Below are positions 1-60,133 of a stretch of DNA of 60,133 bases, in pieces; position 1 is the stretch's first letter; the number at the start of each line of letters is the position of its first letter. Position numbers and translations under genes: made by a program. Origin of the DNA: a virus. Location of the stretch: the IMG/VR virus record IMGVR_UViG_3300042453_003688, positions 1-60,133 of that record; one strand, 5' to 3'. The notes beneath the pieces are model-generated. The model worked only from the letters and a program-made list of their open reading frames with translations, searched no databases and was not told the origin of the DNA.

Positions 1-124
1 AGCACCCACCCACCAACCGCACTACACAGCGTGCTAGACAGCTGGAGCGTCAAGAGCAGACGCGACAAGTGGGTTTACAAGGCCGCGCGAGACGAAATTT
101 ACCTCCCCACACACGGAGGATTTT
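1..124. repeat. Left copy of 124-bp end repeat
   Basis: Identical base for base to 60010-60133. Either a true short direct terminal repeat of the phage DNA or the overlap left when a circular (permuted) genome was assembled as a linear contig. The minus-strand reading frame that starts at 60077 begins inside this repeat. Confidence 0.95.
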
Positions 125-343
125 CCATAAAAGTTTGCCCTGTCCGCTAGTTAGGACATGGGCCCCCTTCGCGGGCTGACTATTGCATTATTAGGAAAGC
201 ATTATTGGAATTCCCCACCACGGGCCCACATAGAGGCCAGGGAGGATATCACTAGAATTGTACGGAGATGTATCTTTTCTGGGGAGACTAACAGGGGGCA
301 TCCCCCGGTACTAAGCCGGCGGCATTCCTAACACTTCTACACT

Positions 344-370
344 CTTGACGTAGCTAAACAGGGAGCCAAG
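344..370. repeat. 27-bp exact repeat, non-coding copy
   Basis: Starts CTTGACGTAGC and ends GGGAGCCAAG; identical to 31999-32025, which lies inside a virion protein gene. Flanking bases differ on both sides, so the match is bounded at 27. On the minus strand this copy reads antisense to the mRNA of the coding copy. Confidence 0.95.
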
Positions 371-613
371 TAGGGGGGGAGTATGCAGGAACGCAGCAGG
401 GCCCCGACAGACAGGCAGCACAGGCGGCTGACGGGGTACTACGCTAGCTCCAAGGTGCCGGCGAGCAGGAGCACGGACGACCAGGACGAGCACGGGCCCC
501 TACGCTAGTGATGATGTCGCAGGTAAGCCACTAGATGGAACTATACTTAACTATAATGGATAGATAGGGTAGGCAAGGTAGAGGCAAGCACTGTATCTAT
601 TAGGGTCTAGCAA

Positions 614-665
614 TGTTTCTATTACTAGCCTAACAGTGTCTCTTACGGTTAAGCATTGTCTCTTA
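614..665. repeat. Direct repeats at leftward transcription start
   Basis: TGTCTCTTA occurs at 637-645 and again at 657-665, exactly 20 bp apart (two helical turns), with a degenerate third copy near 614-624. They lie just downstream of the minus-strand -10 box (673-678), over the predicted start of transcription, where repressor or activator sites would be expected. Function is inferred only. Confidence 0.5.
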
Positions 666-672
666 TACATAG

Positions 673-701
673 ATTATACAAACCACCAATAATAGTGTCA
701 A
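673..701 (-). promoter_or_regulatory. Perfect sigma70-type leftward promoter
   Basis: Read on the minus strand: TTGACA (701-696), a 17-base spacer, then TATAAT (678-673). Both boxes match the bacterial consensus in all six positions and the spacing is optimal. Transcription would start near 666 and run left over 1, and across the end repeat into the minus-strand gene array beginning near 60077. This is the best candidate for the early promoter. Confidence 0.85.
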
Positions 702-718
702 GTACTATTTATTGACAC
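695..718. promoter_or_regulatory. Inverted repeat over divergent promoters
   Basis: GTGTCAA (695-701), 10 bases, then TTGACAC (712-718): perfect 7-bp inverted repeat. The left arm contains the -35 box of the leftward promoter, and the right arm is a TTGACA facing right, so a single dimeric regulator bound here could control both directions. Confidence 0.55.
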
Positions 719-723
719 AAGTA

Positions 724-753
724 TTGACAACACACATAGCAATGATGTACTAT
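724..753 (+). promoter_or_regulatory. Probable rightward promoter
   Basis: TTGACA at 724-729, 18-base spacer, TACTAT at 748-753. A second TTGACA at 712-717 lacks a good -10 partner. This would drive the plus-strand packaging and virion genes. If it is the true promoter, translation of the first gene must begin at 763 or later, not at 742. Confidence 0.5.
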
Positions 754-1083
754 TCTCCTACCATGCCGACTAGACCCATTAAAAATCGTCTCGTACCCTA
801 CAAGATAATGGTGTGTCTCCTTTACGGGGAATACACCTGGCTTTCGCGGGCATCAGACGACCCCTCATCCCTCTCTCTCCGCCTCGGTCCCATGTCAAGG
901 TTTCTCCGGGTCAGTTCCTCCCGCCTCCGGGAGCACCTCGACTGGCTCTCTACCCGCCGGTATCTCGCCTCCCTATCGGTGAAGTATGGAGAAGCCGTGG
1001 TGACTATCCGGCCCCCGCTGGCAACCCTCCCCCACCCGCCAGCGGGCGGCCCCCCCACCCAGGAGTACCATGCGTCGCTCTAG
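742..1083 (+). CDS. Small winged-helix-like protein, first rightward gene
   Basis: Not recognised as a named family. Residues in the middle (around LRVSSSRLREHLDWL followed by a short beta hairpin with VVTIRPP) look like a helix-turn-helix with a wing, as in small DNA-binding regulators. The reading frame is open from 712; ATG codons at 742, 745 and 763 are possible and none has a good ribosome-binding site. The end overlaps the next gene by 14 bases and carries its ribosome-binding site (AGGAG at 1060). As the first gene after the divergent promoters, it could be a regulator; the tail is proline/glycine-rich. Existence as a protein is uncertain. Confidence 0.45.
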   Translation: MMYYSPTMPTRPIKNRLVPYKIMVCLLYGEYTWLSRASDDPSSLSLRLGPMSRFLRVSSSRLREHLDWLSTRRYLASLSVKYGEAVVTIRPPLATLPHPPAGGPPTQEYHASL

Positions 1084-1576
1084 TAACACTCCAGGTGACA
1101 CTCTGCATTCCGTAGCAGCTGAGGTTATTTTCCAACCCACAGAGCCCCAGCGCAAACTGAAGGCTACCCTGCTAGCCAAATTGGCAGACAACCCCCTCTA
1201 CGACCTGGCTTCCCTGTCCCTGGCCCAAGTGCAGGAACTAACCAGCAATAGTAGCGTCCACAAATGGTGGTCCACCCCCGGATTCTCCGACTGGCTCCTG
1301 GATAAGAATGAGAACCGGGCCAAGCTGGAATACCTATTCTCTCTAGCCCTGGAAGCAGCCGAGCAGATTCTGATGAACACTGACCCCAAGGCCCAAGGTT
1401 CCCGCGTAGCAATGATAAAGACCCTGGCTGAGTTGGCCGGCAAGCTACCCGGTAAACAACCGGCAGCAGTCTCTAAAGCCAACGAAATCGCAGCCGTACA
1501 AACCATGGACCGCACTCAACTAATGGAATTCCTGGCTACTCGTGGCCTTATTTCTTCTGTCCCCAATAAAGAATAG
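1070..1576 (+). CDS. Probable terminase small subunit
   Basis: 168 residues, ATG with AGGAG five bases upstream. The protein is mostly helical, with a segment of the kind VHKWWSTPGFSDWLL followed by a helical domain rich in Ala and Leu, resembling small terminase proteins that recognise the packaging site and feed DNA to the motor. Length fits the family. It lies at the far left of the virion gene array, 5 kb away from the large subunit at 6596, which is unusual but known in some podoviruses. No catalytic motif is expected, so the call rests on overall look and position. Confidence 0.5.
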   Translation: MRRSSNTPGDTLHSVAAEVIFQPTEPQRKLKATLLAKLADNPLYDLASLSLAQVQELTSNSSVHKWWSTPGFSDWLLDKNENRAKLEYLFSLALEAAEQILMNTDPKAQGSRVAMIKTLAELAGKLPGKQPAAVSKANEIAAVQTMDRTQLMEFLATRGLISSVPNKE

Positions 1577-1631
1577 TAGACAACCCCAACCCTCTTTGTT
1601 AAGATGACAGGGCAGTGCAGGAAGTTATAGA

Positions 1632-2216
1632 GTGCTAATTCATCCCGGTACGCAAACTCAACTGGTGAAGTTATCCGCTCCCGCAGCCGGTACTACTGCT
1701 AGGGATTTCTCTATCCAATCGGACGCCGTCCTCCTATCGCTCTCGGCTAGCGCAGTCTCCGGTAACCTAAGCGTAGTCGTCTACCCAGTGGCCTCCGACG
1801 GCACGACTTCAAGCCCCGCTCTGGTTTCGTTTCCTGTACTTTCTGCTCCCACCTCCGGGATAGTTACCGTACAGTCTGGCGTCATCCCCAGTGCCCTGCG
1901 TCTGGTGGCTACCTACTCTGGTCCCTGTTCCTTCGAGGTCGTTGCCAAGGCAGTATCTTCGCCGGTAGGTGAAGTGGAAATAGTAGGCACCGTAGACGTT
2001 GAGCTGGTAGAAAACCTGCGTCAACAAATCCTAAAGGCAGCAGACAGAGTGACCTCTTACACCTACGCCGATGTAGCATCCAACAAGAATCGCCGCATTA
2101 CTAGAATAGACTACACCGCAAGTTCCATCGGCAGCTACACTGCCAGACGAAATATAAATTACACGCTAGTGGGGACTGAATACGTCCGCACTACAGATAC
2201 ATGGGAGATATTATAA
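1632..2216 (+). CDS. Putative virion/tail protein
   Basis: 194 residues starting at a GTG with AGGA nine bases upstream. The N-terminal part is Ser/Ala/Val-rich beta-strand-like sequence (about residues 10-110), the C-terminal part is more charged with TSYTYADVASNKNRRITRI. No family recognised. It sits between small terminase and a run of beta-rich tail genes, and its TAA is two bases from the next ATG, so it probably belongs to the same tail or fibre unit. Confidence 0.75.
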   Translation: MLIHPGTQTQLVKLSAPAAGTTARDFSIQSDAVLLSLSASAVSGNLSVVVYPVASDGTTSSPALVSFPVLSAPTSGIVTVQSGVIPSALRLVATYSGPCSFEVVAKAVSSPVGEVEIVGTVDVELVENLRQQILKAADRVTSYTYADVASNKNRRITRIDYTASSIGSYTARRNINYTLVGTEYVRTTDTWEIL

Positions 2217-2218
2217 CA

Positions 2219-4564
2219 ATGAAGTTAGTAGACCTCAACCTACTGGATAGCGTCGGAACGAGCTACGACCAGACAAGAACCACAATCGCTGGACGAGTAA
2301 CACAGCGGACGATTGATTCTAAGCCGGTGCTTGGTCCATCACCAACTAGGTTTTTGGACGTTTTCTCGGATACGGCGGGCGCGTTCACACCGACGACCAC
2401 TATGTTTGCAACCGACAATGGCCGCATTTTCATGATTGGTGCCGTCGCTGGTGGCGCTCTCCCAGTCGTCTGTTATGAAATAAATCAATCTACAGGCCAG
2501 CACACTTATGTTGGTCGTATAAACATTATCATGCCCGGGCAGGGTCCGTTGATTGTTCACACAATTCGTTCAATTAAAGTGATTGATAACGGAACTACGG
2601 GCTGGAAAATATACGTCATAGCAACCGGAACTATTCTGCTTGGTGGCTCTGGTGTTTTACTTGCAAACAATATTTCACGCTCAGACTTTTCTCAGGTATC
2701 TCCTCCAACCATTCCATTTGCTACTGGCAACGACCAAAAAGCAGTTTACCAACTAGGTCGCTTGCCTTCTCTTAATTCACGCTCAATGACCATAACGTTA
2801 GGAACACCTGTAAAGTTCAACTTCGTTGGTCATGGCTTTAATAACAACGACCAAGTTTATTTCACTTCGCAAGTTGGCCCGGCGTGGACGACTTCGACAT
2901 TTGTGGTCAACACAAAGTATTTTGTCCGTAATGCAACAGCCAACGACTTCGAACTTTCAGCGTCATTCAACGGAGCATCGATAGGTGCCGCCGCTGGACC
3001 TACTTCAGTAGTTATGCAACCACTGAATCAAGAGCTTGACGCCTTTGGAGCAATTATCGATGTGGCAAACAATAGGTTATACACCCACGTTGGAACTGCC
3101 GCGCTTTCTCAGTATTTTGTGCGGGATACGTCAGTTGCCCCAACATACTCAACGCTGACGGTCGACGTGATAACAGGAACGCCAGCTAAAATTTCACTTA
3201 TTTCCCACGGCCTGACAGAAAATGAGCCTGTTCAATTTTTAGCAGGCTCTCTTCCAACCGGATTTTTGCTGAACACAACTTACTTTGTGCGCAATCCAAC
3301 GGCTAACGACCTTGAGCTTTCTGCAACGGCTGGCGGTGCATCTATTAACGCCGCAACAACCGCAGCGGGAGTGACTCTCGGAAAAGCTTTTGGTTACACA
3401 AATAGCCAGTGGCTTCACAAAACAAGCATTCTTCCAGCCATTTCTGGGACACTTCTTTCAACAACAGACGTTGATGCTATAGCGACGCCAACAAATGCTC
3501 CACTTAACGGCTCACTACTTAACGGCCAGAAGTGTGCATTTTTTGCAACATCGACTAACCTCTATCTCGGAAGGTTAGACGAGCTAACTTCTGAAACCAC
3601 AAATTGGCCAAGCCTTACAACATCCAACATGCTTGGCTTGCCGTCTCAAATTGTTGCGCCAGTTGTTGTTAGTGCAAGTTGGTCGGATGCTCTTGACCAC
3701 GCAATAATTTTGTTTGGTCAGGTTGCTGTCGCTCAATTCAGGTTCATGCTCAAAAAAGTCGAAAACAATAAAATTACCACCATGTTCGGGGGCGTTAACG
3801 CCGACTTTTATGAGACGACAACACGAGAAGCTTACAAATTAGAACTGGCAGCGCAGCCTCTCAACTTCACAAATAACAATGGGTGGCTATTTGCTATTAG
3901 CGGTGCAACTGGGCAGCGCGGCATTATAGCTTCAGACGTTCGCTCAGACTGTCTTTTTGACCACAGCTACATTGTCTCTAAGGTTGTCACGCTCCCGCAG
4001 AATTCAATACTTAAAGCCATCGTTGCGATGGAAGAATTGGCAAATCAATCCGGATTAGTAGATGTTTACTACCGCACATCGGGCTTTGGTTCGATAGCTG
4101 GCGGCTGGACATCTATTGACGACAAGCAGGAACTCAATCTTTCTGTTGCGTCACAAGTTCAATTTAAGCTTTGTTTTAAAACTCACTCAATTGAAAGAAC
4201 GACCCACGTTCAAGTTTCTGATGTCTTTGTTGGATACGACGCGCTGGAAGAACTCTCAGACAATTGGGAATACTCCTACGACGACTCCTCCTCAGGTTCT
4301 CCTACTCGAATTGGTTTCCGCCTGAAGCAGGCCTACGCTAGCGCAGTCCCATTAACACTAAGATTCCAGGCTTCTGACCTCAGTGCTACAATTGTAGTTA
4401 ATCAGACAATTACAAGTAATCCCAGCAACTTTGAGTACTCGACAGACGGTGGAACTACCTGGCTTGCCCTCGGTACAATTCCTAACGTCGTGGGTACCCT
4501 GGTACGGTACACCTTCACGTCGCCTCCTGGAACTGACATTCGCCCAAGCCTGAAGGATAGCTAA
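2219..4564 (+). CDS. Large beta-rich tail/fibre protein
   Basis: 781 residues from the ATG at 2219; the upstream in-frame ATG at 2201 would overlap the previous gene and has no better ribosome-binding site (GGAG at 2204 suits 2219). Two related modules of about 70 residues (near 195-265 and 320-390) share the pattern GTP-K-HG and TKYFVRN/TTYFVRN-TANDLELSA, a fold seen in phage tail and adhesin proteins; this is an internal duplication. The base composition is more AT-rich and codon use differs from the flanking genes up to about 4300, suggesting acquisition of a receptor-facing module. Exact role unknown. Confidence 0.75.
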   Translation: MKLVDLNLLDSVGTSYDQTRTTIAGRVTQRTIDSKPVLGPSPTRFLDVFSDTAGAFTPTTTMFATDNGRIFMIGAVAGGALPVVCYEINQSTGQHTYVGRINIIMPGQGPLIVHTIRSIKVIDNGTTGWKIYVIATGTILLGGSGVLLANNISRSDFSQVSPPTIPFATGNDQKAVYQLGRLPSLNSRSMTITLGTPVKFNFVGHGFNNNDQVYFTSQVGPAWTTSTFVVNTKYFVRNATANDFELSASFNGASIGAAAGPTSVVMQPLNQELDAFGAIIDVANNRLYTHVGTAALSQYFVRDTSVAPTYSTLTVDVITGTPAKISLISHGLTENEPVQFLAGSLPTGFLLNTTYFVRNPTANDLELSATAGGASINAATTAAGVTLGKAFGYTNSQWLHKTSILPAISGTLLSTTDVDAIATPTNAPLNGSLLNGQKCAFFATSTNLYLGRLDELTSETTNWPSLTTSNMLGLPSQIVAPVVVSASWSDALDHAIILFGQVAVAQFRFMLKKVENNKITTMFGGVNADFYETTTREAYKLELAAQPLNFTNNNGWLFAISGATGQRGIIASDVRSDCLFDHSYIVSKVVTLPQNSILKAIVAMEELANQSGLVDVYYRTSGFGSIAGGWTSIDDKQELNLSVASQVQFKLCFKTHSIERTTHVQVSDVFVGYDALEELSDNWEYSYDDSSSGSPTRIGFRLKQAYASAVPLTLRFQASDLSATIVVNQTITSNPSNFEYSTDGGTTWLALGTIPNVVGTLVRYTFTSPPGTDIRPSLKDS

Positions 4565-5652
4565 TGTCTAATCTTCTATTTGCCGGAGGCCCTGTTGTAC
4601 AGGGCACTACTCTCGGCAATATATTCGGTAATCAGCTTATAACGGGCGGGGCTATCCAGTCCAGCTCGCAAGCTTGTATTATCGACCTGACGCCTCCCAC
4701 CTTTGCAGGCATCACGTTCCTGGGCAGAGGGGCTCTAGGTCAATTACGAGCCATGTGGTCAGCAGCCTCTGACTCATCAGCTCCCATTAGGTATGAAGTG
4801 TATGTACAAGAAGAGCCAGCCTCCAATCTATTCCACCCTAACAACGTCGCCCTTGTAACTCCTAATTTGCAAGCAGACATTTTCGCCATAGCCAACGGCA
4901 CACTTCTGCAATCCGGTGTAAAATACTACGTCGGCGTGCGGGCAGTAGACGCAGTCGGTAATCGCGATAATAACACTGTTAATTTATTTCAAACTAGTCC
5001 AGGCATTACAGGCGCAACTAACGCCTCTATTAACGGTGTATTCGCTGTTAATACCAGTAATCAGCTTATTGCCAGTTTCTGGGTAAACGACAACGACGGC
5101 GTAATCAGTAATCCAGCCCGTCTGGGTCTCGCTAGCTACGTTATCTACGACCAGAACGGCAATCTCGTGCCAAGCATGACACAGAGTAACATTGCTCCAG
5201 ACGCTGAAGGATTCTACGAAATTACTCCAGTCGCTTCTGTTCTGGACCTGGATAATACTTACTACACCGTCAAGGTAACTATTCCGGTTGACGGCATATC
5301 AATTGTTTACAACCTGCCAATTACCTACGCTGAAGCTGGTCCTCAGTACGAGCCTCGGGCAGTCTTTAGTATCGATGCCGCTAACCAGTTGCAGGCTACC
5401 ATCTGGATTACTAAGAACGGAGAACAGCTAAGCAGTAACCTGGGCACCGCTTCTTACGCCATCTACAACAGAGACGGTATAGCTGTGGGCATTTCTCAGT
5501 CAGGAATTACGGCAGACGTTAACGGCTTGTTCAAGATTGCCCCAGTCATTGCCAGCTCTATCGTTGACTTAACCCACTACACTGTTATAATTACAGTTAC
5601 AGCCGATGGGGCGGTTCGCAAAGGCGCCATTGGAATCACGGTGGCTGAATAA
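4564..5652 (+). CDS. Tail protein with FN3-like domain and duplicated module
   Basis: 362 residues, start overlaps the previous stop (TAATG). Residues about 35-145 resemble a fibronectin type III domain (ends YYVGVRAVDAVGN). The rest holds two copies of a module of about 100 residues, recognisable by FAVNTSNQLIASFWV and FSIDAANQLQATIWI, and by LASYVIYDQNG and TASYAIYNRDG. Such beta domains decorate tail or capsid surfaces and help attach to the host. Family name not known. Confidence 0.75.
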   Translation: MSNLLFAGGPVVQGTTLGNIFGNQLITGGAIQSSSQACIIDLTPPTFAGITFLGRGALGQLRAMWSAASDSSAPIRYEVYVQEEPASNLFHPNNVALVTPNLQADIFAIANGTLLQSGVKYYVGVRAVDAVGNRDNNTVNLFQTSPGITGATNASINGVFAVNTSNQLIASFWVNDNDGVISNPARLGLASYVIYDQNGNLVPSMTQSNIAPDAEGFYEITPVASVLDLDNTYYTVKVTIPVDGISIVYNLPITYAEAGPQYEPRAVFSIDAANQLQATIWITKNGEQLSSNLGTASYAIYNRDGIAVGISQSGITADVNGLFKIAPVIASSIVDLTHYTVIITVTADGAVRKGAIGITVAE

Positions 5653-6197
5653 TGGCTACCAGACGGGTAAACATGTTAACTAATAATCACTATGTGCAGC
5701 CGCTAAAGCTAGCCTTCTTCAATAGGAAAGTGATTGCTCCAGGCGCTGCTTACAATAGCTTGATTACTAAGCCAACTTACGAGAGGCCGCAGTTTAGGGA
5801 CTACAAGATTAAGGCTTGGATGCGCTTTAATTCTAATACTTTCGATGGCGCACAGCTTATAGCCAGCCTGGTGCTGGATAATAAGTTCAAATCAATTGGC
5901 TCCTGTACATTTAAGTTGTACTCTATTGACCCCTCTAGCAATTGGACAGAAACACTTCGAGCAACTCTTCCAGGCACTGCCCTTTCTCCCAGCAGATTTG
6001 CAGTAGACGTTTCAGAAGCCCTGGTTCTCCCTGCTGACTTCACGGGCGAACTAACTTATAGACTTGAGGTAGAATTGACCCGCTATGCTAAAGTATATCG
6101 AGACACTTTCTACTTCAATCATGTGGGCATTTACGGCAGTCTTATTAGCCTTAAGAACAAAGTAGAATTCTTAGACATAACTAAATTGGACGAATAA
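5652..6197 (+). CDS. Putative virion protein
   Basis: 181 residues; ATG overlaps the preceding TAA. Mixed beta-strand-like sequence with many aromatic residues (YKIKAWMRF, YRLEVELTRYAKVYRDTFYFNH). No recognised family. Translationally coupled on both sides to tail genes, so likely a minor virion protein, perhaps binding the neighbouring fibre components. Confidence 0.7.
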   Translation: MATRRVNMLTNNHYVQPLKLAFFNRKVIAPGAAYNSLITKPTYERPQFRDYKIKAWMRFNSNTFDGAQLIASLVLDNKFKSIGSCTFKLYSIDPSSNWTETLRATLPGTALSPSRFAVDVSEALVLPADFTGELTYRLEVELTRYAKVYRDTFYFNHVGIYGSLISLKNKVEFLDITKLDE

Positions 6198-6200
6198 ACA

Positions 6201-6584
6201 ATGAACGCTTGGATTCCACGCCTAATATCCCTACCACTATCTCCCACTGTAGTCGGAGCTTCACAGACTAACGTACCGGTCAGTAAACGCTTCGCTATTA
6301 CAGCAGGCGGCTCTCGCAGTATGGTAATTGCCATCAAGGCCAGCAGCGTAACAGCGGGAGCTGGCATCACTGCCAAGCTGCGTTCCAGCATTGGAGAGAA
6401 CACTCCAGTAGACGCAAAGACTGTCAGCATAGCAGCAGACGGCATTGTCTACCTGAAGCTGGATATCAATATTTCTGGCGACCAGACCCATCTTCCCCTG
6501 CTTTCCTTGGGCGAAATTGTTCTTACAACCGGCGCAGGCAGCGCAGCAACTATTGATGCTGTTTGGGTTCTTCAAGAAGATTGA
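6201..6584 (+). CDS. Small putative virion protein
   Basis: 127 residues with ATG three bases after the previous stop. Low-charge Ala/Ser/Val-rich sequence of probable beta strands, reminiscent of short capsid- or tail-decorating proteins. No family recognised. It is the last gene before the large terminase. Confidence 0.7.
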   Translation: MNAWIPRLISLPLSPTVVGASQTNVPVSKRFAITAGGSRSMVIAIKASSVTAGAGITAKLRSSIGENTPVDAKTVSIAADGIVYLKLDINISGDQTHLPLLSLGEIVLTTGAGSAATIDAVWVLQED

Positions 6585-6595
6585 GTTAATTACTA

Positions 6596-8041
6596 ATGTC
6601 TAATGATGTTCTAGCAGCAGCCGTAGCGCGGCTCAAGAAGCTTGAACTTCAGGAGTGCTTTGACCCGGCCATCCCGGGAAGTAGACCGACTCCTATGCAA
6701 GAGTCCGTCTTCAAAGAATTCGGCAACATCAAGCGTCAGTGGATAGTAGCAGGTAACCAGTCAGGCAAGTCAGCCACTTGCGCACGCATCGTCAGCTGGT
6801 TTGTCACCGGCACTCACCCCCACTGGAAGAAGCCTCTGCAGTGGGGCAATGAACCCCTGCTAGTCATCGTTGCCGGACGTACAGGCAAACAGATAGAAGA
6901 CTCCCTCCTTCCCAAACTTATCTCCTTTCTGGAAGAGGGAACTTACAAGGTAGTGCGCATAGGCAACATAGCTCAGCGCATAGAGCTAGATAATGGAAGT
7001 CGTATCATCTTCCAATCTCTCGAAAACCCCAACGTAGCGCGGGAACGCCTCCAGTCCTACGTAGCCCACCTTGTATGGGTGGACGAAATGCCAGCAACCA
7101 TTGGTATCATCAACGAGCTCATCCTACGGGTCCAGGCCCGGAACGGTTTCTTTCTGGCTTCCTTTACTCCACTCATGAGAAATCTGGACATCCAGAAAAT
7201 GGTGGAGGCTGAGCAAGCCCCCGCAGGCAAGAAATACCACTTCGCCATGCTAGATAACCCAGTCTACAACGACCCCAAGCGTAAGGCTGAAATTCTTGAG
7301 AGCATGGCTACTCTGCCTGAAGCTGTCAGGAACACACGCCTTTACGGCACCTGGTCAAGCAGCGAATCCCACGTCTACTACTTCGACCCCGCCAGCATGG
7401 TAGAGGCCCCAAAGAATTACTCTCCTAGCTGGCGTCACGTTGAAGCTAGCGACCCGGCCCTCCAAAGTAAGTTCGGTTTTACTCTCTGGGCTGAAGACCC
7501 TTCCACCGGCATTTGGTACTGCGTAAAGGCCGACTACATTAGCGGCATCTACGTACCGGAAGCAGTAGTTGAAGAGATAAAGAATAGAACCCAAGGCTAT
7601 AATATTATTAGGAGAGTTGCCGACCCTCACGAAAGTTGGTATCTCCATACAGCTAACAGTAAGGGCATGACCTACGTAACCCCCTGGAATAAGAATAGCC
7701 GCAAGGGCGAACTTATAAAGAACCTCCAGACCGCCCTAGGGACATCCATCCGCATAGCCCCCTGGTGCTCCGACCTCATTGATGAGCTTACCGGCTGCCA
7801 GTGGTCAGACACTACGGCAGGTAAGATTGTTAACAGCAGTTCCTACCATCTTTTAGATAGTGCCCAGTATTTCGTAGATTGCAAACCTAAATGGGATGGG
7901 GTACAATTTGTAAAGCCGTGGCATGCTGAATTACGCGAAGCTAACGAGGTTCGTAAAAAGGAAGAAAAGCTAGCTCAGGCTGTCCGTGTAACTAACCGCA
8001 GAAAATGGGCCCTAGGTCCCAGAGGGAGTAGGCGATTATGA
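6596..8041 (+). CDS. terL: Terminase large subunit
   Basis: 481 residues; the ATP-driven motor and nuclease that packs DNA into the prohead through the portal. Walker A is GNQSGKS at residues 53-59 and Walker B is LVWVDE at 159-164 with the catalytic Glu at 164. The C-terminal half shows the acidic positions expected of the RNase H-like nuclease (VEASDP near 282, RVADPHE near 342). Length is normal. Its TGA overlaps the ATG of a short membrane-protein gene (8038). The portal follows after two small genes. Confidence 0.92.
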   Translation: MSNDVLAAAVARLKKLELQECFDPAIPGSRPTPMQESVFKEFGNIKRQWIVAGNQSGKSATCARIVSWFVTGTHPHWKKPLQWGNEPLLVIVAGRTGKQIEDSLLPKLISFLEEGTYKVVRIGNIAQRIELDNGSRIIFQSLENPNVARERLQSYVAHLVWVDEMPATIGIINELILRVQARNGFFLASFTPLMRNLDIQKMVEAEQAPAGKKYHFAMLDNPVYNDPKRKAEILESMATLPEAVRNTRLYGTWSSSESHVYYFDPASMVEAPKNYSPSWRHVEASDPALQSKFGFTLWAEDPSTGIWYCVKADYISGIYVPEAVVEEIKNRTQGYNIIRRVADPHESWYLHTANSKGMTYVTPWNKNSRKGELIKNLQTALGTSIRIAPWCSDLIDELTGCQWSDTTAGKIVNSSSYHLLDSAQYFVDCKPKWDGVQFVKPWHAELREANEVRKKEEKLAQAVRVTNRRKWALGPRGSRRL

Positions 8042-8187
8042 TGGAATTCTTATTGGCCGTCCATCTTGCTATCCCCGTTGCTGGACTTCTTTTTCTTGCC
8101 ATCAGGGCCGAGAAGAAGAAACTCCTGTCTGAACGTCGTAAACTATCACAAACATTGCTAATTGCTGCCAGGGGAAGGAGGAGATAG
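8038..8187 (+). CDS. Short membrane protein
   Basis: 49 residues, too short for most gene finders. ATG overlaps the terminase stop (ATGATG) and its TAG overlaps the next GTG, so it sits in a coupled chain. One hydrophobic segment (about residues 4-22) followed by a strongly basic tail with RAEKKK and ARGRRR. Could be a small inner-membrane protein; no family recognised. The end of the gene supplies the ribosome-binding site of the next one. Confidence 0.6.
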   Translation: MMEFLLAVHLAIPVAGLLFLAIRAEKKKLLSERRKLSQTLLIAARGRRR

Positions 8188-8468
8188 TGGACATTAAAAT
8201 TACCATCAGTAACATTGCTAGAAACAATCCTCCCTCTAAACAAGATAGCACTTGCAAATCCCCCTCACTTCAGGATAAAATTGATTATGCGTTGGGGCTC
8301 CTGGAAGCCAGTGCCCCTAATCGCAAGCAAGCTGTAGACTTCCTACAAAAAGCCTACCACGCTATACAGAAGCAGCACCCCTACAAACAGCATCACTCTG
8401 ATATGATGGAAAAGCTGCAGGCTGTCTTCTCTACCTACGGCATCAAGTACAAGAACTCTCAGGATTAA
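8187..8468 (+). CDS. Small helical protein before portal
   Basis: 93 residues from a GTG with a strong purine-rich site (GGAAGGAGGAG). The central part (DKIDYALGLLEASAPNRKQ to about residue 85) reads as three amphipathic helices. Unknown function; the place between terminase and portal suggests an assembly or packaging helper. Confidence 0.7.
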   Translation: MDIKITISNIARNNPPSKQDSTCKSPSLQDKIDYALGLLEASAPNRKQAVDFLQKAYHAIQKQHPYKQHHSDMMEKLQAVFSTYGIKYKNSQD

Positions 8469-8474
8469 CAGAAT

Positions 8475-10496
8475 ATGGCACGTATCGTAACCTGGACTCC
8501 TGACGCCGCTAAAAAAGAATTAGCTAAACGGCTTCAGTACTGCAAGGATGCACGAAAAAACCACGAGTATCAGTGGGAAGAGTGTGAGCGGGCCGTATTC
8601 AATACACGCGCCAAGAGTTTCTCACCAAACCTATCTGTATCCTTTCAATCTGAAGTAGAGCTTGGTATCACTGACGTCGACGCAAGTACAAACGACATCG
8701 GTATTAACTACACTTTCAAGAACCTCCGTTTCATTCACTCACAACTCTCAGCTAATCCCCCCTCAGTAGTCGTGCGCCCCACGTCGAACGACCCGTCTGA
8801 CCGCCGCAAGGCCGACGCTGCTGACAGGCTTATAAGATTTGCCCTGCGTCAGTATAAGATGCAGGAACTTTTCGACCGCACCTCCATGTACACTCTCGTC
8901 CTCGGCACCGGATTCGTCAAAACAATCTGGGACCCAGAGAAGGGCGACATTATCGACATGGATGAAACTACTGGCGAACTGACAATGGAAGGGGACATTA
9001 CTGTAAGTAATCCCTCCACTTGGGACGTCTACATTGACCCTGACGCTACCTGCTGGGACGAAGTAAAATTCATGTTCGAGCGTATCTACATGCCGTATGA
9101 GGAAGCTCTTTTCAAGTTCCCAGGCATGGAAGAGATTCTAGAGAAGGTACGCATTAAAGAAGAAGCACAGCGTCACGAGTACGGGTCACACACCGCCCTG
9201 ACTGAGAAGAAGTACGACGTTGTAGAAGTCTACCAGTACTGGGAAAAGGGTCTGCCGTACAACGGTATGGTAGGCAGGTTCTGCTACTTGACCCGCGACG
9301 GCGACCTCCTGACTCCAGTTGGTCCTAATCCCATGCGGTTTTCTCCACCACGTAATCACGGCATTGAAGACCTCTCTAACAGCATGGAAGAAATGAAACC
9401 CCTTCCAGCTAAGGCAGTGCTTCCCTATCACATCTTCACTGACATCGACCTTCCGGGCACCTGCTGGGGTCGCAGTATCGTAGCGTTCGAGGCACCGCTT
9501 CAGGATATGTATAATAGGATGCTTAACGTGACGATGGATAACATCCAGGCTCACGGTGTAGCTCGCCTCATTCTCCCCGAAGGCGCAGAGATTGCTGATG
9601 GCTCGATTACTAACAGCCCCTGGGACATCGTAAAGATTACAGGCAATCAGCCTCCCCACTTCATGGAACCTATGCCCCTGCCTACTGCAATGCCACAGAT
9701 GATAAATATGGCTAAGCAGGGGATAGATGACATGGCAGGCGTTAACGAAGCCATGTTCGGCCAACAGTCCAGAGAACAGTCTGGCTTCTCGATGCAGTAT
9801 GCTACCAATCAAGGTAACATGATACGTCGAAGATTATTTAATAAATACGTACTACTTACTGAGAACGTCTATAAGGCTTTCCTTAACCTGGTGAAAAAAC
9901 ACTGGGAAGAGAACAGAGTTATTTACGTACTCGGTAAAGAGAAAGCATTCGAAGCAGTCGATGTTAAAGGAAGTGACATTGACGGTGGATTTGACCTGGT
10001 GGTAGAATACGGTGCAAGCCTTTCCTTGGACCCGACTACGCGCCGCCAGGAAATCCTCACGATGATGCCTCTTTTCAAAGAAGCAGGCATCTCCCCACGT
10101 ACAGCCCTTCAGCTCCTTAAACTCAACGAACTGGAAGGCATGTACGACATTGTTCAGATGGCTGAAGATAGGCAGCGGGAAATCTTTGAAGAGATGATTG
10201 CCAAAGATATCTACATTCCGCCTCGCGAAATGCAAGACCATACTAACATGCTAAGTTACGCATACAACTTTGTTATGACTAGCGAATTCAAGTACCTGCG
10301 CCCGGAACACCAGGCCCTGATTGAACGCCATATCAAAGAGCGTGAGCAGTTGAAGATGGCCAGTGCAGCCGCTGCCCAACCAGGCGCTCCAGGAATGCCC
10401 GGCGCAGCCCCCGCCCCCGGCGGTCTCCCAGCAGTACCTGGTTCAGGCGGCCCGCTTGACGTAATGCAAGCTGGCCCTAACATCGTGAACAAGTAA
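8475..10496 (+). CDS. Portal protein
   Basis: 673 residues. Ring-forming head-tail connector through which DNA enters and leaves. The sequence has the portal hallmarks: helical N-terminus, LRFIHSQLSANPPSVVVRP near 90, WDVYIDPDATCWDE near 185, a stem/crown region with long helices (TAMPQMINMAKQGIDDMAG, about 400-420) and a low-complexity Pro/Gly/Ala C-terminus (about 635-660). Position directly between terminase and scaffold/capsid supports the call. No unusual truncation. Confidence 0.88.
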   Translation: MARIVTWTPDAAKKELAKRLQYCKDARKNHEYQWEECERAVFNTRAKSFSPNLSVSFQSEVELGITDVDASTNDIGINYTFKNLRFIHSQLSANPPSVVVRPTSNDPSDRRKADAADRLIRFALRQYKMQELFDRTSMYTLVLGTGFVKTIWDPEKGDIIDMDETTGELTMEGDITVSNPSTWDVYIDPDATCWDEVKFMFERIYMPYEEALFKFPGMEEILEKVRIKEEAQRHEYGSHTALTEKKYDVVEVYQYWEKGLPYNGMVGRFCYLTRDGDLLTPVGPNPMRFSPPRNHGIEDLSNSMEEMKPLPAKAVLPYHIFTDIDLPGTCWGRSIVAFEAPLQDMYNRMLNVTMDNIQAHGVARLILPEGAEIADGSITNSPWDIVKITGNQPPHFMEPMPLPTAMPQMINMAKQGIDDMAGVNEAMFGQQSREQSGFSMQYATNQGNMIRRRLFNKYVLLTENVYKAFLNLVKKHWEENRVIYVLGKEKAFEAVDVKGSDIDGGFDLVVEYGASLSLDPTTRRQEILTMMPLFKEAGISPRTALQLLKLNELEGMYDIVQMAEDRQREIFEEMIAKDIYIPPREMQDHTNMLSYAYNFVMTSEFKYLRPEHQALIERHIKEREQLKMASAAAAQPGAPGMPGAAPAPGGLPAVPGSGGPLDVMQAGPNIVNK

Positions 10497-10594
10497 TTTT
10501 TCACACTTACTACCCATCCCGATAGGTTTCAGGACGGTAGTGGGAATCTCGCCTATCCTCTCGCCCTCATGGGGACGGCACAAAGGAGAATATT

Positions 10595-11755
10595 ATGAGT
10601 GCAACAAACGTCAAGACCGCTAACCCGGTTGTAGACAACCCTGTAGCATCGGCACTGGACGCCCTCAAGGGCGGTAAGGATGTTGAAGCTGCAGTGTACG
10701 GTTCTTCCTCTGCTCCCAAAGTAGAGGCTGGCGCACCTTCCTCAGCAGATGCGGACGAGTCTACGTTTAATGTAGATTCTTTTATGTCTGGCGAAGAGGC
10801 CCAGGTTCAGCAGGATAGCTCCATTGAAGGAGGAGTTTCCGAAGAGTCCACACTTGATGAAAAGGTCCCCAACTCTGCTTCTAAACCGGCGGCAGATATT
10901 GAGGAAATTCTTATCACGGACGACAGTGGAAAGAAGAAACTCAAGGTCGATTGGTCTGACCGGGAAAGACTGAAGAAGTATGTTCAACAAGCTGCAGGAA
11001 TGCGCAAATTTCAGGCTGAAAGAGACCAACTCACCACTAAGCTCAAGACTATAGAGCCTGAGTATCAGGACCTTAAGAAGAGCTGGGGTGCCATTGAAGA
11101 AGCCTTCTCGAAAGGCGGAATCAAAGGATTGGTTAACTTGCTTGCCAATGACCCACAGGGTTATGATAAGCATCTTCAAAATGAAGTAGGACGCATCAAG
11201 GCACGCGAAGCCGCTACGCCGGATGAACTTGCTCGCATGGACCTCGAAGAGAAACTGACTCTGGAGCGTAGAGAGCGCGAACTTCTGCAAAAGAAAGTAG
11301 AAGCTGACCTCAAGCGTTCTCAAGAAGAAAGAGAAGTTGCCTCCCTGAAGTCTCTCGAAGCACAGGTACATCCAGCATTCGACAAGTACCGTTTCGCAGG
11401 TAAACTGGGTGACGATGTTGTTGAGGCACGGCTTGACCAGGCTGTTTGGGACCAAGCTCTCAAAAGGCTGGAACAGTATCCGGACGACGTTGAGTTATCT
11501 TCCTCCCTTATTGATAAAGAATTCCGTGACGTAGCTAACAGCTTCCGGAAAATCATCAATAAGCAAGCTGAGGTAAAGGCTAACAAGGTCGTGACCAGCA
11601 AGAAAATTGCTGCTCAGGAGAACGCTGCTACAGCTGCTATGAACAGCATGATGGCCAACACTGCTCAGTCCGCTGAGAAGTTTAAGCAAGATATTCGCAA
11701 AGGTGACCTTACCAGTGCCCTTCGCGACATGATGACTGGTAAATTTAAGTTTTAA
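10595..11755 (+). CDS. Capsid scaffolding protein
   Basis: 386 residues with ribosome-binding site AAAGGAG. Acidic, low-complexity N-terminal third, then long charged helices likely to form coiled coils (about 125-270), ending in a short basic tail (MTGKFKF). This is the typical make-up of phage scaffolding proteins, which guide prohead assembly and then leave. It lies just before the capsid gene, from which it is now separated by an inserted HNH nuclease gene. The 98 bases ahead of it (10497-10594) hold no gene. Confidence 0.8.
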   Translation: MSATNVKTANPVVDNPVASALDALKGGKDVEAAVYGSSSAPKVEAGAPSSADADESTFNVDSFMSGEEAQVQQDSSIEGGVSEESTLDEKVPNSASKPAADIEEILITDDSGKKKLKVDWSDRERLKKYVQQAAGMRKFQAERDQLTTKLKTIEPEYQDLKKSWGAIEEAFSKGGIKGLVNLLANDPQGYDKHLQNEVGRIKAREAATPDELARMDLEEKLTLERRERELLQKKVEADLKRSQEEREVASLKSLEAQVHPAFDKYRFAGKLGDDVVEARLDQAVWDQALKRLEQYPDDVELSSSLIDKEFRDVANSFRKIINKQAEVKANKVVTSKKIAAQENAATAAMNSMMANTAQSAEKFKQDIRKGDLTSALRDMMTGKFKF

Positions 11756-11784
11756 TTTTAAGTAAATGCAGGTAAAATACCCTT

Positions 11785-12408
11785 ATGGTAAAATACTGCA
11801 AATACTGCAAAGTTGAACATCAGTTGACTGAATCATTCTGGTATAGGCTAAATTCTTCACCAAGGTGTAAAGTTCAAGTAAAACAAAAAGTTATACTAAG
11901 ACAATCATCGTTAAAGCAGCAAGAATACAGAAAATACCAGAAAGAATATAGGTCAAGGAGGAAGGACGAAAGACTAGAGCAAAATAAAGTTTGGCGAGAA
12001 ATTAATCGAGAATATCATAGGGCTAGTTCCCGTAAGTGGTATCAAGATAATAAAGCTAAACGGAACAAGCAGGTCAGTCTCCGCCTCAAAAAAGATGTAA
12101 TGTTTAGATTAAGGAAAAATATAACCAACAGATTAAGAGTTGCTCTTCAGGGAAAAATGAAACCTGAAACAATGAAACAGTCATTAGGTTGTACTTTACT
12201 TGAATTAAAACAACATCTTGAACAACAGTTTACTCAAGAAATGACTTGGGAAAACTATGGCAAGGTGTGGCAAATCGACCATATACTACCTCTAGCCAAT
12301 TACTTGTTAACTGACAGAGGTACTTATAGAAGGTTGTCTCACTATACAAATCTTCAACCGTTATTAAAGTTAGATAATCAAATTAAAAGTAACAAGGAAA
12401 TCAATTAG
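11785..12408 (+). CDS. HNH homing endonuclease, free-standing
   Basis: 207 residues. N-terminal Cys pairs (YCKYCK at 4-9, RCK near 29) suggest a small zinc-binding element; then a very basic helical linker; and a C-terminal HNH site WQIDHILPLANYL ... HYTNLQPLLKLDNQIKSNK (about 165-205), where the DH and N-x8-N/K residues form the metal-binding nuclease centre. Markedly AT-rich compared with the genes around it, a sign of recent arrival. It ends two bases before the ATG of capsid exon 1 and its last codons (AAG GAA) supply the capsid ribosome-binding site. It is outside the intron that interrupts the capsid gene, yet only 38 bases from the insertion site. Confidence 0.9.
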   Translation: MVKYCKYCKVEHQLTESFWYRLNSSPRCKVQVKQKVILRQSSLKQQEYRKYQKEYRSRRKDERLEQNKVWREINREYHRASSRKWYQDNKAKRNKQVSLRLKKDVMFRLRKNITNRLRVALQGKMKPETMKQSLGCTLLELKQHLEQQFTQEMTWENYGKVWQIDHILPLANYLLTDRGTYRRLSHYTNLQPLLKLDNQIKSNKEIN

Positions 12409-12410
12409 TT

Positions 12411-14023
12411 ATGGCATTTAGTAATATTGACAATTTACAGCTCGGTGAATAATTTGCCGCCCCATGTCACTCTCTGAGTACTTGGGTGCATAATCGGGCA
12501 AAAACGGTGAAGGCTGAAACGCTAATACCGTGGTAAGTCTGAGAAATCAAAATCTCAGACCACCGTAACGCATAGACAGTGACCCTACCTAGTAGAATAT
12601 AACCTGTCCAAGAGTGTCCGACCCGCGAGGGAAAATATATGCTGAACTATAGCGAAACACAAGCTATAGAAGTTAGGATAAAAAGCCTAACGATAACACA
12701 CTGAAATTTCTCCAAATTGCATTCTCTGAAGGCGTCCGTTCACAAATCTCCAGCGACTATCGTGACTGGGAATATGTAAAGCGTCACCGCGTTAGCGACC
12801 CAGATGGTCGTGAGCTGCGCTTCTTGTTCCAGAAGAGCTACGGCCCGGCTGCTATCCAGTACCGCAATCCAAGCGGCAGCACCGTGTTCCCGTCTGCTCA
12901 GCAAATCACCGTCTCGGAACACACCGCTGTGTTCAAGGAAATCAACGCAACCATCGAGCTCGAGTACAACTTGTGGGACCGCGCACGTCGCTCGCCTTCC
13001 AAGTATGCTGAGCCGCTGGCCCTGGAAATTCAGTCGAAGACGATTGCTTCCAAGCGTCGTTTAGCTGCTGACATGTATGGTGACGGCACGGGAGTCATTG
13101 CTGAAGTTGCTTCAGTTATCTCTCTCGCTTCCGGCGTTGCTACCCTCCAGCTCTCAACAAGCGCATCGTCCCCTGGACACATCGGTTTCTGTGAATTCGG
13201 TGACCTCTTGGTCGCTGCTGACAGTGCTGGTGCTGCAGTTCTTCCATCAGGCGCAGCTTCCTTCTACGCTTACCGCGTGAAAGAGCGTCGTCGTAAATTG
13301 GACCAAGTCGTCCTTGAAGTCGTTGACTCTGCTGGTAACGTGATTACCGGTGCATCGGCTACTAACCTCGTTTCCGGCAATTTGCTCTACCGCGTTGGTC
13401 AGCCAACCATCCCGAACCGTACCTCTATTTCGGACTACGGAACTGTTACTGAAGTTATGCCTGGCCTCCAGTCTCTGGCAGCCGCTGACGGTCGTACTGT
13501 TCACGGTATCGTTATGAGCGGTGCTAGTGCAGCTACCCAGATTGACGCAGCAGGTAACCCGCTGGACGTTAGCCAAGTTCAGGAAATGATGGACGCTGTG
13601 AAAATCAACGTCGGCCAGTCTGCTTACAGCTGGAAGATGCTTGCTATGGCTCCTGAAGCACACGCTGCCCTGATTGAATCACGTGAAACTGACCGCCGCT
13701 TCCAGTCTGTGGAAGACAATAAGCGCGGTATCCGCGTGTTCGCATACGTTCACGGCAACGACGTTCTCGAAACCTACACCTCTGAATATGTTCAGAAGAA
13801 GCAAATGTACGCTCTGCCGGAAGCCAAGTCAGGCCAGAAGGTTCTGGAAGCCTACATGACGGACTTCGAACCCGTTAAGATGGGTGGCATGGGTGAGTTC
13901 CACCTGAAGCCAGCTGCTAGCGGTGGACATGAGCGGAAAATTTCGAGCTACATGCAGTGTCTGACCACATTGATTTGTAAGCACCCGGCTGCTATCGGTC
14001 GTCTCTCGAACTTCTCTCTCTAA
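12411..14023 (+). CDS. Major capsid protein (two exons: 12411-12446, 12704-14023)
   Basis: Spliced product 451 residues. Exon 1 encodes 12 residues (MAFSNIDNLQLG); exon 2 continues in frame with KFLQIAFSEGVRSQI. The body has the signature seen in major capsid proteins of this group, EYNLWDRARRSPSKYAEPLA and ASKRRLAADMYGDGTG. Without splicing, translation would stop at a TAA (12450-12452) after 13 residues, so virion assembly depends on removal of the intron. A start within exon 2 (for example near 12824) would cut off the conserved N-terminus and lacks a ribosome-binding site. A strong hairpin terminator-like element follows the next small gene. Confidence 0.9.
12447..12703 (+). ncRNA. Group I self-splicing intron in capsid gene
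   Basis: 257 nt, no ORF. Splice sites follow from pairings read in the sequence: P1 pairs exon end CGGU (12443-12446) with GCCG (12456-12459), giving the obligatory U-G pair; P10 pairs exon 2 AAAUU (12704-12708) with AAUUU (12451-12455); the last intron base is G (12703). Core helices in canonical order: P3 (12484-12487/12582-12585), P4 (12504-12508/12527-12531), P6 (stem 12537-12544/12553-12560), P7 (12570-12574/12638-12642), P9 (12647-12653/12663-12669), P9.1 (12672-12677/12686-12691). Joining these sites restores one capsid frame. Confidence 0.92.
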
Positions 14024-14036
14024 GAGGTAATTAGAA

Positions 14037-14243
14037 ATGTCTAACCCAAGCAACAATGCTCAGAAAACTGTCAAGGTTACTAAGCAGTTGCCGAACAAGC
14101 GGGAGCGTGCTTCCGCCCAATTCGGTCAACTCAGTGACCTCGTGGCAGGCGACTGGGCAGCTCCGGCTCCCAAGAGCATAGCAGAGGCAATCAACAGGCT
14201 AGCAGCAGCTCTCGCAGCTGAGACTGGCTCACCGATTCCGTAA
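14037..14243 (+). CDS. Small protein after capsid
   Basis: 68 residues, with a purine-rich site AGAGGT upstream of the ATG. Polar N-terminus, then a helix SIAEAINRLAAALAAETG. No family recognised. Placement directly after the capsid gene and before a terminator suggests a capsid-associated or decoration protein. Confidence 0.7.
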   Translation: MSNPSNNAQKTVKVTKQLPNKRERASAQFGQLSDLVAGDWAAPAPKSIAEAINRLAAALAAETGSPIP

Positions 14244-14255
14244 GTTACTCATTAC

Positions 14256-14283
14256 GGGGAGGGCTGGCTATCCAGCTCTCCCC
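14256..14283 (+). terminator. Strong hairpin after capsid unit
   Basis: 12-bp stem with one G-U pair: GGGGAGGGCTGG (14256-14267), loop ctat, CCAGCTCTCCCC (14272-14283). Very stable. No run of T follows, so it may work as a partial or Rho-assisted terminator or protect the 3' end of the abundant capsid mRNA. Confidence 0.6.
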
Positions 14284-14302
14284 CCTTCCGTAGAGACCCT
14301 GC

Positions 14303-16993
14303 ATGACCACTCTGACTAGAAATCTGAAACTGCGCCTCTCTGCAGACCTGTCTTCTGACGCCCGCTACAACCTGGAACGTATTGACCAGCTAGGGGCTAC
14401 CTTCAACATCAATACCCTGAATAGCACAGTAGTGCGTGCATCAGGCGACATTCAACTACGTCCACAAGATAATAGCGTGGGCGGTTCGGGCAGCGGTGGC
14501 ACCATTCAATTTGGTGACTCATCTCAACCCCTTAGTGCAGCAGTCATTAATGGCCCGCTGGCCCTTCTGTCCACTAACAATACCAATAAACTTACCCTCC
14601 GTTCTTCCAATACATCCGACCAGACCCTTACTATAAATACAGGGGCTGCTAACTTTCTTCTTAATCTTCCTATCACTGACGCTGAAGTGTCTGCCACTGC
14701 AGCCATTTCAGACACCAAGCTGGCTACCCTCATTACAGCTGGAAAGGTAGCCAACAGTGCTACCACAGCCACAGCCAGTAATACTCCCAGCGCCATCGTT
14801 GCCCGGGACGGCAGTGGTAACTTCTCTGCAGGAATTATCACGGCAAATCTTCTGGGAACAGCCACCGCATTCACGGGCAATCTGACAGGAGACATTACTA
14901 GCGCCGGAATGGTGACCTCTATCGCCCCCGGGGCCATAGTAGATGGAGACATTAATGTTGCAGCAGCGATTGCAGGAAGCAAAATATCGCCTGTATTCGG
15001 TAACCAGTTGGTATCTTCTGAACAGGGATACCGCATCGTTAATGGTGCGCACACTACGACTCTTCTACCAGCTAGTGTACAGAGCTCTAGTCTGAATCTG
15101 CGCCTACCAGCTGCCGACGGTACAGCAGGGGCTGTTCTCACTACTGACGGCAGCGGCAATCTATCCTTTGCCCTCATTGCAGGCAGCGGAACAGTTACAA
15201 GTGTCGGGCTTTCAATGCCCAGTCTGTTCACGGTTACTAACTCACCAGTGATTTCCTCTGGCACTCTGGCCGCTTCTCTTAATGTGCAGGCTGCTGGACA
15301 GGTGCTAGCTGGCCCCGCTTCCGGCCCCGCCGCGGAGCCATCCTTCCGCCAACTCTCCTCAGACGAACTGTCTGCTGGAAGTATCAATAAGTTCTACACA
15401 AGTACTCTCTTCAATAGCGACCTGGCTACGAAGACCACTTCCGACCTGGCCGAAGGGACTGCCCTCTATCACACTGACACCAGGGCACGGACTGCCGCAG
15501 TGGCAGACAGTATAACAAGTGGAATTACTAACATCGCCCCCTCACAGAATGCAGTATTCAATGCTCTCTCCTTGAAACTGGATACCTCACTCAAGGGAGC
15601 GATTAACGGCCTGGCTGAACTTGACGGTACAGGAAAGGTACCGCTGACTCAGATACCGAGCGGTGTTGGCGCTGTACAGTCTGTCAATACAAAGACAGGC
15701 AGTGTAGTTCTTAATACAGATGATATTCTAGAAGTACTGACCCCGACTAACAAGTGGTTCACGGACCTCAGGGCGAAAACGGCTGCTGTGTCCAACACCA
15801 TAACTAGCGGCATCGTAGACGTAGCCCCAAGCCAGGATGCAGTCTTCTTAGGACTTCAGGGCAAGGCTAACTCTGTTCACACACATACCGCGTCAAACAT
15901 CACCGACTTCACATCAGCCGCTAGAACGGCGACAGTGGAGGACCTGCTGGTAGACGGAATAACTAACATAGCTCCTTCCCAGAATGTGGTATTCGATGCC
16001 CTGGCTGGTAAGGCGGCCCTAGTGCACACGCACACTGCTTCAGCCATCACTGACTTCTCGTCAGCCGCAAAGTCGGCAGCAGTAAGTAACAGCATATCAG
16101 CAGGGGTGGTAGATGTTGCCCCGTCGCAGAATGCCGTATTCGATGCCCTAGCCCTCAAACTTAACACCTCCCTTAAGGGGGCAGTCAACGGTCTAGCTGA
16201 GCTGGGTTCCGACGGCAAGATTCCGTCTAGCCAGATTCCTGCCATAGCCATTACTGACACCTTTGTAGTTGCTTCTCAAGCAGCCATGCTTGCTCTAGTT
16301 GCTGAAAAGGGGGACGTAGCGGTAAGGACTGACCTTAATAAGTCTTTCATCCTTTCTGGAACTAACCCCGCCATACTAGCTAACTGGCAAGAATTGTTGA
16401 CCCCAACTGACGCTGTCCTTTCTGTTAACGGGCAGACTGGGACTGTTTCTCTTACTACGTCAAATATCGCTGAAGGCACTAACCTCTACCACACGGCTCT
16501 CCGTGCCCAGGATGCAGCTGGTAGCCTGGCCACCAGTACCGCCACTGCCCAGATGTCCTACGTAACTGGGACTAGCCTCTCGGTAAGTGTACTGCCCGCA
16601 GGTTTCATTAATAGTACCAGCGGCTTAGCCTCCGCATCTAATATCCTTAGAATTGACCCAACGCAGGCCACGGCAAAGACAGGGGTAGTCGGAGCTGACG
16701 CCCTCTTGATAGCTGACAGTGCAGACAGTAATACCTTGAAACGGGTAACGGTCTCTGATATTGTTAATCTCAGTGGCGCAGGCTACAGCACTACGTGGAC
16801 CTCAGGCACTTCAATTGCCGTAACCCACGGACTGGGCACAAGAAATGTTCTCGTCGAAGTATATGACAATACAACCTACGAGACAGTCCTTCTGGACACT
16901 GTGGTCAGAACCAACACTAACACCGTAACACTTACAGCCAGTCAGGCCCCCTCAGGAGCCGGACTCACCGTACTCATTAAAAGGGTAATCTAA
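14303..16993 (+). CDS. Tail fibre protein with repeated modules
   Basis: 896 residues. Shows several copies of a fibre repeat: TNIAPSQNAVFNALSLKL, IVDVAPSQDAVFLGLQGKA, ITNIAPSQNVVFDALAGKA and VVDVAPSQNAVFDALALKL, interleaved with VHTHTASNITDF and KGAINGLAELDGTGKVPLTQ-like segments. Such repeats build long trimeric beta fibres used for host attachment. The C-terminal part (about 830-896; WTSGTSIAVTHGLGTRNVLV ...) is a compact beta domain typical of fibre ends. Start ATG has only a weak ribosome-binding site. Confidence 0.88.
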   Translation: MTTLTRNLKLRLSADLSSDARYNLERIDQLGATFNINTLNSTVVRASGDIQLRPQDNSVGGSGSGGTIQFGDSSQPLSAAVINGPLALLSTNNTNKLTLRSSNTSDQTLTINTGAANFLLNLPITDAEVSATAAISDTKLATLITAGKVANSATTATASNTPSAIVARDGSGNFSAGIITANLLGTATAFTGNLTGDITSAGMVTSIAPGAIVDGDINVAAAIAGSKISPVFGNQLVSSEQGYRIVNGAHTTTLLPASVQSSSLNLRLPAADGTAGAVLTTDGSGNLSFALIAGSGTVTSVGLSMPSLFTVTNSPVISSGTLAASLNVQAAGQVLAGPASGPAAEPSFRQLSSDELSAGSINKFYTSTLFNSDLATKTTSDLAEGTALYHTDTRARTAAVADSITSGITNIAPSQNAVFNALSLKLDTSLKGAINGLAELDGTGKVPLTQIPSGVGAVQSVNTKTGSVVLNTDDILEVLTPTNKWFTDLRAKTAAVSNTITSGIVDVAPSQDAVFLGLQGKANSVHTHTASNITDFTSAARTATVEDLLVDGITNIAPSQNVVFDALAGKAALVHTHTASAITDFSSAAKSAAVSNSISAGVVDVAPSQNAVFDALALKLNTSLKGAVNGLAELGSDGKIPSSQIPAIAITDTFVVASQAAMLALVAEKGDVAVRTDLNKSFILSGTNPAILANWQELLTPTDAVLSVNGQTGTVSLTTSNIAEGTNLYHTALRAQDAAGSLATSTATAQMSYVTGTSLSVSVLPAGFINSTSGLASASNILRIDPTQATAKTGVVGADALLIADSADSNTLKRVTVSDIVNLSGAGYSTTWTSGTSIAVTHGLGTRNVLVEVYDNTTYETVLLDTVVRTNTNTVTLTASQAPSGAGLTVLIKRVI

Positions 16994-16995
16994 TA

Positions 16996-18927
16996 ATGAA
17001 ACTTTTTGGCAGTATAACTGAACTCTTTAGAATAATCCTCCGTAAGGATACAAGGGCAATTACGGTAAGGCCTAGTCAGACTGTAACGTATACAGCTGAC
17101 CGGGATGTACAGCTGCCGCCCGAGAATGCCGACTCTGTTCTCGTATCAGAGTCTGCTTCCCAGACGCTTACTAATAAGACGATTGATAGTGACAACAATA
17201 CTATAACTAATATAGTCAATGCCGACATCAAAGCAAATGCTGGTATTGTATATTCTAAATTGAGTATTGCTGACGGGGACCTCACTATAGCTAAAACTAG
17301 CGGCCTGCAGGCGGCCTTGGATAGCAAGGTAGATGAGAATGCTCCTATCACCGGTGCCACGAAAACAAAGATTACTTACGACAGTAAGGGCCTAGTTACA
17401 GCCGGTGCTGACATCGCTAATACCGACATGCCGGAAGACATTGCAAGGAGCAAGCTGGCTCCTGGCAGTAATAACCACGTCATCATTAACGATGGTACAG
17501 GTGAGATTACTAGCGAAGCGCAGCTGGCTACTAGCCGGGGTGGAACTGGAGTAAACTCCACCGCTATTTTCCCAGCAAGCGGAACAGTAGTTACTAGAGA
17601 TGCCGCTGAGACTCTGCTTAATAAAGACGTCAGCAGTACTGCTGCCCTGACAGGAGCACTCCGGCTTCCGGTTGGGAATTCAACCACAGAAAGGCCTTCT
17701 GGTACAGCCGCACAGCTCAAAGGTATGGTGCGCTACAATGATACGGAAGATGTGTTTGAAGGCTACAACGAACTGAGTGGTTGGTCTTCGATTGGCGGCG
17801 GTGGAACAACCGACCGAGTAACCCAGGCTTCTCACGGATTTGTAATTGGTGATGTTCTTTATCTGAACGGTTCGACATACGCTAAAGCCAAAGCTGATGC
17901 GGCAAACACTGCTGAAGTAGTTGGTATGGTTAGCAGGGTCATTGATTCAAGTACATTTGAATTAACCCTTTCCGGGGAAGTATCTGGACTTTCTAGCCTT
18001 ACAGTAGGTGAAGTATATTTCTTGTCTGCTTTAACTGCCGGTGCAACTACTGTTACTGAACCTAGTGTTGTGGGGCAAGTTAGTTTACCGGTTGGTATAG
18101 CAAGTAGTGCAACGACAATGTATGTTGCTCCTAAGCGCGGTATTTTGATTGGTGCAACTAATGTTAGAACGCAAATCAGCCTTGCGAATAACACGACCAC
18201 CACCGTTCAAGACGTATCCGCTTATGAAGCTGGTGAACTTAGTGGTTGGGTTGCCATTGCAGCAACAACATCCTTAAAGTTCTATGTTAATGCTCAGTTT
18301 TCTAAAAACGGTGCTGGTAATAATTACAACATCAGTTACCAGACAAGCGGTGACGCTCCGCCAGCAGGGTTTCAACTTACAATTACAGCGGCAGGACTTA
18401 TTCAGTGCGTAATGCCGAACGTTACTGGATTTGCTTCGGCAAGTATCAACTACGGACTTGACGTAGCTGCCATTGGCGCAACGCTTCCGCTTAGCATTTC
18501 TGCAAGGAACGTCATCGGTGACACCACTGGTACGACTGTTCCAACAAGCTACATTGGTGAAACTTTAACAGCAAGTCCCGGAGCATCGGTAACATGGGGT
18601 ACTAGCGGAGCATATAAAACAGTGACTTCTGTTACGTTAACTCCCGGCGTTTGGTTATTGAAGGGAGTAGTTGGAATTGATGCTACAGGAGCAACCTGGA
18701 CATTCACTGATTTGAGCATTTCTACAACCACAAACGCGTTGGGCATTCAAGAATCGAGGCAAGGATATCCCTCGACAGCCGGAAGCGGGCAATATCAAAC
18801 AGGTAACGCCTACGTTAATATATCGGCCAACACGACATATTATCTAACAGCGCGGGTTGATTATTCTGTGAACTCTTCGGTTGGGTTTACGACAAACTCA
18901 ATTATTAGAGCAATCCGGATTGCCTAA
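16996..18927 (+). CDS. Tail fibre with exchangeable C-terminal part
   Basis: 643 residues. N-terminal and middle part matches fibre architecture (QTLTNKTIDSDNNTITNI, GALRLPVGNSTTERPSG, MVRYNDTEDVFEGYNELSGW, a widely used fibre motif). From about codon 270 (17810) base composition and codon choice change, and this part is probably the receptor-binding portion acquired by exchange. The protein ends IRAIRIA; the gene at 19707 ends HAVRIA, pointing to related C-terminal domains. A seven-codon frame (18929-18952) precedes the next start. Confidence 0.85.
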   Translation: MKLFGSITELFRIILRKDTRAITVRPSQTVTYTADRDVQLPPENADSVLVSESASQTLTNKTIDSDNNTITNIVNADIKANAGIVYSKLSIADGDLTIAKTSGLQAALDSKVDENAPITGATKTKITYDSKGLVTAGADIANTDMPEDIARSKLAPGSNNHVIINDGTGEITSEAQLATSRGGTGVNSTAIFPASGTVVTRDAAETLLNKDVSSTAALTGALRLPVGNSTTERPSGTAAQLKGMVRYNDTEDVFEGYNELSGWSSIGGGGTTDRVTQASHGFVIGDVLYLNGSTYAKAKADAANTAEVVGMVSRVIDSSTFELTLSGEVSGLSSLTVGEVYFLSALTAGATTVTEPSVVGQVSLPVGIASSATTMYVAPKRGILIGATNVRTQISLANNTTTTVQDVSAYEAGELSGWVAIAATTSLKFYVNAQFSKNGAGNNYNISYQTSGDAPPAGFQLTITAAGLIQCVMPNVTGFASASINYGLDVAAIGATLPLSISARNVIGDTTGTTVPTSYIGETLTASPGASVTWGTSGAYKTVTSVTLTPGVWLLKGVVGIDATGATWTFTDLSISTTTNALGIQESRQGYPSTAGSGQYQTGNAYVNISANTTYYLTARVDYSVNSSVGFTTNSIIRAIRIA

Positions 18928-18953
18928 CATGAACCGAACTATTGGGAACTAAT

Positions 18954-19181
18954 ATGCTAATTAAAATTTTACCAGGCGAATACTTGTGGAGCGAAAGTGG
19001 TCATCACATTATAGGTGACAACGGCTTTGCCAGAATAGCCACAGAAGAAAGTGAAGTCGAAGTTACTGATGAGGCTCAATTAGCAATCATCCAGGCTTAC
19101 CAGGAAGAAAAAAGACAACCTGCTTCTCAACCAGAAGCGGAAGAAGAACCTGTAATACAGGAGGAAAACACAAATGGCTAA
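18954..19181 (+). CDS. Small acidic-tailed protein
   Basis: 75 residues from ATG 18954 with GGGA ahead; an in-frame TTG at 18942 is less likely. Folded-looking N-terminal part (IKILPGEYLWSESGHHIIGD) and a Glu/Gln/Pro-rich C-terminus. The end overlaps the tail-collar gene start by 8 bases. Possibly a fibre assembly chaperone; no family recognised. Confidence 0.65.
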   Translation: MLIKILPGEYLWSESGHHIIGDNGFARIATEESEVEVTDEAQLAIIQAYQEEKRQPASQPEAEEEPVIQEENTNG

Positions 19182-19695
19182 TAGTGCAATTGGAGCTACA
19201 GGCGCGATAGCGGCCCTCCCTGCTGGCGTTATGATTGATTATGCTGGGGGAACTGCTCCCTCCGGTTGGATTATGTGTGACGGTGCCGCCGTTAGTCGCA
19301 CTGTTTATGCGGGCCTATTTGCAGCCATCGGTACTGCCTACGGTGCAGGTGATGGCTCGACTACGTTTAACTTGCCTGACTTCCGTGGCAGGTTTGCTCG
19401 TTACATGGACAACATGGGTACGGTTGCTGGTGCAGCGAATAGAGATACAGAAAGGTCACTTGTAACTGCTCGCGGAACATCTCAGACAGCATTAATTGGT
19501 TCTCACAGTCACGTTACAACAACAGACCCGACTGGTTATTACGGATACGGTGGCGTTTCAACTTTTGGTGGTGCGCCTGGTGTTGATTGGGATATTTCTT
19601 TGCGCCATCAACACGCGACTACAACAGCTGCAAACTCTCAATCTGGAGATTCCCGTCCTATCAACTTGTCCTGTAACCGAATCATTAAGTATTGA
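19174..19695 (+). CDS. Tail collar domain protein
   Basis: 173 residues. Contains the phage tail collar pattern: PAGVMIDYAGGTAPSGWIMC then GDGSTTFNLPDFRGRF (about 65-80), a His-rich region (GSHSHV, RHQHATT) and the usual end RPINLSCNRIIKY. Proteins of this type form the tip or collar of fibres and often bind metal through the His residues. Ribosome-binding site AGGAGG. It belongs to the exchangeable receptor-binding cluster. Confidence 0.9.
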   Translation: MANSAIGATGAIAALPAGVMIDYAGGTAPSGWIMCDGAAVSRTVYAGLFAAIGTAYGAGDGSTTFNLPDFRGRFARYMDNMGTVAGAANRDTERSLVTARGTSQTALIGSHSHVTTTDPTGYYGYGGVSTFGGAPGVDWDISLRHQHATTTAANSQSGDSRPINLSCNRIIKY

Positions 19696-19706
19696 GGTGA
19701 AATAAC

Positions 19707-20132
19707 ATGGTACAAAAAGCACTACTTCAAGCTTCAGGTGATGGGACGGCGGTTCCGGCTGGGGTCGTTGGTACAGAACTTGTTTTTAATGGGTCGGCCA
19801 CAGCGACAACAGCCGCCGCAACAGAAATTGGATTTTTAGGTTTACCAATCGGTGTTTGGTTGGTTAATGCCTCTGTTTTTTTGAATGATGCGGCTGGTTC
19901 AACTGGCGCAAACGTGTATATGCAAATTAAAGGGTCAGCATCATACACTGTAGCAGATACTCAACTTGGATATCTTGGCGCGAGCGGTCAATTAACAACT
20001 GTAACTTTCCCAATTAGAACCGTAACTGTGCAAACGGCAGGTGAAGCTACAGAAACAATAAAAATTAGAGTTCAGGCTATAGGAGCAAACAGGACCGCAT
20101 TGATTTCAATTCATGCTGTAAGAATCGCCTAA
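19707..20132 (+). CDS. Putative receptor-binding/fibre tip protein
   Basis: 141 residues. Has the layout of short fibre C-terminal domains: VVGTELVFNGSATATTAA, then LPIGVWLVNASVFLN, and ends SIHAVRIA, similar to the end of the fibre at 16996-18927 (GVWLLKGVVGI and RAIRIA). Probably a duplicated or shuffled tip domain. Same atypical composition as the end of that gene. Confidence 0.7.
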   Translation: MVQKALLQASGDGTAVPAGVVGTELVFNGSATATTAAATEIGFLGLPIGVWLVNASVFLNDAAGSTGANVYMQIKGSASYTVADTQLGYLGASGQLTTVTFPIRTVTVQTAGEATETIKIRVQAIGANRTALISIHAVRIA

Positions 20133-20133
20133 C

Positions 20134-21036
20134 ATGCTAGAAACACTCTGGTACATTCTCAGCGGGCGGGGTCTTGCAAAGCGAGGCCCGCGTCCGCCCT
20201 ACTCTGACAGTAAGCTGCTGGTAGACAAGTATCTCCTCTACCGCCGTCAGTGTAAAGATTGGCAACCAGGGTGCGACGGCCTCCTATTCACTGCCCTGGG
20301 ACAGGCAGCTGGTGCTTGCGATAACGTCAAACTAACAGACGCCGAGGGCGAAGCTGGGCAATGGTTCCGCTCTCCCTCCCACGACTGCTACCCAACGCGT
20401 AGCAAATCCGACATTAGTAGGGACATGCTCATTGGGCTTGCCCTCTGGTGTCACGTATACAATGCCCCACATATTGCCCGCAGAACCCTTATAAGAGCTA
20501 TTCTCAGGGGCGGCAATATAGGAAGACCCTGGTACTTGATATCCCGTACCCTTCTCTCTCCCTCTTTGGCCTACCTCCTCTGGCTAGTGAGTAAGCCTGG
20601 TCGTAAGCCCGGCATCCTGGGACGCCTCATTATGGCCCTCAATCACCTCTCTCCACAGCTCACTTTCCGGGCACACCTCCAGTCCCTCTCCATACTACTT
20701 CTGGCCAGGATAGAAGGTGGGTACAACCCCATCTCCCGGAAAACACTGGAGAAACTGGCTGCCCGCAACCCCAGGAATGCCCTCTTTTCCGCCATGCTGG
20801 ACCGTAATAACGAGTGTTTATCGACACTTATGGACACCTCCCTCTTTCCTGACTCCTCCCTTCCTACAGTTTCTAATTACGATTGTGAATACCTCTGGCA
20901 AACTGACCCCCTTGTAAACCCAAAAGATTGGTTGCCTGCTGAAAGCGAAAGTGTTAAGATGCACACTGGTACTGCAAAGATGCACAGTGGCATCGACTTC
21001 CTTTTAGCTGCGGCCATCTATCTCAAAATGGTATAA
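20134..21036 (+). CDS. Unknown protein, helical, fibre-linked
   Basis: 300 residues, start two bases after the previous stop, no clear ribosome-binding site. Repeated helical pairs with Trp and Leu (SDISRDMLIGLALWCHVYN about 92-110; SLAYLLWLVSK about 150) suggest an alpha-hairpin toroid such as those in glycan-cleaving proteins, but no catalytic motif can be named. Placement after fibre genes makes an enzyme or adhesin acting on the cell surface possible. Confidence 0.65.
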   Translation: MLETLWYILSGRGLAKRGPRPPYSDSKLLVDKYLLYRRQCKDWQPGCDGLLFTALGQAAGACDNVKLTDAEGEAGQWFRSPSHDCYPTRSKSDISRDMLIGLALWCHVYNAPHIARRTLIRAILRGGNIGRPWYLISRTLLSPSLAYLLWLVSKPGRKPGILGRLIMALNHLSPQLTFRAHLQSLSILLLARIEGGYNPISRKTLEKLAARNPRNALFSAMLDRNNECLSTLMDTSLFPDSSLPTVSNYDCEYLWQTDPLVNPKDWLPAESESVKMHTGTAKMHSGIDFLLAAAIYLKMV

Positions 21037-21041
21037 CGCCC

Positions 21042-21248
21042 ATGAGCAACATTACAGACAAGTACCTGGAACGAATAGAGGCCAAAGTAGACCGTATCGA
21101 CGCTAAGTTGGACGTTCTGGGAAGTCGTACCACCCGTGCTGAAACGGACATTGTCTGGGTCAAGGGTGGCCTGGCCATAGGTCTTTCTGTAATAATGGCA
21201 GTAGCTGGATACCTGGTTACTCGCCTAGCTAACCTTATACGCTTCTAA
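21042..21248 (+). CDS. XhlA/hemolysin-like small membrane protein, possible holin
   Basis: 68 residues. N-terminal coiled coil (YLERIEAKVDRIDAKLDVLG) with TRAETDIVWVKGG, then one transmembrane segment (about 45-63) and a short tail. This is the architecture of XhlA-like proteins that act with holins or sit at the membrane in phages. The 77 bases after it contain a repeated ACGA-ATTCTAAC element but no gene. Confidence 0.6.
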   Translation: MSNITDKYLERIEAKVDRIDAKLDVLGSRTTRAETDIVWVKGGLAIGLSVIMAVAGYLVTRLANLIRF

Positions 21249-21325
21249 CAATGACGTACACGAGATTCTAACCTTGGCATATACGATTCTAACAACACAA
21301 CTTTTAATATTGGAAGTTATTAACA

Positions 21326-21580
21326 ATGATGAAACAACTCGCTAAACTCAAAATGCCAGCACCGAAGAAAGACCCGATGCTTGAACTCGACGAGGAAATG
21401 GACCTCGCGGAAGAAGGCGCAGAGGCAGAAGAAGAAGCTGGCGAAGAGATGGCAATGGAAGAGGAAGCAGAAGCGTCGGCAGACCTCTCCGAAGTCAGCG
21501 ATGAAGACCTCGTTGCTGAACTTGAAGCCCGTGGCATGATGGTCAGCAAGGCTGCTGCAGAGTCCTCCGAAGAAGAGTAG
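21326..21580 (+). CDS. Highly acidic small protein
   Basis: 84 residues, GGAAG ribosome-binding site. Short basic start (MMKQLAKLKMPAPKKD) followed by a run dominated by Glu, Asp and Ala, ending VSDEDLVAELEARGMMV and a Glu tail; the last part resembles a small SAP/HeH-like helix pair seen in phage structural proteins. Function unknown. Confidence 0.7.
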   Translation: MMKQLAKLKMPAPKKDPMLELDEEMDLAEEGAEAEEEAGEEMAMEEEAEASADLSEVSDEDLVAELEARGMMVSKAAAESSEEE

Positions 21581-21616
21581 TCCTAGTTCTTCGAACTCCT
21601 CTACGAGGTATAAGAC

Positions 21617-22579
21617 ATGGCTGGTCGTAGACTGACTACCACTGACCTCATTGAAGAAGTACGCAGTTTGCTTGACGAAAGTAACCGGGCGAACGTCTCC
21701 GATGAGTTGGATATTCTGCCCGCACTCAACAGGGCTCAGGATGTCGCTGCTAATATTTTAGCACGGCACTACGAAGCTCCGTTGCTTGCTTACAAGTCCC
21801 TTCAACTGACTGCAGGCCAGTCCGAGTACGACATTCCGGAAGATGCTTTCGAGCAGCGCATTGAAAAGTGCGAAGTGTATATTACTAGTGTCTACTACCC
21901 AATCAAGCGTATAGACTACCGTGATATCACCCTCTACGAAACTCCTACCCGCACGAATGTCCCCTACTACTATACAGTGATTGGCACCAAGTTCCGACTG
22001 CTGCCATCACCAACTGCAGTTTACCCACTGCGTATCTGGTATCTTAAAGACCCGGAAGTACTCGTTGCTCCTCAAGGCCGTCTTACTATTGTTAATCAGG
22101 CCCAGAATTACGTTATTGTAGACAGCATCGGTTCCGACCTCACCAGTGCTATGGATGACCTGAACAGCTACGTCAACCTCATTGACGGGCAGACTGGTAA
22201 CATCAAGGCCACGATGCAAATACAAAGTATCGTTGGTAACAAGATTACTTTCAAAAGTAGCCCATCCCGTAGTACAGTGCTCAATAAGACAATTGAAAGT
22301 GCTCTCCCTGTCACAGTGGAGCCGGACGATTTCATTTGTACTATTCACGGTACATGTATACCAGCATTCAAGAAACCATTCAGTAACTACCTCATACAGT
22401 TCGCTGTAGCTGAGATACAACGTAAATTGGGTGGCCCGGCTGACATTGAACTCAAGGTCCGCGATGAACTTGAGAAGATTGTGGAACGTAGCTGGGTGGG
22501 AAGAGAGAACTTCCTGCGTGTCCAGAAGCGCAATAGAAACTGGCAAGTCCCAAGTAGACGCTATTTCAATAATAATTGA
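21617..22579 (+). CDS. Head-tail adaptor / tail tube A-like protein
   Basis: 320 residues. N-terminal helices with LIEEVRSLLDESNRANVSDELDIL and ALNRAQDVAANILARHYE, then a beta-rich part (LQLTAGQSEYDIPEDAFE, FRLLPSPTAVYPLRIWYL). This arrangement and its place before the nozzle-like gene fit the connector protein that joins the portal to the short tail. The match to any one family (T7 gp11-like or P22 gp4-like) cannot be decided by eye. Confidence 0.65.
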   Translation: MAGRRLTTTDLIEEVRSLLDESNRANVSDELDILPALNRAQDVAANILARHYEAPLLAYKSLQLTAGQSEYDIPEDAFEQRIEKCEVYITSVYYPIKRIDYRDITLYETPTRTNVPYYYTVIGTKFRLLPSPTAVYPLRIWYLKDPEVLVAPQGRLTIVNQAQNYVIVDSIGSDLTSAMDDLNSYVNLIDGQTGNIKATMQIQSIVGNKITFKSSPSRSTVLNKTIESALPVTVEPDDFICTIHGTCIPAFKKPFSNYLIQFAVAEIQRKLGGPADIELKVRDELEKIVERSWVGRENFLRVQKRNRNWQVPSRRYFNNN

Positions 22580-22593
22580 CCAGCAGTAGAAAT

Positions 22594-22872
22594 ATGTCAG
22601 ACCGCAAAGAAACAGTTAAGAAGCTCCGCAAGAAGGGATTCCAGTTCAAGAAGGAACACAAGAATCCTGAAGGCGGTCTGTCCGAGAAAGGGCGCAAGGC
22701 CTACAACCGGGCAACTGGCAGCAATCTCAAGAAGCCCCAGCCGGAAGGCGGCAAGCGTAGGAATTCCTTCTGCGCCAGAATGAAGGGCATGAAGAAGAAG
22801 TTGACCAGCAAGGAGACGGCTAACGACCCGGATAGCCGCATCAATAAATCTTTGCGCAAGTGGAATTGCTGA
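22594..22872 (+). CDS. Conserved basic phage protein (DUF6321-like)
   Basis: 92 residues from ATG 22594; the in-frame TTG at 22576 overlaps the upstream gene. Contains the strongly conserved end pattern RNSFCARMKGMKKKLT then NDPDSRINKSLRKWNC, and GGLSEKGRKAYNRATG in the middle. This small Lys-rich family occurs widely in phage structural regions; role unknown, possibly DNA- or virion-associated. Family name given from memory. Confidence 0.8.
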   Translation: MSDRKETVKKLRKKGFQFKKEHKNPEGGLSEKGRKAYNRATGSNLKKPQPEGGKRRNSFCARMKGMKKKLTSKETANDPDSRINKSLRKWNC

Positions 22873-22874
22873 AC

Positions 22875-23387
22875 ATGGATAAGAAAGACCTGCAAAGAAG
22901 AGCGGAACTGCTGAAGAAGCTGGCCATTGGTACCGGCGAACAATTCAAAGAAATCAAGGAAGAGATTACCGGCGAAGCAGAGACTGCTCGCAAGAAGAAA
23001 GAATTGCAGACGGCCAAAGGTAGACTCAAGAATAGGTTGCAGGAAGGTGCCGTTCAAAAAGGCTACACCCCACAGCAGGCCGGAGAAATCTCTGACTACC
23101 AGATGGAACAGATGAAAGAGCGGCCAGGAGAAGCTATACCTCTCATGATTGCCGGTGAGCCGGATGTTCCAGAAAGGGATAGGCCCTTCCCGGAGAACAT
23201 CAAAAGACAAACCATCTGGGAAAGTCCGAGATACTACACCACCAGAGAGCTGGACCCGGAAACTCAGGAAATCACCACCAAGGAATACGCTGGTGATGCC
23301 GCTAAGCCAGTCAGCGTTAAAAGAGTTCCCCGCAGTCAATTACTCAAAGAACTGCCCATGCCTGTAAAAACTAGAAAGAAGAAGTAA
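22875..23387 (+). CDS. Charged helical virion-region protein
   Basis: 170 residues from ATG 22875, three bases after the previous stop. Very rich in Lys and Glu, coiled-coil-like (about 1-75), then a polar segment and a basic tail (PVKTRKKK). No family recognised. It belongs to the series of small basic proteins between the adaptor and nozzle genes. Confidence 0.75.
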   Translation: MDKKDLQRRAELLKKLAIGTGEQFKEIKEEITGEAETARKKKELQTAKGRLKNRLQEGAVQKGYTPQQAGEISDYQMEQMKERPGEAIPLMIAGEPDVPERDRPFPENIKRQTIWESPRYYTTRELDPETQEITTKEYAGDAAKPVSVKRVPRSQLLKELPMPVKTRKKK

Positions 23388-23391
23388 TTCT

Positions 23392-23544
23392 ATGCCACTC
23401 CTTAAAGGTTCTAGCAAGGAAACAGTTAGCAAGAACATCAAGAAAATGATGGAAGAAGGCTACCCCCAGAAGCAGGCGATTGCCGCGTCTCTCTCTGCTG
23501 CAGGCAAATCAAAAAAGAAGCCAGCAAAGAAACCAGCTAAGTAA
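23392..23544 (+). CDS. Small basic protein (DUF6496-like)
   Basis: 50 residues: PLLKGSSKETVSKNIKKMM, then GYPQKQAIAASLSAAG and a Lys/Pro/Ala tail. The pattern KGSSKETxxxNI plus PQKQAIAxxL is frequent in short phage proteins. Too short for usual cut-offs, but position (four bases after one gene, 12 before the next) and pattern make it convincing. Function unknown. Confidence 0.75.
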   Translation: MPLLKGSSKETVSKNIKKMMEEGYPQKQAIAASLSAAGKSKKKPAKKPAK

Positions 23545-23556
23545 CGGGAGCCTCTA

Positions 23557-26500
23557 GTGGCCTACCAGTTTAATACCATCAGTGAAAATGACTGGGGTAG
23601 CGGCATTGACCAGCAGTCAGCTGAGAATGCTGTAAAGCCTGGCTTTGTGGAAGACCTGGTTAACGGGGACCCAAAGGCAGAAGGCTACATTGCTAAACGT
23701 GTAGGCTACCAGGGATTCGCTGGCAATCTGCCAGTCCGAGTTAGTCGTGTGGACTACTCCGGCAATGACCTCTGTTTCACCCTAGATAACGCAATTACGC
23801 TCACCTCAATCGACCTCTCCAGAGTACGCAGCTCTCCTATCTACGTGCAAGGGAAGCTCTCTGTTACCTCAGGTGGCGGGGACTTCGATAACATTGGAGA
23901 CAGTGTAAACTACTACACAGGTTTTACACTTGATACCACCCTTAGCATACCTGCCGGTACAGGGACTCTGTCAATCCCAGCGTCCTTTCATGGTCAGGGT
24001 ACCCCTTACTTTCTTCCCAGGTTCTACGAATCGACGCACCCCACAGATAATAGTAATCGTCAATTCTTTGTTGACGGCATAACTATTAACAAGACTACCT
24101 ATGACATGTCGATTGATTACACCAACGGTACAGGTAACTCTTTTCCAGTTTTCGTTACTTACTCCAAGCGGAATGCAGGCTCCTACATCGCCCCAAGCCT
24201 GACTACTGTTGCTCCCAGCACAACATCGACTATCAACGTCTCCGCCGCTACACACGGCCAACCTAACTTCAACCTACAAGTTGAGCTCTGGCAGGACGAC
24301 GGCACATCGTTTATCAATGTAATACCTGACAGTGTGACAATCAATACAGCAGGCCAGGTGACCATCGTGTTAACCAACAACGGCCCTGCACCCATTGACG
24401 TCTTTCCTGTTATCACAGCGGTTGACGTAGCTAATAAATTTGAAGAATCACTGGCGTTCTCTAATCAGACTCTGGTTATAAATAATCTTTCTACCGACTT
24501 CATTGGCGCAAGCGTATACGTCAAGAATGCTACGACTGGATTATTGACACAAGTTATTCCTGAGCAGATTGAACAGGATGCAGATAGCCGAACGGTCACC
24601 ATGACTTTCGGATTTAATAGCCAGGATTATGCCGACTACTATACAGTCACCGGCCAGGCTACTTTTGTAGTACACTGGGAAGACCTAAGGATAACGGCTA
24701 ATAAGTTGTGTGTCACGGCTCACAATACCATAGGTGGCGCTATCTTTGACGAGAGGCCACAGTTAACTATCTGGGGTCTTGACCACTCAGAAATCTACGG
24801 AACAGCACCTGTAGTATCCAGACCAGGCTGGGTTAACCACATCGATAGCTATAAGTCCTCTGCAGCAAGCACGGTTATAGCTGGCCTTGGTGGTAACATC
24901 TTTGCTGCTAATCAGCTGCCCAGTCCCATTCTCTACTACCCAAATTTACGAAATAGGGTGAACATAACTCCAGCCTCGCAGACGGTGGCACCAGCTTTCT
25001 GGGGACTGACAGACTCTCCGGTAAGGACAGCTGGCTATTTCAAGTTTGCTGGCGGTGAAGAGAACTGGGCACGTGTCTCCAGTGTTACCTGGATAAGCGG
25101 TAATACCATTGAGTACGTCCTGAGTACCCCCAGCCTATCTGTTACAGGCACTCCCCTCTCTATTAATAATGACCAGATTACTATAGCGGGTTCTGGCTGG
25201 AGAGTAAACGATGGCACATTCACTGTTACTGCTGTCACTCCTGGGACTAACACCCTTACTATTCGTGTTACAAACCCTAACAGGGATAGTGCTGACTTCA
25301 ATGAAACTGACAGCGGAGCTCTAGCCGGCATTTTCACCAGCAGTCTGACTCTTGCTGCTACCTCCTCATTCATTGCTGGCGATAGACTTATTTCTGACCT
25401 CTTTGGGGATGGTACCGACCTTGTTGTACTTAGCAGCTCAGGAAGCGTAATTGTCATAGGCAATGTAATGACTTCCTACACACTGCCTGCAGGTCTCACC
25501 ATAGTTGCAAGTCGCTCTGGCTGCATACTACCACTTCGCACAATTAATGAGATACCATCTATAGATAATATTGTCCGCGGGGACATGGTGACATACAATG
25601 GTCTTAACAGGGCTATCCGTATTCTCTATGTAAATCCTGCGGCAGATGAGAGCGTAGCACTTAGCGGGGACGGACAGACTCTTACTATTACCCTGCTCTC
25701 CACTCTTGCTCTGCGAATAGGCCAGAAAATACTGCTGACGCAAGCGGGTGCATGGGACGGTGAGCACACCATTACTGACATCCCATCCCCTACTGCTATC
25801 ACGGTAGCTAGTACGATAAGCGGCTCAGGCACCGCTACCCTCGTCGGTAAAACAATTGAGCTGGATGAACAGACTACTCTAATAGACCAGCAAAACAATC
25901 AGATATCCGTGAGCGTCCCTGTGCGTTGGTCTCCTATTGAGGCACCAGCTAGCGTTGCGCAGCAGACCTATGTATCTCACTTTCCCTCCGAAGGCTACGG
26001 AGAGCAGGCTATCATAAGAAGTACAATGTCATCTGATAACCTCTACCTGACTAACGGCCAGGACCAGGTTATGAAGATGGACGGCAATAGTATCTACCGT
26101 GCCGGACTTCCCAGGTGGCAGCCTCAGGCATTTATTACTGTGGATGAAGACCCGTCCACTATGCCCATTCAGGGTAAGATAATAATTAGCAATCCTCCCA
26201 TTGTCAGCACGGCAAGAACTACCAGTCACTTTGTTATTAATTATGCTGATAGAAGAAGGTTTGCTGAGGGACAAAAAATATATGATACAGCAAATCACAA
26301 TATTTATACCATAACTGGAATTACAGAAGGCAGCAGTGCCGCTCCTACACAAGCCTACATTAACGTAGCAGAGACAATTACATATCAGGGTGCAGGTTCC
26401 CATAACCTTACTAACGTATTTTATTATCGCTACTACTTCCGCCTGAATGCTATTGATGCCAACAACAATATTATTATTAGTGCTATAACTGGCTATCAAG

Positions 26501-28944
26501 ATAACACTGTAATTATTGAGCACCCGTCTCAGATACGCATTCGCCTTATTGGCTTCCCTGCATGGGATAACTACGATTACGCTAGACTGGAACTGCAAGT
26601 CTACCGTACCAAGCTTGACCAGGCAGCTCCTTTCTTTTTGGTATCTACTGTACCACTTCCATACGGCACCAATACAGGTTACGTGGACATTGTTGATACT
26701 AAGGATGATTCGTTCCTCACTGACCTTGACCCAAGCAGTGTTCTTTCTAGCAGTGAACTGGGAACCAGGTGGTCAGGCCCCTTGCGTAGCAAGTACATCA
26801 CCAGCGCAGCCAATAAGTTGATTCTGGCTAACGTGGAAACTGACCCACAACTGGACATTAATATCCTTCAGCCAGCTAACAGCGCAGCTCTAACTGCGGC
26901 TAACTTCAATGGCAAGAGATTCCTGTTCCGTAAAGATAATACGGACAGCGGCACAACTACTGACAACATTAATAGGATGGCCTACGAATTCCGCAGTACT
27001 GGTGCCCTCACTATTACCGGGGTAACCAACAATGCCGGTACCTCCTTTACAGTGACAACCAGCGCACCTCACGGTCTTTCCTCAGGTAACTGGGTTTACC
27101 TGACCACACGCGCAGTAGAGACTGATTGGTCATTTGACAGTGTAAGTGCTACTAATGATGAACTTATTAACACCGCTTCAGTAGCACACAATTACACGAC
27201 CGGCCAAAGAGTGGTTCTCTATTCCACTAATGCCCCAGGTGGGACAACTACCCTTAGTACTTATTATGTTGTACTTGGGTCTACTCCTTTCCGCCTTAAA
27301 CTAGCCCTTACCCTAGCTGCTGCTATTGCTGGCACTCCTGTAATAAATCTTACAGGTGCAGGTGGCAGTACAGGTAACCTGGAACCACACAACCAGATAC
27401 GCCTGGAATATGCTGGCTGGTGGCAAGTAGCCAGTAGTAACACATTGACTTTTACCATCAACCATACGCATAGTGCCTCTTATGTACCGGCCCTCGACGG
27501 CTGGGAACTTAATACTGCAGTCAAGGCTACTAACCCTAATGATATTCCTGTATGGATTGAGCTTGATGATAACTACGGCAGTATCACAGGCGATAGTCAA
27601 TTTATACAAAACCGCGTAGTCGATAGGCTTTCTCGCGCCATCAGCGCAAGTCAGCGTCTCTGTCGCACTGCTGGATTTACTCCCTGGCTAATTGCGGGAG
27701 CAGGACAGGATTACAACAGCGGCCAGATTATTATTACGCAGCCGAAATCGCTACCTACAATTACTGAGCTGCAGCTGCCCTCCTTTACTGAATTCCTTGT
27801 ATTCGTAAACGGTGTTCAGAAAACCAGTGGTGAATCGGCTAGCACTTTCTCTTACAAATACCCGAGCCGCCTTCTTGCCTCCTACACCAACTATCCTGAA
27901 CTGTTTGACAATGTGACGACAACTGACCCCGACCAGTCAGTCAGCGTAATTGATATCAACAGTGCTGACGGACAGCAGATTACCGGCGTCATTCCCTTCT
28001 TCGGAGAATCGGCCTTCGGTGCTGCCCTGCGTAGCGGTGTAGTTGTCGTTTTCAAAACTAATAGTATCTATCTAGTAGACCTTGCTGAGAAAGCAGCTGG
28101 CCGTAACCCGGTGCAGCGCATTGAATCACAAGGCCTGGGATGCACAGCCCCGCACTCTATCGCCAATACTCGCGATGGTATTATGTTCGCCAATGAAAGC
28201 GGCATATACAAGTTGACGCGCAGCATGGCAGTAGAGTATGTTGGAAGAAAGACAGAAAGAGTCTGGCGGAACCGAGTTAACCGTGATGCCCTTGAGCTAG
28301 CGTTCGGTCATCACTATTCCACTGGCAGCCAATATAAGCTCGCCGTTCCGCTAGATGGGGGCACGTCTCCGGGAGACCTTCTGGTCTACTCACACGTTAG
28401 AGAGTATCAGGGTGGCGTTGGAGCCTGGAGCCGGTACTCTCACTCCCCCGCCATCGGCTGGTGTAACCTCTTCAGCGATGCCTTCTTTGCCTCTACCAAT
28501 GGCCGTGTATACTCCATACGCCGGGCTGGCGATAATACTGACTACCGCGATGATAACCAACCCATAGCTTTTGAGGCTACGCTTCGGGCTATGGACTTTG
28601 GTGATGGCGGTATTCGGAAAATTATTCATTATGTTATCTCTAAGTTCCGCGTCCTGAAAGATGCCAGCGGTACTGCTCTCTCCACGGCTGCTGACCTAAC
28701 GGACAACTTCCAGGATGCTGACAACTTCCGGCTGGAAAGCCCGACGGATAACACTAATGGCCTGAATGACGCTAATGCCATAAAGGTGCAAACGATTAGA
28801 TTCTCTATTGATAACAGGAAGTTAGTCTTTTTGCAAGTACGCTTCACTAACTCTACTATTGATGAACCTGTTGAAATTACTGAAGTAAGTGTACGTGTTG
28901 CTGGCATGACCGATAAGGGAATAACATCCGCCGCTAGAACATAG
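23557..28944 (+). CDS. Very large tail nozzle-like protein
   Basis: 1795 residues from GTG with GGGAG upstream. N-terminus GIDQQSAENAVKPGFVEDL then AEGYIAKRVGYQG, and C-terminal propeller-like part (SIANTRDGIMFANESGIYKL, VERVWRNRVN-like) match the layout of T7-type tail tubular protein B (nozzle), which closes the tail end and holds fibres. It is far longer than the T7 protein (about 800 residues); the extra length comes from many beta modules, including HG-type modules (TSAPHGLSSGNWVYLTT near 1160) like those in the 2219 gene. These probably reach outward and carry binding functions. Confidence 0.75.
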   Translation: MAYQFNTISENDWGSGIDQQSAENAVKPGFVEDLVNGDPKAEGYIAKRVGYQGFAGNLPVRVSRVDYSGNDLCFTLDNAITLTSIDLSRVRSSPIYVQGKLSVTSGGGDFDNIGDSVNYYTGFTLDTTLSIPAGTGTLSIPASFHGQGTPYFLPRFYESTHPTDNSNRQFFVDGITINKTTYDMSIDYTNGTGNSFPVFVTYSKRNAGSYIAPSLTTVAPSTTSTINVSAATHGQPNFNLQVELWQDDGTSFINVIPDSVTINTAGQVTIVLTNNGPAPIDVFPVITAVDVANKFEESLAFSNQTLVINNLSTDFIGASVYVKNATTGLLTQVIPEQIEQDADSRTVTMTFGFNSQDYADYYTVTGQATFVVHWEDLRITANKLCVTAHNTIGGAIFDERPQLTIWGLDHSEIYGTAPVVSRPGWVNHIDSYKSSAASTVIAGLGGNIFAANQLPSPILYYPNLRNRVNITPASQTVAPAFWGLTDSPVRTAGYFKFAGGEENWARVSSVTWISGNTIEYVLSTPSLSVTGTPLSINNDQITIAGSGWRVNDGTFTVTAVTPGTNTLTIRVTNPNRDSADFNETDSGALAGIFTSSLTLAATSSFIAGDRLISDLFGDGTDLVVLSSSGSVIVIGNVMTSYTLPAGLTIVASRSGCILPLRTINEIPSIDNIVRGDMVTYNGLNRAIRILYVNPAADESVALSGDGQTLTITLLSTLALRIGQKILLTQAGAWDGEHTITDIPSPTAITVASTISGSGTATLVGKTIELDEQTTLIDQQNNQISVSVPVRWSPIEAPASVAQQTYVSHFPSEGYGEQAIIRSTMSSDNLYLTNGQDQVMKMDGNSIYRAGLPRWQPQAFITVDEDPSTMPIQGKIIISNPPIVSTARTTSHFVINYADRRRFAEGQKIYDTANHNIYTITGITEGSSAAPTQAYINVAETITYQGAGSHNLTNVFYYRYYFRLNAIDANNNIIISAITGYQDNTVIIEHPSQIRIRLIGFPAWDNYDYARLELQVYRTKLDQAAPFFLVSTVPLPYGTNTGYVDIVDTKDDSFLTDLDPSSVLSSSELGTRWSGPLRSKYITSAANKLILANVETDPQLDINILQPANSAALTAANFNGKRFLFRKDNTDSGTTTDNINRMAYEFRSTGALTITGVTNNAGTSFTVTTSAPHGLSSGNWVYLTTRAVETDWSFDSVSATNDELINTASVAHNYTTGQRVVLYSTNAPGGTTTLSTYYVVLGSTPFRLKLALTLAAAIAGTPVINLTGAGGSTGNLEPHNQIRLEYAGWWQVASSNTLTFTINHTHSASYVPALDGWELNTAVKATNPNDIPVWIELDDNYGSITGDSQFIQNRVVDRLSRAISASQRLCRTAGFTPWLIAGAGQDYNSGQIIITQPKSLPTITELQLPSFTEFLVFVNGVQKTSGESASTFSYKYPSRLLASYTNYPELFDNVTTTDPDQSVSVIDINSADGQQITGVIPFFGESAFGAALRSGVVVVFKTNSIYLVDLAEKAAGRNPVQRIESQGLGCTAPHSIANTRDGIMFANESGIYKLTRSMAVEYVGRKTERVWRNRVNRDALELAFGHHYSTGSQYKLAVPLDGGTSPGDLLVYSHVREYQGGVGAWSRYSHSPAIGWCNLFSDAFFASTNGRVYSIRRAGDNTDYRDDNQPIAFEATLRAMDFGDGGIRKIIHYVISKFRVLKDASGTALSTAADLTDNFQDADNFRLESPTDNTNGLNDANAIKVQTIRFSIDNRKLVFLQVRFTNSTIDEPVEITEVSVRVAGMTDKGITSAART

Positions 28945-28972
28945 TGGTACTTCAGCTGCTCGGACCTAGTAG

Positions 28973-29010
28973 TTGACATCCTCAGTCAGTAATAGTATCA
29001 TTCTTATAAT
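28973..29010 (+). promoter_or_regulatory. Internal promoter for ejection-protein genes
   Basis: TTGACA (28973-28978), 17-base spacer, TATCAT (28996-29001); a second -10-like TATAAT lies at 29005-29010. It is in the gap before the internal virion proteins and would raise their expression. Confidence 0.6.
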
Positions 29011-29021
29011 CCCCCAATACT

Positions 29022-29045
29022 CCAGCCTTGGTTAGCCAGGGCTGG
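29022..29045 (+). promoter_or_regulatory. Stable 5'-leader hairpin
   Basis: CCAGCCTTGG, loop ttag, CCAGGGCTGG: 10-bp stem with one G-U pair, between the promoter above and the ATG at 29064. No T run follows. It may stabilise or process the mRNA, or act as a weak terminator for the upstream transcript. The stem sequence resembles the hairpin at 14256-14283. Confidence 0.55.
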
Positions 29046-29063
29046 GGTCCCTCAAGGGCAACA

Positions 29064-31646
29064 ATGGCATCACCTCTCGACAGACTTCAATCCCAGTTCC
29101 AGCTTGGTGGGCAGACAGTAAGCTCCAGTGCTGAAGAGCTACAAGGCCTATCTGCTAAGGCAGGTAGACAGGCTCCTCCTACGCAGCCTCTTGAAACTGC
29201 TGTCCTTGGTGGTACGCCCAGTCAAGCTAAGATGGCTGGCAGCAGTGCTAACTTGGGTCTGGCTCAACGCCTATCCCTCACCCCTCAACAAGAATTACCA
29301 GGGTACCTCCGTCAATTACAAGCCTCCCGTCCTCTCCTTGAACAAGAGCAGGAGAGAATTACTCGCGCTAAGAGTATGGGGCAACTCAATAGCCTTGAGG
29401 AGCGCGTACAGGCTGCAGCCGTTAAGCAGTTACAAACGGCACCAACTACCTCTGCCGTACTTAAGGTGGCTGACGATAAGTTACCTAATACCCTCACGCC
29501 TGAAAATAAGGCCAAGGCTACCGAGCTTCTTAGTCTCATTGGTCAGGGCAAGGATGAGGATGACAGTGGTAACGATGTCTACGCTCAGCTTATTCCCTTG
29601 CTTGGCTACGGCACCTCTGCTGATGTTTCCATAAATGATATCAAAGCTGACATTAAAGATAAGTATCTGACGAACGCTGAGACTGAGATGGCTAAGGCCG
29701 CTGCCAGCGGTATGCCTGACCAACTTCTAGTTTCCCAATTAGCCCCAGAAGACCTTGGCTTTACAAACTGGGGCGAAGTAGCGGCTCTTCTCAAACTTCC
29801 TCCAGAGACTGACCTAGGCTCTCTTACCATACAGCAACTTACTGACCAGGTGCAGAAGGTGCAGGCCGAGGAGTATTCCCGCACCAGCGCACTCCTTCGC
29901 ATAGTTAATGACCCTAACGTAGGTGCTGCCGAGAAAGAGGCCGCACGTAGACAACTGGAACAACTGGGTGCCACTGGCGTAATGGCCGCAGAGGCTGACG
30001 TTAGTAACCTTGCCGCTCAAGTAGACGACATCAATACTGTCACCATTGCTGGCAAGGACTACACTGTTAGTGAGCTGCTGTCAGACAAGGGTGTGGCTTC
30101 TATTGTTAATGACTACTTGAAGAATCCAGATAGGGCTGCCCTCATAAGAGAGGCCTCCCCACAATTGGCAACCTGGATAGACAGTAATAAGACTGCTCTC
30201 GAAAACATTGTTGGCAAGATTGACCCGGGATTTCAGGCTGTAGCAACTACGATTGAGAACAATGCCAAGCTGCAGACCCCTGCTACTGGCGGCGAACGTC
30301 TTAATGACAATGTTATGCAGACTCTCTTTGGGCAGAACTGGAAGTCGTCTACTACGTCGCTAACTCCCCCGGCTATCTATTCAGCCCTTAGTCCCACGAA
30401 CACCACAGTATCCAATCAGGTTAAGTTGGACCTTACTCGTCTTCTTAATACAATGTCAGACAGGCCGAACGATATTACCTACCTAGCCGGACTCTCTGAA
30501 GCTGAGTTAGAAGAAAAGGGCCTTTTGGACCCGGCTGGCATTGCTCGCTACTCGTCCTACATACAGTCTTCTGAGCAGCTGGCTGGCGCTCTGGGGGACG
30601 GTGCTTCAGTCTCAGGCATAGTTGCATCTGTCTTCGGCGACAAGATAAGTACGTCAGGATTTAATGAGCTACTAGAGCAAGTCAGAATTATCAATGATAC
30701 TAATCTGGTATCCGACCTCACCCCGCAGGAGCTAGAAGTTCTCAAGATTTTCGATGCTGACGGTGACGGAAAGATGGATAGTATTTCTGAGATACACTCC
30801 CGTGCCCAGGATATGTTCAGCGGTAAATCTTTGCAGGACCTGGTGGGCGGAGCTAACGACATCAAGAGTGGGGCAGATTTGCTCTCCTCTCTGCAGGGCA
30901 AAATAATCGCCGCCCAGTCTGACCCGACATACATTAAGTTTAAAGACATACTGTCTGACGGTAAGATTGGGAGTGATGAAATTACACAACTTGAACAGAG
31001 TAATGCCTCTATTGAAGACCTGCAGTTAATGATTGATAAAGGGGTCCCAGGCTCAGCTGCAGTTAAATCTCTTGTTGATAAAAAGATATCTTCTGAAACT
31101 GATTCTATATTAAAAAATATCTCATCAAATCTTAGTAACTATTATAGAGGCAAGCAAGTCAGCGATGAGGATGTTATGTCCGGTATCCAGCTTCTATATA
31201 AAGCTATTGACGAAGATACTATCCCGGCAACCAATCAGGCAGTTAGAGATGGCATTAAAGCCAGGCTTAATGAATTAGTAGATAAAAAGCTGGATGAAAT
31301 TTCTACTCGTAAAACTAATGAAAAGACATCTAGTACAGCCCCTCTTAAAGTGCAACTTGATAGAGTATCGGTTAAAGTTGATACTGCTAAGGCCGAGTCA
31401 GACGCAGCCGCTACTGCCTACAGGGCTAAAACTACAACATATGGAAGTCAATCTGGGCCACGTCCGGGAGTAACAAGGGATGAGTGGCTTAAGGCTAAAA
31501 GTTATGCAGATAAAACGCTCGCAACATATAACAGCTTGAATGCTCAAAAAAATTCTATTTCATCAAAAATCACTGAAAAAGAAAAAGAAGTAGAAAATAG
31601 ATATAGTTCCACAGAAACCAGTTTGCGTGGATATAAAGTACAATAA
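29064..31646 (+). CDS. Internal virion protein with EF-hand-like loop
   Basis: 860 residues from ATG 29064 (AAGGG upstream); the frame is open from 29028 but that start is a TTG. Mostly Ala/Leu/Gln-rich helices, as in ejection proteins. Around residue 562 a calcium-loop-like stretch FDADGDGKMDSISEIH occurs, and about 75 residues later a second, shorter one (SDGKIGSDEITQLEQ); position 12 of the first loop is Ser rather than Glu, so metal binding is doubtful. The last 200 residues are encoded by more AT-rich DNA. No enzyme motif seen. Confidence 0.75.
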   Translation: MASPLDRLQSQFQLGGQTVSSSAEELQGLSAKAGRQAPPTQPLETAVLGGTPSQAKMAGSSANLGLAQRLSLTPQQELPGYLRQLQASRPLLEQEQERITRAKSMGQLNSLEERVQAAAVKQLQTAPTTSAVLKVADDKLPNTLTPENKAKATELLSLIGQGKDEDDSGNDVYAQLIPLLGYGTSADVSINDIKADIKDKYLTNAETEMAKAAASGMPDQLLVSQLAPEDLGFTNWGEVAALLKLPPETDLGSLTIQQLTDQVQKVQAEEYSRTSALLRIVNDPNVGAAEKEAARRQLEQLGATGVMAAEADVSNLAAQVDDINTVTIAGKDYTVSELLSDKGVASIVNDYLKNPDRAALIREASPQLATWIDSNKTALENIVGKIDPGFQAVATTIENNAKLQTPATGGERLNDNVMQTLFGQNWKSSTTSLTPPAIYSALSPTNTTVSNQVKLDLTRLLNTMSDRPNDITYLAGLSEAELEEKGLLDPAGIARYSSYIQSSEQLAGALGDGASVSGIVASVFGDKISTSGFNELLEQVRIINDTNLVSDLTPQELEVLKIFDADGDGKMDSISEIHSRAQDMFSGKSLQDLVGGANDIKSGADLLSSLQGKIIAAQSDPTYIKFKDILSDGKIGSDEITQLEQSNASIEDLQLMIDKGVPGSAAVKSLVDKKISSETDSILKNISSNLSNYYRGKQVSDEDVMSGIQLLYKAIDEDTIPATNQAVRDGIKARLNELVDKKLDEISTRKTNEKTSSTAPLKVQLDRVSVKVDTAKAESDAAATAYRAKTTTYGSQSGPRPGVTRDEWLKAKSYADKTLATYNSLNAQKNSISSKITEKEKEVENRYSSTETSLRGYKVQ

Positions 31647-31647
31647 C

Positions 31648-32367
31648 ATGGCTACTCTCCTCGAACAACTCCGGCAACAAGGCCCTACTGGCATGCAGAC
31701 TGAGCAGGCGCAGAATCTTCTTTCTGCCCGTTCAGGTAAGGCTACCGCTCCGGGTGCCGCTCCCCGCGCTACTAACATTCAGGAACAAGTACAGGACCAG
31801 CTTACCCGTGGTCAATTATCTGAAGTAGCCCAGCAAGCGAGCCTACAGTCTCGGCAGCAGGGACAGGAGCAGAGGGCAGTTGAGCAGCAGTTTGCACAGC
31901 AGACAGCCCAACTTAATGAGCAGGACATTGCCTCGCAAGAAACGTACCAGCGTCAGGTAGAAGCTGCCCTGAAAGATTACCAACGTAATATCAAGCAACT
32001 TGACGTAGCTAAACAGGGAGCCAAGGTGGAACAACTAGGCTTCCAGCTCAGGCTCTCCAATCAGAATTACCTTATGCAGCTGAAAAATGCTGCAGCCCGT
32101 GATAGAATTACAAGTGCTGTAGGTTTTCAGGAAGCCTTGCAGCGCACGGTATTTGCTGACGAAATTGACCTGATGTCCTCTGACCTTGATTTCCGTATGC
32201 TCCTTAAAGCCGATGATGCCCAGTTCAATAAGATGCTTGCCCAAATTGACATTGATACAGCCCTTGAAATAGCTAAGGCGCAGGCTAAGGACGCAGCAGC
32301 CCAGCAGACAGTCAGTGGAATTAATCAACTCATACAAGCCGGTGCTAGTTACGCTAGTAAGACATAA
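31648..32367 (+). CDS. Gln-rich coiled-coil internal virion protein
   Basis: 239 residues from ATG 31648. Long helices rich in Gln, Ala and Glu, likely coiled coils. Its stop overlaps the next ATG. Codons 118-126 (LDVAKQGAK) contain the coding copy of the 27-bp repeat also found at 344-370. Probably one of several proteins that form the inner core and leave the head with the DNA. Confidence 0.75.
   Translation: MATLLEQLRQQGPTGMQTEQAQNLLSARSGKATAPGAAPRATNIQEQVQDQLTRGQLSEVAQQASLQSRQQGQEQRAVEQQFAQQTAQLNEQDIASQETYQRQVEAALKDYQRNIKQLDVAKQGAKVEQLGFQLRLSNQNYLMQLKNAAARDRITSAVGFQEALQRTVFADEIDLMSSDLDFRMLLKADDAQFNKMLAQIDIDTALEIAKAQAKDAAAQQTVSGINQLIQAGASYASKT
31999..32025 (+). repeat. 27-bp exact repeat, coding copy
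   Basis: Identical to 344-370. Here it encodes part of a coiled-coil virion protein in the sense direction. A leftward transcript over 344-370 would be perfectly complementary to this mRNA segment. Confidence 0.95.
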
Positions 32368-33215
32368 TGAACACTCGCATTAACCAACTTAATAAGTTAG
32401 CTGGCAGCATTCCTGTAGTGAATAATAATATCGCGCAGGGTATGCAGGCAGCCAGGACTACTCAGCTGCAGCAAGCTATAGCTAGTATGGCCCCGCAGCA
32501 AGCAGGCACTACACAGGCTGCACAGCAGCTGGGTGCTCAGCAGGCTCAAATGTCCGGTGCCATCCAGGTACAGACTGCTCAGAAGAATAGTCAGCAACTG
32601 GCTCAAGTGGGGCAGATGGCTCTGCAAGAAGACAGGATGCAGAAGAATCAGGAACTGTTTACTAGACAGCAGGCTCTGACCCAGCGCAACCGCGCCCTTA
32701 CTAATCAGCTAGCACAGCTGGACAGCAATCTTAAAGACAATCTCCTCGACCAGCAACTCTCCTTTAAGCAGGATGAATTCGGTAGGACTATCTGGAATGA
32801 AAGACAGCTGGCAGACTTTGCTGTACTGCAAGCCAAGACACAGGCTGACCTGGACAAATTTGAACAGACAATCAGCCAGCAATCTCAGCGTAGACTTCAG
32901 ATATTACAGACAGTGCAGGCTAAACTGAAGCAGGCCCTGGAACAGAATTACATGAGAGAGGGTCAGGAGTTGGACCAGCAGACCCGTCTCTACATTGCCA
33001 ACCTCAAGAAGCAAGCCGCTGAAAAAGAAAGAAGAGAAAGAGCTAAAAGAGCCAACCGGGGCGCTATGATACAAGGTGCCTTTACTATTATTGGCGCAGG
33101 AGCCGGGGCTTACTTGGGGATGGGTACTCCCATAGGAGCAGCTGCTGGCGCGGCTATCGGCTCTCAAGTAGGCAGTGGACTTGGCCAAGTAGTCCAGGGT
33201 ACAGAAGGAGCATAG
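32367..33215 (+). CDS. Internal virion protein with glycine-zipper membrane segment
   Basis: 282 residues. Helical, Gln-rich body, a basic stretch (KKQAAEKERRERAKRANRG) and then a C-terminal glycine-zipper segment from about 228 (AFTIIGAGAGAYLGMG to GAAIGSQVGSGLGQ). Glycine zippers insert into membranes; in an ejected protein this could help build a channel across the cell envelope. Coupled to the previous gene by a TAATG overlap. Confidence 0.75.
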   Translation: MNTRINQLNKLAGSIPVVNNNIAQGMQAARTTQLQQAIASMAPQQAGTTQAAQQLGAQQAQMSGAIQVQTAQKNSQQLAQVGQMALQEDRMQKNQELFTRQQALTQRNRALTNQLAQLDSNLKDNLLDQQLSFKQDEFGRTIWNERQLADFAVLQAKTQADLDKFEQTISQQSQRRLQILQTVQAKLKQALEQNYMREGQELDQQTRLYIANLKKQAAEKERRERAKRANRGAMIQGAFTIIGAGAGAYLGMGTPIGAAAGAAIGSQVGSGLGQVVQGTEGA

Positions 33216-33225
33216 GAAAAAGAAA

Positions 33226-34398
33226 ATGGCTATTAATATTACACCTGAACTGCAGGCTGAAGCTGACGAAAAAGGTATTTCAGTTGAAGAGCTGCTTGAG
33301 CAAAAAAAGCAAGCAGAGCAAGCATCTTCTTTAGGTAGATTGCAGACAAAGGCTAAAGAGGAAATGGAAACCCCTGAAGTAGTGAGGGCTGTAGAGTCTG
33401 CACAATTCAGGCCTACTCCAACAGGCACCACACCGATGGCCCCGACTCCCACAGGCCGCATGGAAGACGTATCTTCTTTGCCCGGGCGTATACAAAACCT
33501 CCAAAAACAAGTAGCCGGCGGTGCGCAGACAGAACAAAAGTCTGATGCTATTGAAGCAACTGCAGCCCCTCTTAGTAGCTCTCTCGAAGAAAGCAGTAGT
33601 AAAGAAGCTAGCGTATTCAAAAGTAAACTGGATGAACTGAGAGCTCAAAAAGCAGAAGCACTTAAAGAATACCAGGAAAATAAGAACCGTGTAGCTAACG
33701 CCGAACTTATTGATGCTATTGGTAAGGGAGTGGCCCAGCTGGCCGCCGGTTGGTTCGGTATGAATACCGGCAGAGACGCAGTGTCCGGTGTGGACTTCAG
33801 GCCCAAGGATTGGTCTAGCAACTATCTCCTTGCTGACCGGGAATACCGCACTAAACTAGGCAGTATCGAGGAAGAAATTAAAGATATCCGCGGTGAAGAA
33901 AGAGAACTCGGAAGAGAAGAAAGGGCTGAAAAGGCCTACGAACGCCGCGTAGAAGCTGCAACTAAACGAGAAGAGACTGCACGCACTAGGGCTGAAGAAA
34001 AGCAGGAACAGGCCAGACAGAAAGAAGCCAAGAGAAAAGAAGAAGAACGAACTGAAGACCAGCAGAAAGCTATTACCAAACTCAGGCAGGCTATCGAAGG
34101 TCTTAAATCTAGTTCCAATAAAAAGAATATACAGGCAACTAAAGAGGCAATGGTCGCTGCAGGTATGTCGTCTGAGCAGATTGAGCAAGCATTTGATGTC
34201 GCTGAAAAGGGCATTAATGACTACTCCCGTCTGGAACAATTCATACCACAAGTCCAGCAGCCGAGTGCTCCGGAAAAGCCAGCAGCCGCTGCTCCAGCAG
34301 GCGGACCAGCACCAGGTACCATTATTGAGCGGAATGGTAAATGGCGGTTCAAGGGCGGAGACCCCACACAGCCCGCTAGCTGGGAACGCGTGCAGTAA
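33226..34398 (+). CDS. Charged coiled-coil virion protein
   Basis: 390 residues; ribosome-binding site AGGAAAAAG. Long Lys/Glu/Arg-rich helix (about 200-290) and a C-terminal segment with Pro/Ala linker then TIIERNGKWRFKGGDPTQPA, a short end motif seen in phage virion proteins. Part of the ejection-protein series. No enzyme motif. Confidence 0.75.
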   Translation: MAINITPELQAEADEKGISVEELLEQKKQAEQASSLGRLQTKAKEEMETPEVVRAVESAQFRPTPTGTTPMAPTPTGRMEDVSSLPGRIQNLQKQVAGGAQTEQKSDAIEATAAPLSSSLEESSSKEASVFKSKLDELRAQKAEALKEYQENKNRVANAELIDAIGKGVAQLAAGWFGMNTGRDAVSGVDFRPKDWSSNYLLADREYRTKLGSIEEEIKDIRGEERELGREERAEKAYERRVEAATKREETARTRAEEKQEQARQKEAKRKEEERTEDQQKAITKLRQAIEGLKSSSNKKNIQATKEAMVAAGMSSEQIEQAFDVAEKGINDYSRLEQFIPQVQQPSAPEKPAAAAPAGGPAPGTIIERNGKWRFKGGDPTQPASWERVQ

Positions 34399-35048
34399 TG
34401 TCAGGTCCCTGGGAACTCTATAGACAGAATCAGAAACCTCAGTTTGCTCCAACTTTGAGCGGACAGGCAATTCAGCCAGACCCTGAGGTAGATAGATTCT
34501 TTTACGGCGTCGCTGCCGTAGAGACCGGTGGTACTAAAAATCCATATGAGGCTGAGAATCCTAATAGTAGTGCCGTTGGTAAGTACCAGTTTCTCTGGAA
34601 CCAGTGGGGCGATGCTATCAGTAAGTTTGCCGGAGAGCCGGTAACTAAGGAGCAGTTCAAGAAGAATCCTGAGCTGCAGGAAAGATTTGCCAGACACTAC
34701 TACCATAATGTTTTGAAGCCGGAAGCTACACAGCTTATGGCTGCAAGTAAACAGGCCCCCACACAACGGGGCGTATCCAAAATAGCTGACGCCAAACTAC
34801 TCATTCACTTTCTGGGCTTTCCTGGCGCTAAGGATTATGCGACTACGGGTAAAATGGCCGAAAAGGCCGCTGCCATAAATAAGACACCAGATGAGTACCT
34901 TAAGAAAGTAAAAGATAACTGGGCTAATTTCGACGCATCCAAGGTGTACCTCGTTAACGTAAATGGTATGTTTTTTAAGGTACCGGCAAAGAATCTTAGA
35001 AAGTTGCTAAAAGACCAACCTACTGCTAAAATAATATCAGAAGCATAG
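34398..35048 (+). CDS. Virion-associated lysozyme/transglycosylase-like protein
   Basis: 216 residues. After a short N-terminal tag (SGPWELYRQ) comes a lysozyme-fold domain: FYGVAAVETGGTKNPY with probable catalytic Glu 42, then SSAVGKYQFLWNQW (about 58-70), the usual second motif of transglycosylases. Such proteins open the cell wall locally while DNA enters. Start overlaps the previous stop. The tag recurs in the next protein. Confidence 0.8.
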   Translation: MSGPWELYRQNQKPQFAPTLSGQAIQPDPEVDRFFYGVAAVETGGTKNPYEAENPNSSAVGKYQFLWNQWGDAISKFAGEPVTKEQFKKNPELQERFARHYYHNVLKPEATQLMAASKQAPTQRGVSKIADAKLLIHFLGFPGAKDYATTGKMAEKAAAINKTPDEYLKKVKDNWANFDASKVYLVNVNGMFFKVPAKNLRKLLKDQPTAKIISEA

Positions 35049-35053
35049 GAAGT

Positions 35054-38000
35054 ATGGCAAAAGACTTTGACCCAACTGAATATGGTGCCATTCCGGTAGA
35101 CACCTCTTCTACCAATCAAGAGGAGGGTCCTTGGTCTCTTTATGCCAAGCCTAGTCAACCACCAACTGCCGCTGCCACCGCAGGCGATGACGGTCCCTGG
35201 AATGCTTACAAGGTAGCTAAACCTGCTAAAGAGGGCCAGGTTGGTGATGATGATTTGCAGAGTATAGCTTCCCGTCGGGGCATATCTGTAGACATTCTTA
35301 AGAATGCACTCCCTTATTTCACTGGTTTTACAGGCCCGGAAACCCCGCAGGCAGCTATCCCTCAGAAGCTGGCTGGTGAGGTGGGTAAAGCCCTGGCATT
35401 TGAACTCCCACAGAAACTGTACGTACTCTCTCAAAGCAGTCCAAAGGTGCAAGCAGCACTGGATGACCTCCGTGAACTTATTGAAGACCGAAAGACTACC
35501 ACCCAGGTCGCAGCAGAAATTGCTACAAGCATTATTCCTGCCGTGGGTATAGGTGTACTGACCGGCGGTGCCTCTCTTGCAGCCCCGATTGGTAGGGCTA
35601 TTCTACCGCAGGTAGCAAAAGAAACAGGTAAGAGGGCCGTAGCCAGGGCAGCAATTACTGGCGGCATTGAAGGTGCAGCAGGCGGTGCCCTTCTTGGTGT
35701 GGGCAGGTCTCGCACGGGAGAGGAACTACAAGGTGCTGCCGAAGGTACGCTGTTTCCTGGCGTCATTGGTGCAGGCGCTGCTGGTGCATTCCGTGCGGCT
35801 CAGGCATTCCGCAAAGTATCCCCTAAGATAGCACAGGAACTTGAAGACGGCCTCAAGACCCTGGACGCCGAAGCCGACCTGTCAGGCAAAATTGAACAGA
35901 GACTAGCTACTACTAAGCAAGCAGATGATGACTTTGTATCCTTCATAAAAGATGAAGAAGGTATCGGCAGTCTCATAGACGATTTGAAATCTGTTAGAAA
36001 ACAAATTAAAGAAGTTCGTTTAGAGGGCGGCGATGTTGCTCCCCTTATGTCAGCACAAAAAGAGCTGCTAGGTAAGGCTGCCAAAGTAAGAGAATTTGGT
36101 GAGTTTGTTACCGGTAAATCAGGTATCAGCCTCAATAGTGCAGTGGATGAAGTAAGCAAACAGGCTGCCATTTTCGGGGACGAGATTGGCAGTACCTACG
36201 CTACCTTTAGACGGGCTCAGACACTACCAGAAGAGCTCGGTAGATTAGCCACAGAAGGCAGTAGTAAACTTAGTAAGCAGGCCCAGCGTACCCTTGACCT
36301 CACTGTTTCAGGCCGCTACGCAGCCGCTGATATTGACCGCTCCCTCAAGACAGATGCAGTACGCATCCTGGATGACTTTGCTACGGCAGATACTGCCTTT
36401 AAGATTACTACGGCCACAGTTAAAACATCCCTTAATAGAATAATAAAAGAGGCTAACAAAGCAGGCATAGCTCCTGACCAGATAACCAGCGTACTCAGGA
36501 AGGCCACAACTCCTGAAGAGATACGAGCACTCATTCCGGAAAAAGAAAAGGCTGACGTCGTTGTTAGGATGCGGGAATTCTTTGACAGCATCAGAGAAGA
36601 CGTAGCTTCTACACGAACAGATAGAACAGCAGTTAAGATGGGCTTTCTTGAAACTTATGCCCCGCAGAAACTCGCTGATGATGCTACTGTAATATCCAAG
36701 ATAGATGCCCTTACAAGAGACGTTGAGAAGCAGTTCTCCACTAAAGTAGGCAATCCTAGTACCGAAGCTAAGCAGACTATGGGTGCCCTTATTAAAGAGT
36801 ACCAAGAGGAAATACGCCCTCTAATGATATTCTCTAAAAAGGCTATTGACCCCACCGAACAGAAGGTTATTGATAACTTCCAGGCTAGGGCTGGTTCCTT
36901 CGGCACTCTTCTACACGCCATTGATTACCTCAGTCAGGGCGACTTACTCGGCAAGGCTGTTGGTAAGGGTAAGGAGGTAGACATTGAAGACATTCTTAGG
37001 TTTACCCGTAGTCTGGATAACGCTGACTTCCTGGGTGCCCGCACAGAGAAGATTGCAGGCAGTGCCATGGAAAGACAGCTGCGTGCTCCTGAGATTATCC
37101 TAGAGAATAACGTATTCAAACTAGGACAGAAGTATGCCTACGACCTTTATAGAACAGCCTACTATAAGAAAACTGTAGACGGCCTCAAAGGTGTGCAGGA
37201 AGTGGCTCGCCGGGCAGGTGATGCTAGGTCAGAAGCCTGGGTAACTAACGCCCTTAAGGACCTGGCAGGTGTTCGACCCGGCACTGGTCTTGCAAAATAT
37301 AAAGAGGTAACGCAGGCCGTACAGGTGTGGGCCCTGAAAAAGGCTAATGAGACTGTCCCCGGCAGTGTATCCCACAGTGCTCTGACTTACTTATCTGAGA
37401 GCCCAGAGATACTTTCTAATATGCTTAACAGTGTCTACCCCTACTACTTGGGTGGCAGTGTTCGTTCATTCGTTAATAACCTTGGCGGTGCTACGTTCAC
37501 CCTGGCTCCTGAAGTTGGGGTACAGTATTCAGCCAATGTATTCAAAGGGTATCTCCGTCTTGCTAAACTACTTAGCACTGGCGAGGAAATAACTCTCTCC
37601 CAGAGAACGGCAGATTACCTCAATAAGATGAACCCCAGGTCAGGTGCTGCTTACGCTGCAGGTGAAACTATTCTTACCAGGAATCCTTCCCTCTTCGTAA
37701 TGAATACCCTGGGAGGCAGTGGCTCTCTAGCAAATGAAGCCTTTACTACCCTTAATAAGGCACTGGATAAGAATGCCCTAGCTAGAACTACAACGTCCGC
37801 TATTAATAAGTGGACTGACCTGGCCATGTATTTCTTTGAGAAGTCTGAAAGTATCAACAGATTCGTGGCCTTAGATGTGGGCCAAGATATTGCCAGAGAC
37901 CTGATGGAAAAGAAACCCGGCGCTCTAGCACTGCTTGGTAAGATGGACCAGTCCTACCGTATTGCTGTCCGTAAGGCAGTAGACTCTAATAATACAGCTG

Positions 38001-38644
38001 AAGTCCAGCGTCTTACACAAAGATGGCTTGTGGCTAAGACAATGTTCGATTATAATAGACTCAACCAGGCAGAGGCTGCCCGCTTTATGGGGCCACTGTT
38101 CTCTACTTTCACTACATACCCTGCCAACGTGTGGGGAGATGCCGTGAATTCGCTAAGGGAACGTGGAGCGCTCAAAGGCGGTGCAGACCTCGTTGCGCGT
38201 AGGTTCCTGCCCCTGATTGCTGCCATGTCTATAGGTAGCTATTTCATACCTGAACCAGGCGAAAGCCAGATAGCTGATGTTATGTTCGGTAAGGAGAAAC
38301 TTGCTGGCATGACCCCGGCTGCTTCAGTTCTTTCAATGACTACACGTGGCATAACTCCTCCAGCGTTGCAGGTAGCAGGACAGGGCATCAAGGCCGCAGC
38401 TACAGCCGACCTCTACGAATTCTGGAGATTCTTTAATAGTGGTATGGCATTCATTCCGGGTGCCTCATTCATTAAGTTTATAGGGTCAGACCTCCCGACT
38501 GCCATTTACGGAAAGCCTGAGAGTAAGACTACCCTAGGCAGGGCTGTCGAGACATTCACGGGCGGCTCTATCCTGCTTGACGAAGATATTAAGCAGTTTA
38601 CTAAAGACTACAAAGAGATGCTGACTGACCCAGCAGGAGATTAG
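35054..38644 (+). CDS. Large internal virion / DNA ejection protein
   Basis: 1196 residues, the largest core protein. N-terminus carries two copies of the tag (EGPWSLYAK near 26, DGPWNAYKV near 50). Then helices, a Gly/Ala-rich hydrophobic segment (about 150-180, SIIPAVGIGVLTGGASLAAP) that could enter membranes, and long amphipathic helices to the end. By size and place it corresponds to the T7 gp16-type ejection protein, but no catalytic domain is evident; the lysozyme activity seems to be in the preceding gene. Confidence 0.8.
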   Translation: MAKDFDPTEYGAIPVDTSSTNQEEGPWSLYAKPSQPPTAAATAGDDGPWNAYKVAKPAKEGQVGDDDLQSIASRRGISVDILKNALPYFTGFTGPETPQAAIPQKLAGEVGKALAFELPQKLYVLSQSSPKVQAALDDLRELIEDRKTTTQVAAEIATSIIPAVGIGVLTGGASLAAPIGRAILPQVAKETGKRAVARAAITGGIEGAAGGALLGVGRSRTGEELQGAAEGTLFPGVIGAGAAGAFRAAQAFRKVSPKIAQELEDGLKTLDAEADLSGKIEQRLATTKQADDDFVSFIKDEEGIGSLIDDLKSVRKQIKEVRLEGGDVAPLMSAQKELLGKAAKVREFGEFVTGKSGISLNSAVDEVSKQAAIFGDEIGSTYATFRRAQTLPEELGRLATEGSSKLSKQAQRTLDLTVSGRYAAADIDRSLKTDAVRILDDFATADTAFKITTATVKTSLNRIIKEANKAGIAPDQITSVLRKATTPEEIRALIPEKEKADVVVRMREFFDSIREDVASTRTDRTAVKMGFLETYAPQKLADDATVISKIDALTRDVEKQFSTKVGNPSTEAKQTMGALIKEYQEEIRPLMIFSKKAIDPTEQKVIDNFQARAGSFGTLLHAIDYLSQGDLLGKAVGKGKEVDIEDILRFTRSLDNADFLGARTEKIAGSAMERQLRAPEIILENNVFKLGQKYAYDLYRTAYYKKTVDGLKGVQEVARRAGDARSEAWVTNALKDLAGVRPGTGLAKYKEVTQAVQVWALKKANETVPGSVSHSALTYLSESPEILSNMLNSVYPYYLGGSVRSFVNNLGGATFTLAPEVGVQYSANVFKGYLRLAKLLSTGEEITLSQRTADYLNKMNPRSGAAYAAGETILTRNPSLFVMNTLGGSGSLANEAFTTLNKALDKNALARTTTSAINKWTDLAMYFFEKSESINRFVALDVGQDIARDLMEKKPGALALLGKMDQSYRIAVRKAVDSNNTAEVQRLTQRWLVAKTMFDYNRLNQAEAARFMGPLFSTFTTYPANVWGDAVNSLRERGALKGGADLVARRFLPLIAAMSIGSYFIPEPGESQIADVMFGKEKLAGMTPAASVLSMTTRGITPPALQVAGQGIKAAATADLYEFWRFFNSGMAFIPGASFIKFIGSDLPTAIYGKPESKTTLGRAVETFTGGSILLDEDIKQFTKDYKEMLTDPAGD

Positions 38645-38648
38645 TATC

Positions 38649-38837
38649 GTGTCAATACTTCACACAATAGGACTGACTACAGTACGCGTGCTGCTTAGCA
38701 TGCTCACTGCACTTCTAACTGAAACATTCCTCAGGGCCATCATTGTCGAGGCCCTTCAAATGCTTGTAGACCGCACCGAGAACGAGTGGGATAATCGCTT
38801 ATTGCAAAAGGCTAGAGAGGCCTGGGAGAAACGCTAA
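38649..38837 (+). CDS. Small membrane protein
   Basis: 62 residues from GTG with AGGAG nine bases upstream. One long hydrophobic helix (about 4-28: IGLTTVRVLLSMLTALLTE) and an amphipathic charged end. Could be a holin-like or envelope protein; no family recognised. Confidence 0.65.
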   Translation: MSILHTIGLTTVRVLLSMLTALLTETFLRAIIVEALQMLVDRTENEWDNRLLQKAREAWEKR

Positions 38838-38839
38838 CC

Positions 38840-39103
38840 ATGAATACTGAGTTCAAGAATAAGTTACTGCAGATATCGCAGAAGGACAGTGCGGCCCAGA
38901 AAGAGGGGCCGGAAGTCCGGAGAGCAAGTATTCGCCGCCTCCTACAGAAGATGCAGGAAGGCCCGGTACCTGATATGAATACTGATAGGGAAGTGGTTGA
39001 CGAGAAAGAGAATGCTATTCTTCGTCAGTTGGAGGGGCTGGAGGCTGAGGAGGAGTCTGCTGTCGTGAAGCCACGAAGGAAAGGTCTTCCCGCATCGCTC
39101 TAA
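38840..39103 (+). CDS. Small charged protein, last plus-strand gene
   Basis: 87 residues, GGGAG ahead of ATG. Polar, Lys/Glu-rich helices. Its last 89 bases overlap, tail to tail, the end of the minus-strand gene 39015-39296. No terminator is visible between the two convergent arrays. Confidence 0.65.
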   Translation: MNTEFKNKLLQISQKDSAAQKEGPEVRRASIRRLLQKMQEGPVPDMNTDREVVDEKENAILRQLEGLEAEEESAVVKPRRKGLPASL

Positions 39104-39296
39104 CAATCTTGGCCAGGGATAGTAAGTTATTTTCTAATCTCACTATACGTTCCTGGTGTTCTTCCAAAACCTCAAGAAGTTTGTAGAATCGTTCGTCTAT
39201 AGTTTTCTCAGCAGCACTCTTGGGCTTATTTAGCCGGGTGGTCTGCTTTTTGTCTTTTTGCTCGTTGCGAGCGGACTTCAGGTAAACTACCTTCAC
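39015..39296 (-). CDS. Coiled-coil protein, convergent end gene
   Basis: 93 residues if started at the GTG at 39296, which has AAAGGAG six bases ahead; the frame is open to 39335 (TTG). Middle part is a clear coiled coil (DERFYKLLEVLEEHQERIV then LENNLLSLAKIVRAMRED); the end is Pro-rich. Overlaps the previous minus-strand gene in another frame by about 70 bases and the plus-strand gene 38840-39103 tail to tail. Function unknown. Confidence 0.6.
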   Translation of the reverse strand: MKVVYLKSARNEQKDKKQTTRLNKPKSAAEKTIDERFYKLLEVLEEHQERIVRLENNLLSLAKIVRAMREDLSFVASRQQTPPQPPAPPTDEE

Positions 39297-39489
39297 TTCC
39301 GTCTCCTTTGGTGGTTGGTTGCTGCTGTCGTCCAATTTCTTCCGCCAACTTCTTTGGGAACTCGGAGGCGATAAGTATCACTGCTTCTCTCGCCCCCTGG
39401 TAGTACACCACGTCATGCTGGGCCTTTCTTTCAAGGTCCACCAGCTTATCCAATATTTCATTACACAGTTTCGTCAACACGTCCTGCAT
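39226..39489 (-). CDS. Small helical protein
   Basis: 87 residues, strong ribosome-binding site GGAGGGAG. N-terminal helix pair (LTKLCNEILDKLVDLERKAQ, then GAREAVILIASEFPKKLAEEI) and a polar basic tail. Its end overlaps the next gene. No family recognised; expressed in the block behind the promoter at 39982-40010. Confidence 0.65.
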   Translation of the reverse strand: MQDVLTKLCNEILDKLVDLERKAQHDVVYYQGAREAVILIASEFPKKLAEEIGRQQQPTTKGDGSEGSLPEVRSQRAKRQKADHPAK

Positions 39490-39504
39490 ATTTATTTCTC
39501 CCTC

Positions 39505-39909
39505 CTAGTCTATCATATAGATGCGCAAGAACCAATCGATACTTGACAGGTCCAGCTGCTTGTCTAGTTTAAGCTGAATAGAAAGTTCAGCAGTATCACC
39601 AGGTTCCACGATTCTTGGGTGCCCAACGACACCGTATTTGTGTAGTGTGGGATTGCACTCAATAATGGCCTGGAACTTTTGGGGGCTAATAGTGCCTGCC
39701 TCGATGCTAACCCTTTTATTAGCGGGGATAACTTCGCCCTCTAACGTGTCGCCAGCGTTGTCTCCGGACTGGGATATTACCTTAACGCCTTTGCCAATCT
39801 GGATACCCAAGGCTGACTTAGTGTTAGTAATTTCTACCCAGGGTGGTACGTCCATCTTCAGGTAGTTACTCTTACGGCTTGATAGATTGAGCTTAACGAG
39901 AGCTGACAT
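39505..39909 (-). CDS. Beta-rich protein, possibly dUTPase-like fold
   Basis: 134 residues, AGAGG ahead of ATG. Beta-rich throughout (VIPANKRVSIEAGTISPQKF, IVEPGDTAELSIQLKLDK). The order of short motifs and the length are reminiscent of trimeric dUTPases, but the catalytic signature residues are not convincing, so a virion decoration protein is equally possible. It has its own promoter, separate from the rest of the minus-strand array. Confidence 0.65.
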   Translation of the reverse strand: MSALVKLNLSSRKSNYLKMDVPPWVEITNTKSALGIQIGKGVKVISQSGDNAGDTLEGEVIPANKRVSIEAGTISPQKFQAIIECNPTLHKYGVVGHPRIVEPGDTAELSIQLKLDKQLDLSSIDWFLRIYMID

Positions 39910-39938
39910 TGCATGAACCTCTTAGGTGTTGGCCCCTG

Positions 39939-39951
39939 CCCAGCCACTGGG
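39939..39951 (-). other. Leader hairpin before 39909
   Basis: CCCAG-3-CTGGG hairpin between the minus-strand promoter at 39982-40010 and the ATG at 39909. It may affect mRNA stability. The rest of this 97-base gap holds no gene. Confidence 0.4.
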
Positions 39952-39981
39952 ACTGGACAGGAGTTTAAGGGGGTATAGAGA

Positions 39982-40010
39982 ATAGTACATTACTGGGAAT
40001 ACGGAGTCAA
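39982..40010 (-). promoter_or_regulatory. Sigma70-type promoter for 39909-39015 block
   Basis: Minus strand: TTGACT (40010-40005), 17-base spacer, TACTAT (39987-39982). The -35 box overlaps the stop codon of the lysozyme gene. It would let the three small genes downstream be expressed independently of the leftward early transcript. Confidence 0.6.
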
Positions 40011-40438
40011 GAAAGAAAGAGCGCACGCTCGGCAACACGCCTGCGAGTAAGTCCTGCTACTTCCTTACCACCGGCTCTATTCCATTTCAAAAATTCTTCT
40101 GCTGCGCCACTAGTATCCCCTGCTCGAAACTTCTTGAGGAGAGTGCTCTTACTCAGGGCACCCAGGCCCACATTGTAAGAGAAGCAAACAAGGGCGGAGA
40201 ATTGATTGACTGTACAGTTAGCGGGAACCAGCTTCCTGACGCCAACTTCAAACTTACTTACATCCTTAGCAAGCAGTGCACTCGCTTCATCAGTGGTAAT
40301 AATCTTACCCTTGATTACATCGGGACCTGTGTGCCCGTAGCCGATTGTCCACACACCAACGATGTCCTGATAGGCTTCCAGCCGGAGCCCCTCAAATTCT
40401 TTTATAAGAGAGAGACCGGCTGTATTAAGGGCTAGCAT
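40007..40438 (-). CDS. Endolysin, GH24 (T4-type) lysozyme
   Basis: 143 residues from ATG 40438, after GGGAG. Cuts the peptidoglycan sugar backbone for lysis. Catalytic triad visible: Glu16 in KEFEGLRL, Asp25 in YQDIVGVWTIGYGHT and Thr31, with T4-lysozyme spacing (9 and 6). The frame is open to 40645, but that longer N-terminus overlaps the real gene 40446-40667 and is low-complexity Ser/Thr. No signal or SAR helix remains with this start, so release would need a holin. Confidence 0.9.
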   Translation of the reverse strand: MLALNTAGLSLIKEFEGLRLEAYQDIVGVWTIGYGHTGPDVIKGKIITTDEASALLAKDVSKFEVGVRKLVPANCTVNQFSALVCFSYNVGLGALSKSTLLKKFRAGDTSGAAEEFLKWNRAGGKEVAGLTRRRVAERALFLS

Positions 40439-40445
40439 TGTACTA

Positions 40446-40667
40446 CTACTCCCAGAGATTGAAGTCGGCGCAGGCTTCGTTGTGGAGGAAGTCTCTGACT
40501 GACTGGAGGGCGTCTCGGACTGGTTGGTCAAGTTCCTCGTACTTGAGTCTACCTCTGAGATAGTTGTCGATTTCCTGGAGAGCAGCGATATAAGCCACTG
40601 CATTAAGCGCATGACGGAACTCATCTCGTTCCTCCGGTAACTCAAATTCTAATATACTCTTAGGCAC
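40446..40667 (-). CDS. Conserved small phage protein
   Basis: 73 residues from GTG with AGGAG. Pattern LEFELPEERDEFRHALNA and LQEIDNYLRGRLKYEELDQP is typical of a small helical protein common in phages, function not known. Ends eight bases before the lysozyme start. Confidence 0.8.
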   Translation of the reverse strand: MPKSILEFELPEERDEFRHALNAVAYIAALQEIDNYLRGRLKYEELDQPVRDALQSVRDFLHNEACADFNLWE

Positions 40668-40676
40668 GGTGTTCTC

Positions 40677-41006
40677 CTACCAAAGTGCAATCACGGTTAG
40701 TAGTACGCCAGTCAGGGACAACACTACCCCAACGGCAGCTATGGCACCTACAATTTGAAATCTGCGTTTATTGTGTAGCTGCACTTGATTCATGATACCA
40801 AGGATATCCAAGTAACCAGTCTCTGTCATGTACTTCAGACGAATAAGTCTCTCGCCCTCTTCCAGGGCAACTACTGCCTGCACGGCGTAGTATAGATTCC
40901 GTCCACTACTGCTGCTGCCGTCACTTCCGCTACCACTTCCCTTACCCTTACTGGCCTTGGAGAAGTCTACAACATTATTCTTCGGGCCTTTTGGTTCATC
41001 GCTCAT
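40677..41006 (-). CDS. C-terminally anchored membrane protein, possible holin
   Basis: 109 residues, AGGAG ribosome-binding site. Polar N-terminus with a Gly/Ser-rich run, a helical middle and a C-terminal hydrophobic segment (about 86-109, IVGAIAAVGVVLSLTGVLLT). Position two genes upstream of the endolysin makes it a holin candidate, though the topology (single C-terminal helix) is not decisive. Confidence 0.6.
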   Translation of the reverse strand: MSDEPKGPKNNVVDFSKASKGKGSGSGSDGSSSSGRNLYYAVQAVVALEEGERLIRLKYMTETGYLDILGIMNQVQLHNKRRFQIVGAIAAVGVVLSLTGVLLTVIALW

Positions 41007-41039
41007 CGTATTATACTCCTCTGTAATATTCAGCAGTTA

Positions 41040-41237
41040 CTACCAATTTCCTTTACCTGCCCAATTGCGTCCGCGGAGTACCGTCTGCTTGCCACCAATA
41101 ATCTTTTCCCACTTGCCAGTCAGTCCCTTAGCTTCTTCTTCAGTAGGAGGTACGTCACTGTCATTAAAGGTGCGGATTACTTCTACTATTGTTTTGGTTT
41201 CCTGGTGTTCCCAGGCGTACATAGGAGGCATACTCAC
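41040..41237 (-). CDS. Small conserved phage protein
   Basis: 65 residues. YAWEHQETKTIVEVIRTFND and VPPTEEEAKGLTGKWEKII with GGKQTVLRGRNWAGKGNW resemble short phage proteins related to the FmdB group but without its Cys pairs. Start GTG overlaps the previous stop (GTGA); ATG two codons later is also possible. Confidence 0.7.
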   Translation of the reverse strand: MSMPPMYAWEHQETKTIVEVIRTFNDSDVPPTEEEAKGLTGKWEKIIGGKQTVLRGRNWAGKGNW

Positions 41238-41449
41238 AATTCCTTCCCTTCAGTGTCCTTGCGTGGAGGTGGACTGTCCTTCAGTCTCTTAGCAATAATA
41301 TCCAATTCAGTTTCTAGAACATCCAGCCTGGCATCTAGGGCCATGAGGGCGCGGGTAAGGCTGTCGATAACCTTGTAGGACTCTTCGCGGTGAGCGTCGA
41401 GCTCTTTGGTCAGAACCCCAATCGCGCCTTCAGTAACATTTGTACTCAT
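41234..41449 (-). CDS. Small coiled-coil protein
   Basis: 71 residues, AGGAGG ribosome-binding site, ATG overlaps the preceding stop. Helical (LTKELDAHREESYKVIDSLT, LDARLDVLETELDIIAKRL), likely oligomer-forming. Unknown function. Confidence 0.7.
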   Translation of the reverse strand: MSTNVTEGAIGVLTKELDAHREESYKVIDSLTRALMALDARLDVLETELDIIAKRLKDSPPPRKDTEGKEL

Positions 41450-41619
41450 TAATTCTCTGCCTCCTTCCAGACCCAGTCTACGAATATAAGTTTAGTGTCA
41501 CACTTCTTACAATAAGATACTCTCATACCTGTATCGGCAGGTTTATGATAATCTTTAGGACATTTTGAAGAGGAGTAATAAGGCCAGCTCCAGGCTCCAT
41601 CATGCTCATCTTCTGTCAT
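41449..41619 (-). CDS. Small zinc-ribbon-like protein
   Basis: 56 residues, found from a start and a stop that each overlap the neighbouring genes (TAATG at both ends). Contains Cys20 and the pair CKKC (37-40) with aromatic residues (WSWPYY, FVDWVWKE); looks like a compact metal-binding protein. No family recognised. Confidence 0.7.
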   Translation of the reverse strand: MTEDEHDGAWSWPYYSSSKCPKDYHKPADTGMRVSYCKKCDTKLIFVDWVWKEAEN

Positions 41620-41921
41620 TATTTTCTCTTCTCCACTTTCTTCAGTTGGCTTATTGCCTTTTGTATCTCGCCCCTCTTGGCGGGGGGAAGGTCAGCCGCT
41701 TCGCTTTCCAACTTGGCAATCTCTTTGTGTTCCTGGAATCCCTTACGCTTGGTGCCGTCGATATAGCTGGCACGGGTGAAGTTGGGAGCACTGAGGGTCT
41801 TACTCATAGGGCCGCCGCAGTCAGGACAGCCCCAGGTTCCGCCCTGCTCATCCCTGTCTATCAGGATGTCAGTAACCAGGTCACACTCTTCACAACGTAT
41901 ATCGATGGTTATCCAGCCCAC
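41619..41921 (-). CDS. FmdB-like zinc-ribbon protein
   Basis: 100 residues, GTG start with GGAGGG. Two CxxC pairs (C10-C13 and C32-C35 in WGCPDCGGPM) form a zinc ribbon; followed by MSKTLSAPNFTRASY and a charged helical tail. Proteins of this type are frequent in phages, function unclear, possibly transcription-related. Confidence 0.8.
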   Translation of the reverse strand: MGWITIDIRCEECDLVTDILIDRDEQGGTWGCPDCGGPMSKTLSAPNFTRASYIDGTKRKGFQEHKEIAKLESEAADLPPAKRGEIQKAISQLKKVEKRK

Positions 41922-41970
41922 TGCATGCCCTCCACCATCCCGCTATCGCGGCTCGTTATCCATCCCACTG

Positions 41971-42135
41971 CTACTTCTTACCCTCCTCTTTTCCACAGGG
42001 CTTCCTACATCCGTGGCAACCGCGGCACTTGTGTACTACCGGGTCTTCTCTATAGGCCATAAATACGCAGGCAATAATAAGCAGGCAGAGCCATACCAGT
42101 CCAGTGATGTGAGGGTCTACAGTTATGAAGCCCAT
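41971..42135 (-). CDS. Short membrane protein with Cys cluster
   Basis: 54 residues, AAGGA upstream. Transmembrane segment at about 10-27 (ITGLVWLCLLIIACVFMAYR), then CRGCHGCRKPC, four Cys in 11 residues that may bind metal. Not covered by longer frames. Orientation with the Cys cluster after a basic residue suggests it stays in the cytoplasm. Confidence 0.65.
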   Translation of the reverse strand: MGFITVDPHITGLVWLCLLIIACVFMAYREDPVVHKCRGCHGCRKPCGKEEGKK

Positions 42136-42140
42136 TGCTA

Positions 42141-42395
42141 CTATTCCTTTACGCTACCTAACTTATAGGCTTTTATTGTCTTAAGTTCTGTCCAGCCGTC
42201 ACTCCGTAGTACCTTGTTAAAATACCCGGCCTTGCCTCGGAATAGCATATCTTCATAGGCAGATTCTAAATCCCAGCCCAGGCAGTACTTGTCATTTGAC
42301 ATCGTGCCATCGGTGTACTCTATGAATACTTGATACCTGTCACAATTTTTAACGGGAAAGAAATCTGACAATTTTTTGGTGATATAGTTACCCAT
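42141..42395 (-). CDS. Small phage protein of unknown role
   Basis: 84 residues, ribosome-binding site GGAGGAG. Contains YQVFIEYTDGTMSNDKYCLG and DLESAYEDMLFRGKAGY; looks like a folded alpha/beta protein. No family recognised. Coupled to its neighbours with gaps of two to five bases. Confidence 0.7.
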   Translation of the reverse strand: MGNYITKKLSDFFPVKNCDRYQVFIEYTDGTMSNDKYCLGWDLESAYEDMLFRGKAGYFNKVLRSDGWTELKTIKAYKLGSVKE

Positions 42396-42397
42396 CG

Positions 42398-42868
42398 CTA
42401 CTCCTCCACCTCGAAAATGTATTGCTTATATAGGTCTTTCAGTGCCTCACGGGGGACTCGATATCCTCCAGTTATCCATCCCCGATTCTTAATAGAGTGC
42501 ATGTACATGTCTTTAGTAATACTATCGAGACGCTTAATGAGTGCTGGGAGGTCAGTGAATTCGAAGTAGGTATTGTGTCGGACAAACATATAGCAGAATA
42601 TCTCAACCCCTTTGCCGTGGGATTGCCAGATACTGCCGGGCTTTTTATTAGTGATGTCACTCCACCGTTCAATAAAGAAGTTGGGAGTCTTCTCCATATT
42701 GTAGGTGTCAGTCTTTAGTTCCAGAAGGGCTCCGGTACTAACGACCTGGAAGTCTGCCGCGTGCTTGGGATATACAACGATAGGCTGGTGATAATACTCC
42801 AGAAAGAGTTCCTCCCCACGACTGCCTACCTCTATCTGTTCTTTGAAATCCCAAGTCTTGTTGCTCAT
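42398..42868 (-). CDS. PD-(D/E)XK nuclease-like protein
   Basis: 156 residues. Helix GSRGEELFLEYY (about 15-26), then ADFQV (Asp39) and LLELKTD (Glu50, Lys52): the D...ExK layout of restriction-type nucleases. It could resolve branched DNA during replication or cut foreign DNA. The ATG overlaps the stop of a short gene upstream (ATGA). Assignment to a subfamily is not possible by eye. Confidence 0.65.
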   Translation of the reverse strand: MSNKTWDFKEQIEVGSRGEELFLEYYHQPIVVYPKHAADFQVVSTGALLELKTDTYNMEKTPNFFIERWSDITNKKPGSIWQSHGKGVEIFCYMFVRHNTYFEFTDLPALIKRLDSITKDMYMHSIKNRGWITGGYRVPREALKDLYKQYIFEVEE

Positions 42869-42954
42869 GATACCCCTTGCTTGGTGAATACTGGCGAATG
42901 TGCTTCATTGGCTACCGGGTTCGATTGCTCTACCCGCTGGTCGAAGACCGCCAC
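42865..42954 (-). CDS. Mini-protein, 29 residues
   Basis: GTG start with a perfect AGGAGG seven bases upstream, stop overlapping the ATG of the nuclease-like gene (ATGA). Product MAVFDQRVEQSNPVANEAHS plus nine residues. May act as a translational coupler for the next gene rather than as a protein. Confidence 0.5.
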   Translation of the reverse strand: MAVFDQRVEQSNPVANEAHSPVFTKQGVS

Positions 42955-42957
42955 TGC

Positions 42958-43044
42958 TTACCTCCTGCCTACTCGGAGACCAGTTATTGTGGGAACAGGG
43001 CCGGTCGCTACTCCGGCCACAGGCCGATACATGACGGATTGCAC
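42958..43044 (-). CDS. Mini-protein, 28 residues
   Basis: GTG start with GGGAG eight bases upstream; the last codons (AGG AGG TAA) are themselves the ribosome-binding site of the next mini-gene. This tight relation supports coupling. Composition is not distinctive, so existence as a protein is unsure. Confidence 0.4.
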   Translation of the reverse strand: MQSVMYRPVAGVATGPVPTITGLRVGRR

Positions 43045-43136
43045 TGAGTTCACTCCCGAAGGAATCGGCTACGTCTAGCCCGCCGCCTATATAACTGCGT
43101 GTCTCCTGTTGTGTTGCTAGCCAATTACGGTGGATG

Positions 43137-43235
43137 CTATGCACCCTCACACAACTGCTTCCCACGCCGCCTGTTCCTTTCTGTCTTATCGGAATACTTC
43201 TCAGAAACTTGAGTGCTAGTAGAGCTGTTTGACAC
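43137..43235 (-). CDS. Mini-protein, 32 residues
   Basis: GTG start inside the end of the preceding gene (20-base overlap). Product is polar and basic (SEKYSDKTERNRRRGKQ). Ribosome-binding site is weak. The gap 43045-43136 after it holds no gene that can be supported. Confidence 0.4.
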   Translation of the reverse strand: MSNSSTSTQVSEKYSDKTERNRRRGKQLCEGA

Positions 43236-43389
43236 AGCAGGCCCCGTTACCGGCTATCCAGTAGTACCAGTATCCGGGACCTATATTTCTTCGTGCAACT
43301 TCTTGTTCATTATAGCAGAAGATAACTTCAGTAGATTCCAGCAAACAGAATACAACCATCGGTTGGAAGTCGTTGGCATCTAATCTCAT
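43216..43389 (-). CDS. Small protein after helicase
   Basis: 57 residues from ATG 43389, which overlaps the helicase stop (ATGA); the frame is open further, but that would lie inside the helicase gene. Contains FQPMVVFCLLESTEVIFC and NIGPGYWYYWIAGN; no family recognised. Confidence 0.65.
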   Translation of the reverse strand: MRLDANDFQPMVVFCLLESTEVIFCYNEQEVARRNIGPGYWYYWIAGNGACCVKQLY

Positions 43390-44840
43390 GAGAACACCAG
43401 ACTTTCTTTCCACCACTGCGGAAAGAGGTGAGAGTGGTCCCGGTAGAGTCTGTGTTCAAATGTACTGTCAATAATGTAAGTGATACCCCAGTCGTCCGCT
43501 GCTCGGACTACCCTGCCGCTAGCCTGGAGAATTGACTTGGCTGTCTCCCATGCGTACCACTCAGGGTCACTGTCAGCCAGATACCTGACTGCAGGTTCAG
43601 CGAGGGAGGGATAGGGCACCTTGGTAATCACCTGCCAGCGGGCTGCATCGTAGGGGAGGTCAATCCCTTCGTACATACCGCTCGCCACAAGGACAGCACC
43701 TGTACTAGCAGGCTCATCCTTAAACGTCGTATAAACTTCCCGCGCATTCTCCCGTGTATGCCAGCGCAGCCTGGGCTCATTAGCTAAGAGAGGCCTGAGC
43801 ATAGAGGCAAGGGAGTAGGTAATATGAATGAGTCCCTTTTCCGGGTGGTCGCGCAACAAATTGCGCACGGCCTCAGCCAGAACAGGAAGATTAGTTTGCT
43901 GCTGTGCATAAGCCATACTACAAGTAGACAGTACAACGACTGGCCTTCTCTCAGCATCGACAGGAGAGGTAGCATTAACTGTGTACACCCTCTTCTTATC
44001 GAGACCCAGCTGCTCGACATCCTTCTGTCCAATGGTGGCTGACAGCAAAATTACCTTTCGTACCTTACTTCCCGGCCAAAAGAGTGGGGGCTGGTCCCTC
44101 ACATCGACAGGGGCCATCTTAATGCACTCCCTATCTTCTCCGTGATAGAGCTCACTACTTCGGGTAATCACGTACCGAGTCTTACCTGATTGCAATTCTT
44201 TGTGGAGAAGCTGGAGTTTCGGGTCCTCATCCAGATAGGGGTTAGCTTCCAGCCAGCGGAGAAGTGACCCGTAGTCCCTGACGTAACCCGGGAATCCGTA
44301 GTCGTGGTGCCAGAAAACTTTTGCTGCCCTGTCCTGCAGGACGCGAACTAGGTTGTGGGCTTCGTCAGCAATAAGGATATCCCGGTACAGCTTATGTGCC
44401 AGGTAGATGTGATTATTATAAATGCCATAAGGGACAGCATGAGACTGCCTGATACCCTTGACGTAGGGACAGTCGCTACAGTGTTTCTTCCTGCGGGCGT
44501 GCGTATCCTTGCAACTTATTCTGTGCTGGTCAGTCGAGAAATTACAGGTGTAGCTATCCTTCTTACTGAGAGAAGGCAGCTTGGGGAAGTCTGTCCTGTA
44601 CTGGTCAACTAGGACATTAGTAGGCGTGATGATAGAAGAGCCCAGCTTTCTCATGCTGCTGGCCCAGCGTGACAGGGTTACTGCCACCCTACTCTTGCCT
44701 GCCCCTACTGGGAGGTTGACGACGAATACGTCAGCCTTATCCCAATTCTCTTCAATCTGCTGCAGTGCCTGTATCTGAATAGCGCGGGGAACGCCTGGAA
44801 AGAAATCCAGCATCCCCGCCTTTTTGTTAATGCGTTCCAT
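43386..44840 (-). CDS. XPD/DinG-like Fe-S DNA helicase
   Basis: 484 residues. Superfamily 2 helicase: Walker A VGAGKS (45-50), DEAH box at 159-162, and motif VI QASGRVVRA near 450. Between motifs I and II four Cys (99, 110, 121, 124) have the arrangement of the Fe-S cluster of XPD/DinG proteins, which unwind DNA 5' to 3'. It is the only replicative-type helicase found here; no DnaB-like helicase or primase was recognised. SD-like GGGGCGG precedes the ATG. Confidence 0.88.
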   Translation of the reverse strand: MERINKKAGMLDFFPGVPRAIQIQALQQIEENWDKADVFVVNLPVGAGKSRVAVTLSRWASSMRKLGSSIITPTNVLVDQYRTDFPKLPSLSKKDSYTCNFSTDQHRISCKDTHARRKKHCSDCPYVKGIRQSHAVPYGIYNNHIYLAHKLYRDILIADEAHNLVRVLQDRAAKVFWHHDYGFPGYVRDYGSLLRWLEANPYLDEDPKLQLLHKELQSGKTRYVITRSSELYHGEDRECIKMAPVDVRDQPPLFWPGSKVRKVILLSATIGQKDVEQLGLDKKRVYTVNATSPVDAERRPVVVLSTCSMAYAQQQTNLPVLAEAVRNLLRDHPEKGLIHITYSLASMLRPLLANEPRLRWHTRENAREVYTTFKDEPASTGAVLVASGMYEGIDLPYDAARWQVITKVPYPSLAEPAVRYLADSDPEWYAWETAKSILQASGRVVRAADDWGITYIIDSTFEHRLYRDHSHLFPQWWKESLVFS

Positions 44841-44865
44841 CCATCCGCCCCCCGGCTGTGTTCTA

Positions 44866-45303
44866 CTACCACTCCAACGATATACCTACAGCCACTTCTT
44901 TTCTGTCAACATCTACAATGACGTCCGCCCAGGCCGGGCTGTCCCAGAGTCTCTTGCCGACCGCGACAACAGGGTGGCCTTTGAGTTCTTTCTTCCACTC
45001 TGGTCTGACGGCAACCGTTGTTCTGAACTGGCGCGGCCTTTCTTTCGGCGTGACCGTGACCTTGCTGCTTTCTTTCTTGTCGCTGACTTTGGTGGTGTCT
45101 GTAACTGTTTTGATTGTTCTACTTCCATCGGGCTTGATGACTTCAGTGGTGGTTGTAGTCGATTTCTCAACCTCGTTATTCGCAGAGATAGAGCTACTAG
45201 TACTATCGCCGCCCGGCTTACTGCCCTGTCTAATGCCGACAATATAACCAATAACAAGTGCTGCACAAATAACTCCTATATATTTAATAATGTTACTAAT
45301 CAT
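44866..45303 (-). CDS. Membrane-anchored envelope protein
   Basis: 145 residues from ATG 45303 with AGGAG; the upstream in-frame start at 45327 overlaps the lipoprotein gene. One N-terminal transmembrane helix (about 4-24), then an exported part with Thr-rich beta sequence (TTTTTEVIKPDGSRTIKT) and an aromatic end (VAVGISLEW). Follows the lipoprotein gene by two bases; the two might act together at the envelope, perhaps as a spanin-like pair, but the coiled coil of typical inner spanins is absent. Confidence 0.6.
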   Translation of the reverse strand: MISNIIKYIGVICAALVIGYIVGIRQGSKPGGDSTSSSISANNEVEKSTTTTTEVIKPDGSRTIKTVTDTTKVSDKKESSKVTVTPKERPRQFRTTVAVRPEWKKELKGHPVVAVGKRLWDSPAWADVIVDVDRKEVAVGISLEW

Positions 45304-45305
45304 AT

Positions 45306-45680
45306 TTATTTGCTCCTGTCTTTCCAATCAGTAAACTCTTGCTTACCCATGCCGTCCGCTGCACCGCAGATAGCCCTATAAGTATAGTCAGCTACCTTGG
45401 CGAACACCTTAAGGCAGGGGCTGACCGGGAACAACTGGGCGCAGCGAGGAACTGCAAGCTGGTAGTTAGCTTCGTCTATCCTGTCGTAGGGCAGACCCAG
45501 GCGGGTTGTCTTAGGGCAGGGGGCAGGTTGTGGCCTCTGTGGAACAGGCTCACACACTGGTGGGTAGACTGCCGGATATATTTTACCGGGGTCGCAAGGC
45601 TGCATCTTCTCTTCTACACTCTTGCACTGAGCAAAACCGAGAGCTATAAGAAGGGCCAGTCCTGCAAGTCGTATGTTCAT
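45306..45680 (-). CDS. Proline-rich lipoprotein
   Basis: 124 residues. Signal peptide with lipobox ending FAQC (Cys19), then a Pro-rich, Cys-containing segment (YPAVYPPVCEPVPQRPQPAP) and a folded-looking C-terminus. Indicates a Gram-negative-type host. Pro-rich lipoproteins serve as outer spanins in lysis (Rz1), which would fit with the membrane protein downstream; longer than usual for that role. Confidence 0.7.
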   Translation of the reverse strand: MNIRLAGLALLIALGFAQCKSVEEKMQPCDPGKIYPAVYPPVCEPVPQRPQPAPCPKTTRLGLPYDRIDEANYQLAVPRCAQLFPVSPCLKVFAKVADYTYRAICGAADGMGKQEFTDWKDRSK

Positions 45681-46243
45681 GGAAGTATAACCTCGTCAGC
45701 AAGTCCTAGTTCAACCGTCTCTTCGGCGGTAAGAATGGTATCAAATTCAAGCATCTTATTCAGACGTCCTCTACTGAAGTCGGGGTGCTTCTCTCTGATT
45801 CTCTCTAGTAACTTGTCGGAACAAATCTTATCTTCTTTAGCATTATATTTTGCCCAGCGTTTAACAATACTTGCATGGTCATCATAGGACTCACTGCCCA
45901 CGTGTACCATAAGGCGGGAGGTAGGAGCCATTCTCCGAGTGTCAGCAGCCTGCAATATAATTGAGGCCATGCTGCAAGCCTCTCCGTAGACATCAATTGT
46001 AATGTGAGCTGACTGCCTGCGTATCATGTCCATGATAGCTAGGCCCTGGTTAACATCCCCGCCCTCGCTATTAAGGATGATGGTGATGGGGTCAGAGTTC
46101 AAGTTACCGAGTATATGCAAGCCCTTGATGATGTCCTCAGCGGAGTCCTGGGTTATCTCTCCAATCAGGGACAGAGTTCTACTAGGTACATGAATACCCT
46201 TTTCATAGAAGGTTAGAATGGTTTCCGTGTCATTCTTTCTCAT
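45677..46243 (-). CDS. ClpP-like serine protease, cytoplasmic
   Basis: 188 residues, near the length of ClpP. Motifs: NSEGGDVNQGLAIMD (58-72), Ser91 in YGEACSMASII, His114 in LMVHVG and Asp168 in EFDTILTAEE complete the catalytic triad; end ELGLADEVILP is typical. Phage relatives mostly mature the prohead and lie beside portal and capsid; this one lies among early genes, so a role in replacing or tuning host proteolysis is possible. Confidence 0.88.
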   Translation of the reverse strand: MRKNDTETILTFYEKGIHVPSRTLSLIGEITQDSAEDIIKGLHILGNLNSDPITIILNSEGGDVNQGLAIMDMIRRQSAHITIDVYGEACSMASIILQAADTRRMAPTSRLMVHVGSESYDDHASIVKRWAKYNAKEDKICSDKLLERIREKHPDFSRGRLNKMLEFDTILTAEETVELGLADEVILP

Positions 46244-46589
46244 CTACTTCCCCTTCAATAAATATTTCGAGACTCGCTGGTACTTCATATTCTACCCTGC
46301 CAGGCGGACATATTCCAAGCTGTATATTCATCATCGCCTGCTTTCTTTGCCAGCGTCCCCTACTTCTTTTCTTGACCAGCGCTTCCCAGCGGCAAGCCTG
46401 GCTGCGCGTCGAAAATCCCTTAAGGTAACATAAGAGTTTCCACCTACCTGCCGACCTCCGCGTCGCCCTCGCGCCGCCAGATATTTCGCCATTATGCTGC
46501 CGTAGCCTACGAGTAACACAAGTAGTACTGCCAACATAAGTCCGTTGTCCATCGAAAATAAGGTAGACATACCAGTCACTCTTCTTCAT
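46230..46589 (-). CDS. GIY-YIG nuclease, Slx1-like
   Basis: 119 residues. WYVYLIFDGQRTYVGST (6-22) is the GIY-YIG core, followed by RRLRQHNGE, ARATRR and ACRWEALVKKRSRG with the metal-binding Glu; this order is that of Slx1-type structure-specific nucleases that cut branched DNA. Overlaps the ClpP-like gene start by 14 bases. Could also be a homing-type nuclease, but the compact form without DNA-binding tail speaks for repair/recombination. Confidence 0.85.
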   Translation of the reverse strand: MKKSDWYVYLIFDGQRTYVGSTTCVTRRLRQHNGEISGGARATRRSAGRWKLLCYLKGFSTRSQACRWEALVKKRSRGRWQRKQAMMNIQLGICPPGRVEYEVPASLEIFIEGEVDEKE

Positions 46590-46773
46590 CTCCCGACTCC
46601 TCTAGAATCAGGGAGTGAAGCTGAACGATAGCCTCATGCAAATCTGCCGGTAGGAGACCCCACACAGTACGGCCTTCAGAGCTGACGAACACTTCTATCC
46701 CGGCAGGTTCTCCGTCTTGCATGTCAAGCCGTTCCAACATGTATTCCACTGTCTCACGTATTAGAGGATTCAC
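46576..46773 (-). CDS. Small acidic protein
   Basis: 65 residues. YMLERLDMQDGEPAGIEVFV and LPADLHEAIVQLHSLILEE; acidic end. Overlaps both neighbours by 14-20 bases. No family recognised. Confidence 0.7.
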   Translation of the reverse strand: MNPLIRETVEYMLERLDMQDGEPAGIEVFVSSEGRTVWGLLPADLHEAIVQLHSLILEESGDEEE

Positions 46774-47284
46774 GCATCACCTTCTCTGGTAGTAGGGGTA
46801 GGGGCTTCTCTGATAGCCGACATGCAGTGAGTATGGCAGTATACCCCAGCATGATAGCGTCCTTCTCATCAGTCTTCTGATAATCTTTTGGAACATGCTT
46901 ATGCCAGGTGATAGGCGGCACCTCTACCAGTGGCCTATCAATGCTACCGATGATAGCACCGATTGCCCTCTGCAAAGAAACGATACTCTTACTGAAGCCG
47001 CTACCTTTCATGAAGGGCGGAATGAATTCCACAACTAGTATGTCCGGGGTAGGAAACTCTTCGCGGAGTGTCTGACTAATGAGATAGAGTTTTCGATTGA
47101 ATTCCCTATCACGGGCTACTTCAATGAAACCGCTGTCAATGAGTACACCTTCCTGGAAGACCGCGTAGCCTGGCATACTATTACGGCTGCCGGAGGACGG
47201 GTCGATAGCCAGCACATTACCACCCAGTATTTGAGGGATGACTTTGGATACCTGCTTCTCCAGGTTGGTCATAGGCTTAGTCAT
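46754..47284 (-). CDS. RuvC-like Holliday junction resolvase
   Basis: 176 residues from ATG 47284, overlapping the previous stop; the longer frame to 47362 runs over the upstream gene. RNase H-fold motifs: LAIDPSSG (Asp28), LVVEFIPP (Glu86), SLQRAIGAIIGSI, and TDEKDAIMLGY (Asp139 and Asp142). This set matches phage RuvC-type resolvases, which cut four-way junctions so that concatemers can be packaged. Confidence 0.85.
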   Translation of the reverse strand: MTKPMTNLEKQVSKVIPQILGGNVLAIDPSSGSRNSMPGYAVFQEGVLIDSGFIEVARDREFNRKLYLISQTLREEFPTPDILVVEFIPPFMKGSGFSKSIVSLQRAIGAIIGSIDRPLVEVPPITWHKHVPKDYQKTDEKDAIMLGYTAILTACRLSEKPLPLLPEKVMRESSNT

Positions 47285-47462
47285 TATCCCACTCACTTTC
47301 TTCATAGTCTCTAAGCAGACGCATGAGGAGACCGGAGATAGCGCCAGCCAGAAAGCCAGCAAAGAGGCCCTCTACCCACGTCATCCTATCCGACATCGAG
47401 AGGAGCATTAGGAATACACCACCAATAATTATCCACGCAATAAGCCTGACTAGTATTACCAC
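47277..47462 (-). CDS. Small two-helix membrane protein
   Basis: 61 residues from GTG. Two hydrophobic segments (about 2-22, RLIAWIIIGGVFLMLL, and 29-48, VEGLFAGFLAGAISGLLM) and an acidic tail. No family recognised; could take part in lysis or superinfection exclusion, but nothing in the sequence decides. Confidence 0.65.
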   Translation of the reverse strand: MVILVRLIAWIIIGGVFLMLLSMSDRMTWVEGLFAGFLAGAISGLLMRLLRDYEESEWDND

Positions 47463-47749
47463 TTGATTTGAAACTCCTCGTCATATTTGCCTTCGAATAG
47501 TGCAGCCATCTCGTCCTTTATAACCTTGATAACCCTGCGGTGTCGGGGAATCTTCTTGCTAACTACGTACTCCAAGGCTAACTCTTCTACGATTCTTTCC
47601 CAAAGAAACTGACGCACTGCCTCATCTAGAAAGTGTAGCCTATTCTCCATGGCTAAATCATTAACAAGGTCACTGTTACCTACGATGTGCTTAGCGGTGA
47701 ATAGGGCAACTAGCGTGTGCTTACTATTCTTCCTTTGGTTTGATTTCAT
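47456..47749 (-). CDS. Small helical protein
   Basis: 97 residues from ATG 47749 (GAGG upstream; earlier in-frame starts up to 47782 exist). Charged helices (MENRLHFLDEAVRQFLWERI, RRVIKVIKDEMAALFEGKY). Function unknown. Confidence 0.65.
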   Translation of the reverse strand: MKSNQRKNSKHTLVALFTAKHIVGNSDLVNDLAMENRLHFLDEAVRQFLWERIVEELALEYVVSKKIPRHRRVIKVIKDEMAALFEGKYDEEFQIKW

Positions 47750-47778
47750 ATTCCGCCTCATCGGTAGAAATGTCTCGG

Positions 47779-47937
47779 TCAATAATCAACATCAAGTTCA
47801 AGATGCTGTCCGATTCCGCTACTACTATGCCATTTCTCAAAAGTTGATACAGCTTCATATGCAATGTTCCCGACGATAAATCCCATGAAATAACCAAAAC
47901 CAAAAGCAGCAGTTACCGCTATAATACTACGTACCAT
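47779..47937 (-). CDS. Small membrane protein
   Basis: 52 residues from ATG 47937 with AGAGG; overlaps the end of the phosphatase gene by 11 bases. Gly/Phe-rich transmembrane segment (SIIAVTAAFGFGYFMGFIVG) then a soluble tail. Unknown role. Confidence 0.6.
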   Translation of the reverse strand: MVRSIIAVTAAFGFGYFMGFIVGNIAYEAVSTFEKWHSSSGIGQHLELDVDY

Positions 47938-48286
47938 TTTGCCTCTGCCCCTTATAGTACTGGATGTTTTCCGGCATGAAGGAACTGGCAGTACAGTCAT
48001 CGAAGTACCACGTTGGCTTGGCCATGCAGGCCCACACCAGGTCAGATAGACCCAGTGCCTCTACCACATTGCGAGACCACTCACTGCCCCCGGCTGACCA
48101 TACAATAACAGTATGTCCGCGGGCAGCGAAGTCCCTGATAGCCTCTACGTGCTTCTCTTCAACTATCCAAGCTCTGTCATTAATAAGGGCAATTGGTCCT
48201 TCCGCCTGCGGGTACTCCGCCTGCGAATAGACCAACGTATTATCGACATCGAAATATACTGTCGGACCGGGGGGTGTAGTAAACAT
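47927..48286 (-). CDS. HAD-family phosphatase
   Basis: 119 residues, AGGAGG ribosome-binding site. HAD motifs: FDVDNTLV (nucleophile Asp12, acid/base Asp14), VIVWSAGG (motif II), Lys near 91 and WYFDDCTA (motif IV). Compact form without cap, as in the phosphatase domain of polynucleotide kinases or small 5'-nucleotidases; substrate cannot be told. Likely nucleic-acid end or nucleotide processing given its neighbours. Confidence 0.82.
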   Translation of the reverse strand: MFTTPPGPTVYFDVDNTLVYSQAEYPQAEGPIALINDRAWIVEEKHVEAIRDFAARGHTVIVWSAGGSEWSRNVVEALGLSDLVWACMAKPTWYFDDCTASSFMPENIQYYKGQRQNGT

Positions 48287-48338
48287 AATACCTCCTACTC
48301 CCTTATCGGAAGAAAGCGGAGGTACTTGAGGGGAAATA

Positions 48339-48617
48339 TTACTGGGAGATTATAAGTGCGGAGGAACTGTCTGGGAATGCAACTTCCCGCCAACTTATGA
48401 GAAGAGAGTCCGTTCCCTTTTCATTAATAAGTTTGTAGCCAAGCAGCTTCATGGCCTCTACATTCTCGGGGAACATGTAGCCGTGGAAGATAAACTGCAA
48501 GTGGCCTTCGGACGCACGCTTCTGTATGTGAGAAAGTATCTCGGAGTACTGCGTTGCAATCTTTTCAGCGTGCTTAGTTAGTGCCAACTTCTTTGCTTCT
48601 TCTGCTCTCACTTCCAC
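48339..48617 (-). CDS. Conserved small phage protein
   Basis: 92 residues; GTG overlaps the polymerase stop (TAGTG). Helical N-terminus and a small alpha/beta end (NVEAMKLLGYKLINEKGTDS, LLISWREV) seen in many phages between replication genes. No known activity. Confidence 0.75.
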   Translation of the reverse strand: MEVRAEEAKKLALTKHAEKIATQYSEILSHIQKRASEGHLQFIFHGYMFPENVEAMKLLGYKLINEKGTDSLLISWREVAFPDSSSALIISQ

Positions 48618-50845
48618 TATCCTTCTATTTTAATGTCAGCTAAACAGTGGGCAACCATGCCCTCACCCTTCAAGGGGATGCGACCTCCCAGTTGCCTATT
48701 GAGAACCTGCATGGACTCGACTGTCAGTATCCAGAGGGCCTCGTTAGCGTAAGACTCGGGCACCTCTATAATACTCTCGTCGTGCAGGTCAGCTATAATA
48801 GGAGCAAAAGGGATGCCTGCTTCTTGTAACATTCTACTATAGATGGTAACCCATTGCACTAGAATATCGTGGCCCGTACTCTGGACTACCCGGTTAACTA
48901 TATCCTTCTCCAGGTCAGGGGCTATACCCAGTGGTCTACCTAACCCATTGAGAACCCAGCCGTTATTGTTATTGAGCTGTCGGAGTAGTTCCTTCTCGTA
49001 CTCTTTGACACCAGCATAGAGTTCCCAGTAGCCGGCATGAATTGTCCTGCATTCTTCAAGGGAGATAGGCACACCCTCAAGACGTAGGGTCTGATGTATC
49101 TTACCCGGTCCAGCCCCGTAGCTGCTGGCCAGCGTGATTACCTTTGCTATTCCGCGCTCCTTCTTGGCCTGCTTCTTGGCACTAGCAATACCTTCGGGAG
49201 TGGGGCTATTCGGGTCGTAGCCAGCATCCTGTATAACCTTTCCTATCTTAGGGAGCTGACTACCAGTGAATAGGTAGACGTCATTCTTCGGAGCCCCCGG
49301 ACCATAGAGTTTCCAAAGGGCTGGGTCCCGGGATAGTTCAGCTAGCACCACTTGCTCAAGGGCAGTGAAGTCCATCTGTACCCACACATGTCCTGGCCTA
49401 GCTACCCAGCAGGACAGGAACTCCTTGCTCTTCGGCATCTGCTGGACGTTCAGACCGCCTGCCCCTGCTAGTCTACCAGTCAGTGTGCCTGGTACCTTGA
49501 ATGCTGGATGTAGGGTGCCGCCCTTACTATGCTGGAGCACGGCCTCAACGTATCCTTTTTCTTTCACTGCTTCGTTCTGCCCTATTAGGATGCGGCCCGG
49601 CTCACCGAAACCTTTCAGGGCCTTCTCGTCGGTGGCTGGCTGGCCGCTCTCTGTGGTCAGTGTGACCGCGTTACCTAGCTTAGTATAGAAGAGCCACTGT
49701 TTCTGCTGATTGCTATTGATATTAAAGTGCTGTTCTTTCTTTAGTTCATCCAAAGCGAGGGCCCACTTCAGCCAGTTCTTACTCTCGACCAGCGGTGCGT
49801 CAGCCTTCTGCTTCCACTTCAGCCAGTTAGTAGAGACAGTGCCATCCTTCTTATACTGTGCTGGTTCCTTGCCTAGTTTCTTTTTGAGATAGCGTTCAGG
49901 CTCCTTGGCCAAGTGCTCGTCTACTACCATTTGATTCCATTCAGCAATCAGTGGGGCGATAGACGGGTGGGCCAGGAAGTCTTTCTCAAGCTGGGCGATT
50001 GTGCTTTCCAGCTGGCAGTCGTAGTCCAGCAGCCTGCTGCGGTCAATAGCTATACCTGAGAACCGCTGCTGTATGAGTATCTGCAGGTAATCCATATATA
50101 CGGGACCAGCATATTCTTGTAGTACCCTGTACTTCTGTAGGGCGGGGAGTAGTACCTGTGTATAGAGAAGGTAGGTACTGTCAGCATCGAGAGCACAGTA
50201 GTGGCCCAGGATACTAGCGGGTGCCCGCCACATCTCACCCTTGCTCGGTCGAAGGATAGTCTCGCCGGTCTCACTGTCTACTATCTTTGTGCCGTAGCCG
50301 TTGTCAACCAGCCACTGGGACAATTCTTTTTCGTTACTCTCTTCCCAGCCGAGCAGGTCAGTTTGTGCGTTCTTCAGGCCCCACTTCTGGCCGTTGAATC
50401 CTTCGGTAGCAAGGAGTTTATAGAGGGCGTAGGTACAGTGCTGCCAGTTGTGCCACTTGCCACCGCTGTCACGCATGACGTAGCTTGCATCGAAGAATAG
50501 GTTGTGTGCTACTAATGGAATGTTGTTTGTCAGCAGTTCTTCCAGTAGCCATTCATAGGTTCCTGGTGCTGCTGATACAATGTCGATGTATACACTGCCG
50601 CGACTATCAGACAGGCCGACGCCTACCACCTGACTGTCAGGGTCAGAAGGGTCGCCCCCGCGTGTCTCCACGTCGAGGGCCATTGGGTCGGTAGGACTGA
50701 TGCGCTCAGTAAAGATGAAGGACAGGTCAGATGGACTGCTGCCTTCGAGGATGGAAAGGTTGCTTAAGCGGGGCGGGGCTACCACTGGAGTTAGAAGCTT
50801 GAACGGAATGTTCCGACTTGTTGTAACTACCAGAGATGCGAGCAT
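48617..50845 (-). CDS. Family A DNA polymerase
   Basis: 742 residues. 3'-5' exonuclease: LDVETRG (Asp58, Glu60), VAHNLFFDASYV (about 112-123), HYCALDADSTYLL (about 215-227). Polymerase: motif A MDFTALEQ (Asp492), motif B RGIAKVITLASSYG (Arg564, Lys568, Tyr576) and motif C LHDE (687-690). At residue 572, equal to E. coli Pol I Phe762 and T7 Tyr526, there is Leu. Start 50845 has AAGGGG nine bases ahead and overlaps the preceding small gene by 119 bases. It copies the phage genome; no thioredoxin-binding loop could be assigned. Confidence 0.95.
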   Translation of the reverse strand: MLASLVVTTSRNIPFKLLTPVVAPPRLSNLSILEGSSPSDLSFIFTERISPTDPMALDVETRGGDPSDPDSQVVGVGLSDSRGSVYIDIVSAAPGTYEWLLEELLTNNIPLVAHNLFFDASYVMRDSGGKWHNWQHCTYALYKLLATEGFNGQKWGLKNAQTDLLGWEESNEKELSQWLVDNGYGTKIVDSETGETILRPSKGEMWRAPASILGHYCALDADSTYLLYTQVLLPALQKYRVLQEYAGPVYMDYLQILIQQRFSGIAIDRSRLLDYDCQLESTIAQLEKDFLAHPSIAPLIAEWNQMVVDEHLAKEPERYLKKKLGKEPAQYKKDGTVSTNWLKWKQKADAPLVESKNWLKWALALDELKKEQHFNINSNQQKQWLFYTKLGNAVTLTTESGQPATDEKALKGFGEPGRILIGQNEAVKEKGYVEAVLQHSKGGTLHPAFKVPGTLTGRLAGAGGLNVQQMPKSKEFLSCWVARPGHVWVQMDFTALEQVVLAELSRDPALWKLYGPGAPKNDVYLFTGSQLPKIGKVIQDAGYDPNSPTPEGIASAKKQAKKERGIAKVITLASSYGAGPGKIHQTLRLEGVPISLEECRTIHAGYWELYAGVKEYEKELLRQLNNNNGWVLNGLGRPLGIAPDLEKDIVNRVVQSTGHDILVQWVTIYSRMLQEAGIPFAPIIADLHDESIIEVPESYANEALWILTVESMQVLNRQLGGRIPLKGEGMVAHCLADIKIEG

Positions 50846-50993
50846 GGACGCGAGCCCCTTGAGTTGGATGGAATGTAAGAGGAGTCGATGCCTTCCTTGG
50901 CGTCAACCCTTCGTACTGACCCAGCCGTTCCATCTCCGAGAAGTAGGAACCATAACCGCCATACTGATAGTTATTTTTAGCTGGGCTTGACAT
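50727..50993 (-). CDS. Small disordered protein before polymerase
   Basis: 88 residues. Tyr/Gly-rich start (NNYQYGGYGSYFSEMERLGQ) and a basic, Ser/Pro-rich remainder that overlaps the polymerase start in another frame. Only the first half looks selected as protein; the overlap part is low-complexity. Weak ribosome-binding site. Confidence 0.5.
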   Translation of the reverse strand: MSSPAKNNYQYGGYGSYFSEMERLGQYEGLTPRKASTPLTFHPTQGARVHARISGSYNKSEHSVQASNSSGSPAPLKQPFHPRRQQSI

Positions 50994-50998
50994 GCGAA

Positions 50999-51253
50999 TT
51001 ACTTCGCTGCCTTGTCATTGGTCATGACGTAGTAGGTGACTCCACTCTCACGGTCTTTACCTGAGAAGTAGGTCTGGCCTTTCTTTGACACTGACTCAAA
51101 GAGTCCGGTCAGGGTCTTGATGGAACCGTCAGCATCCTTGAACTTCAGGATATACTGAGGGAGTACGCGAGCCTGGCCACCTGACTGTGCAGCCGGTGCT
51201 GCAGAGCGTTGGGTAGCTGGACCACGGCTCGGGACGTTAGAGTTGTTACGCAT
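50999..51253 (-). CDS. Small protein, possible DNA-binding
   Basis: 84 residues, strong AGGAGG. Disordered N-terminus (about 1-28) and a small beta domain (YILKFKDADGSIKTLTGLFE, KKGQTYFSGKDR). Location between polymerase and nuclease genes and the basic beta domain would fit a replication helper such as a single-strand binding protein, but the family is not recognised. Confidence 0.65.
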   Translation of the reverse strand: MRNNSNVPSRGPATQRSAAPAAQSGGQARVLPQYILKFKDADGSIKTLTGLFESVSKKGQTYFSGKDRESGVTYYVMTNDKAAK

Positions 51254-51279
51254 GAGATTCGCCTCCTGCCCATGTAGGG

Positions 51280-51306
51280 CTATGTTTGTCTGTCAGTAGA
51301 CACCAT
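51280..51306 (-). CDS. Possible 8-codon leader peptide
   Basis: AGGAGG then ATG GTG TCT ACT GAC AGA CAA ACA TAG in the gap between the nuclease gene and the next gene. Spacing to the ATG is short; the adjacent GTG fits better. Too short to judge as a gene. Confidence 0.2.
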   Translation of the reverse strand: MVSTDRQT

Positions 51307-51319
51307 GCCTCCTGACAAA

Positions 51320-52279
51320 TTACTTATCGGACAATTTCTTTAGAACTTTAGCCGTCCATTCGCTGACGCTGTTACCTCCGTAGGATTCGCAGGTTGCTGA
51401 CAGCGGGCAATAGTTACAGATAGAGTAGCCGCCCTTCTGTCCGTCAGCCTCAATATTAATAGGGGCGGGGGGCAGCTTGTTAGTGGCCTCCATCGTAGCC
51501 ACGGTATCGAAGTAGTTGATAATGGATTGCTTGGTAATCATTGTATAAGTCCACGGCCCATCGCCTACCGGACGGTAGCGCATCTGGTCTTTCGGAGTCC
51601 ACTCCATTTCATAGCCTTGTACAAACGGCAGGACTTTCTTTATCTCACCTTTGTCGTTGTACTCGCATCTCTCACTACCGGGCTCACCAGGTCTGGGAAA
51701 ATTCTTCTGTGCCCAGCCCATCACAGCGAAGTCTGCACGACTCGTATACCAAAGCTCGAAGGGAATACCTAGCTGCCAACTGTAGTGGGCACCCTGCATA
51801 AGGTGAAGCATCTTTGGCTTCATCTGAATGCCTACATCCCGCACGGTCCAGAGAGAGCTAGCCTGCTTCAGTTCAATGCCGTTCTCTGGCACGAACACAC
51901 CATTCTTCTCACGGCCTATTACAATATCGGGACGGCCAGTCACCAGTACGCCACTGGGGGTACGCCAGCTAATCGGAATCTCTTCCTCTCTCCTTATGAC
52001 AAGGGTAGGGTCAGCAGCCCGAAGCACTTCGAGCCAGCTGTCCTCATTACTCCTGCCTGCCGCAAACATGAGTTCACGGGAGTGGTCAGCCTCTTCAACG
52101 GTGATTCCCTTGTACCTGAGGTAGGTAAGCCGGGCACACTTTCCTATTACCCTACCGTCTGCAGTTAGGAGGCCCGTATTACCGGCGCGAAGAATACCTA
52201 GCTTGGTCTTCTCCTGCTCAGCGTGGGCGGCCACAAGTGCCGCCGTCCCCGCCTCAAATAATTTCTGTATTCTACTCAT
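51320..52279 (-). CDS. Cas4/RecB-like Fe-S exonuclease
   Basis: 319 residues from ATG 52279, overlapping the previous stop (ATGA). PD-(D/E)XK nuclease: GRPDIVIG (Asp118), GIELKQ (Glu136, Lys138), then MQGAHYSWQL (Gln162). Cys48 in the N-terminal part and Cys288, Cys291 and Cys297 near the end give the four-Cys Fe-S arrangement of Cas4 and AddB. Phage proteins of this type process DNA ends in recombination or replication, the role of T7 gp6 here. No cas1 or cas2 and no CRISPR array are present. Confidence 0.88.
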   Translation of the reverse strand: MSRIQKLFEAGTAALVAAHAEQEKTKLGILRAGNTGLLTADGRVIGKCARLTYLRYKGITVEEADHSRELMFAAGRSNEDSWLEVLRAADPTLVIRREEEIPISWRTPSGVLVTGRPDIVIGREKNGVFVPENGIELKQASSLWTVRDVGIQMKPKMLHLMQGAHYSWQLGIPFELWYTSRADFAVMGWAQKNFPRPGEPGSERCEYNDKGEIKKVLPFVQGYEMEWTPKDQMRYRPVGDGPWTYTMITKQSIINYFDTVATMEATNKLPPAPINIEADGQKGGYSICNYCPLSATCESYGGNSVSEWTAKVLKKLSDK

Positions 52280-52701
52280 TTTTTCTGTGTCCAAAGTGAG
52301 CTATCGCTGCCGTGGTAGTAGGGTACCGTCTCAAGTCCACCGGTCCTCTCGTCCACACTGTATGCTCTCTGAGCAATTGCTGGACGGTAGCGGTTATCCT
52401 TGAGGGTTCCAAGTTCCTGCTGTCTAAGAATCATCAGACAATTTGCCATGGCATGGCCGAGGTGGTTGACTCCGCTTTCCGGGTCATTGTCCTCACCGTT
52501 AAACCATGCAGCCAGGTGGCGCTTTGCTGCCGCCACTAGCTGACTAGCCTCGTGTCCCTTGCAGTAGTTGTACCTGCCATACTTCTTCTCACCATACATC
52601 ATTGCCTGTGCAATCGCCTGCTCAGCCACGCTGGGGATAAGAGAGAGGTCTACCTTTTCCTTACCTGGTTCTCGGTCGAATTTGCTTGCACTATCTGCCA
52701 T
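52276..52701 (-). CDS. MazZ/DUF5664-like dATP/dGTP pyrophosphohydrolase
   Basis: 141 residues. Pattern FDREPGKEKVDLSLIPSVA, MYGEKKYGRYNYCKG and GEDNDPESGVNHLGHAMANC (acidic metal-binding helix) matches the MazG-fold family containing MazZ-type enzymes that cleave dATP or dGTP to the monophosphate. Supplies monophosphates or removes a nucleotide from the pool. In diaminopurine (Z) phages it works with PurZ; no PurZ-like gene is seen here. Confidence 0.75.
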   Translation of the reverse strand: MADSASKFDREPGKEKVDLSLIPSVAEQAIAQAMMYGEKKYGRYNYCKGHEASQLVAAAKRHLAAWFNGEDNDPESGVNHLGHAMANCLMILRQQELGTLKDNRYRPAIAQRAYSVDERTGGLETVPYYHGSDSSLWTQKK

Positions 52702-52707
52702 ACTATT

Positions 52708-52920
52708 TTACTCCGCAAAAAAATTGGTAGGAGAAACCCACTCTAATGCCTCGGACGGAAAGAGCTCTATGTTCTTAGAGCCCTCGTAGTAGCCAACGTA
52801 TGCCAGTGGGTCAGGGCTGGGCCCCAGTATTGTCGCTACCCTGCGACTGTTCGACCAGTGTACTGCCCGAAATGCCCGATGATTCGCTTCCCGATAGAGC
52901 TGCACCAGTGTCTTCTTCAC
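52708..52920 (-). CDS. Small protein of unknown role
   Basis: 70 residues from GTG with AAGGAAG. Contains YREANHRAFRAVHWSNSRRV and YVGYYEGSKNIELFPSEALE. It overlaps the 3' part of the preceding gene by 110 bases in another frame. No family recognised. Confidence 0.6.
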   Translation of the reverse strand: MKKTLVQLYREANHRAFRAVHWSNSRRVATILGPSPDPLAYVGYYEGSKNIELFPSEALEWVSPTNFFAE

Positions 52921-53098
52921 GTGCGTGTTCTTCCTTCATCTGAGCAATCAGTTTATTACGAATATCCATGGCCTCTTTAAGAAGTCCTATCTTGGCCAGA
53001 CGCTTAACGTCTACCTGCATTACACTTGCTGCGGCCTGAACCGCTAGCATCTCCGTGCCCGAAAGACGTACTACAATCCTTGCTCTTCCTTTGCTCAT
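52811..53098 (-). CDS. Small helical, RHH-like protein
   Basis: 95 residues. ARIVVRLSGTEMLAVQAAAS then VDVKRLAKIGLLKEAMDIR has the strand-helix-helix look of ribbon-helix-helix DNA-binding proteins; the rest is a charged helix and a Ser/Gly-rich tail. Possible regulator. ATG overlaps the stop of the preceding protease gene. Confidence 0.65.
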   Translation of the reverse strand: MSKGRARIVVRLSGTEMLAVQAAASVMQVDVKRLAKIGLLKEAMDIRNKLIAQMKEEHAREEDTGAALSGSESSGISGSTLVEQSQGSDNTGAQP

Positions 53099-53817
53099 TG
53101 CTTAGTACTCCTGCTTTGAAGAAATACACTAATGGAAGCCTCATCACTACCGTCACTATTCAACCCACCGAAGAGGGCCTTGTCAGTCTTGATGTCAGAT
53201 ACAATGGTAATCCAATTACGTTGAGGAATCTGTTTAACCAGACGGGTAGCAGTCCAAAGAGTTTCATTCTTGTAGTGATATGAGAACCATTCTTTGTGCT
53301 TTGCGGAAGCAATACCCATACTAAGTTCCAGCCGGTCACACATCTCGAAGTTGATAGCCTCAAGTTCTTCCGCCATGTAACGTGCATCCTCAGCCTTGAG
53401 CGTAGCAAACATCAGCATAGCGCGAGCCGGGTGGAATAGAAGCAGGGAATTAGACAGGGCATAGCGTTCACTGCACTCCGACAGAATAATAAAGGCCATA
53501 CTTGCAGCCAAATTTGTGACGGCACAACGTACCGTAACGCCGCGGGCCTTAGCTATGTGAAGGGCCTCGACTAACTGGAGACCTGCAGGAACACTGCCTC
53601 CTGGACTGTTAATAATAATATTAATTGGCTCTGAAGACGCTGCGGAAAGCCTCTCTATGTTGGATGCAACAGACAGAATAGAACCGCCAACCTCTCCACT
53701 TATGCGGACAGTACGGGAGCCCGTCATGTCGATAGTCGGACCGGCGAACGCTGGGAAGAGACTAATGATACACGTTAAACTGAAGGCAGCGATTGTTTTC
53801 ATTAAAAAGTTTCTCAT
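53095..53817 (-). CDS. Exported ClpP/SppA-like protease
   Basis: 240 residues. N-terminal signal peptide (about 1-26: KTIAAFSLTCIISLFPAFAG, alternative start at Met6) followed by a ClpP-fold: NSPGGSVPAGLQLVEAL (70-86), Ser106 in NLAASMAFI and His129 in LLLFHPAR, 23 residues apart as in the cytoplasmic copy. The third residue of the triad is not obvious. An exported protein of this type is unusual in phages; it could act in the periplasm on envelope proteins or competing phages. SppA-like signal peptide peptidase is the alternative. Confidence 0.78.
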   Translation of the reverse strand: MRNFLMKTIAAFSLTCIISLFPAFAGPTIDMTGSRTVRISGEVGGSILSVASNIERLSAASSEPINIIINSPGGSVPAGLQLVEALHIAKARGVTVRCAVTNLAASMAFIILSECSERYALSNSLLLFHPARAMLMFATLKAEDARYMAEELEAINFEMCDRLELSMGIASAKHKEWFSYHYKNETLWTATRLVKQIPQRNWITIVSDIKTDKALFGGLNSDGSDEASISVFLQSRSTKQ

Positions 53818-53819
53818 TA

Positions 53820-54218
53820 TTAGACTAACCTAAGGTGATTGGGTTTTTGTTTCTTCGTGCGCTTGTTGTTTCCTGGAATACTATTGCCGCCAGTCAGCGT
53901 GGCTACTACCTTTCGGTTGTTCTCCTCCCGTATTTTTTGTGAGTTATTTTTCTGTTGTTGATAGTTCATTGTCTTCTCCTCCCCATTAGTACTATTATCG
54001 GAATCTTTTCTGGAATCTTTAGTAAGAATTTGTGGGTCCAACTGGCAAGCTGCAACCCACTTATCTACTGCCAGCTTCAGGGCCTCGGGACCGTCAGTCA
54101 TACCTCTACAAATAGGACAACTGCCGGATGGATTGGGATTCCTAACAGACTCCCAGTGCACAGGCATGCCACTAGTTACCAAGGTGAGGGCAACCTTATG
54201 TGTGACACAAAAGGACAT
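53820..54218 (-). CDS. Zinc-binding small protein with internal start
   Basis: 132 residues. N-terminal part with Cys4/His7 and CPIC (34-37) may bind zinc (family-like ending PEALKLAVDKWVAACQ). Codon 84 is an ATG (53969) preceded by a very strong ribosome-binding site GGGGAGGAG in the same frame, which would give a separate 49-residue basic Asn/Gln/Lys-rich protein (MNYQQQKNNSQKIREENNRK). Either two products are made or two genes became fused in frame. Confidence 0.65.
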   Translation of the reverse strand: MSFCVTHKVALTLVTSGMPVHWESVRNPNPSGSCPICRGMTDGPEALKLAVDKWVAACQLDPQILTKDSRKDSDNSTNGEEKTMNYQQQKNNSQKIREENNRKVVATLTGGNSIPGNNKRTKKQKPNHLRLV

Positions 54219-54221
54219 TTG

Positions 54222-54656
54222 TTAGTCCCCAATACGGCGCTTGAGCTGGTAACCACGTGCCTTACTAGTATCACTTATAGTACTAATAAGCTGCTTGTCT
54301 GCCTCGTCTGCACCCTTGCACAGTTCCTCAGCCATCTTCTGCAGAGCTGCTTCCATCTTGAGGGCATGCCGCCAGAAGTCAATGGATGCAGCTTCGACAT
54401 CCGGCGCATTCTTCAGGTACTTGGAAACACGGGCAAGCATGTCGTTCAGGTCCAGAGTGTCGCAGCCGTGGGTGCCGATGATACGCTCGACCACGCTATC
54501 GAATTGCCCTTCCACTGCGGCATAACTGTCAGCCGCATGCCCATGGTCAGCAAAGAAAGACGGACCCTTCAGATGGTGGTGAACATGGTGGTAGTAGAGT
54601 TGCATGCTACGCAGGTAGGTAGCCAGCACTGTCATGTCGTTAGCGGATGTTGCCAT
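54222..54656 (-). CDS. Dps-like ferritin protein
   Basis: 144 residues. Four-helix ferritin-like protein. HHHLKGPSFFADH and YAAVEGQFDSVVERI match the Dps core; His26, His38, Asp53 and Glu57 have exactly the spacing of the Dps ferroxidase residues (E. coli family numbering H31, H43, D58, E62). Dps proteins bind DNA and oxidise iron, protecting DNA. Here it may guard phage or bind host DNA during infection. Confidence 0.78.
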   Translation of the reverse strand: MATSANDMTVLATYLRSMQLYYHHVHHHLKGPSFFADHGHAADSYAAVEGQFDSVVERIIGTHGCDTLDLNDMLARVSKYLKNAPDVEAASIDFWRHALKMEAALQKMAEELCKGADEADKQLISTISDTSKARGYQLKRRIGD

Positions 54657-54658
54657 TG

Positions 54659-54934
54659 CTATTCTTGCTCCTCGTCATTTTGTTTAAAAAAAATAATATC
54701 CAGATAATTCTCATACATATTGAGTAGCTCTATATCATCCAGCCTTTCTAGCTCAGTGTAGAGCTTGTCCCACACCAGGTTAAGGTGGTCGTCAGTCACT
54801 GCGTCACCGTAATCCTTCGGGCAGAGGGCAACTATCTCTGCATCTGTCATCTCATCTAGCCTGAAGTTAGCCATGGCTACCATCATAGTATGGAAGTCGC
54901 CTGTAAGATTACGCCCCAGTATCTTGTCAGTCAT
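54659..54934 (-). CDS. Small acidic protein
   Basis: 91 residues, GGAGG upstream. Helical with FRLDEMTDAEIVALCPKDYG and LERLDDIELLNMYENYLDII; acidic. No family recognised. Ends three bases before the Dps-like gene. Confidence 0.7.
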   Translation of the reverse strand: MTDKILGRNLTGDFHTMMVAMANFRLDEMTDAEIVALCPKDYGDAVTDDHLNLVWDKLYTELERLDDIELLNMYENYLDIIFFKQNDEEQE

Positions 54935-54942
54935 TGTTATTA

Positions 54943-55137
54943 TTACCTCCCCCTATCTTGCTTATCGGTAATTATACCAGAAACTTGAGTAGGCTTTCTG
55001 GTCCAGAAATTTACTTGGACTTCTTGACCGGGCGGATAACCCTGATTGATTGTTCTGTCGTAGTCCCTGAGCCGGGGCAATAGAATAATAATACCCAGTA
55101 CAGCGTAGGATATAAGCAGGATGCCAGCGAAACTCAC
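54943..55137 (-). CDS. Small membrane protein
   Basis: 64 residues from GTG, GGGGAGG upstream, overlapping the previous stop (GTGA). N-terminal transmembrane segment (about 4-21), then a soluble beta-like tail (VQVNFWTRKPTQVSGIIT). An extended -10 promoter-like TGGTATAAT lies inside the gene (minus strand, 54979-54971), together with a copy of the CTCAAGTTTCTG motif. Confidence 0.65.
   Translation of the reverse strand: MSFAGILLISYAVLGIIILLPRLRDYDRTINQGYPPGQEVQVNFWTRKPTQVSGIITDKQDRGR
54971..54989 (-). promoter_or_regulatory. Extended -10 element with repeated motif
   Basis: Minus strand CTCAAGTTTC TGG TATAAT: the 12-mer CTCAAGTTTCTG found also at 43213-43202 and 59915-59904, directly joined to a consensus -10 with TGn extension. 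No good -35 box. It could drive the Dps-like and following genes. Confidence 0.4.
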
Positions 55138-55337
55138 GGCAACACCTCCCCTGTTTCAATGTCGTAGCGAAGACTGTCGTTGGCCACTACTTCCTCACCT
55201 GTCCACGGGTCAGGCGTTGTGAAACTGTACAGAATAATACCAACATTGAATTTCTTGCTGCAAATATTGTAGTATTCCACGTTGTTACCCCGAAGGTAGG
55301 TGAGTACCTCTGACACGTGCTTACAACTAGCGAACAT
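55134..55337 (-). CDS. Small unknown protein
   Basis: 67 residues from ATG 55337 with GGAGG ten bases upstream; earlier in-frame starts are less likely. CKHVSEVLTYLRGNNVEYYN and VGIILYSFTTPDPWTGEE; compact alpha/beta look. No family recognised. Confidence 0.65.
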   Translation of the reverse strand: MFASCKHVSEVLTYLRGNNVEYYNICSKKFNVGIILYSFTTPDPWTGEEVVANDSLRYDIETGEVLP

Positions 55338-55400
55338 AGCTTGACGGCCTCCGTTAAGAATGAGTATAATCCAAAGTACACACACACAACAGGGTCTGCA

Positions 55401-55421
55401 CTGCTAGCCACACACTAGCAG
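55401..55421. other. 7-bp hairpin in small intergenic gap
   Basis: CTGCTAG, seven bases, CTAGCAG in the gap 55338-55432 between two minus-strand genes. No T run on either side; may separate two mRNA portions or be a protein-binding site. The rest of the gap holds no gene. Confidence 0.4.
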
Positions 55422-55432
55422 TCAGGCCCCCC

Positions 55433-55741
55433 CTATCCTATAGTGCCCGCTGCTTTGAAGATGGTGCCCCTAGCCCTTAGCCCAACACTTCCCCTCTCCC
55501 GGTCCTCCAGCTGCAGTACATCGACTGCACTCAGAAGGTCAGCCATATTACAGTAGTCCAATACAATACGGTTATCGCCTATCCACACGACGTAGCCATT
55601 GCCGGTGCAGGTCAGTTCAACACTGCCGCTAGCTACTGTCTTTCTGTCATTCTTGCGGTCGGTTACGGTCACCCTGCCGTCTACCTCACCGTCGCTGTCA
55701 CAAATTATTATATAGTTTCGTGACGCCTTACCCATTCCCAT
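55433..55741 (-). CDS. Beta-rich small protein
   Basis: 102 residues, AAAGG ahead of ATG. Mainly beta strands (YIIICDSDGEVDGRVTVTDR, GSVELTCTGNGYVVWIGDNR). Overlaps the end of the solenoid gene by 14 bases. No family recognised. Confidence 0.65.
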   Translation of the reverse strand: MGMGKASRNYIIICDSDGEVDGRVTVTDRKNDRKTVASGSVELTCTGNGYVVWIGDNRIVLDYCNMADLLSAVDVLQLEDRERGSVGLRARGTIFKAAGTIG

Positions 55742-56498
55742 TATTAAGTACCTTTCTTTGAAGTAATTCTGCAGTTCCTAGTAATGCAAGGTAGAGTTCG
55801 TATTGGTCGGTAGAGTAATTATGCCTATCTGCTATTTCTTTAGCCCTTTTCACCCATTCAGCGATTGTATGGGACTCACAACCGATATTAACTCTATCGT
55901 GCAGCACTGTAATAGTATGCATAGATAGTCCAGACATTACTGGCACCCTATATTGAACAGCAGCATTGCCATACACCTGAGCATAACCGTACACCCTAGC
56001 ATTACCGTACGCCTGAGAATTGCCGTACACTTCAGCATTGCCGAACACCTTAGCATTGCCAAACACCCAAGCATTGCCGAACACCTTAGCACTGCCAAAC
56101 ACCTGAGCACTGCCGTACACTTCAGCATTGCCGAACACCTTAGCATTGCCAAACACCCAAGCATTGCCGAACACCTTAGCATTGCCAAACACCCAAGCAT
56201 TGCCGAACACCTTAGCACTGCCAAACACCTGAGCATTGCCAAACACCTCGGAATTGCCGGACACCCTAGCATCGCCGGACACCTGAGCGTTACCAAACAC
56301 CCTAGCATTGACAAACACCTTAGCATTGCCGGATATCCAGCAATCACCATCGTGGGATAGATTGTATTCCGATTCTATATACCCACCTACTTCCCCTTCT
56401 TTAATAGTGGAGAAATTTCTAAGGGCAACAATCCTTCTAAGATTGAGATTGTTTGGATGCCTTTCACCTGTAAGTTTATATTTTGTATTCTCACTCAT
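55728..56498 (-). CDS. Hexapeptide-repeat beta-solenoid protein (YdcK-like)
   Basis: 256 residues from ATG 56498 (GAGG spacing fits better than the ATG at 56504). N-terminal cap with LNLRRIVALRNFSTI and EGEVGGYIESEYNLSHDGDC, as in E. coli YdcK-type proteins, then about 20 repeats of the type VFGNAK, AWVFGNAK, AEVYGNSQ (about 55-190), and a small helical C-terminal domain. The repeats should form a left-handed beta helix. Highly regular DNA repeats (about 56040-56260) make copy number prone to change. Role in phages is unknown. Confidence 0.82.
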   Translation of the reverse strand: MSENTKYKLTGERHPNNLNLRRIVALRNFSTIKEGEVGGYIESEYNLSHDGDCWISGNAKVFVNARVFGNAQVSGDARVSGNSEVFGNAQVFGSAKVFGNAWVFGNAKVFGNAWVFGNAKVFGNAEVYGSAQVFGSAKVFGNAWVFGNAKVFGNAEVYGNSQAYGNARVYGYAQVYGNAAVQYRVPVMSGLSMHTITVLHDRVNIGCESHTIAEWVKRAKEIADRHNYSTDQYELYLALLGTAELLQRKVLNNGNG

Positions 56499-56904
56499 CG
56501 CCATTCACCTCATGCTCTAGTGCAAGATAGACGCCATTGTCGATTGCCGTATAGCCACTTACCTTCTCTGGATTAATACTGTTTACGCGCACCATCTTTC
56601 CCATGTACTCCTCGGTTCCCTTCATGACAAAGAGAAGCCAGGAATGTCCCTCTCTATTAATCTCCAGCACACTCTCCTGTTCAAAGTTCTGAGCGGCCAC
56701 AGTGACTAGTCTGCGTATCACCTCAGCAGAATGGGGTCCAGGCATTACCATGAGACTGCGTTCCATCTCCCCCTTGTACATACCTAGGACTCCGTGGACC
56801 TCTACTCCTGCCGACTCCAGCATGTTTCGCATCTGGTGAGTTCGCGCCAGATTGTTGGCTGCGCCTGGTTTCTCTGCACTTATAATGAATACGGTACTAG
56901 ACAT
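56491..56904 (-). CDS. DUF3293-like protein, copy A
   Basis: 137 residues, GGAGG ten bases ahead. VFIISAEKPGAANNLARTHQ, then GVLGMYKGEMERSLMV and FEQESVLEI. The same order occurs in the protein at 59461-59823, so the two are paralogues. Similar short proteins occur in phages and some bacteria; function is not established. Family name is a memory-based guess. Confidence 0.65.
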   Translation of the reverse strand: MSSTVFIISAEKPGAANNLARTHQMRNMLESAGVEVHGVLGMYKGEMERSLMVMPGPHSAEVIRRLVTVAAQNFEQESVLEINREGHSWLLFVMKGTEEYMGKMVRVNSINPEKVSGYTAIDNGVYLALEHEVNGDE

Positions 56905-56939
56905 TTGTATGGTTCCTCCCAGTAGTTACCAGTCCTGCG

Positions 56940-57188
56940 TTAATAATCGTTACCATTGCTACCTCCTCCTTCCATTCCAATCTCAAGAAGGGCACCGACC
57001 CCTTCCCACCTTTGTTTCCTGTCTCGCTCAGCCCTTCCCAGTGCGACTGCTACACGTACGGCCTCTTCTCCCGTGCCCATGAACATGACCATGCCGGCAC
57101 CCATCCTGTCCATCGCATCCCCAAGAGAGCCCGTACTAGTCAGCCCTGTACCATCTTTTCGCATGGTGTGGAATTGTCTACTCATCAT
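56940..57188 (-). CDS. Small protein with Gly/Met-rich segment
   Basis: 82 residues from ATG 57188 (or the next ATG), GGGAGG six bases ahead, overlapping the previous stop. TGSLGDAMDRMGAGMVMFMG followed by a helix (TGEEAVRVAVALGRAERDRK). The frame is open far upstream, but that part lies inside the neighbouring gene. No family recognised. Confidence 0.6.
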   Translation of the reverse strand: MMSRQFHTMRKDGTGLTSTGSLGDAMDRMGAGMVMFMGTGEEAVRVAVALGRAERDRKQRWEGVGALLEIGMEGGGSNGNDY

Positions 57189-57405
57189 TGCCCCCCTCCC
57201 CCTCTTCGCCGTCAATAAGTTGCTGCAAGAACTGTTCCGCGTCCAGACTATCTTCGAAAGTGTCCACTGTGTACCACTTACCTGCGTCCTTCTCCTGCAC
57301 CGCCCAGAAGTCCGGGATGTCGTCCGGCAATGCCTTCCTCTGACGTGCACTGCCCTGATTGTCCACTTCCTCGGTTGTGACTACTGCTATCAGTCGGTAT
57401 CTCAC
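57178..57405 (-). CDS. Small acidic protein
   Basis: 75 residues from GTG with a G-rich site seven bases ahead. RLIAVVTTEEVDNQG then FWAVQEKDAGKWYTVDTFED and an acidic tail. No family recognised. Confidence 0.6.
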   Translation of the reverse strand: MRYRLIAVVTTEEVDNQGSARQRKALPDDIPDFWAVQEKDAGKWYTVDTFEDSLDAEQFLQQLIDGEEGEGGNDE

Positions 57406-57425
57406 TGTAGTGCCCCCCTGTACTA

Positions 57426-57677
57426 TTAGAATGCTGCCGTCAGTCTACCGTCGTGGGATAGGTAGATGACGCTGTTAATCTTAAAGGAACGGTAACCGCC
57501 CTTCCTAACGTCGAACACGGTAACGATATCCTTGTCCAGCCTATCCAGTGCCCGGCTGTCCACCTTGCAGACTAGCGTTCGCAACTCTCCATTCATCTTC
57601 ACGAAGTCAACACTGATGAACCTGCCGCTGACTGCCGCCTCGCCCAGGACTCGGATGATTGCCTTCTCGCTACTCAT
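57426..57677 (-). CDS. SH3-like WYL_2-type small protein
   Basis: 83 residues, GGGGAG upstream. GRFISVDFVKMNGELRTLVC, then VFDVRKGGYRSFKINSVIYL: the pattern of a short phage SH3-barrel family related to WYL domains, which bind nucleic acid or small ligands. ATG overlaps the preceding stop. Confidence 0.7.
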   Translation of the reverse strand: MSSEKAIIRVLGEAAVSGRFISVDFVKMNGELRTLVCKVDSRALDRLDKDIVTVFDVRKGGYRSFKINSVIYLSHDGRLTAAF

Positions 57678-57847
57678 AATCTTTTCTCCCCTTCTTGTAT
57701 GTTAATTTCTTTCAGCTCAGCAATCAGTTGGTTGACTCTCTTGATACTCTCGACCAGTCTCTCCCGCTGGTCCCCTACTGTTGCATCGTTGCCCCACTTC
57801 TCACGCAGCCACTCATGTACATAGATAACCACTCGGTCCTGTTGCAT
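57674..57847 (-). CDS. Small helical protein
   Basis: 57 residues found by stop/start overlap (ATGA) with the next gene and AGGAGG 11 bases before its ATG. RVVIYVHEWLREKWGNDATV and a charged helix (RERLVESIKRVNQLIAELKE). Looks like a real small folded protein; function unknown. Confidence 0.65.
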   Translation of the reverse strand: MQQDRVVIYVHEWLREKWGNDATVGDQRERLVESIKRVNQLIAELKEINIQEGEKRL

Positions 57848-57855
57848 GGATGAAA

Positions 57856-57996
57856 CTACCTCCTGCCAATGCCGGTTAGTTCAGCTATTACGATTACTGC
57901 GACGATGATACACGTAATGATTCCAAGGGTTGCTGTTATGAGTACTACACTCGGGACAACTTGCTCTAATACTAGGCCAATCACATGCTTGTCCAT
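57856..57996 (-). CDS. Short membrane protein overlapping another gene
   Basis: 46 residues, GCAGGAG three bases before ATG, and AGGAGG at its end serving the next gene. One long hydrophobic segment (about 15-38: PSVVLITATLGIITCIIVAV). It overlaps the last 116 bases of the gene 57881-58147 in another frame. The clean transmembrane sequence and strong site argue that it is expressed. Confidence 0.6.
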   Translation of the reverse strand: MDKHVIGLVLEQVVPSVVLITATLGIITCIIVAVIVIAELTGIGRR

Positions 57997-58147
57997 CTTC
58001 TCCTGCCTCCTCTGTTAGTACACGTTCGACTACTTGTTGGAATTCCAGGAACTTCTTCTCTTCGGGTGAGCAGCCCGGCCTGGAAGCCGGGTCTGCCAGT
58101 GTGTCATCCAGAGACCACTCTTTCTTATTCTCACGCCACCTTTGCAT
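57881..58147 (-). CDS. Small Cys-containing protein
   Basis: 88 residues from ATG 58147 with GAGGAGG nine bases ahead; the frame is open to 58237 inside the neighbouring gene. WSLDDTLADPASRPG and CSPEEKKFLEFQQVVERVL, later CPEC. Its end is read in another frame by the membrane-protein gene. Confidence 0.55.
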   Translation of the reverse strand: MQRWRENKKEWSLDDTLADPASRPGCSPEEKKFLEFQQVVERVLTEEAGEDGQACDWPSIRASCPECSTHNSNPWNHYVYHRRSNRNS

Positions 58148-58913
58148 CGATTGCGGCCTCCTCGATTGTTGAGAGTAGGTTGACATTGCGCATTTCATTG
58201 CCGAACACTGAGCGACTGCTGCGACGGAGTGCCTCATTTATTGCATTATACAGTGCCCAAAGATTCGGTTCATTGTCGCGTCCCAAGCTACCACTGCGGA
58301 TGTGTTCCAGTTGACTGAGTTGTGCCTTACCAAGTCCCAGCTGCGCAACAATGCTGGTTTCCTGTTCCTGAGTGATTGTACGGCTAGCCATTGCAGAGAA
58401 CTTGCTTTGTATCGTAAGGAGTCCGTCGAACACGGCACAAATGCGCTCATCAAGGTTTTTTGTGAAACTGTCCATTGATGGGCCTTTCAGGTGCCTACGT
58501 TTAGCAGAGGTAACAACGTCCTCATAACCGGGTACAGGCATTGTAAGGCCATTGCTGCACACCAGTCGAAAGAAACCCATATAGAAGCGCAAACTGGACT
58601 CGCCATTATAACTGTTGACAATGACCATTTCCGGATGTCCCTCGTTAGGACTGCCGCCACCGGACAGTGCAGCAAAGCGTATGCGGACACTATGCAGTGT
58701 GCCACTCCTACGGGTGCTGACAGTGGTGCGGTCGATGTGGAATCCCTTCTCGACACCGATACGCAGAACTCGCTGCAGTACGTCAGCAGTGTCCACGTGA
58801 GCGTACCTTTCTGTGGTCTGCTTCTTACTTGCGGCATTTGCCATCAGGCGGGTGTTAACCTCAGCGAACGACTCGACAAATTGACGGTTGCGGATACTGG
58901 TTACTACTTGCAT
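58131..58913 (-). CDS. DUF932 (plasmid/phage-type) protein
   Basis: 260 residues, very strong ribosome-binding site AAGGGGAG. Hallmark HPEMVIVNSYNGESSLRFYM and GFFRLVCSNGLTM (about 95-130) place it in the DUF932 family found on plasmids and phages, with unknown biochemical role, often expressed early. Preceded by an intergenic stretch with a variant of the CTCAAG motif (58980-58964). Confidence 0.85.
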   Translation of the reverse strand: MQVVTSIRNRQFVESFAEVNTRLMANAASKKQTTERYAHVDTADVLQRVLRIGVEKGFHIDRTTVSTRRSGTLHSVRIRFAALSGGGSPNEGHPEMVIVNSYNGESSLRFYMGFFRLVCSNGLTMPVPGYEDVVTSAKRRHLKGPSMDSFTKNLDERICAVFDGLLTIQSKFSAMASRTITQEQETSIVAQLGLGKAQLSQLEHIRSGSLGRDNEPNLWALYNAINEALRRSSRSVFGNEMRNVNLLSTIEEAAIDAKVA

Positions 58914-58986
58914 ATTTTTCTCTCCCCTTGTTATTTGTTACTAACTACCTTGTCGGCATTCTGCCAGAAAAACTTGAGCCCTATTT

Positions 58987-59208
58987 TTATTTTTCAATGC
59001 TTACAATCGGTTGCGTTGCTGGCATGGTTTCACTTGCAAGGACATCCCGCAGTTGAATGAACGGATAGATATCGTCCGTTACCTTCCGCATACGGGCAAG
59101 GTCCCTTCGGTCCCGCAGTACCGCAGCTGCATGCAGTACCATAACTGCTGTCCAGAATCCCGCCACCGTGCCGAGTAGCATTGCCATAACTGTCACGCCG
59201 GTTTCCAT
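58987..59208 (-). CDS. Small membrane protein
   Basis: 73 residues. N-terminal transmembrane segment (about 5-27: VTVMAMLLGTVAGFWTAVMV) followed by a basic region (LRDRRDLARMRKV) and a polar end. Function unknown. Confidence 0.65.
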   Translation of the reverse strand: METGVTVMAMLLGTVAGFWTAVMVLHAAAVLRDRRDLARMRKVTDDIYPFIQLRDVLASETMPATQPIVSIEK

Positions 59209-59210
59209 AA

Positions 59211-59393
59211 CTATCTACTTTCTACGTGGTGTACGATGCTGTCCACGTCATCGAACGGGACCCGCAGACCGCTATCGTATCCCGATTCCCCGAAGTACAG
59301 CTCGCAGTATGCCTTCTCGGTGCGGACGTTATACCAGATACTCGTAATGCGTACGCTCTCACCTCTGAAATTGCCCGTTGCTATCGTCTTCAT
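59211..59393 (-). CDS. Small early protein
   Basis: 60 residues, AAGGAG seven bases ahead of ATG. Beta-like sequence ITSIWYNVRTEKAYCELYFG and LRVPFDDVDSIVHHVES. No family recognised. A palindrome (59417-59426) lies in the 67-base gap before it. Confidence 0.7.
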   Translation of the reverse strand: MKTIATGNFRGESVRITSIWYNVRTEKAYCELYFGESGYDSGLRVPFDDVDSIVHHVESR

Positions 59394-59413
59394 ACTGTTT
59401 CTCCTTGGTTATA

Positions 59414-59439
59414 CCGGTGACGTCACATCACGCCACCGG
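59414..59439. promoter_or_regulatory. Palindromic operator-like site
   Basis: GTGACGTCAC (59417-59426) is a perfect 10-bp palindrome; flanking CCGGTG (59414) and CACCGG (59434-59439) form a wider inverted repeat. It sits in the 5' leader of the gene at 59393. Either a hairpin in the mRNA or a site for a dimeric regulator. Confidence 0.4.
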
Positions 59440-59460
59440 CGATTAGTACTTACCGCTTAC

Positions 59461-59823
59461 TTATTCGGCGATATAGAAACGACCCTCGACTATAGTGTAA
59501 GCATCCTTGCCTTCCACGTCCGATTCTGAAACCTGTCTAAACTTACCTAGTTCATAAGTACTTCCGTCATCAAACAGTAGGCTTGCATCACTGTTTGCGC
59601 CTACAACCAGTATGGACTCCTGATTATATTTGCGCGCAACTACTTGCAGGGATTCGGGACCTAACCCCGTGACCACTAGGGACCCTTCCTGGATTCCCTT
59701 GTAGTAGCCGGTAGCGTCAACCATCTCGCCACCAATTGAGCGGATGTCCACGCGCAACCTTGTATGCCTTGCCTCATTTTGTTTGGTGGTTAGTTCAGCG
59801 CGGTATGCGGACATTATAATCAT
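59461..59823 (-). CDS. DUF3293-like protein, copy B
   Basis: 120 residues from ATG 59823, overlapping the previous stop (ATGA), AAGG upstream. MIIMSAYRAELTTKQNEARH, GYYKGIQEGSLVV, KYNQESILVV and VEGRFYIAE follow the same order as the protein at 56491-56904. One of the first genes of the leftward array, so made early. Function unknown; a counter-defence role is conceivable but not shown. Confidence 0.7.
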   Translation of the reverse strand: MIIMSAYRAELTTKQNEARHTRLRVDIRSIGGEMVDATGYYKGIQEGSLVVTGLGPESLQVVARKYNQESILVVGANSDASLLFDDGSTYELGKFRQVSESDVEGKDAYTIVEGRFYIAE

Positions 59824-60077
59824 TGGACCTTGCATAACTTGTATCCCCCGTTAGTAAGCAGCGCGACCATCGCGCCGATGTCATACTTAACGGCGAAAGC
59901 AACCAGAAACTTGAGCACTATTTTTATAACCCAACGCTGTCGCGGACTTGCAGCAAAGGGCCCCATTGGCGGGTACGCGGAGAAACAATGCCAGCCCAGG
60001 AGACTGAAGAGCACCCACCCACCAACCGCACTACACAGCGTGCTAGACAGCTGGAGCGTCAAGAGCAGACGCGACAA
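59820..60077 (-). CDS. Possible membrane protein at the joint
   Basis: 85 residues if started at TTG 60077 inside the end repeat; a shorter form from ATG 59966 is 48 residues. Hydrophobic N-terminal part (AVGGWVLFSLLGWHCFSAYP) and a second hydrophobic stretch (IKIVLKFLVAFAVKYDIGAM). No ribosome-binding site at either start, but the stop overlaps the next ATG (ATGA), which speaks for translation of its end. A copy of the CTCAAGTTTCTG motif lies inside. Confidence 0.4.
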   Translation of the reverse strand: MSRLLLTLQLSSTLCSAVGGWVLFSLLGWHCFSAYPPMGPFAASPRQRWVIKIVLKFLVAFAVKYDIGAMVALLTNGGYKLCKVQ

Positions 60078-60133
60078 GTGGGTTTACAAGGCCGCGCGAG
60101 ACGAAATTTACCTCCCCACACACGGAGGATTTT
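60010..60133. repeat. Right copy of 124-bp end repeat
   Basis: Exact copy of 1-124, ending at the last base of the window. It implies that the sequence left of position 60009 joins position 125 in a circular or concatemeric form, so that transcription leaving the left end enters the minus-strand genes at the right end. Confidence 0.95.

Follow-up and report, generated by a model that had tools for sequence, protein, structure and literature searches.

A group I intron in a probable phage major capsid gene, and the nuclease gene beside it

Introduction

What is an insert doing twelve codons into a gene that probably encodes a major capsid protein, and how did it come to be there? The question is raised by IMG/VR record IMGVR_UViG_3300042453_003688, of which we analysed positions 1 to 60,133 (hereafter the window, 60,133 nucleotides in all). 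The original prediction, made from these letters, was that a group I intron of 257 nt follows codon 12 of the capsid gene and that its removal rejoins a single frame of 451 codons. We examined the frames, the RNA structure, the relatives and the neighbourhood of the insert.

The interrupted gene

The features of the interrupted gene are as follows.

12411–12446, plus strand: capsid gene exon 1, 12 codons, MAFSNIDNLQLG
12447–12703, plus strand: group I intron, 257 nt, with terminal G12703 and no nuclease gene within it
12450–12452, plus strand: in-frame UAA, 3 nt into the intron, in the reading frame of the unspliced RNA
12704–14023, plus strand: capsid gene exon 2, 439 codons plus stop

The unspliced frame that opens at ATG 12411 reads MAFSNIDNLQLGE and then stops at the UAA, after 13 codons, as had been predicted. 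Deletion of 12447–12703 restores one frame of 451 codons. Because the bases that flank the two splice sites differ from each other, the insert cannot be slid and its boundaries are unique. An earlier 5′ splice site, which would place the upstream nuclease gene (described below) inside the intron, was rejected because intronless relatives conserve the exon 1 sequence.

What does the gene encode? Exon 2 matches the NCBIfam family capsid_maj_Podo over nearly its full length, at E 2.9e-10 and 39.9 bits against a cut-off of 80. The same family is matched by all 11 of 11 relatives at E ≤ 0.001, and the PHROG ‘major head protein’ by four of the 11. Upstream lie a P22-like portal gene (8475–10496) and, where a scaffold gene would be expected, another gene (10595–11755). 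Pfam gave no match for the capsid exon, and a sequence search of solved structures gave none for the capsid protein. AlphaFold models of exon 2 (11 sequences) were poor, with a mean pLDDT of 49, and fold matches are uninformative. From the below-cut-off family matches and the gene order, we consider the gene probably to be that of the major capsid protein.

A search of IMG/VR with exon 2 recovered 14 relatives, 52–94% identical, and the GTDB genomes supplied one more. All 15 of these capsid genes lack the insert and run uninterrupted across the site. In the closest, L010 (94% identical in exon 2), the junction is exactly as predicted, MAFSNIDNLQLG being followed directly by KFLQIAFSEGVRSQI, and its capsid reads MAFSNIDNLQLGKFLQIAFSEGVRSQI, precisely the predicted spliced product. 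A second relative, L163, is likewise uninterrupted at the predicted junction. The covariance model described below detected no intron of the same family in any of the 14 viral relatives, nor was one found in ten contigs that share the 16-base junction; a 27-base core of the exact intron sequence had no match in other contigs. The frames and the intronless relatives thus bear out the position and length of the insert as first proposed, together with the rejoined frame.

Structure of the intron

If the insert is a group I intron, can its RNA adopt the expected fold? The pairings are listed here.

12443–12446 (CGGU) with 12456–12459 (GCCG), plus strand: P1, 4 bp, with a U12446·G12456 wobble at the 5′ splice site
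12451–12455 (AAUUU) with exon 2 12704–12708 (AAAUU), plus strand: P10, 5 bp, from the sequence
12460–12489, plus strand: P2-like hairpin, from the minimum-energy fold, outside the covariation alignment
12494–12500 with 12615–12621, plus strand: P3, two-sided changes in 6 of 7 pairs, 100% paired
12504–12509 with 12526–12531, plus strand: P4, counted with P5, 5 of 9 pairs covarying
12512–12514 with 12521–12523, plus strand: P5, counted with P4, 5 of 9 pairs covarying
12532–12534 with 12562–12564, plus strand: P6, counted with P6a, 7 of 8 pairs covarying
12537–12560, plus strand: P6a hairpin, counted with P6, 7 of 8 pairs covarying
A12568, bulged C12569 and 12570–12574, with 12638–12643, plus strand: P7, 100% paired
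12575–12579 with 12604–12608, plus strand: extra hairpin in the P7.1 position, 5 of 5 pairs covarying
12622–12631, plus strand: P8, 3 bp with a GCGA loop, the helix covarying across relatives
12647–12653 with 12663–12669, plus strand: P9, 6 of 7 pairs covarying
12672–12677 with 12686–12691, plus strand: second 3′ hairpin (P9.1-like), then a conserved GAUAACA, 6 of 7 pairs covarying

The P1, P10, terminal G and P3-P4-P6-P7-P9 order named in the original prediction are all found in the sequence. It had not listed P5, P8, the hairpin in the P7.1 position or the second 3′ hairpin, which are present too.

Twenty-two core sequences were aligned and folded, and pairs were counted on an explicit structure that includes the P3/P7 pseudoknot. 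Among the 22, 97.5% of the cells are paired, against 33–43% in slid controls, and 42 of the 54 core pairs change on both sides. Double changes number 283, compared with 78 in shuffles; the covariation score is 0.668, whereas shuffles give 0.198 and slid controls no more than 0.143. Not one of 500 shuffles reached any of the five covariation measures. The fold of the window intron is itself more stable than that of its shuffles (z = −4.4). Covariation therefore supports the core helices P3–P9, which stand in canonical order with the P3/P7 pseudoknot.

P7 deserves closer attention. The G–C pair beside its bulge is invariant in 22 of 22 sequences, the bulged base being A or C (columns 126–129 with 257–259), and the pair across the bulge is A–U, G–C or C–G. 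Two further counts come from the same helix: two of its pairs show two-sided changes, each in 11 of the 22 sequences. G12570–C12642 is the expected guanosine site. Introns of subgroup IA (IA1/IA2) carry one or more extra hairpins, P7.1/P7.2, between P7 and P3. We conclude that the insert belongs to the group I introns and has an IA-like extra hairpin, P7.1, and that codon 12 of the capsid gene is almost certainly followed by such an intron. The presence and exact limits of the insert, the uninterrupted relatives and the covarying core can all be read directly from the DNA.

How might the intron be removed? Full-length capsid protein would require two-step, guanosine-initiated self-splicing. 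The guide strand GCCG (12456–12459) would pair with the end of exon 1 to form P1, and free guanosine bound at P7 (G12570–C12642, beside the bulged C12569) would attack after U12446. P10 would then position exon 2, the exons would join and the intron would be released at G12703. Ribosomes translating unspliced RNA would be halted at the early UAA, 3 nt into the intron, before they reached its core. Both the chemistry and splicing in vivo we infer from the family to which the intron belongs; at 4 bp its P1 is short, which we count against this account.

The window and L010 differ by silent third bases at both splice sites, CTC for CTT in P1 and AAA for AAG in P10 (window 12443 and 12706). In both cases the window base pairs better with the intron guide than does the L010 base. 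Either they came from a donor by co-conversion, or selection for splicing favoured them.

The intron family

Does the intron belong to a wider family? With the window left out of its construction, a covariance model matches 12493–12646 at 132.9 bits (E 2.4e-32). By blastn against phage genomes, intron-like relatives occur in Bacillus, Clostridioides, Mammaliicoccus, Arcanobacterium and crAss-like phages; several of these lie between pieces of a gene or beside endonuclease genes. The conserved 3′ motif recurs in at least 120 stretches in IMG/VR. Two sequences that the family model had not seen also match it: the large terminase gene (terL) of Lactobacillus phage JCL1032, at 110 bits, and Staphylococcus phage ROSA, at 86 bits. 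The GenBank annotation of JCL1032 terL gives two joined pieces, with the intron as the gap. Clostridioides phage pCD1602_4 carries two introns of the family (970–1230 and 1499–1740) about 270 bp apart. Within the window, the only candidate for a second copy was a 16-bit match of the covariance model at 31355–31511, which we take as chance.

The Rfam group I model, RF00028, found no match in the window at gathering or relaxed thresholds. Nor did it match any of ten same-family relatives, JCL1032 terL included. In a control on T4, JCL1032 and ROSA, which showed the model to lack sensitivity, the T4 td and nrdB introns scored 36.9 and 35.7 bits, both under the threshold of 50. Since Rfam also misses JCL1032 terL and places td and nrdB below threshold, its negative result in the window is uninformative. 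The original prediction had counted the lack of a covariance-model hit as a refutation; that is an unsafe test, for the Rfam model misses accepted phage introns. Like the window intron, td and nrdB are group I introns below the Rfam threshold, and by annotation they belong to subgroup IA, but the family model of the window intron does not match them.

The adjoining nuclease gene

Immediately upstream of the capsid gene lies a gene that the original prediction overlooked.

11785–12408, plus strand: HNH/endonuclease-VII-like gene, 207 aa, free-standing and outside the intron (PHROG 1035)
12394–12399, plus strand: AAGGAA, from its sequence the likely capsid ribosome-binding site, in the last codons of the nuclease gene

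This open reading frame matches PHROG 1035 ‘endonuclease VII’ at E 2.6e-7 and contains the motif string IDHILPL...NLQPL...DNQIKSNK; Pfam and a sequence search of solved structures gave no match for it, and a search of the viral contig collection gave only one relative. Its GC content is 34%, against 49% and 54% in the flanking genes and 49% in the genome. The gene is absent from 14 of 14 intronless viral relatives. L010 has no nuclease gene between its scaffold and capsid genes, which are about 50 nt apart; its native capsid leader is AATAAGGAAGAAAGAAG, and homology with the window restarts at 12409, directly after the nuclease stop. That stop is 2 nt before the capsid ATG; with the ribosome-binding site in nuclease codons, the two genes may be translationally coupled.

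Are the nuclease and the intron partners? The HNH/endonuclease-VII-like enzyme would cut capsid genes that lack the intron, close to the point of insertion, and repair would then copy nuclease and intron together, as in collaborative homing. A free-standing nuclease adjoins an intron-bearing gene here, and both are missing in the 14 relatives. Comparable arrangements are known. In cyanophage S-PM2, the free-standing nuclease F-CphI adjoins the psbA gene with its group I intron, and the annotation of F-CphI names endonuclease VII-like families (PMC6083498; Zeng et al. 2009); it differs in having a DHDH motif and measured cleavage, whereas the window nuclease has the motif string given above. 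In phage ICP1 a nuclease gene lies by the N-terminal exon of the intron-split large terminase gene rather than in the intron, although the nuclease is of the T5orf172 type and the host gene is another (PMC10448857). A nuclease outside the intron, as in S-PM2 psbA and ICP1 terL, therefore fits a homing partnership (PMC6083498, PMC10448857).

Two further comparisons come from the intron's own RNA family. In JCL1032 an HNH gene immediately precedes the interrupted gene, which differs in being the large terminase. The contig L091 (IMG/VR 3300006162_000015) has tandem same-family introns in a major-head-protein gene (approx. 1395–3145, minus strand), with a different endonuclease gene inside each. 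One of these endonucleases is akin to the window nuclease (34.5% over 171 aa, E 2e-25); the other has a VDHDH motif (endonuclease VII/F-CphI-like). L091 thus shares RNA family, type of host gene and a relative of the nuclease with the window, but it has two introns and its endonuclease genes lie within them.

The nuclease might instead be an unrelated free-standing homing gene that settled in the same intergenic spot, leaving a genuine intron to rely on recombination or vertical descent. Four nuclease relatives that we looked at in other phages stand alone and have no same-family intron nearby, as this reading would have it; homing nuclease genes commonly cluster near essential genes (PMC10448857). 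The joint absence of nuclease and intron from the 14 relatives argues the other way, as do their separation by only the 36-nt exon 1 plus 2 nt, the relative that sits within a same-family intron in L091, and the HNH gene directly before the split terL of JCL1032. We consider an unrelated nuclease quite conceivable, and collaborative homing by the nuclease–intron pair the likelier account on balance. Nuclease and intron occur together once, and in none of the 14 relatives, a pattern of single gain that could also represent two separate insertions.

A more specific proposal is that the pair forms a split mobile unit. The nuclease gene would have taken the place of the capsid leader, would supply the ribosome-binding site and would cut the capsid genes of intronless relatives that co-infect, such as L010. 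This we put forward tentatively, and would not be surprised to see it fail.

Introns in head-protein genes

Is a capsid gene an odd place for such an intron, as was originally supposed? Among 92 downstream exons of the same-family matches listed, the tape-measure protein is commonest (41 of 92), endolysin-named families account for 22, a count that may overlap, and terminase, helicase, portal and capsid families are found among the remainder. By direct check, head-protein exons follow such introns in at least seven phage genes (L056, L060, L081, L088, L091, L101 and L128). In L056 (approx. 4600–6275, minus strand), two same-family introns, at 127 and 131 bits, lie upstream of an SU10-type major head protein exon. 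Capsid-gene introns have also been published for phage Tuc2009 and mycobacteriophage LittleE (Pope et al. 2013, PMC3706429). With these cases the description of the site as odd falls away: group I introns in phage capsid genes are already known, and the window adds another.

LittleE offers a close published comparison. There too a major capsid gene is interrupted by a probable group I intron that relatives lack; exon 1 ends in U and the intron in G, and splicing was demonstrated by RT-PCR and protein sequencing and described as efficient (PMC3706429). By that published description, to which the likeness is owed, its intron differs in being 819 nt long, with a nuclease gene inside it on the opposite strand.

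Could splicing serve the phage as a switch for the yield or timing of capsid synthesis? The original prediction saw a possible point of control here, and the one thing in favour of a switch is that without splicing there is no full-length protein. Nothing we found suggests regulation: 15 relatives do without the intron, the same family occupies head genes no differently from tape-measure, lysin, terminase and helicase genes, and the capsid-gene intron of LittleE is efficiently spliced as described (PMC3706429). A switch is most improbable. No more credible is translation from an internal start in exon 2 (e.g. TTG 12824) past a degraded, non-splicing remnant, since the 399-codon internal reading frame that exists would lose the conserved N-terminal block LLQIVFSNGVRNQI common to the relatives, and every core helix is intact, the invariant P7 pairs included, with no decay.

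Conclusion

The best reading of the intron is that of a mobile passenger which splicing makes nearly neutral, and not of a regulator. Its family has a bearing beyond this genome. The single group I model of Rfam misses a large family of phage introns; some of the genes they interrupt may be annotated as broken or as beginning within exon 2. The locus itself offers a clean, short case in which homing, co-conversion and competition are directly testable: a capsid intron that a close relative lacks, with a separate nuclease gene beside it. If nuclease and intron do form a split mobile unit, the pair would spread and competitors would be handicapped at a gene needed late.
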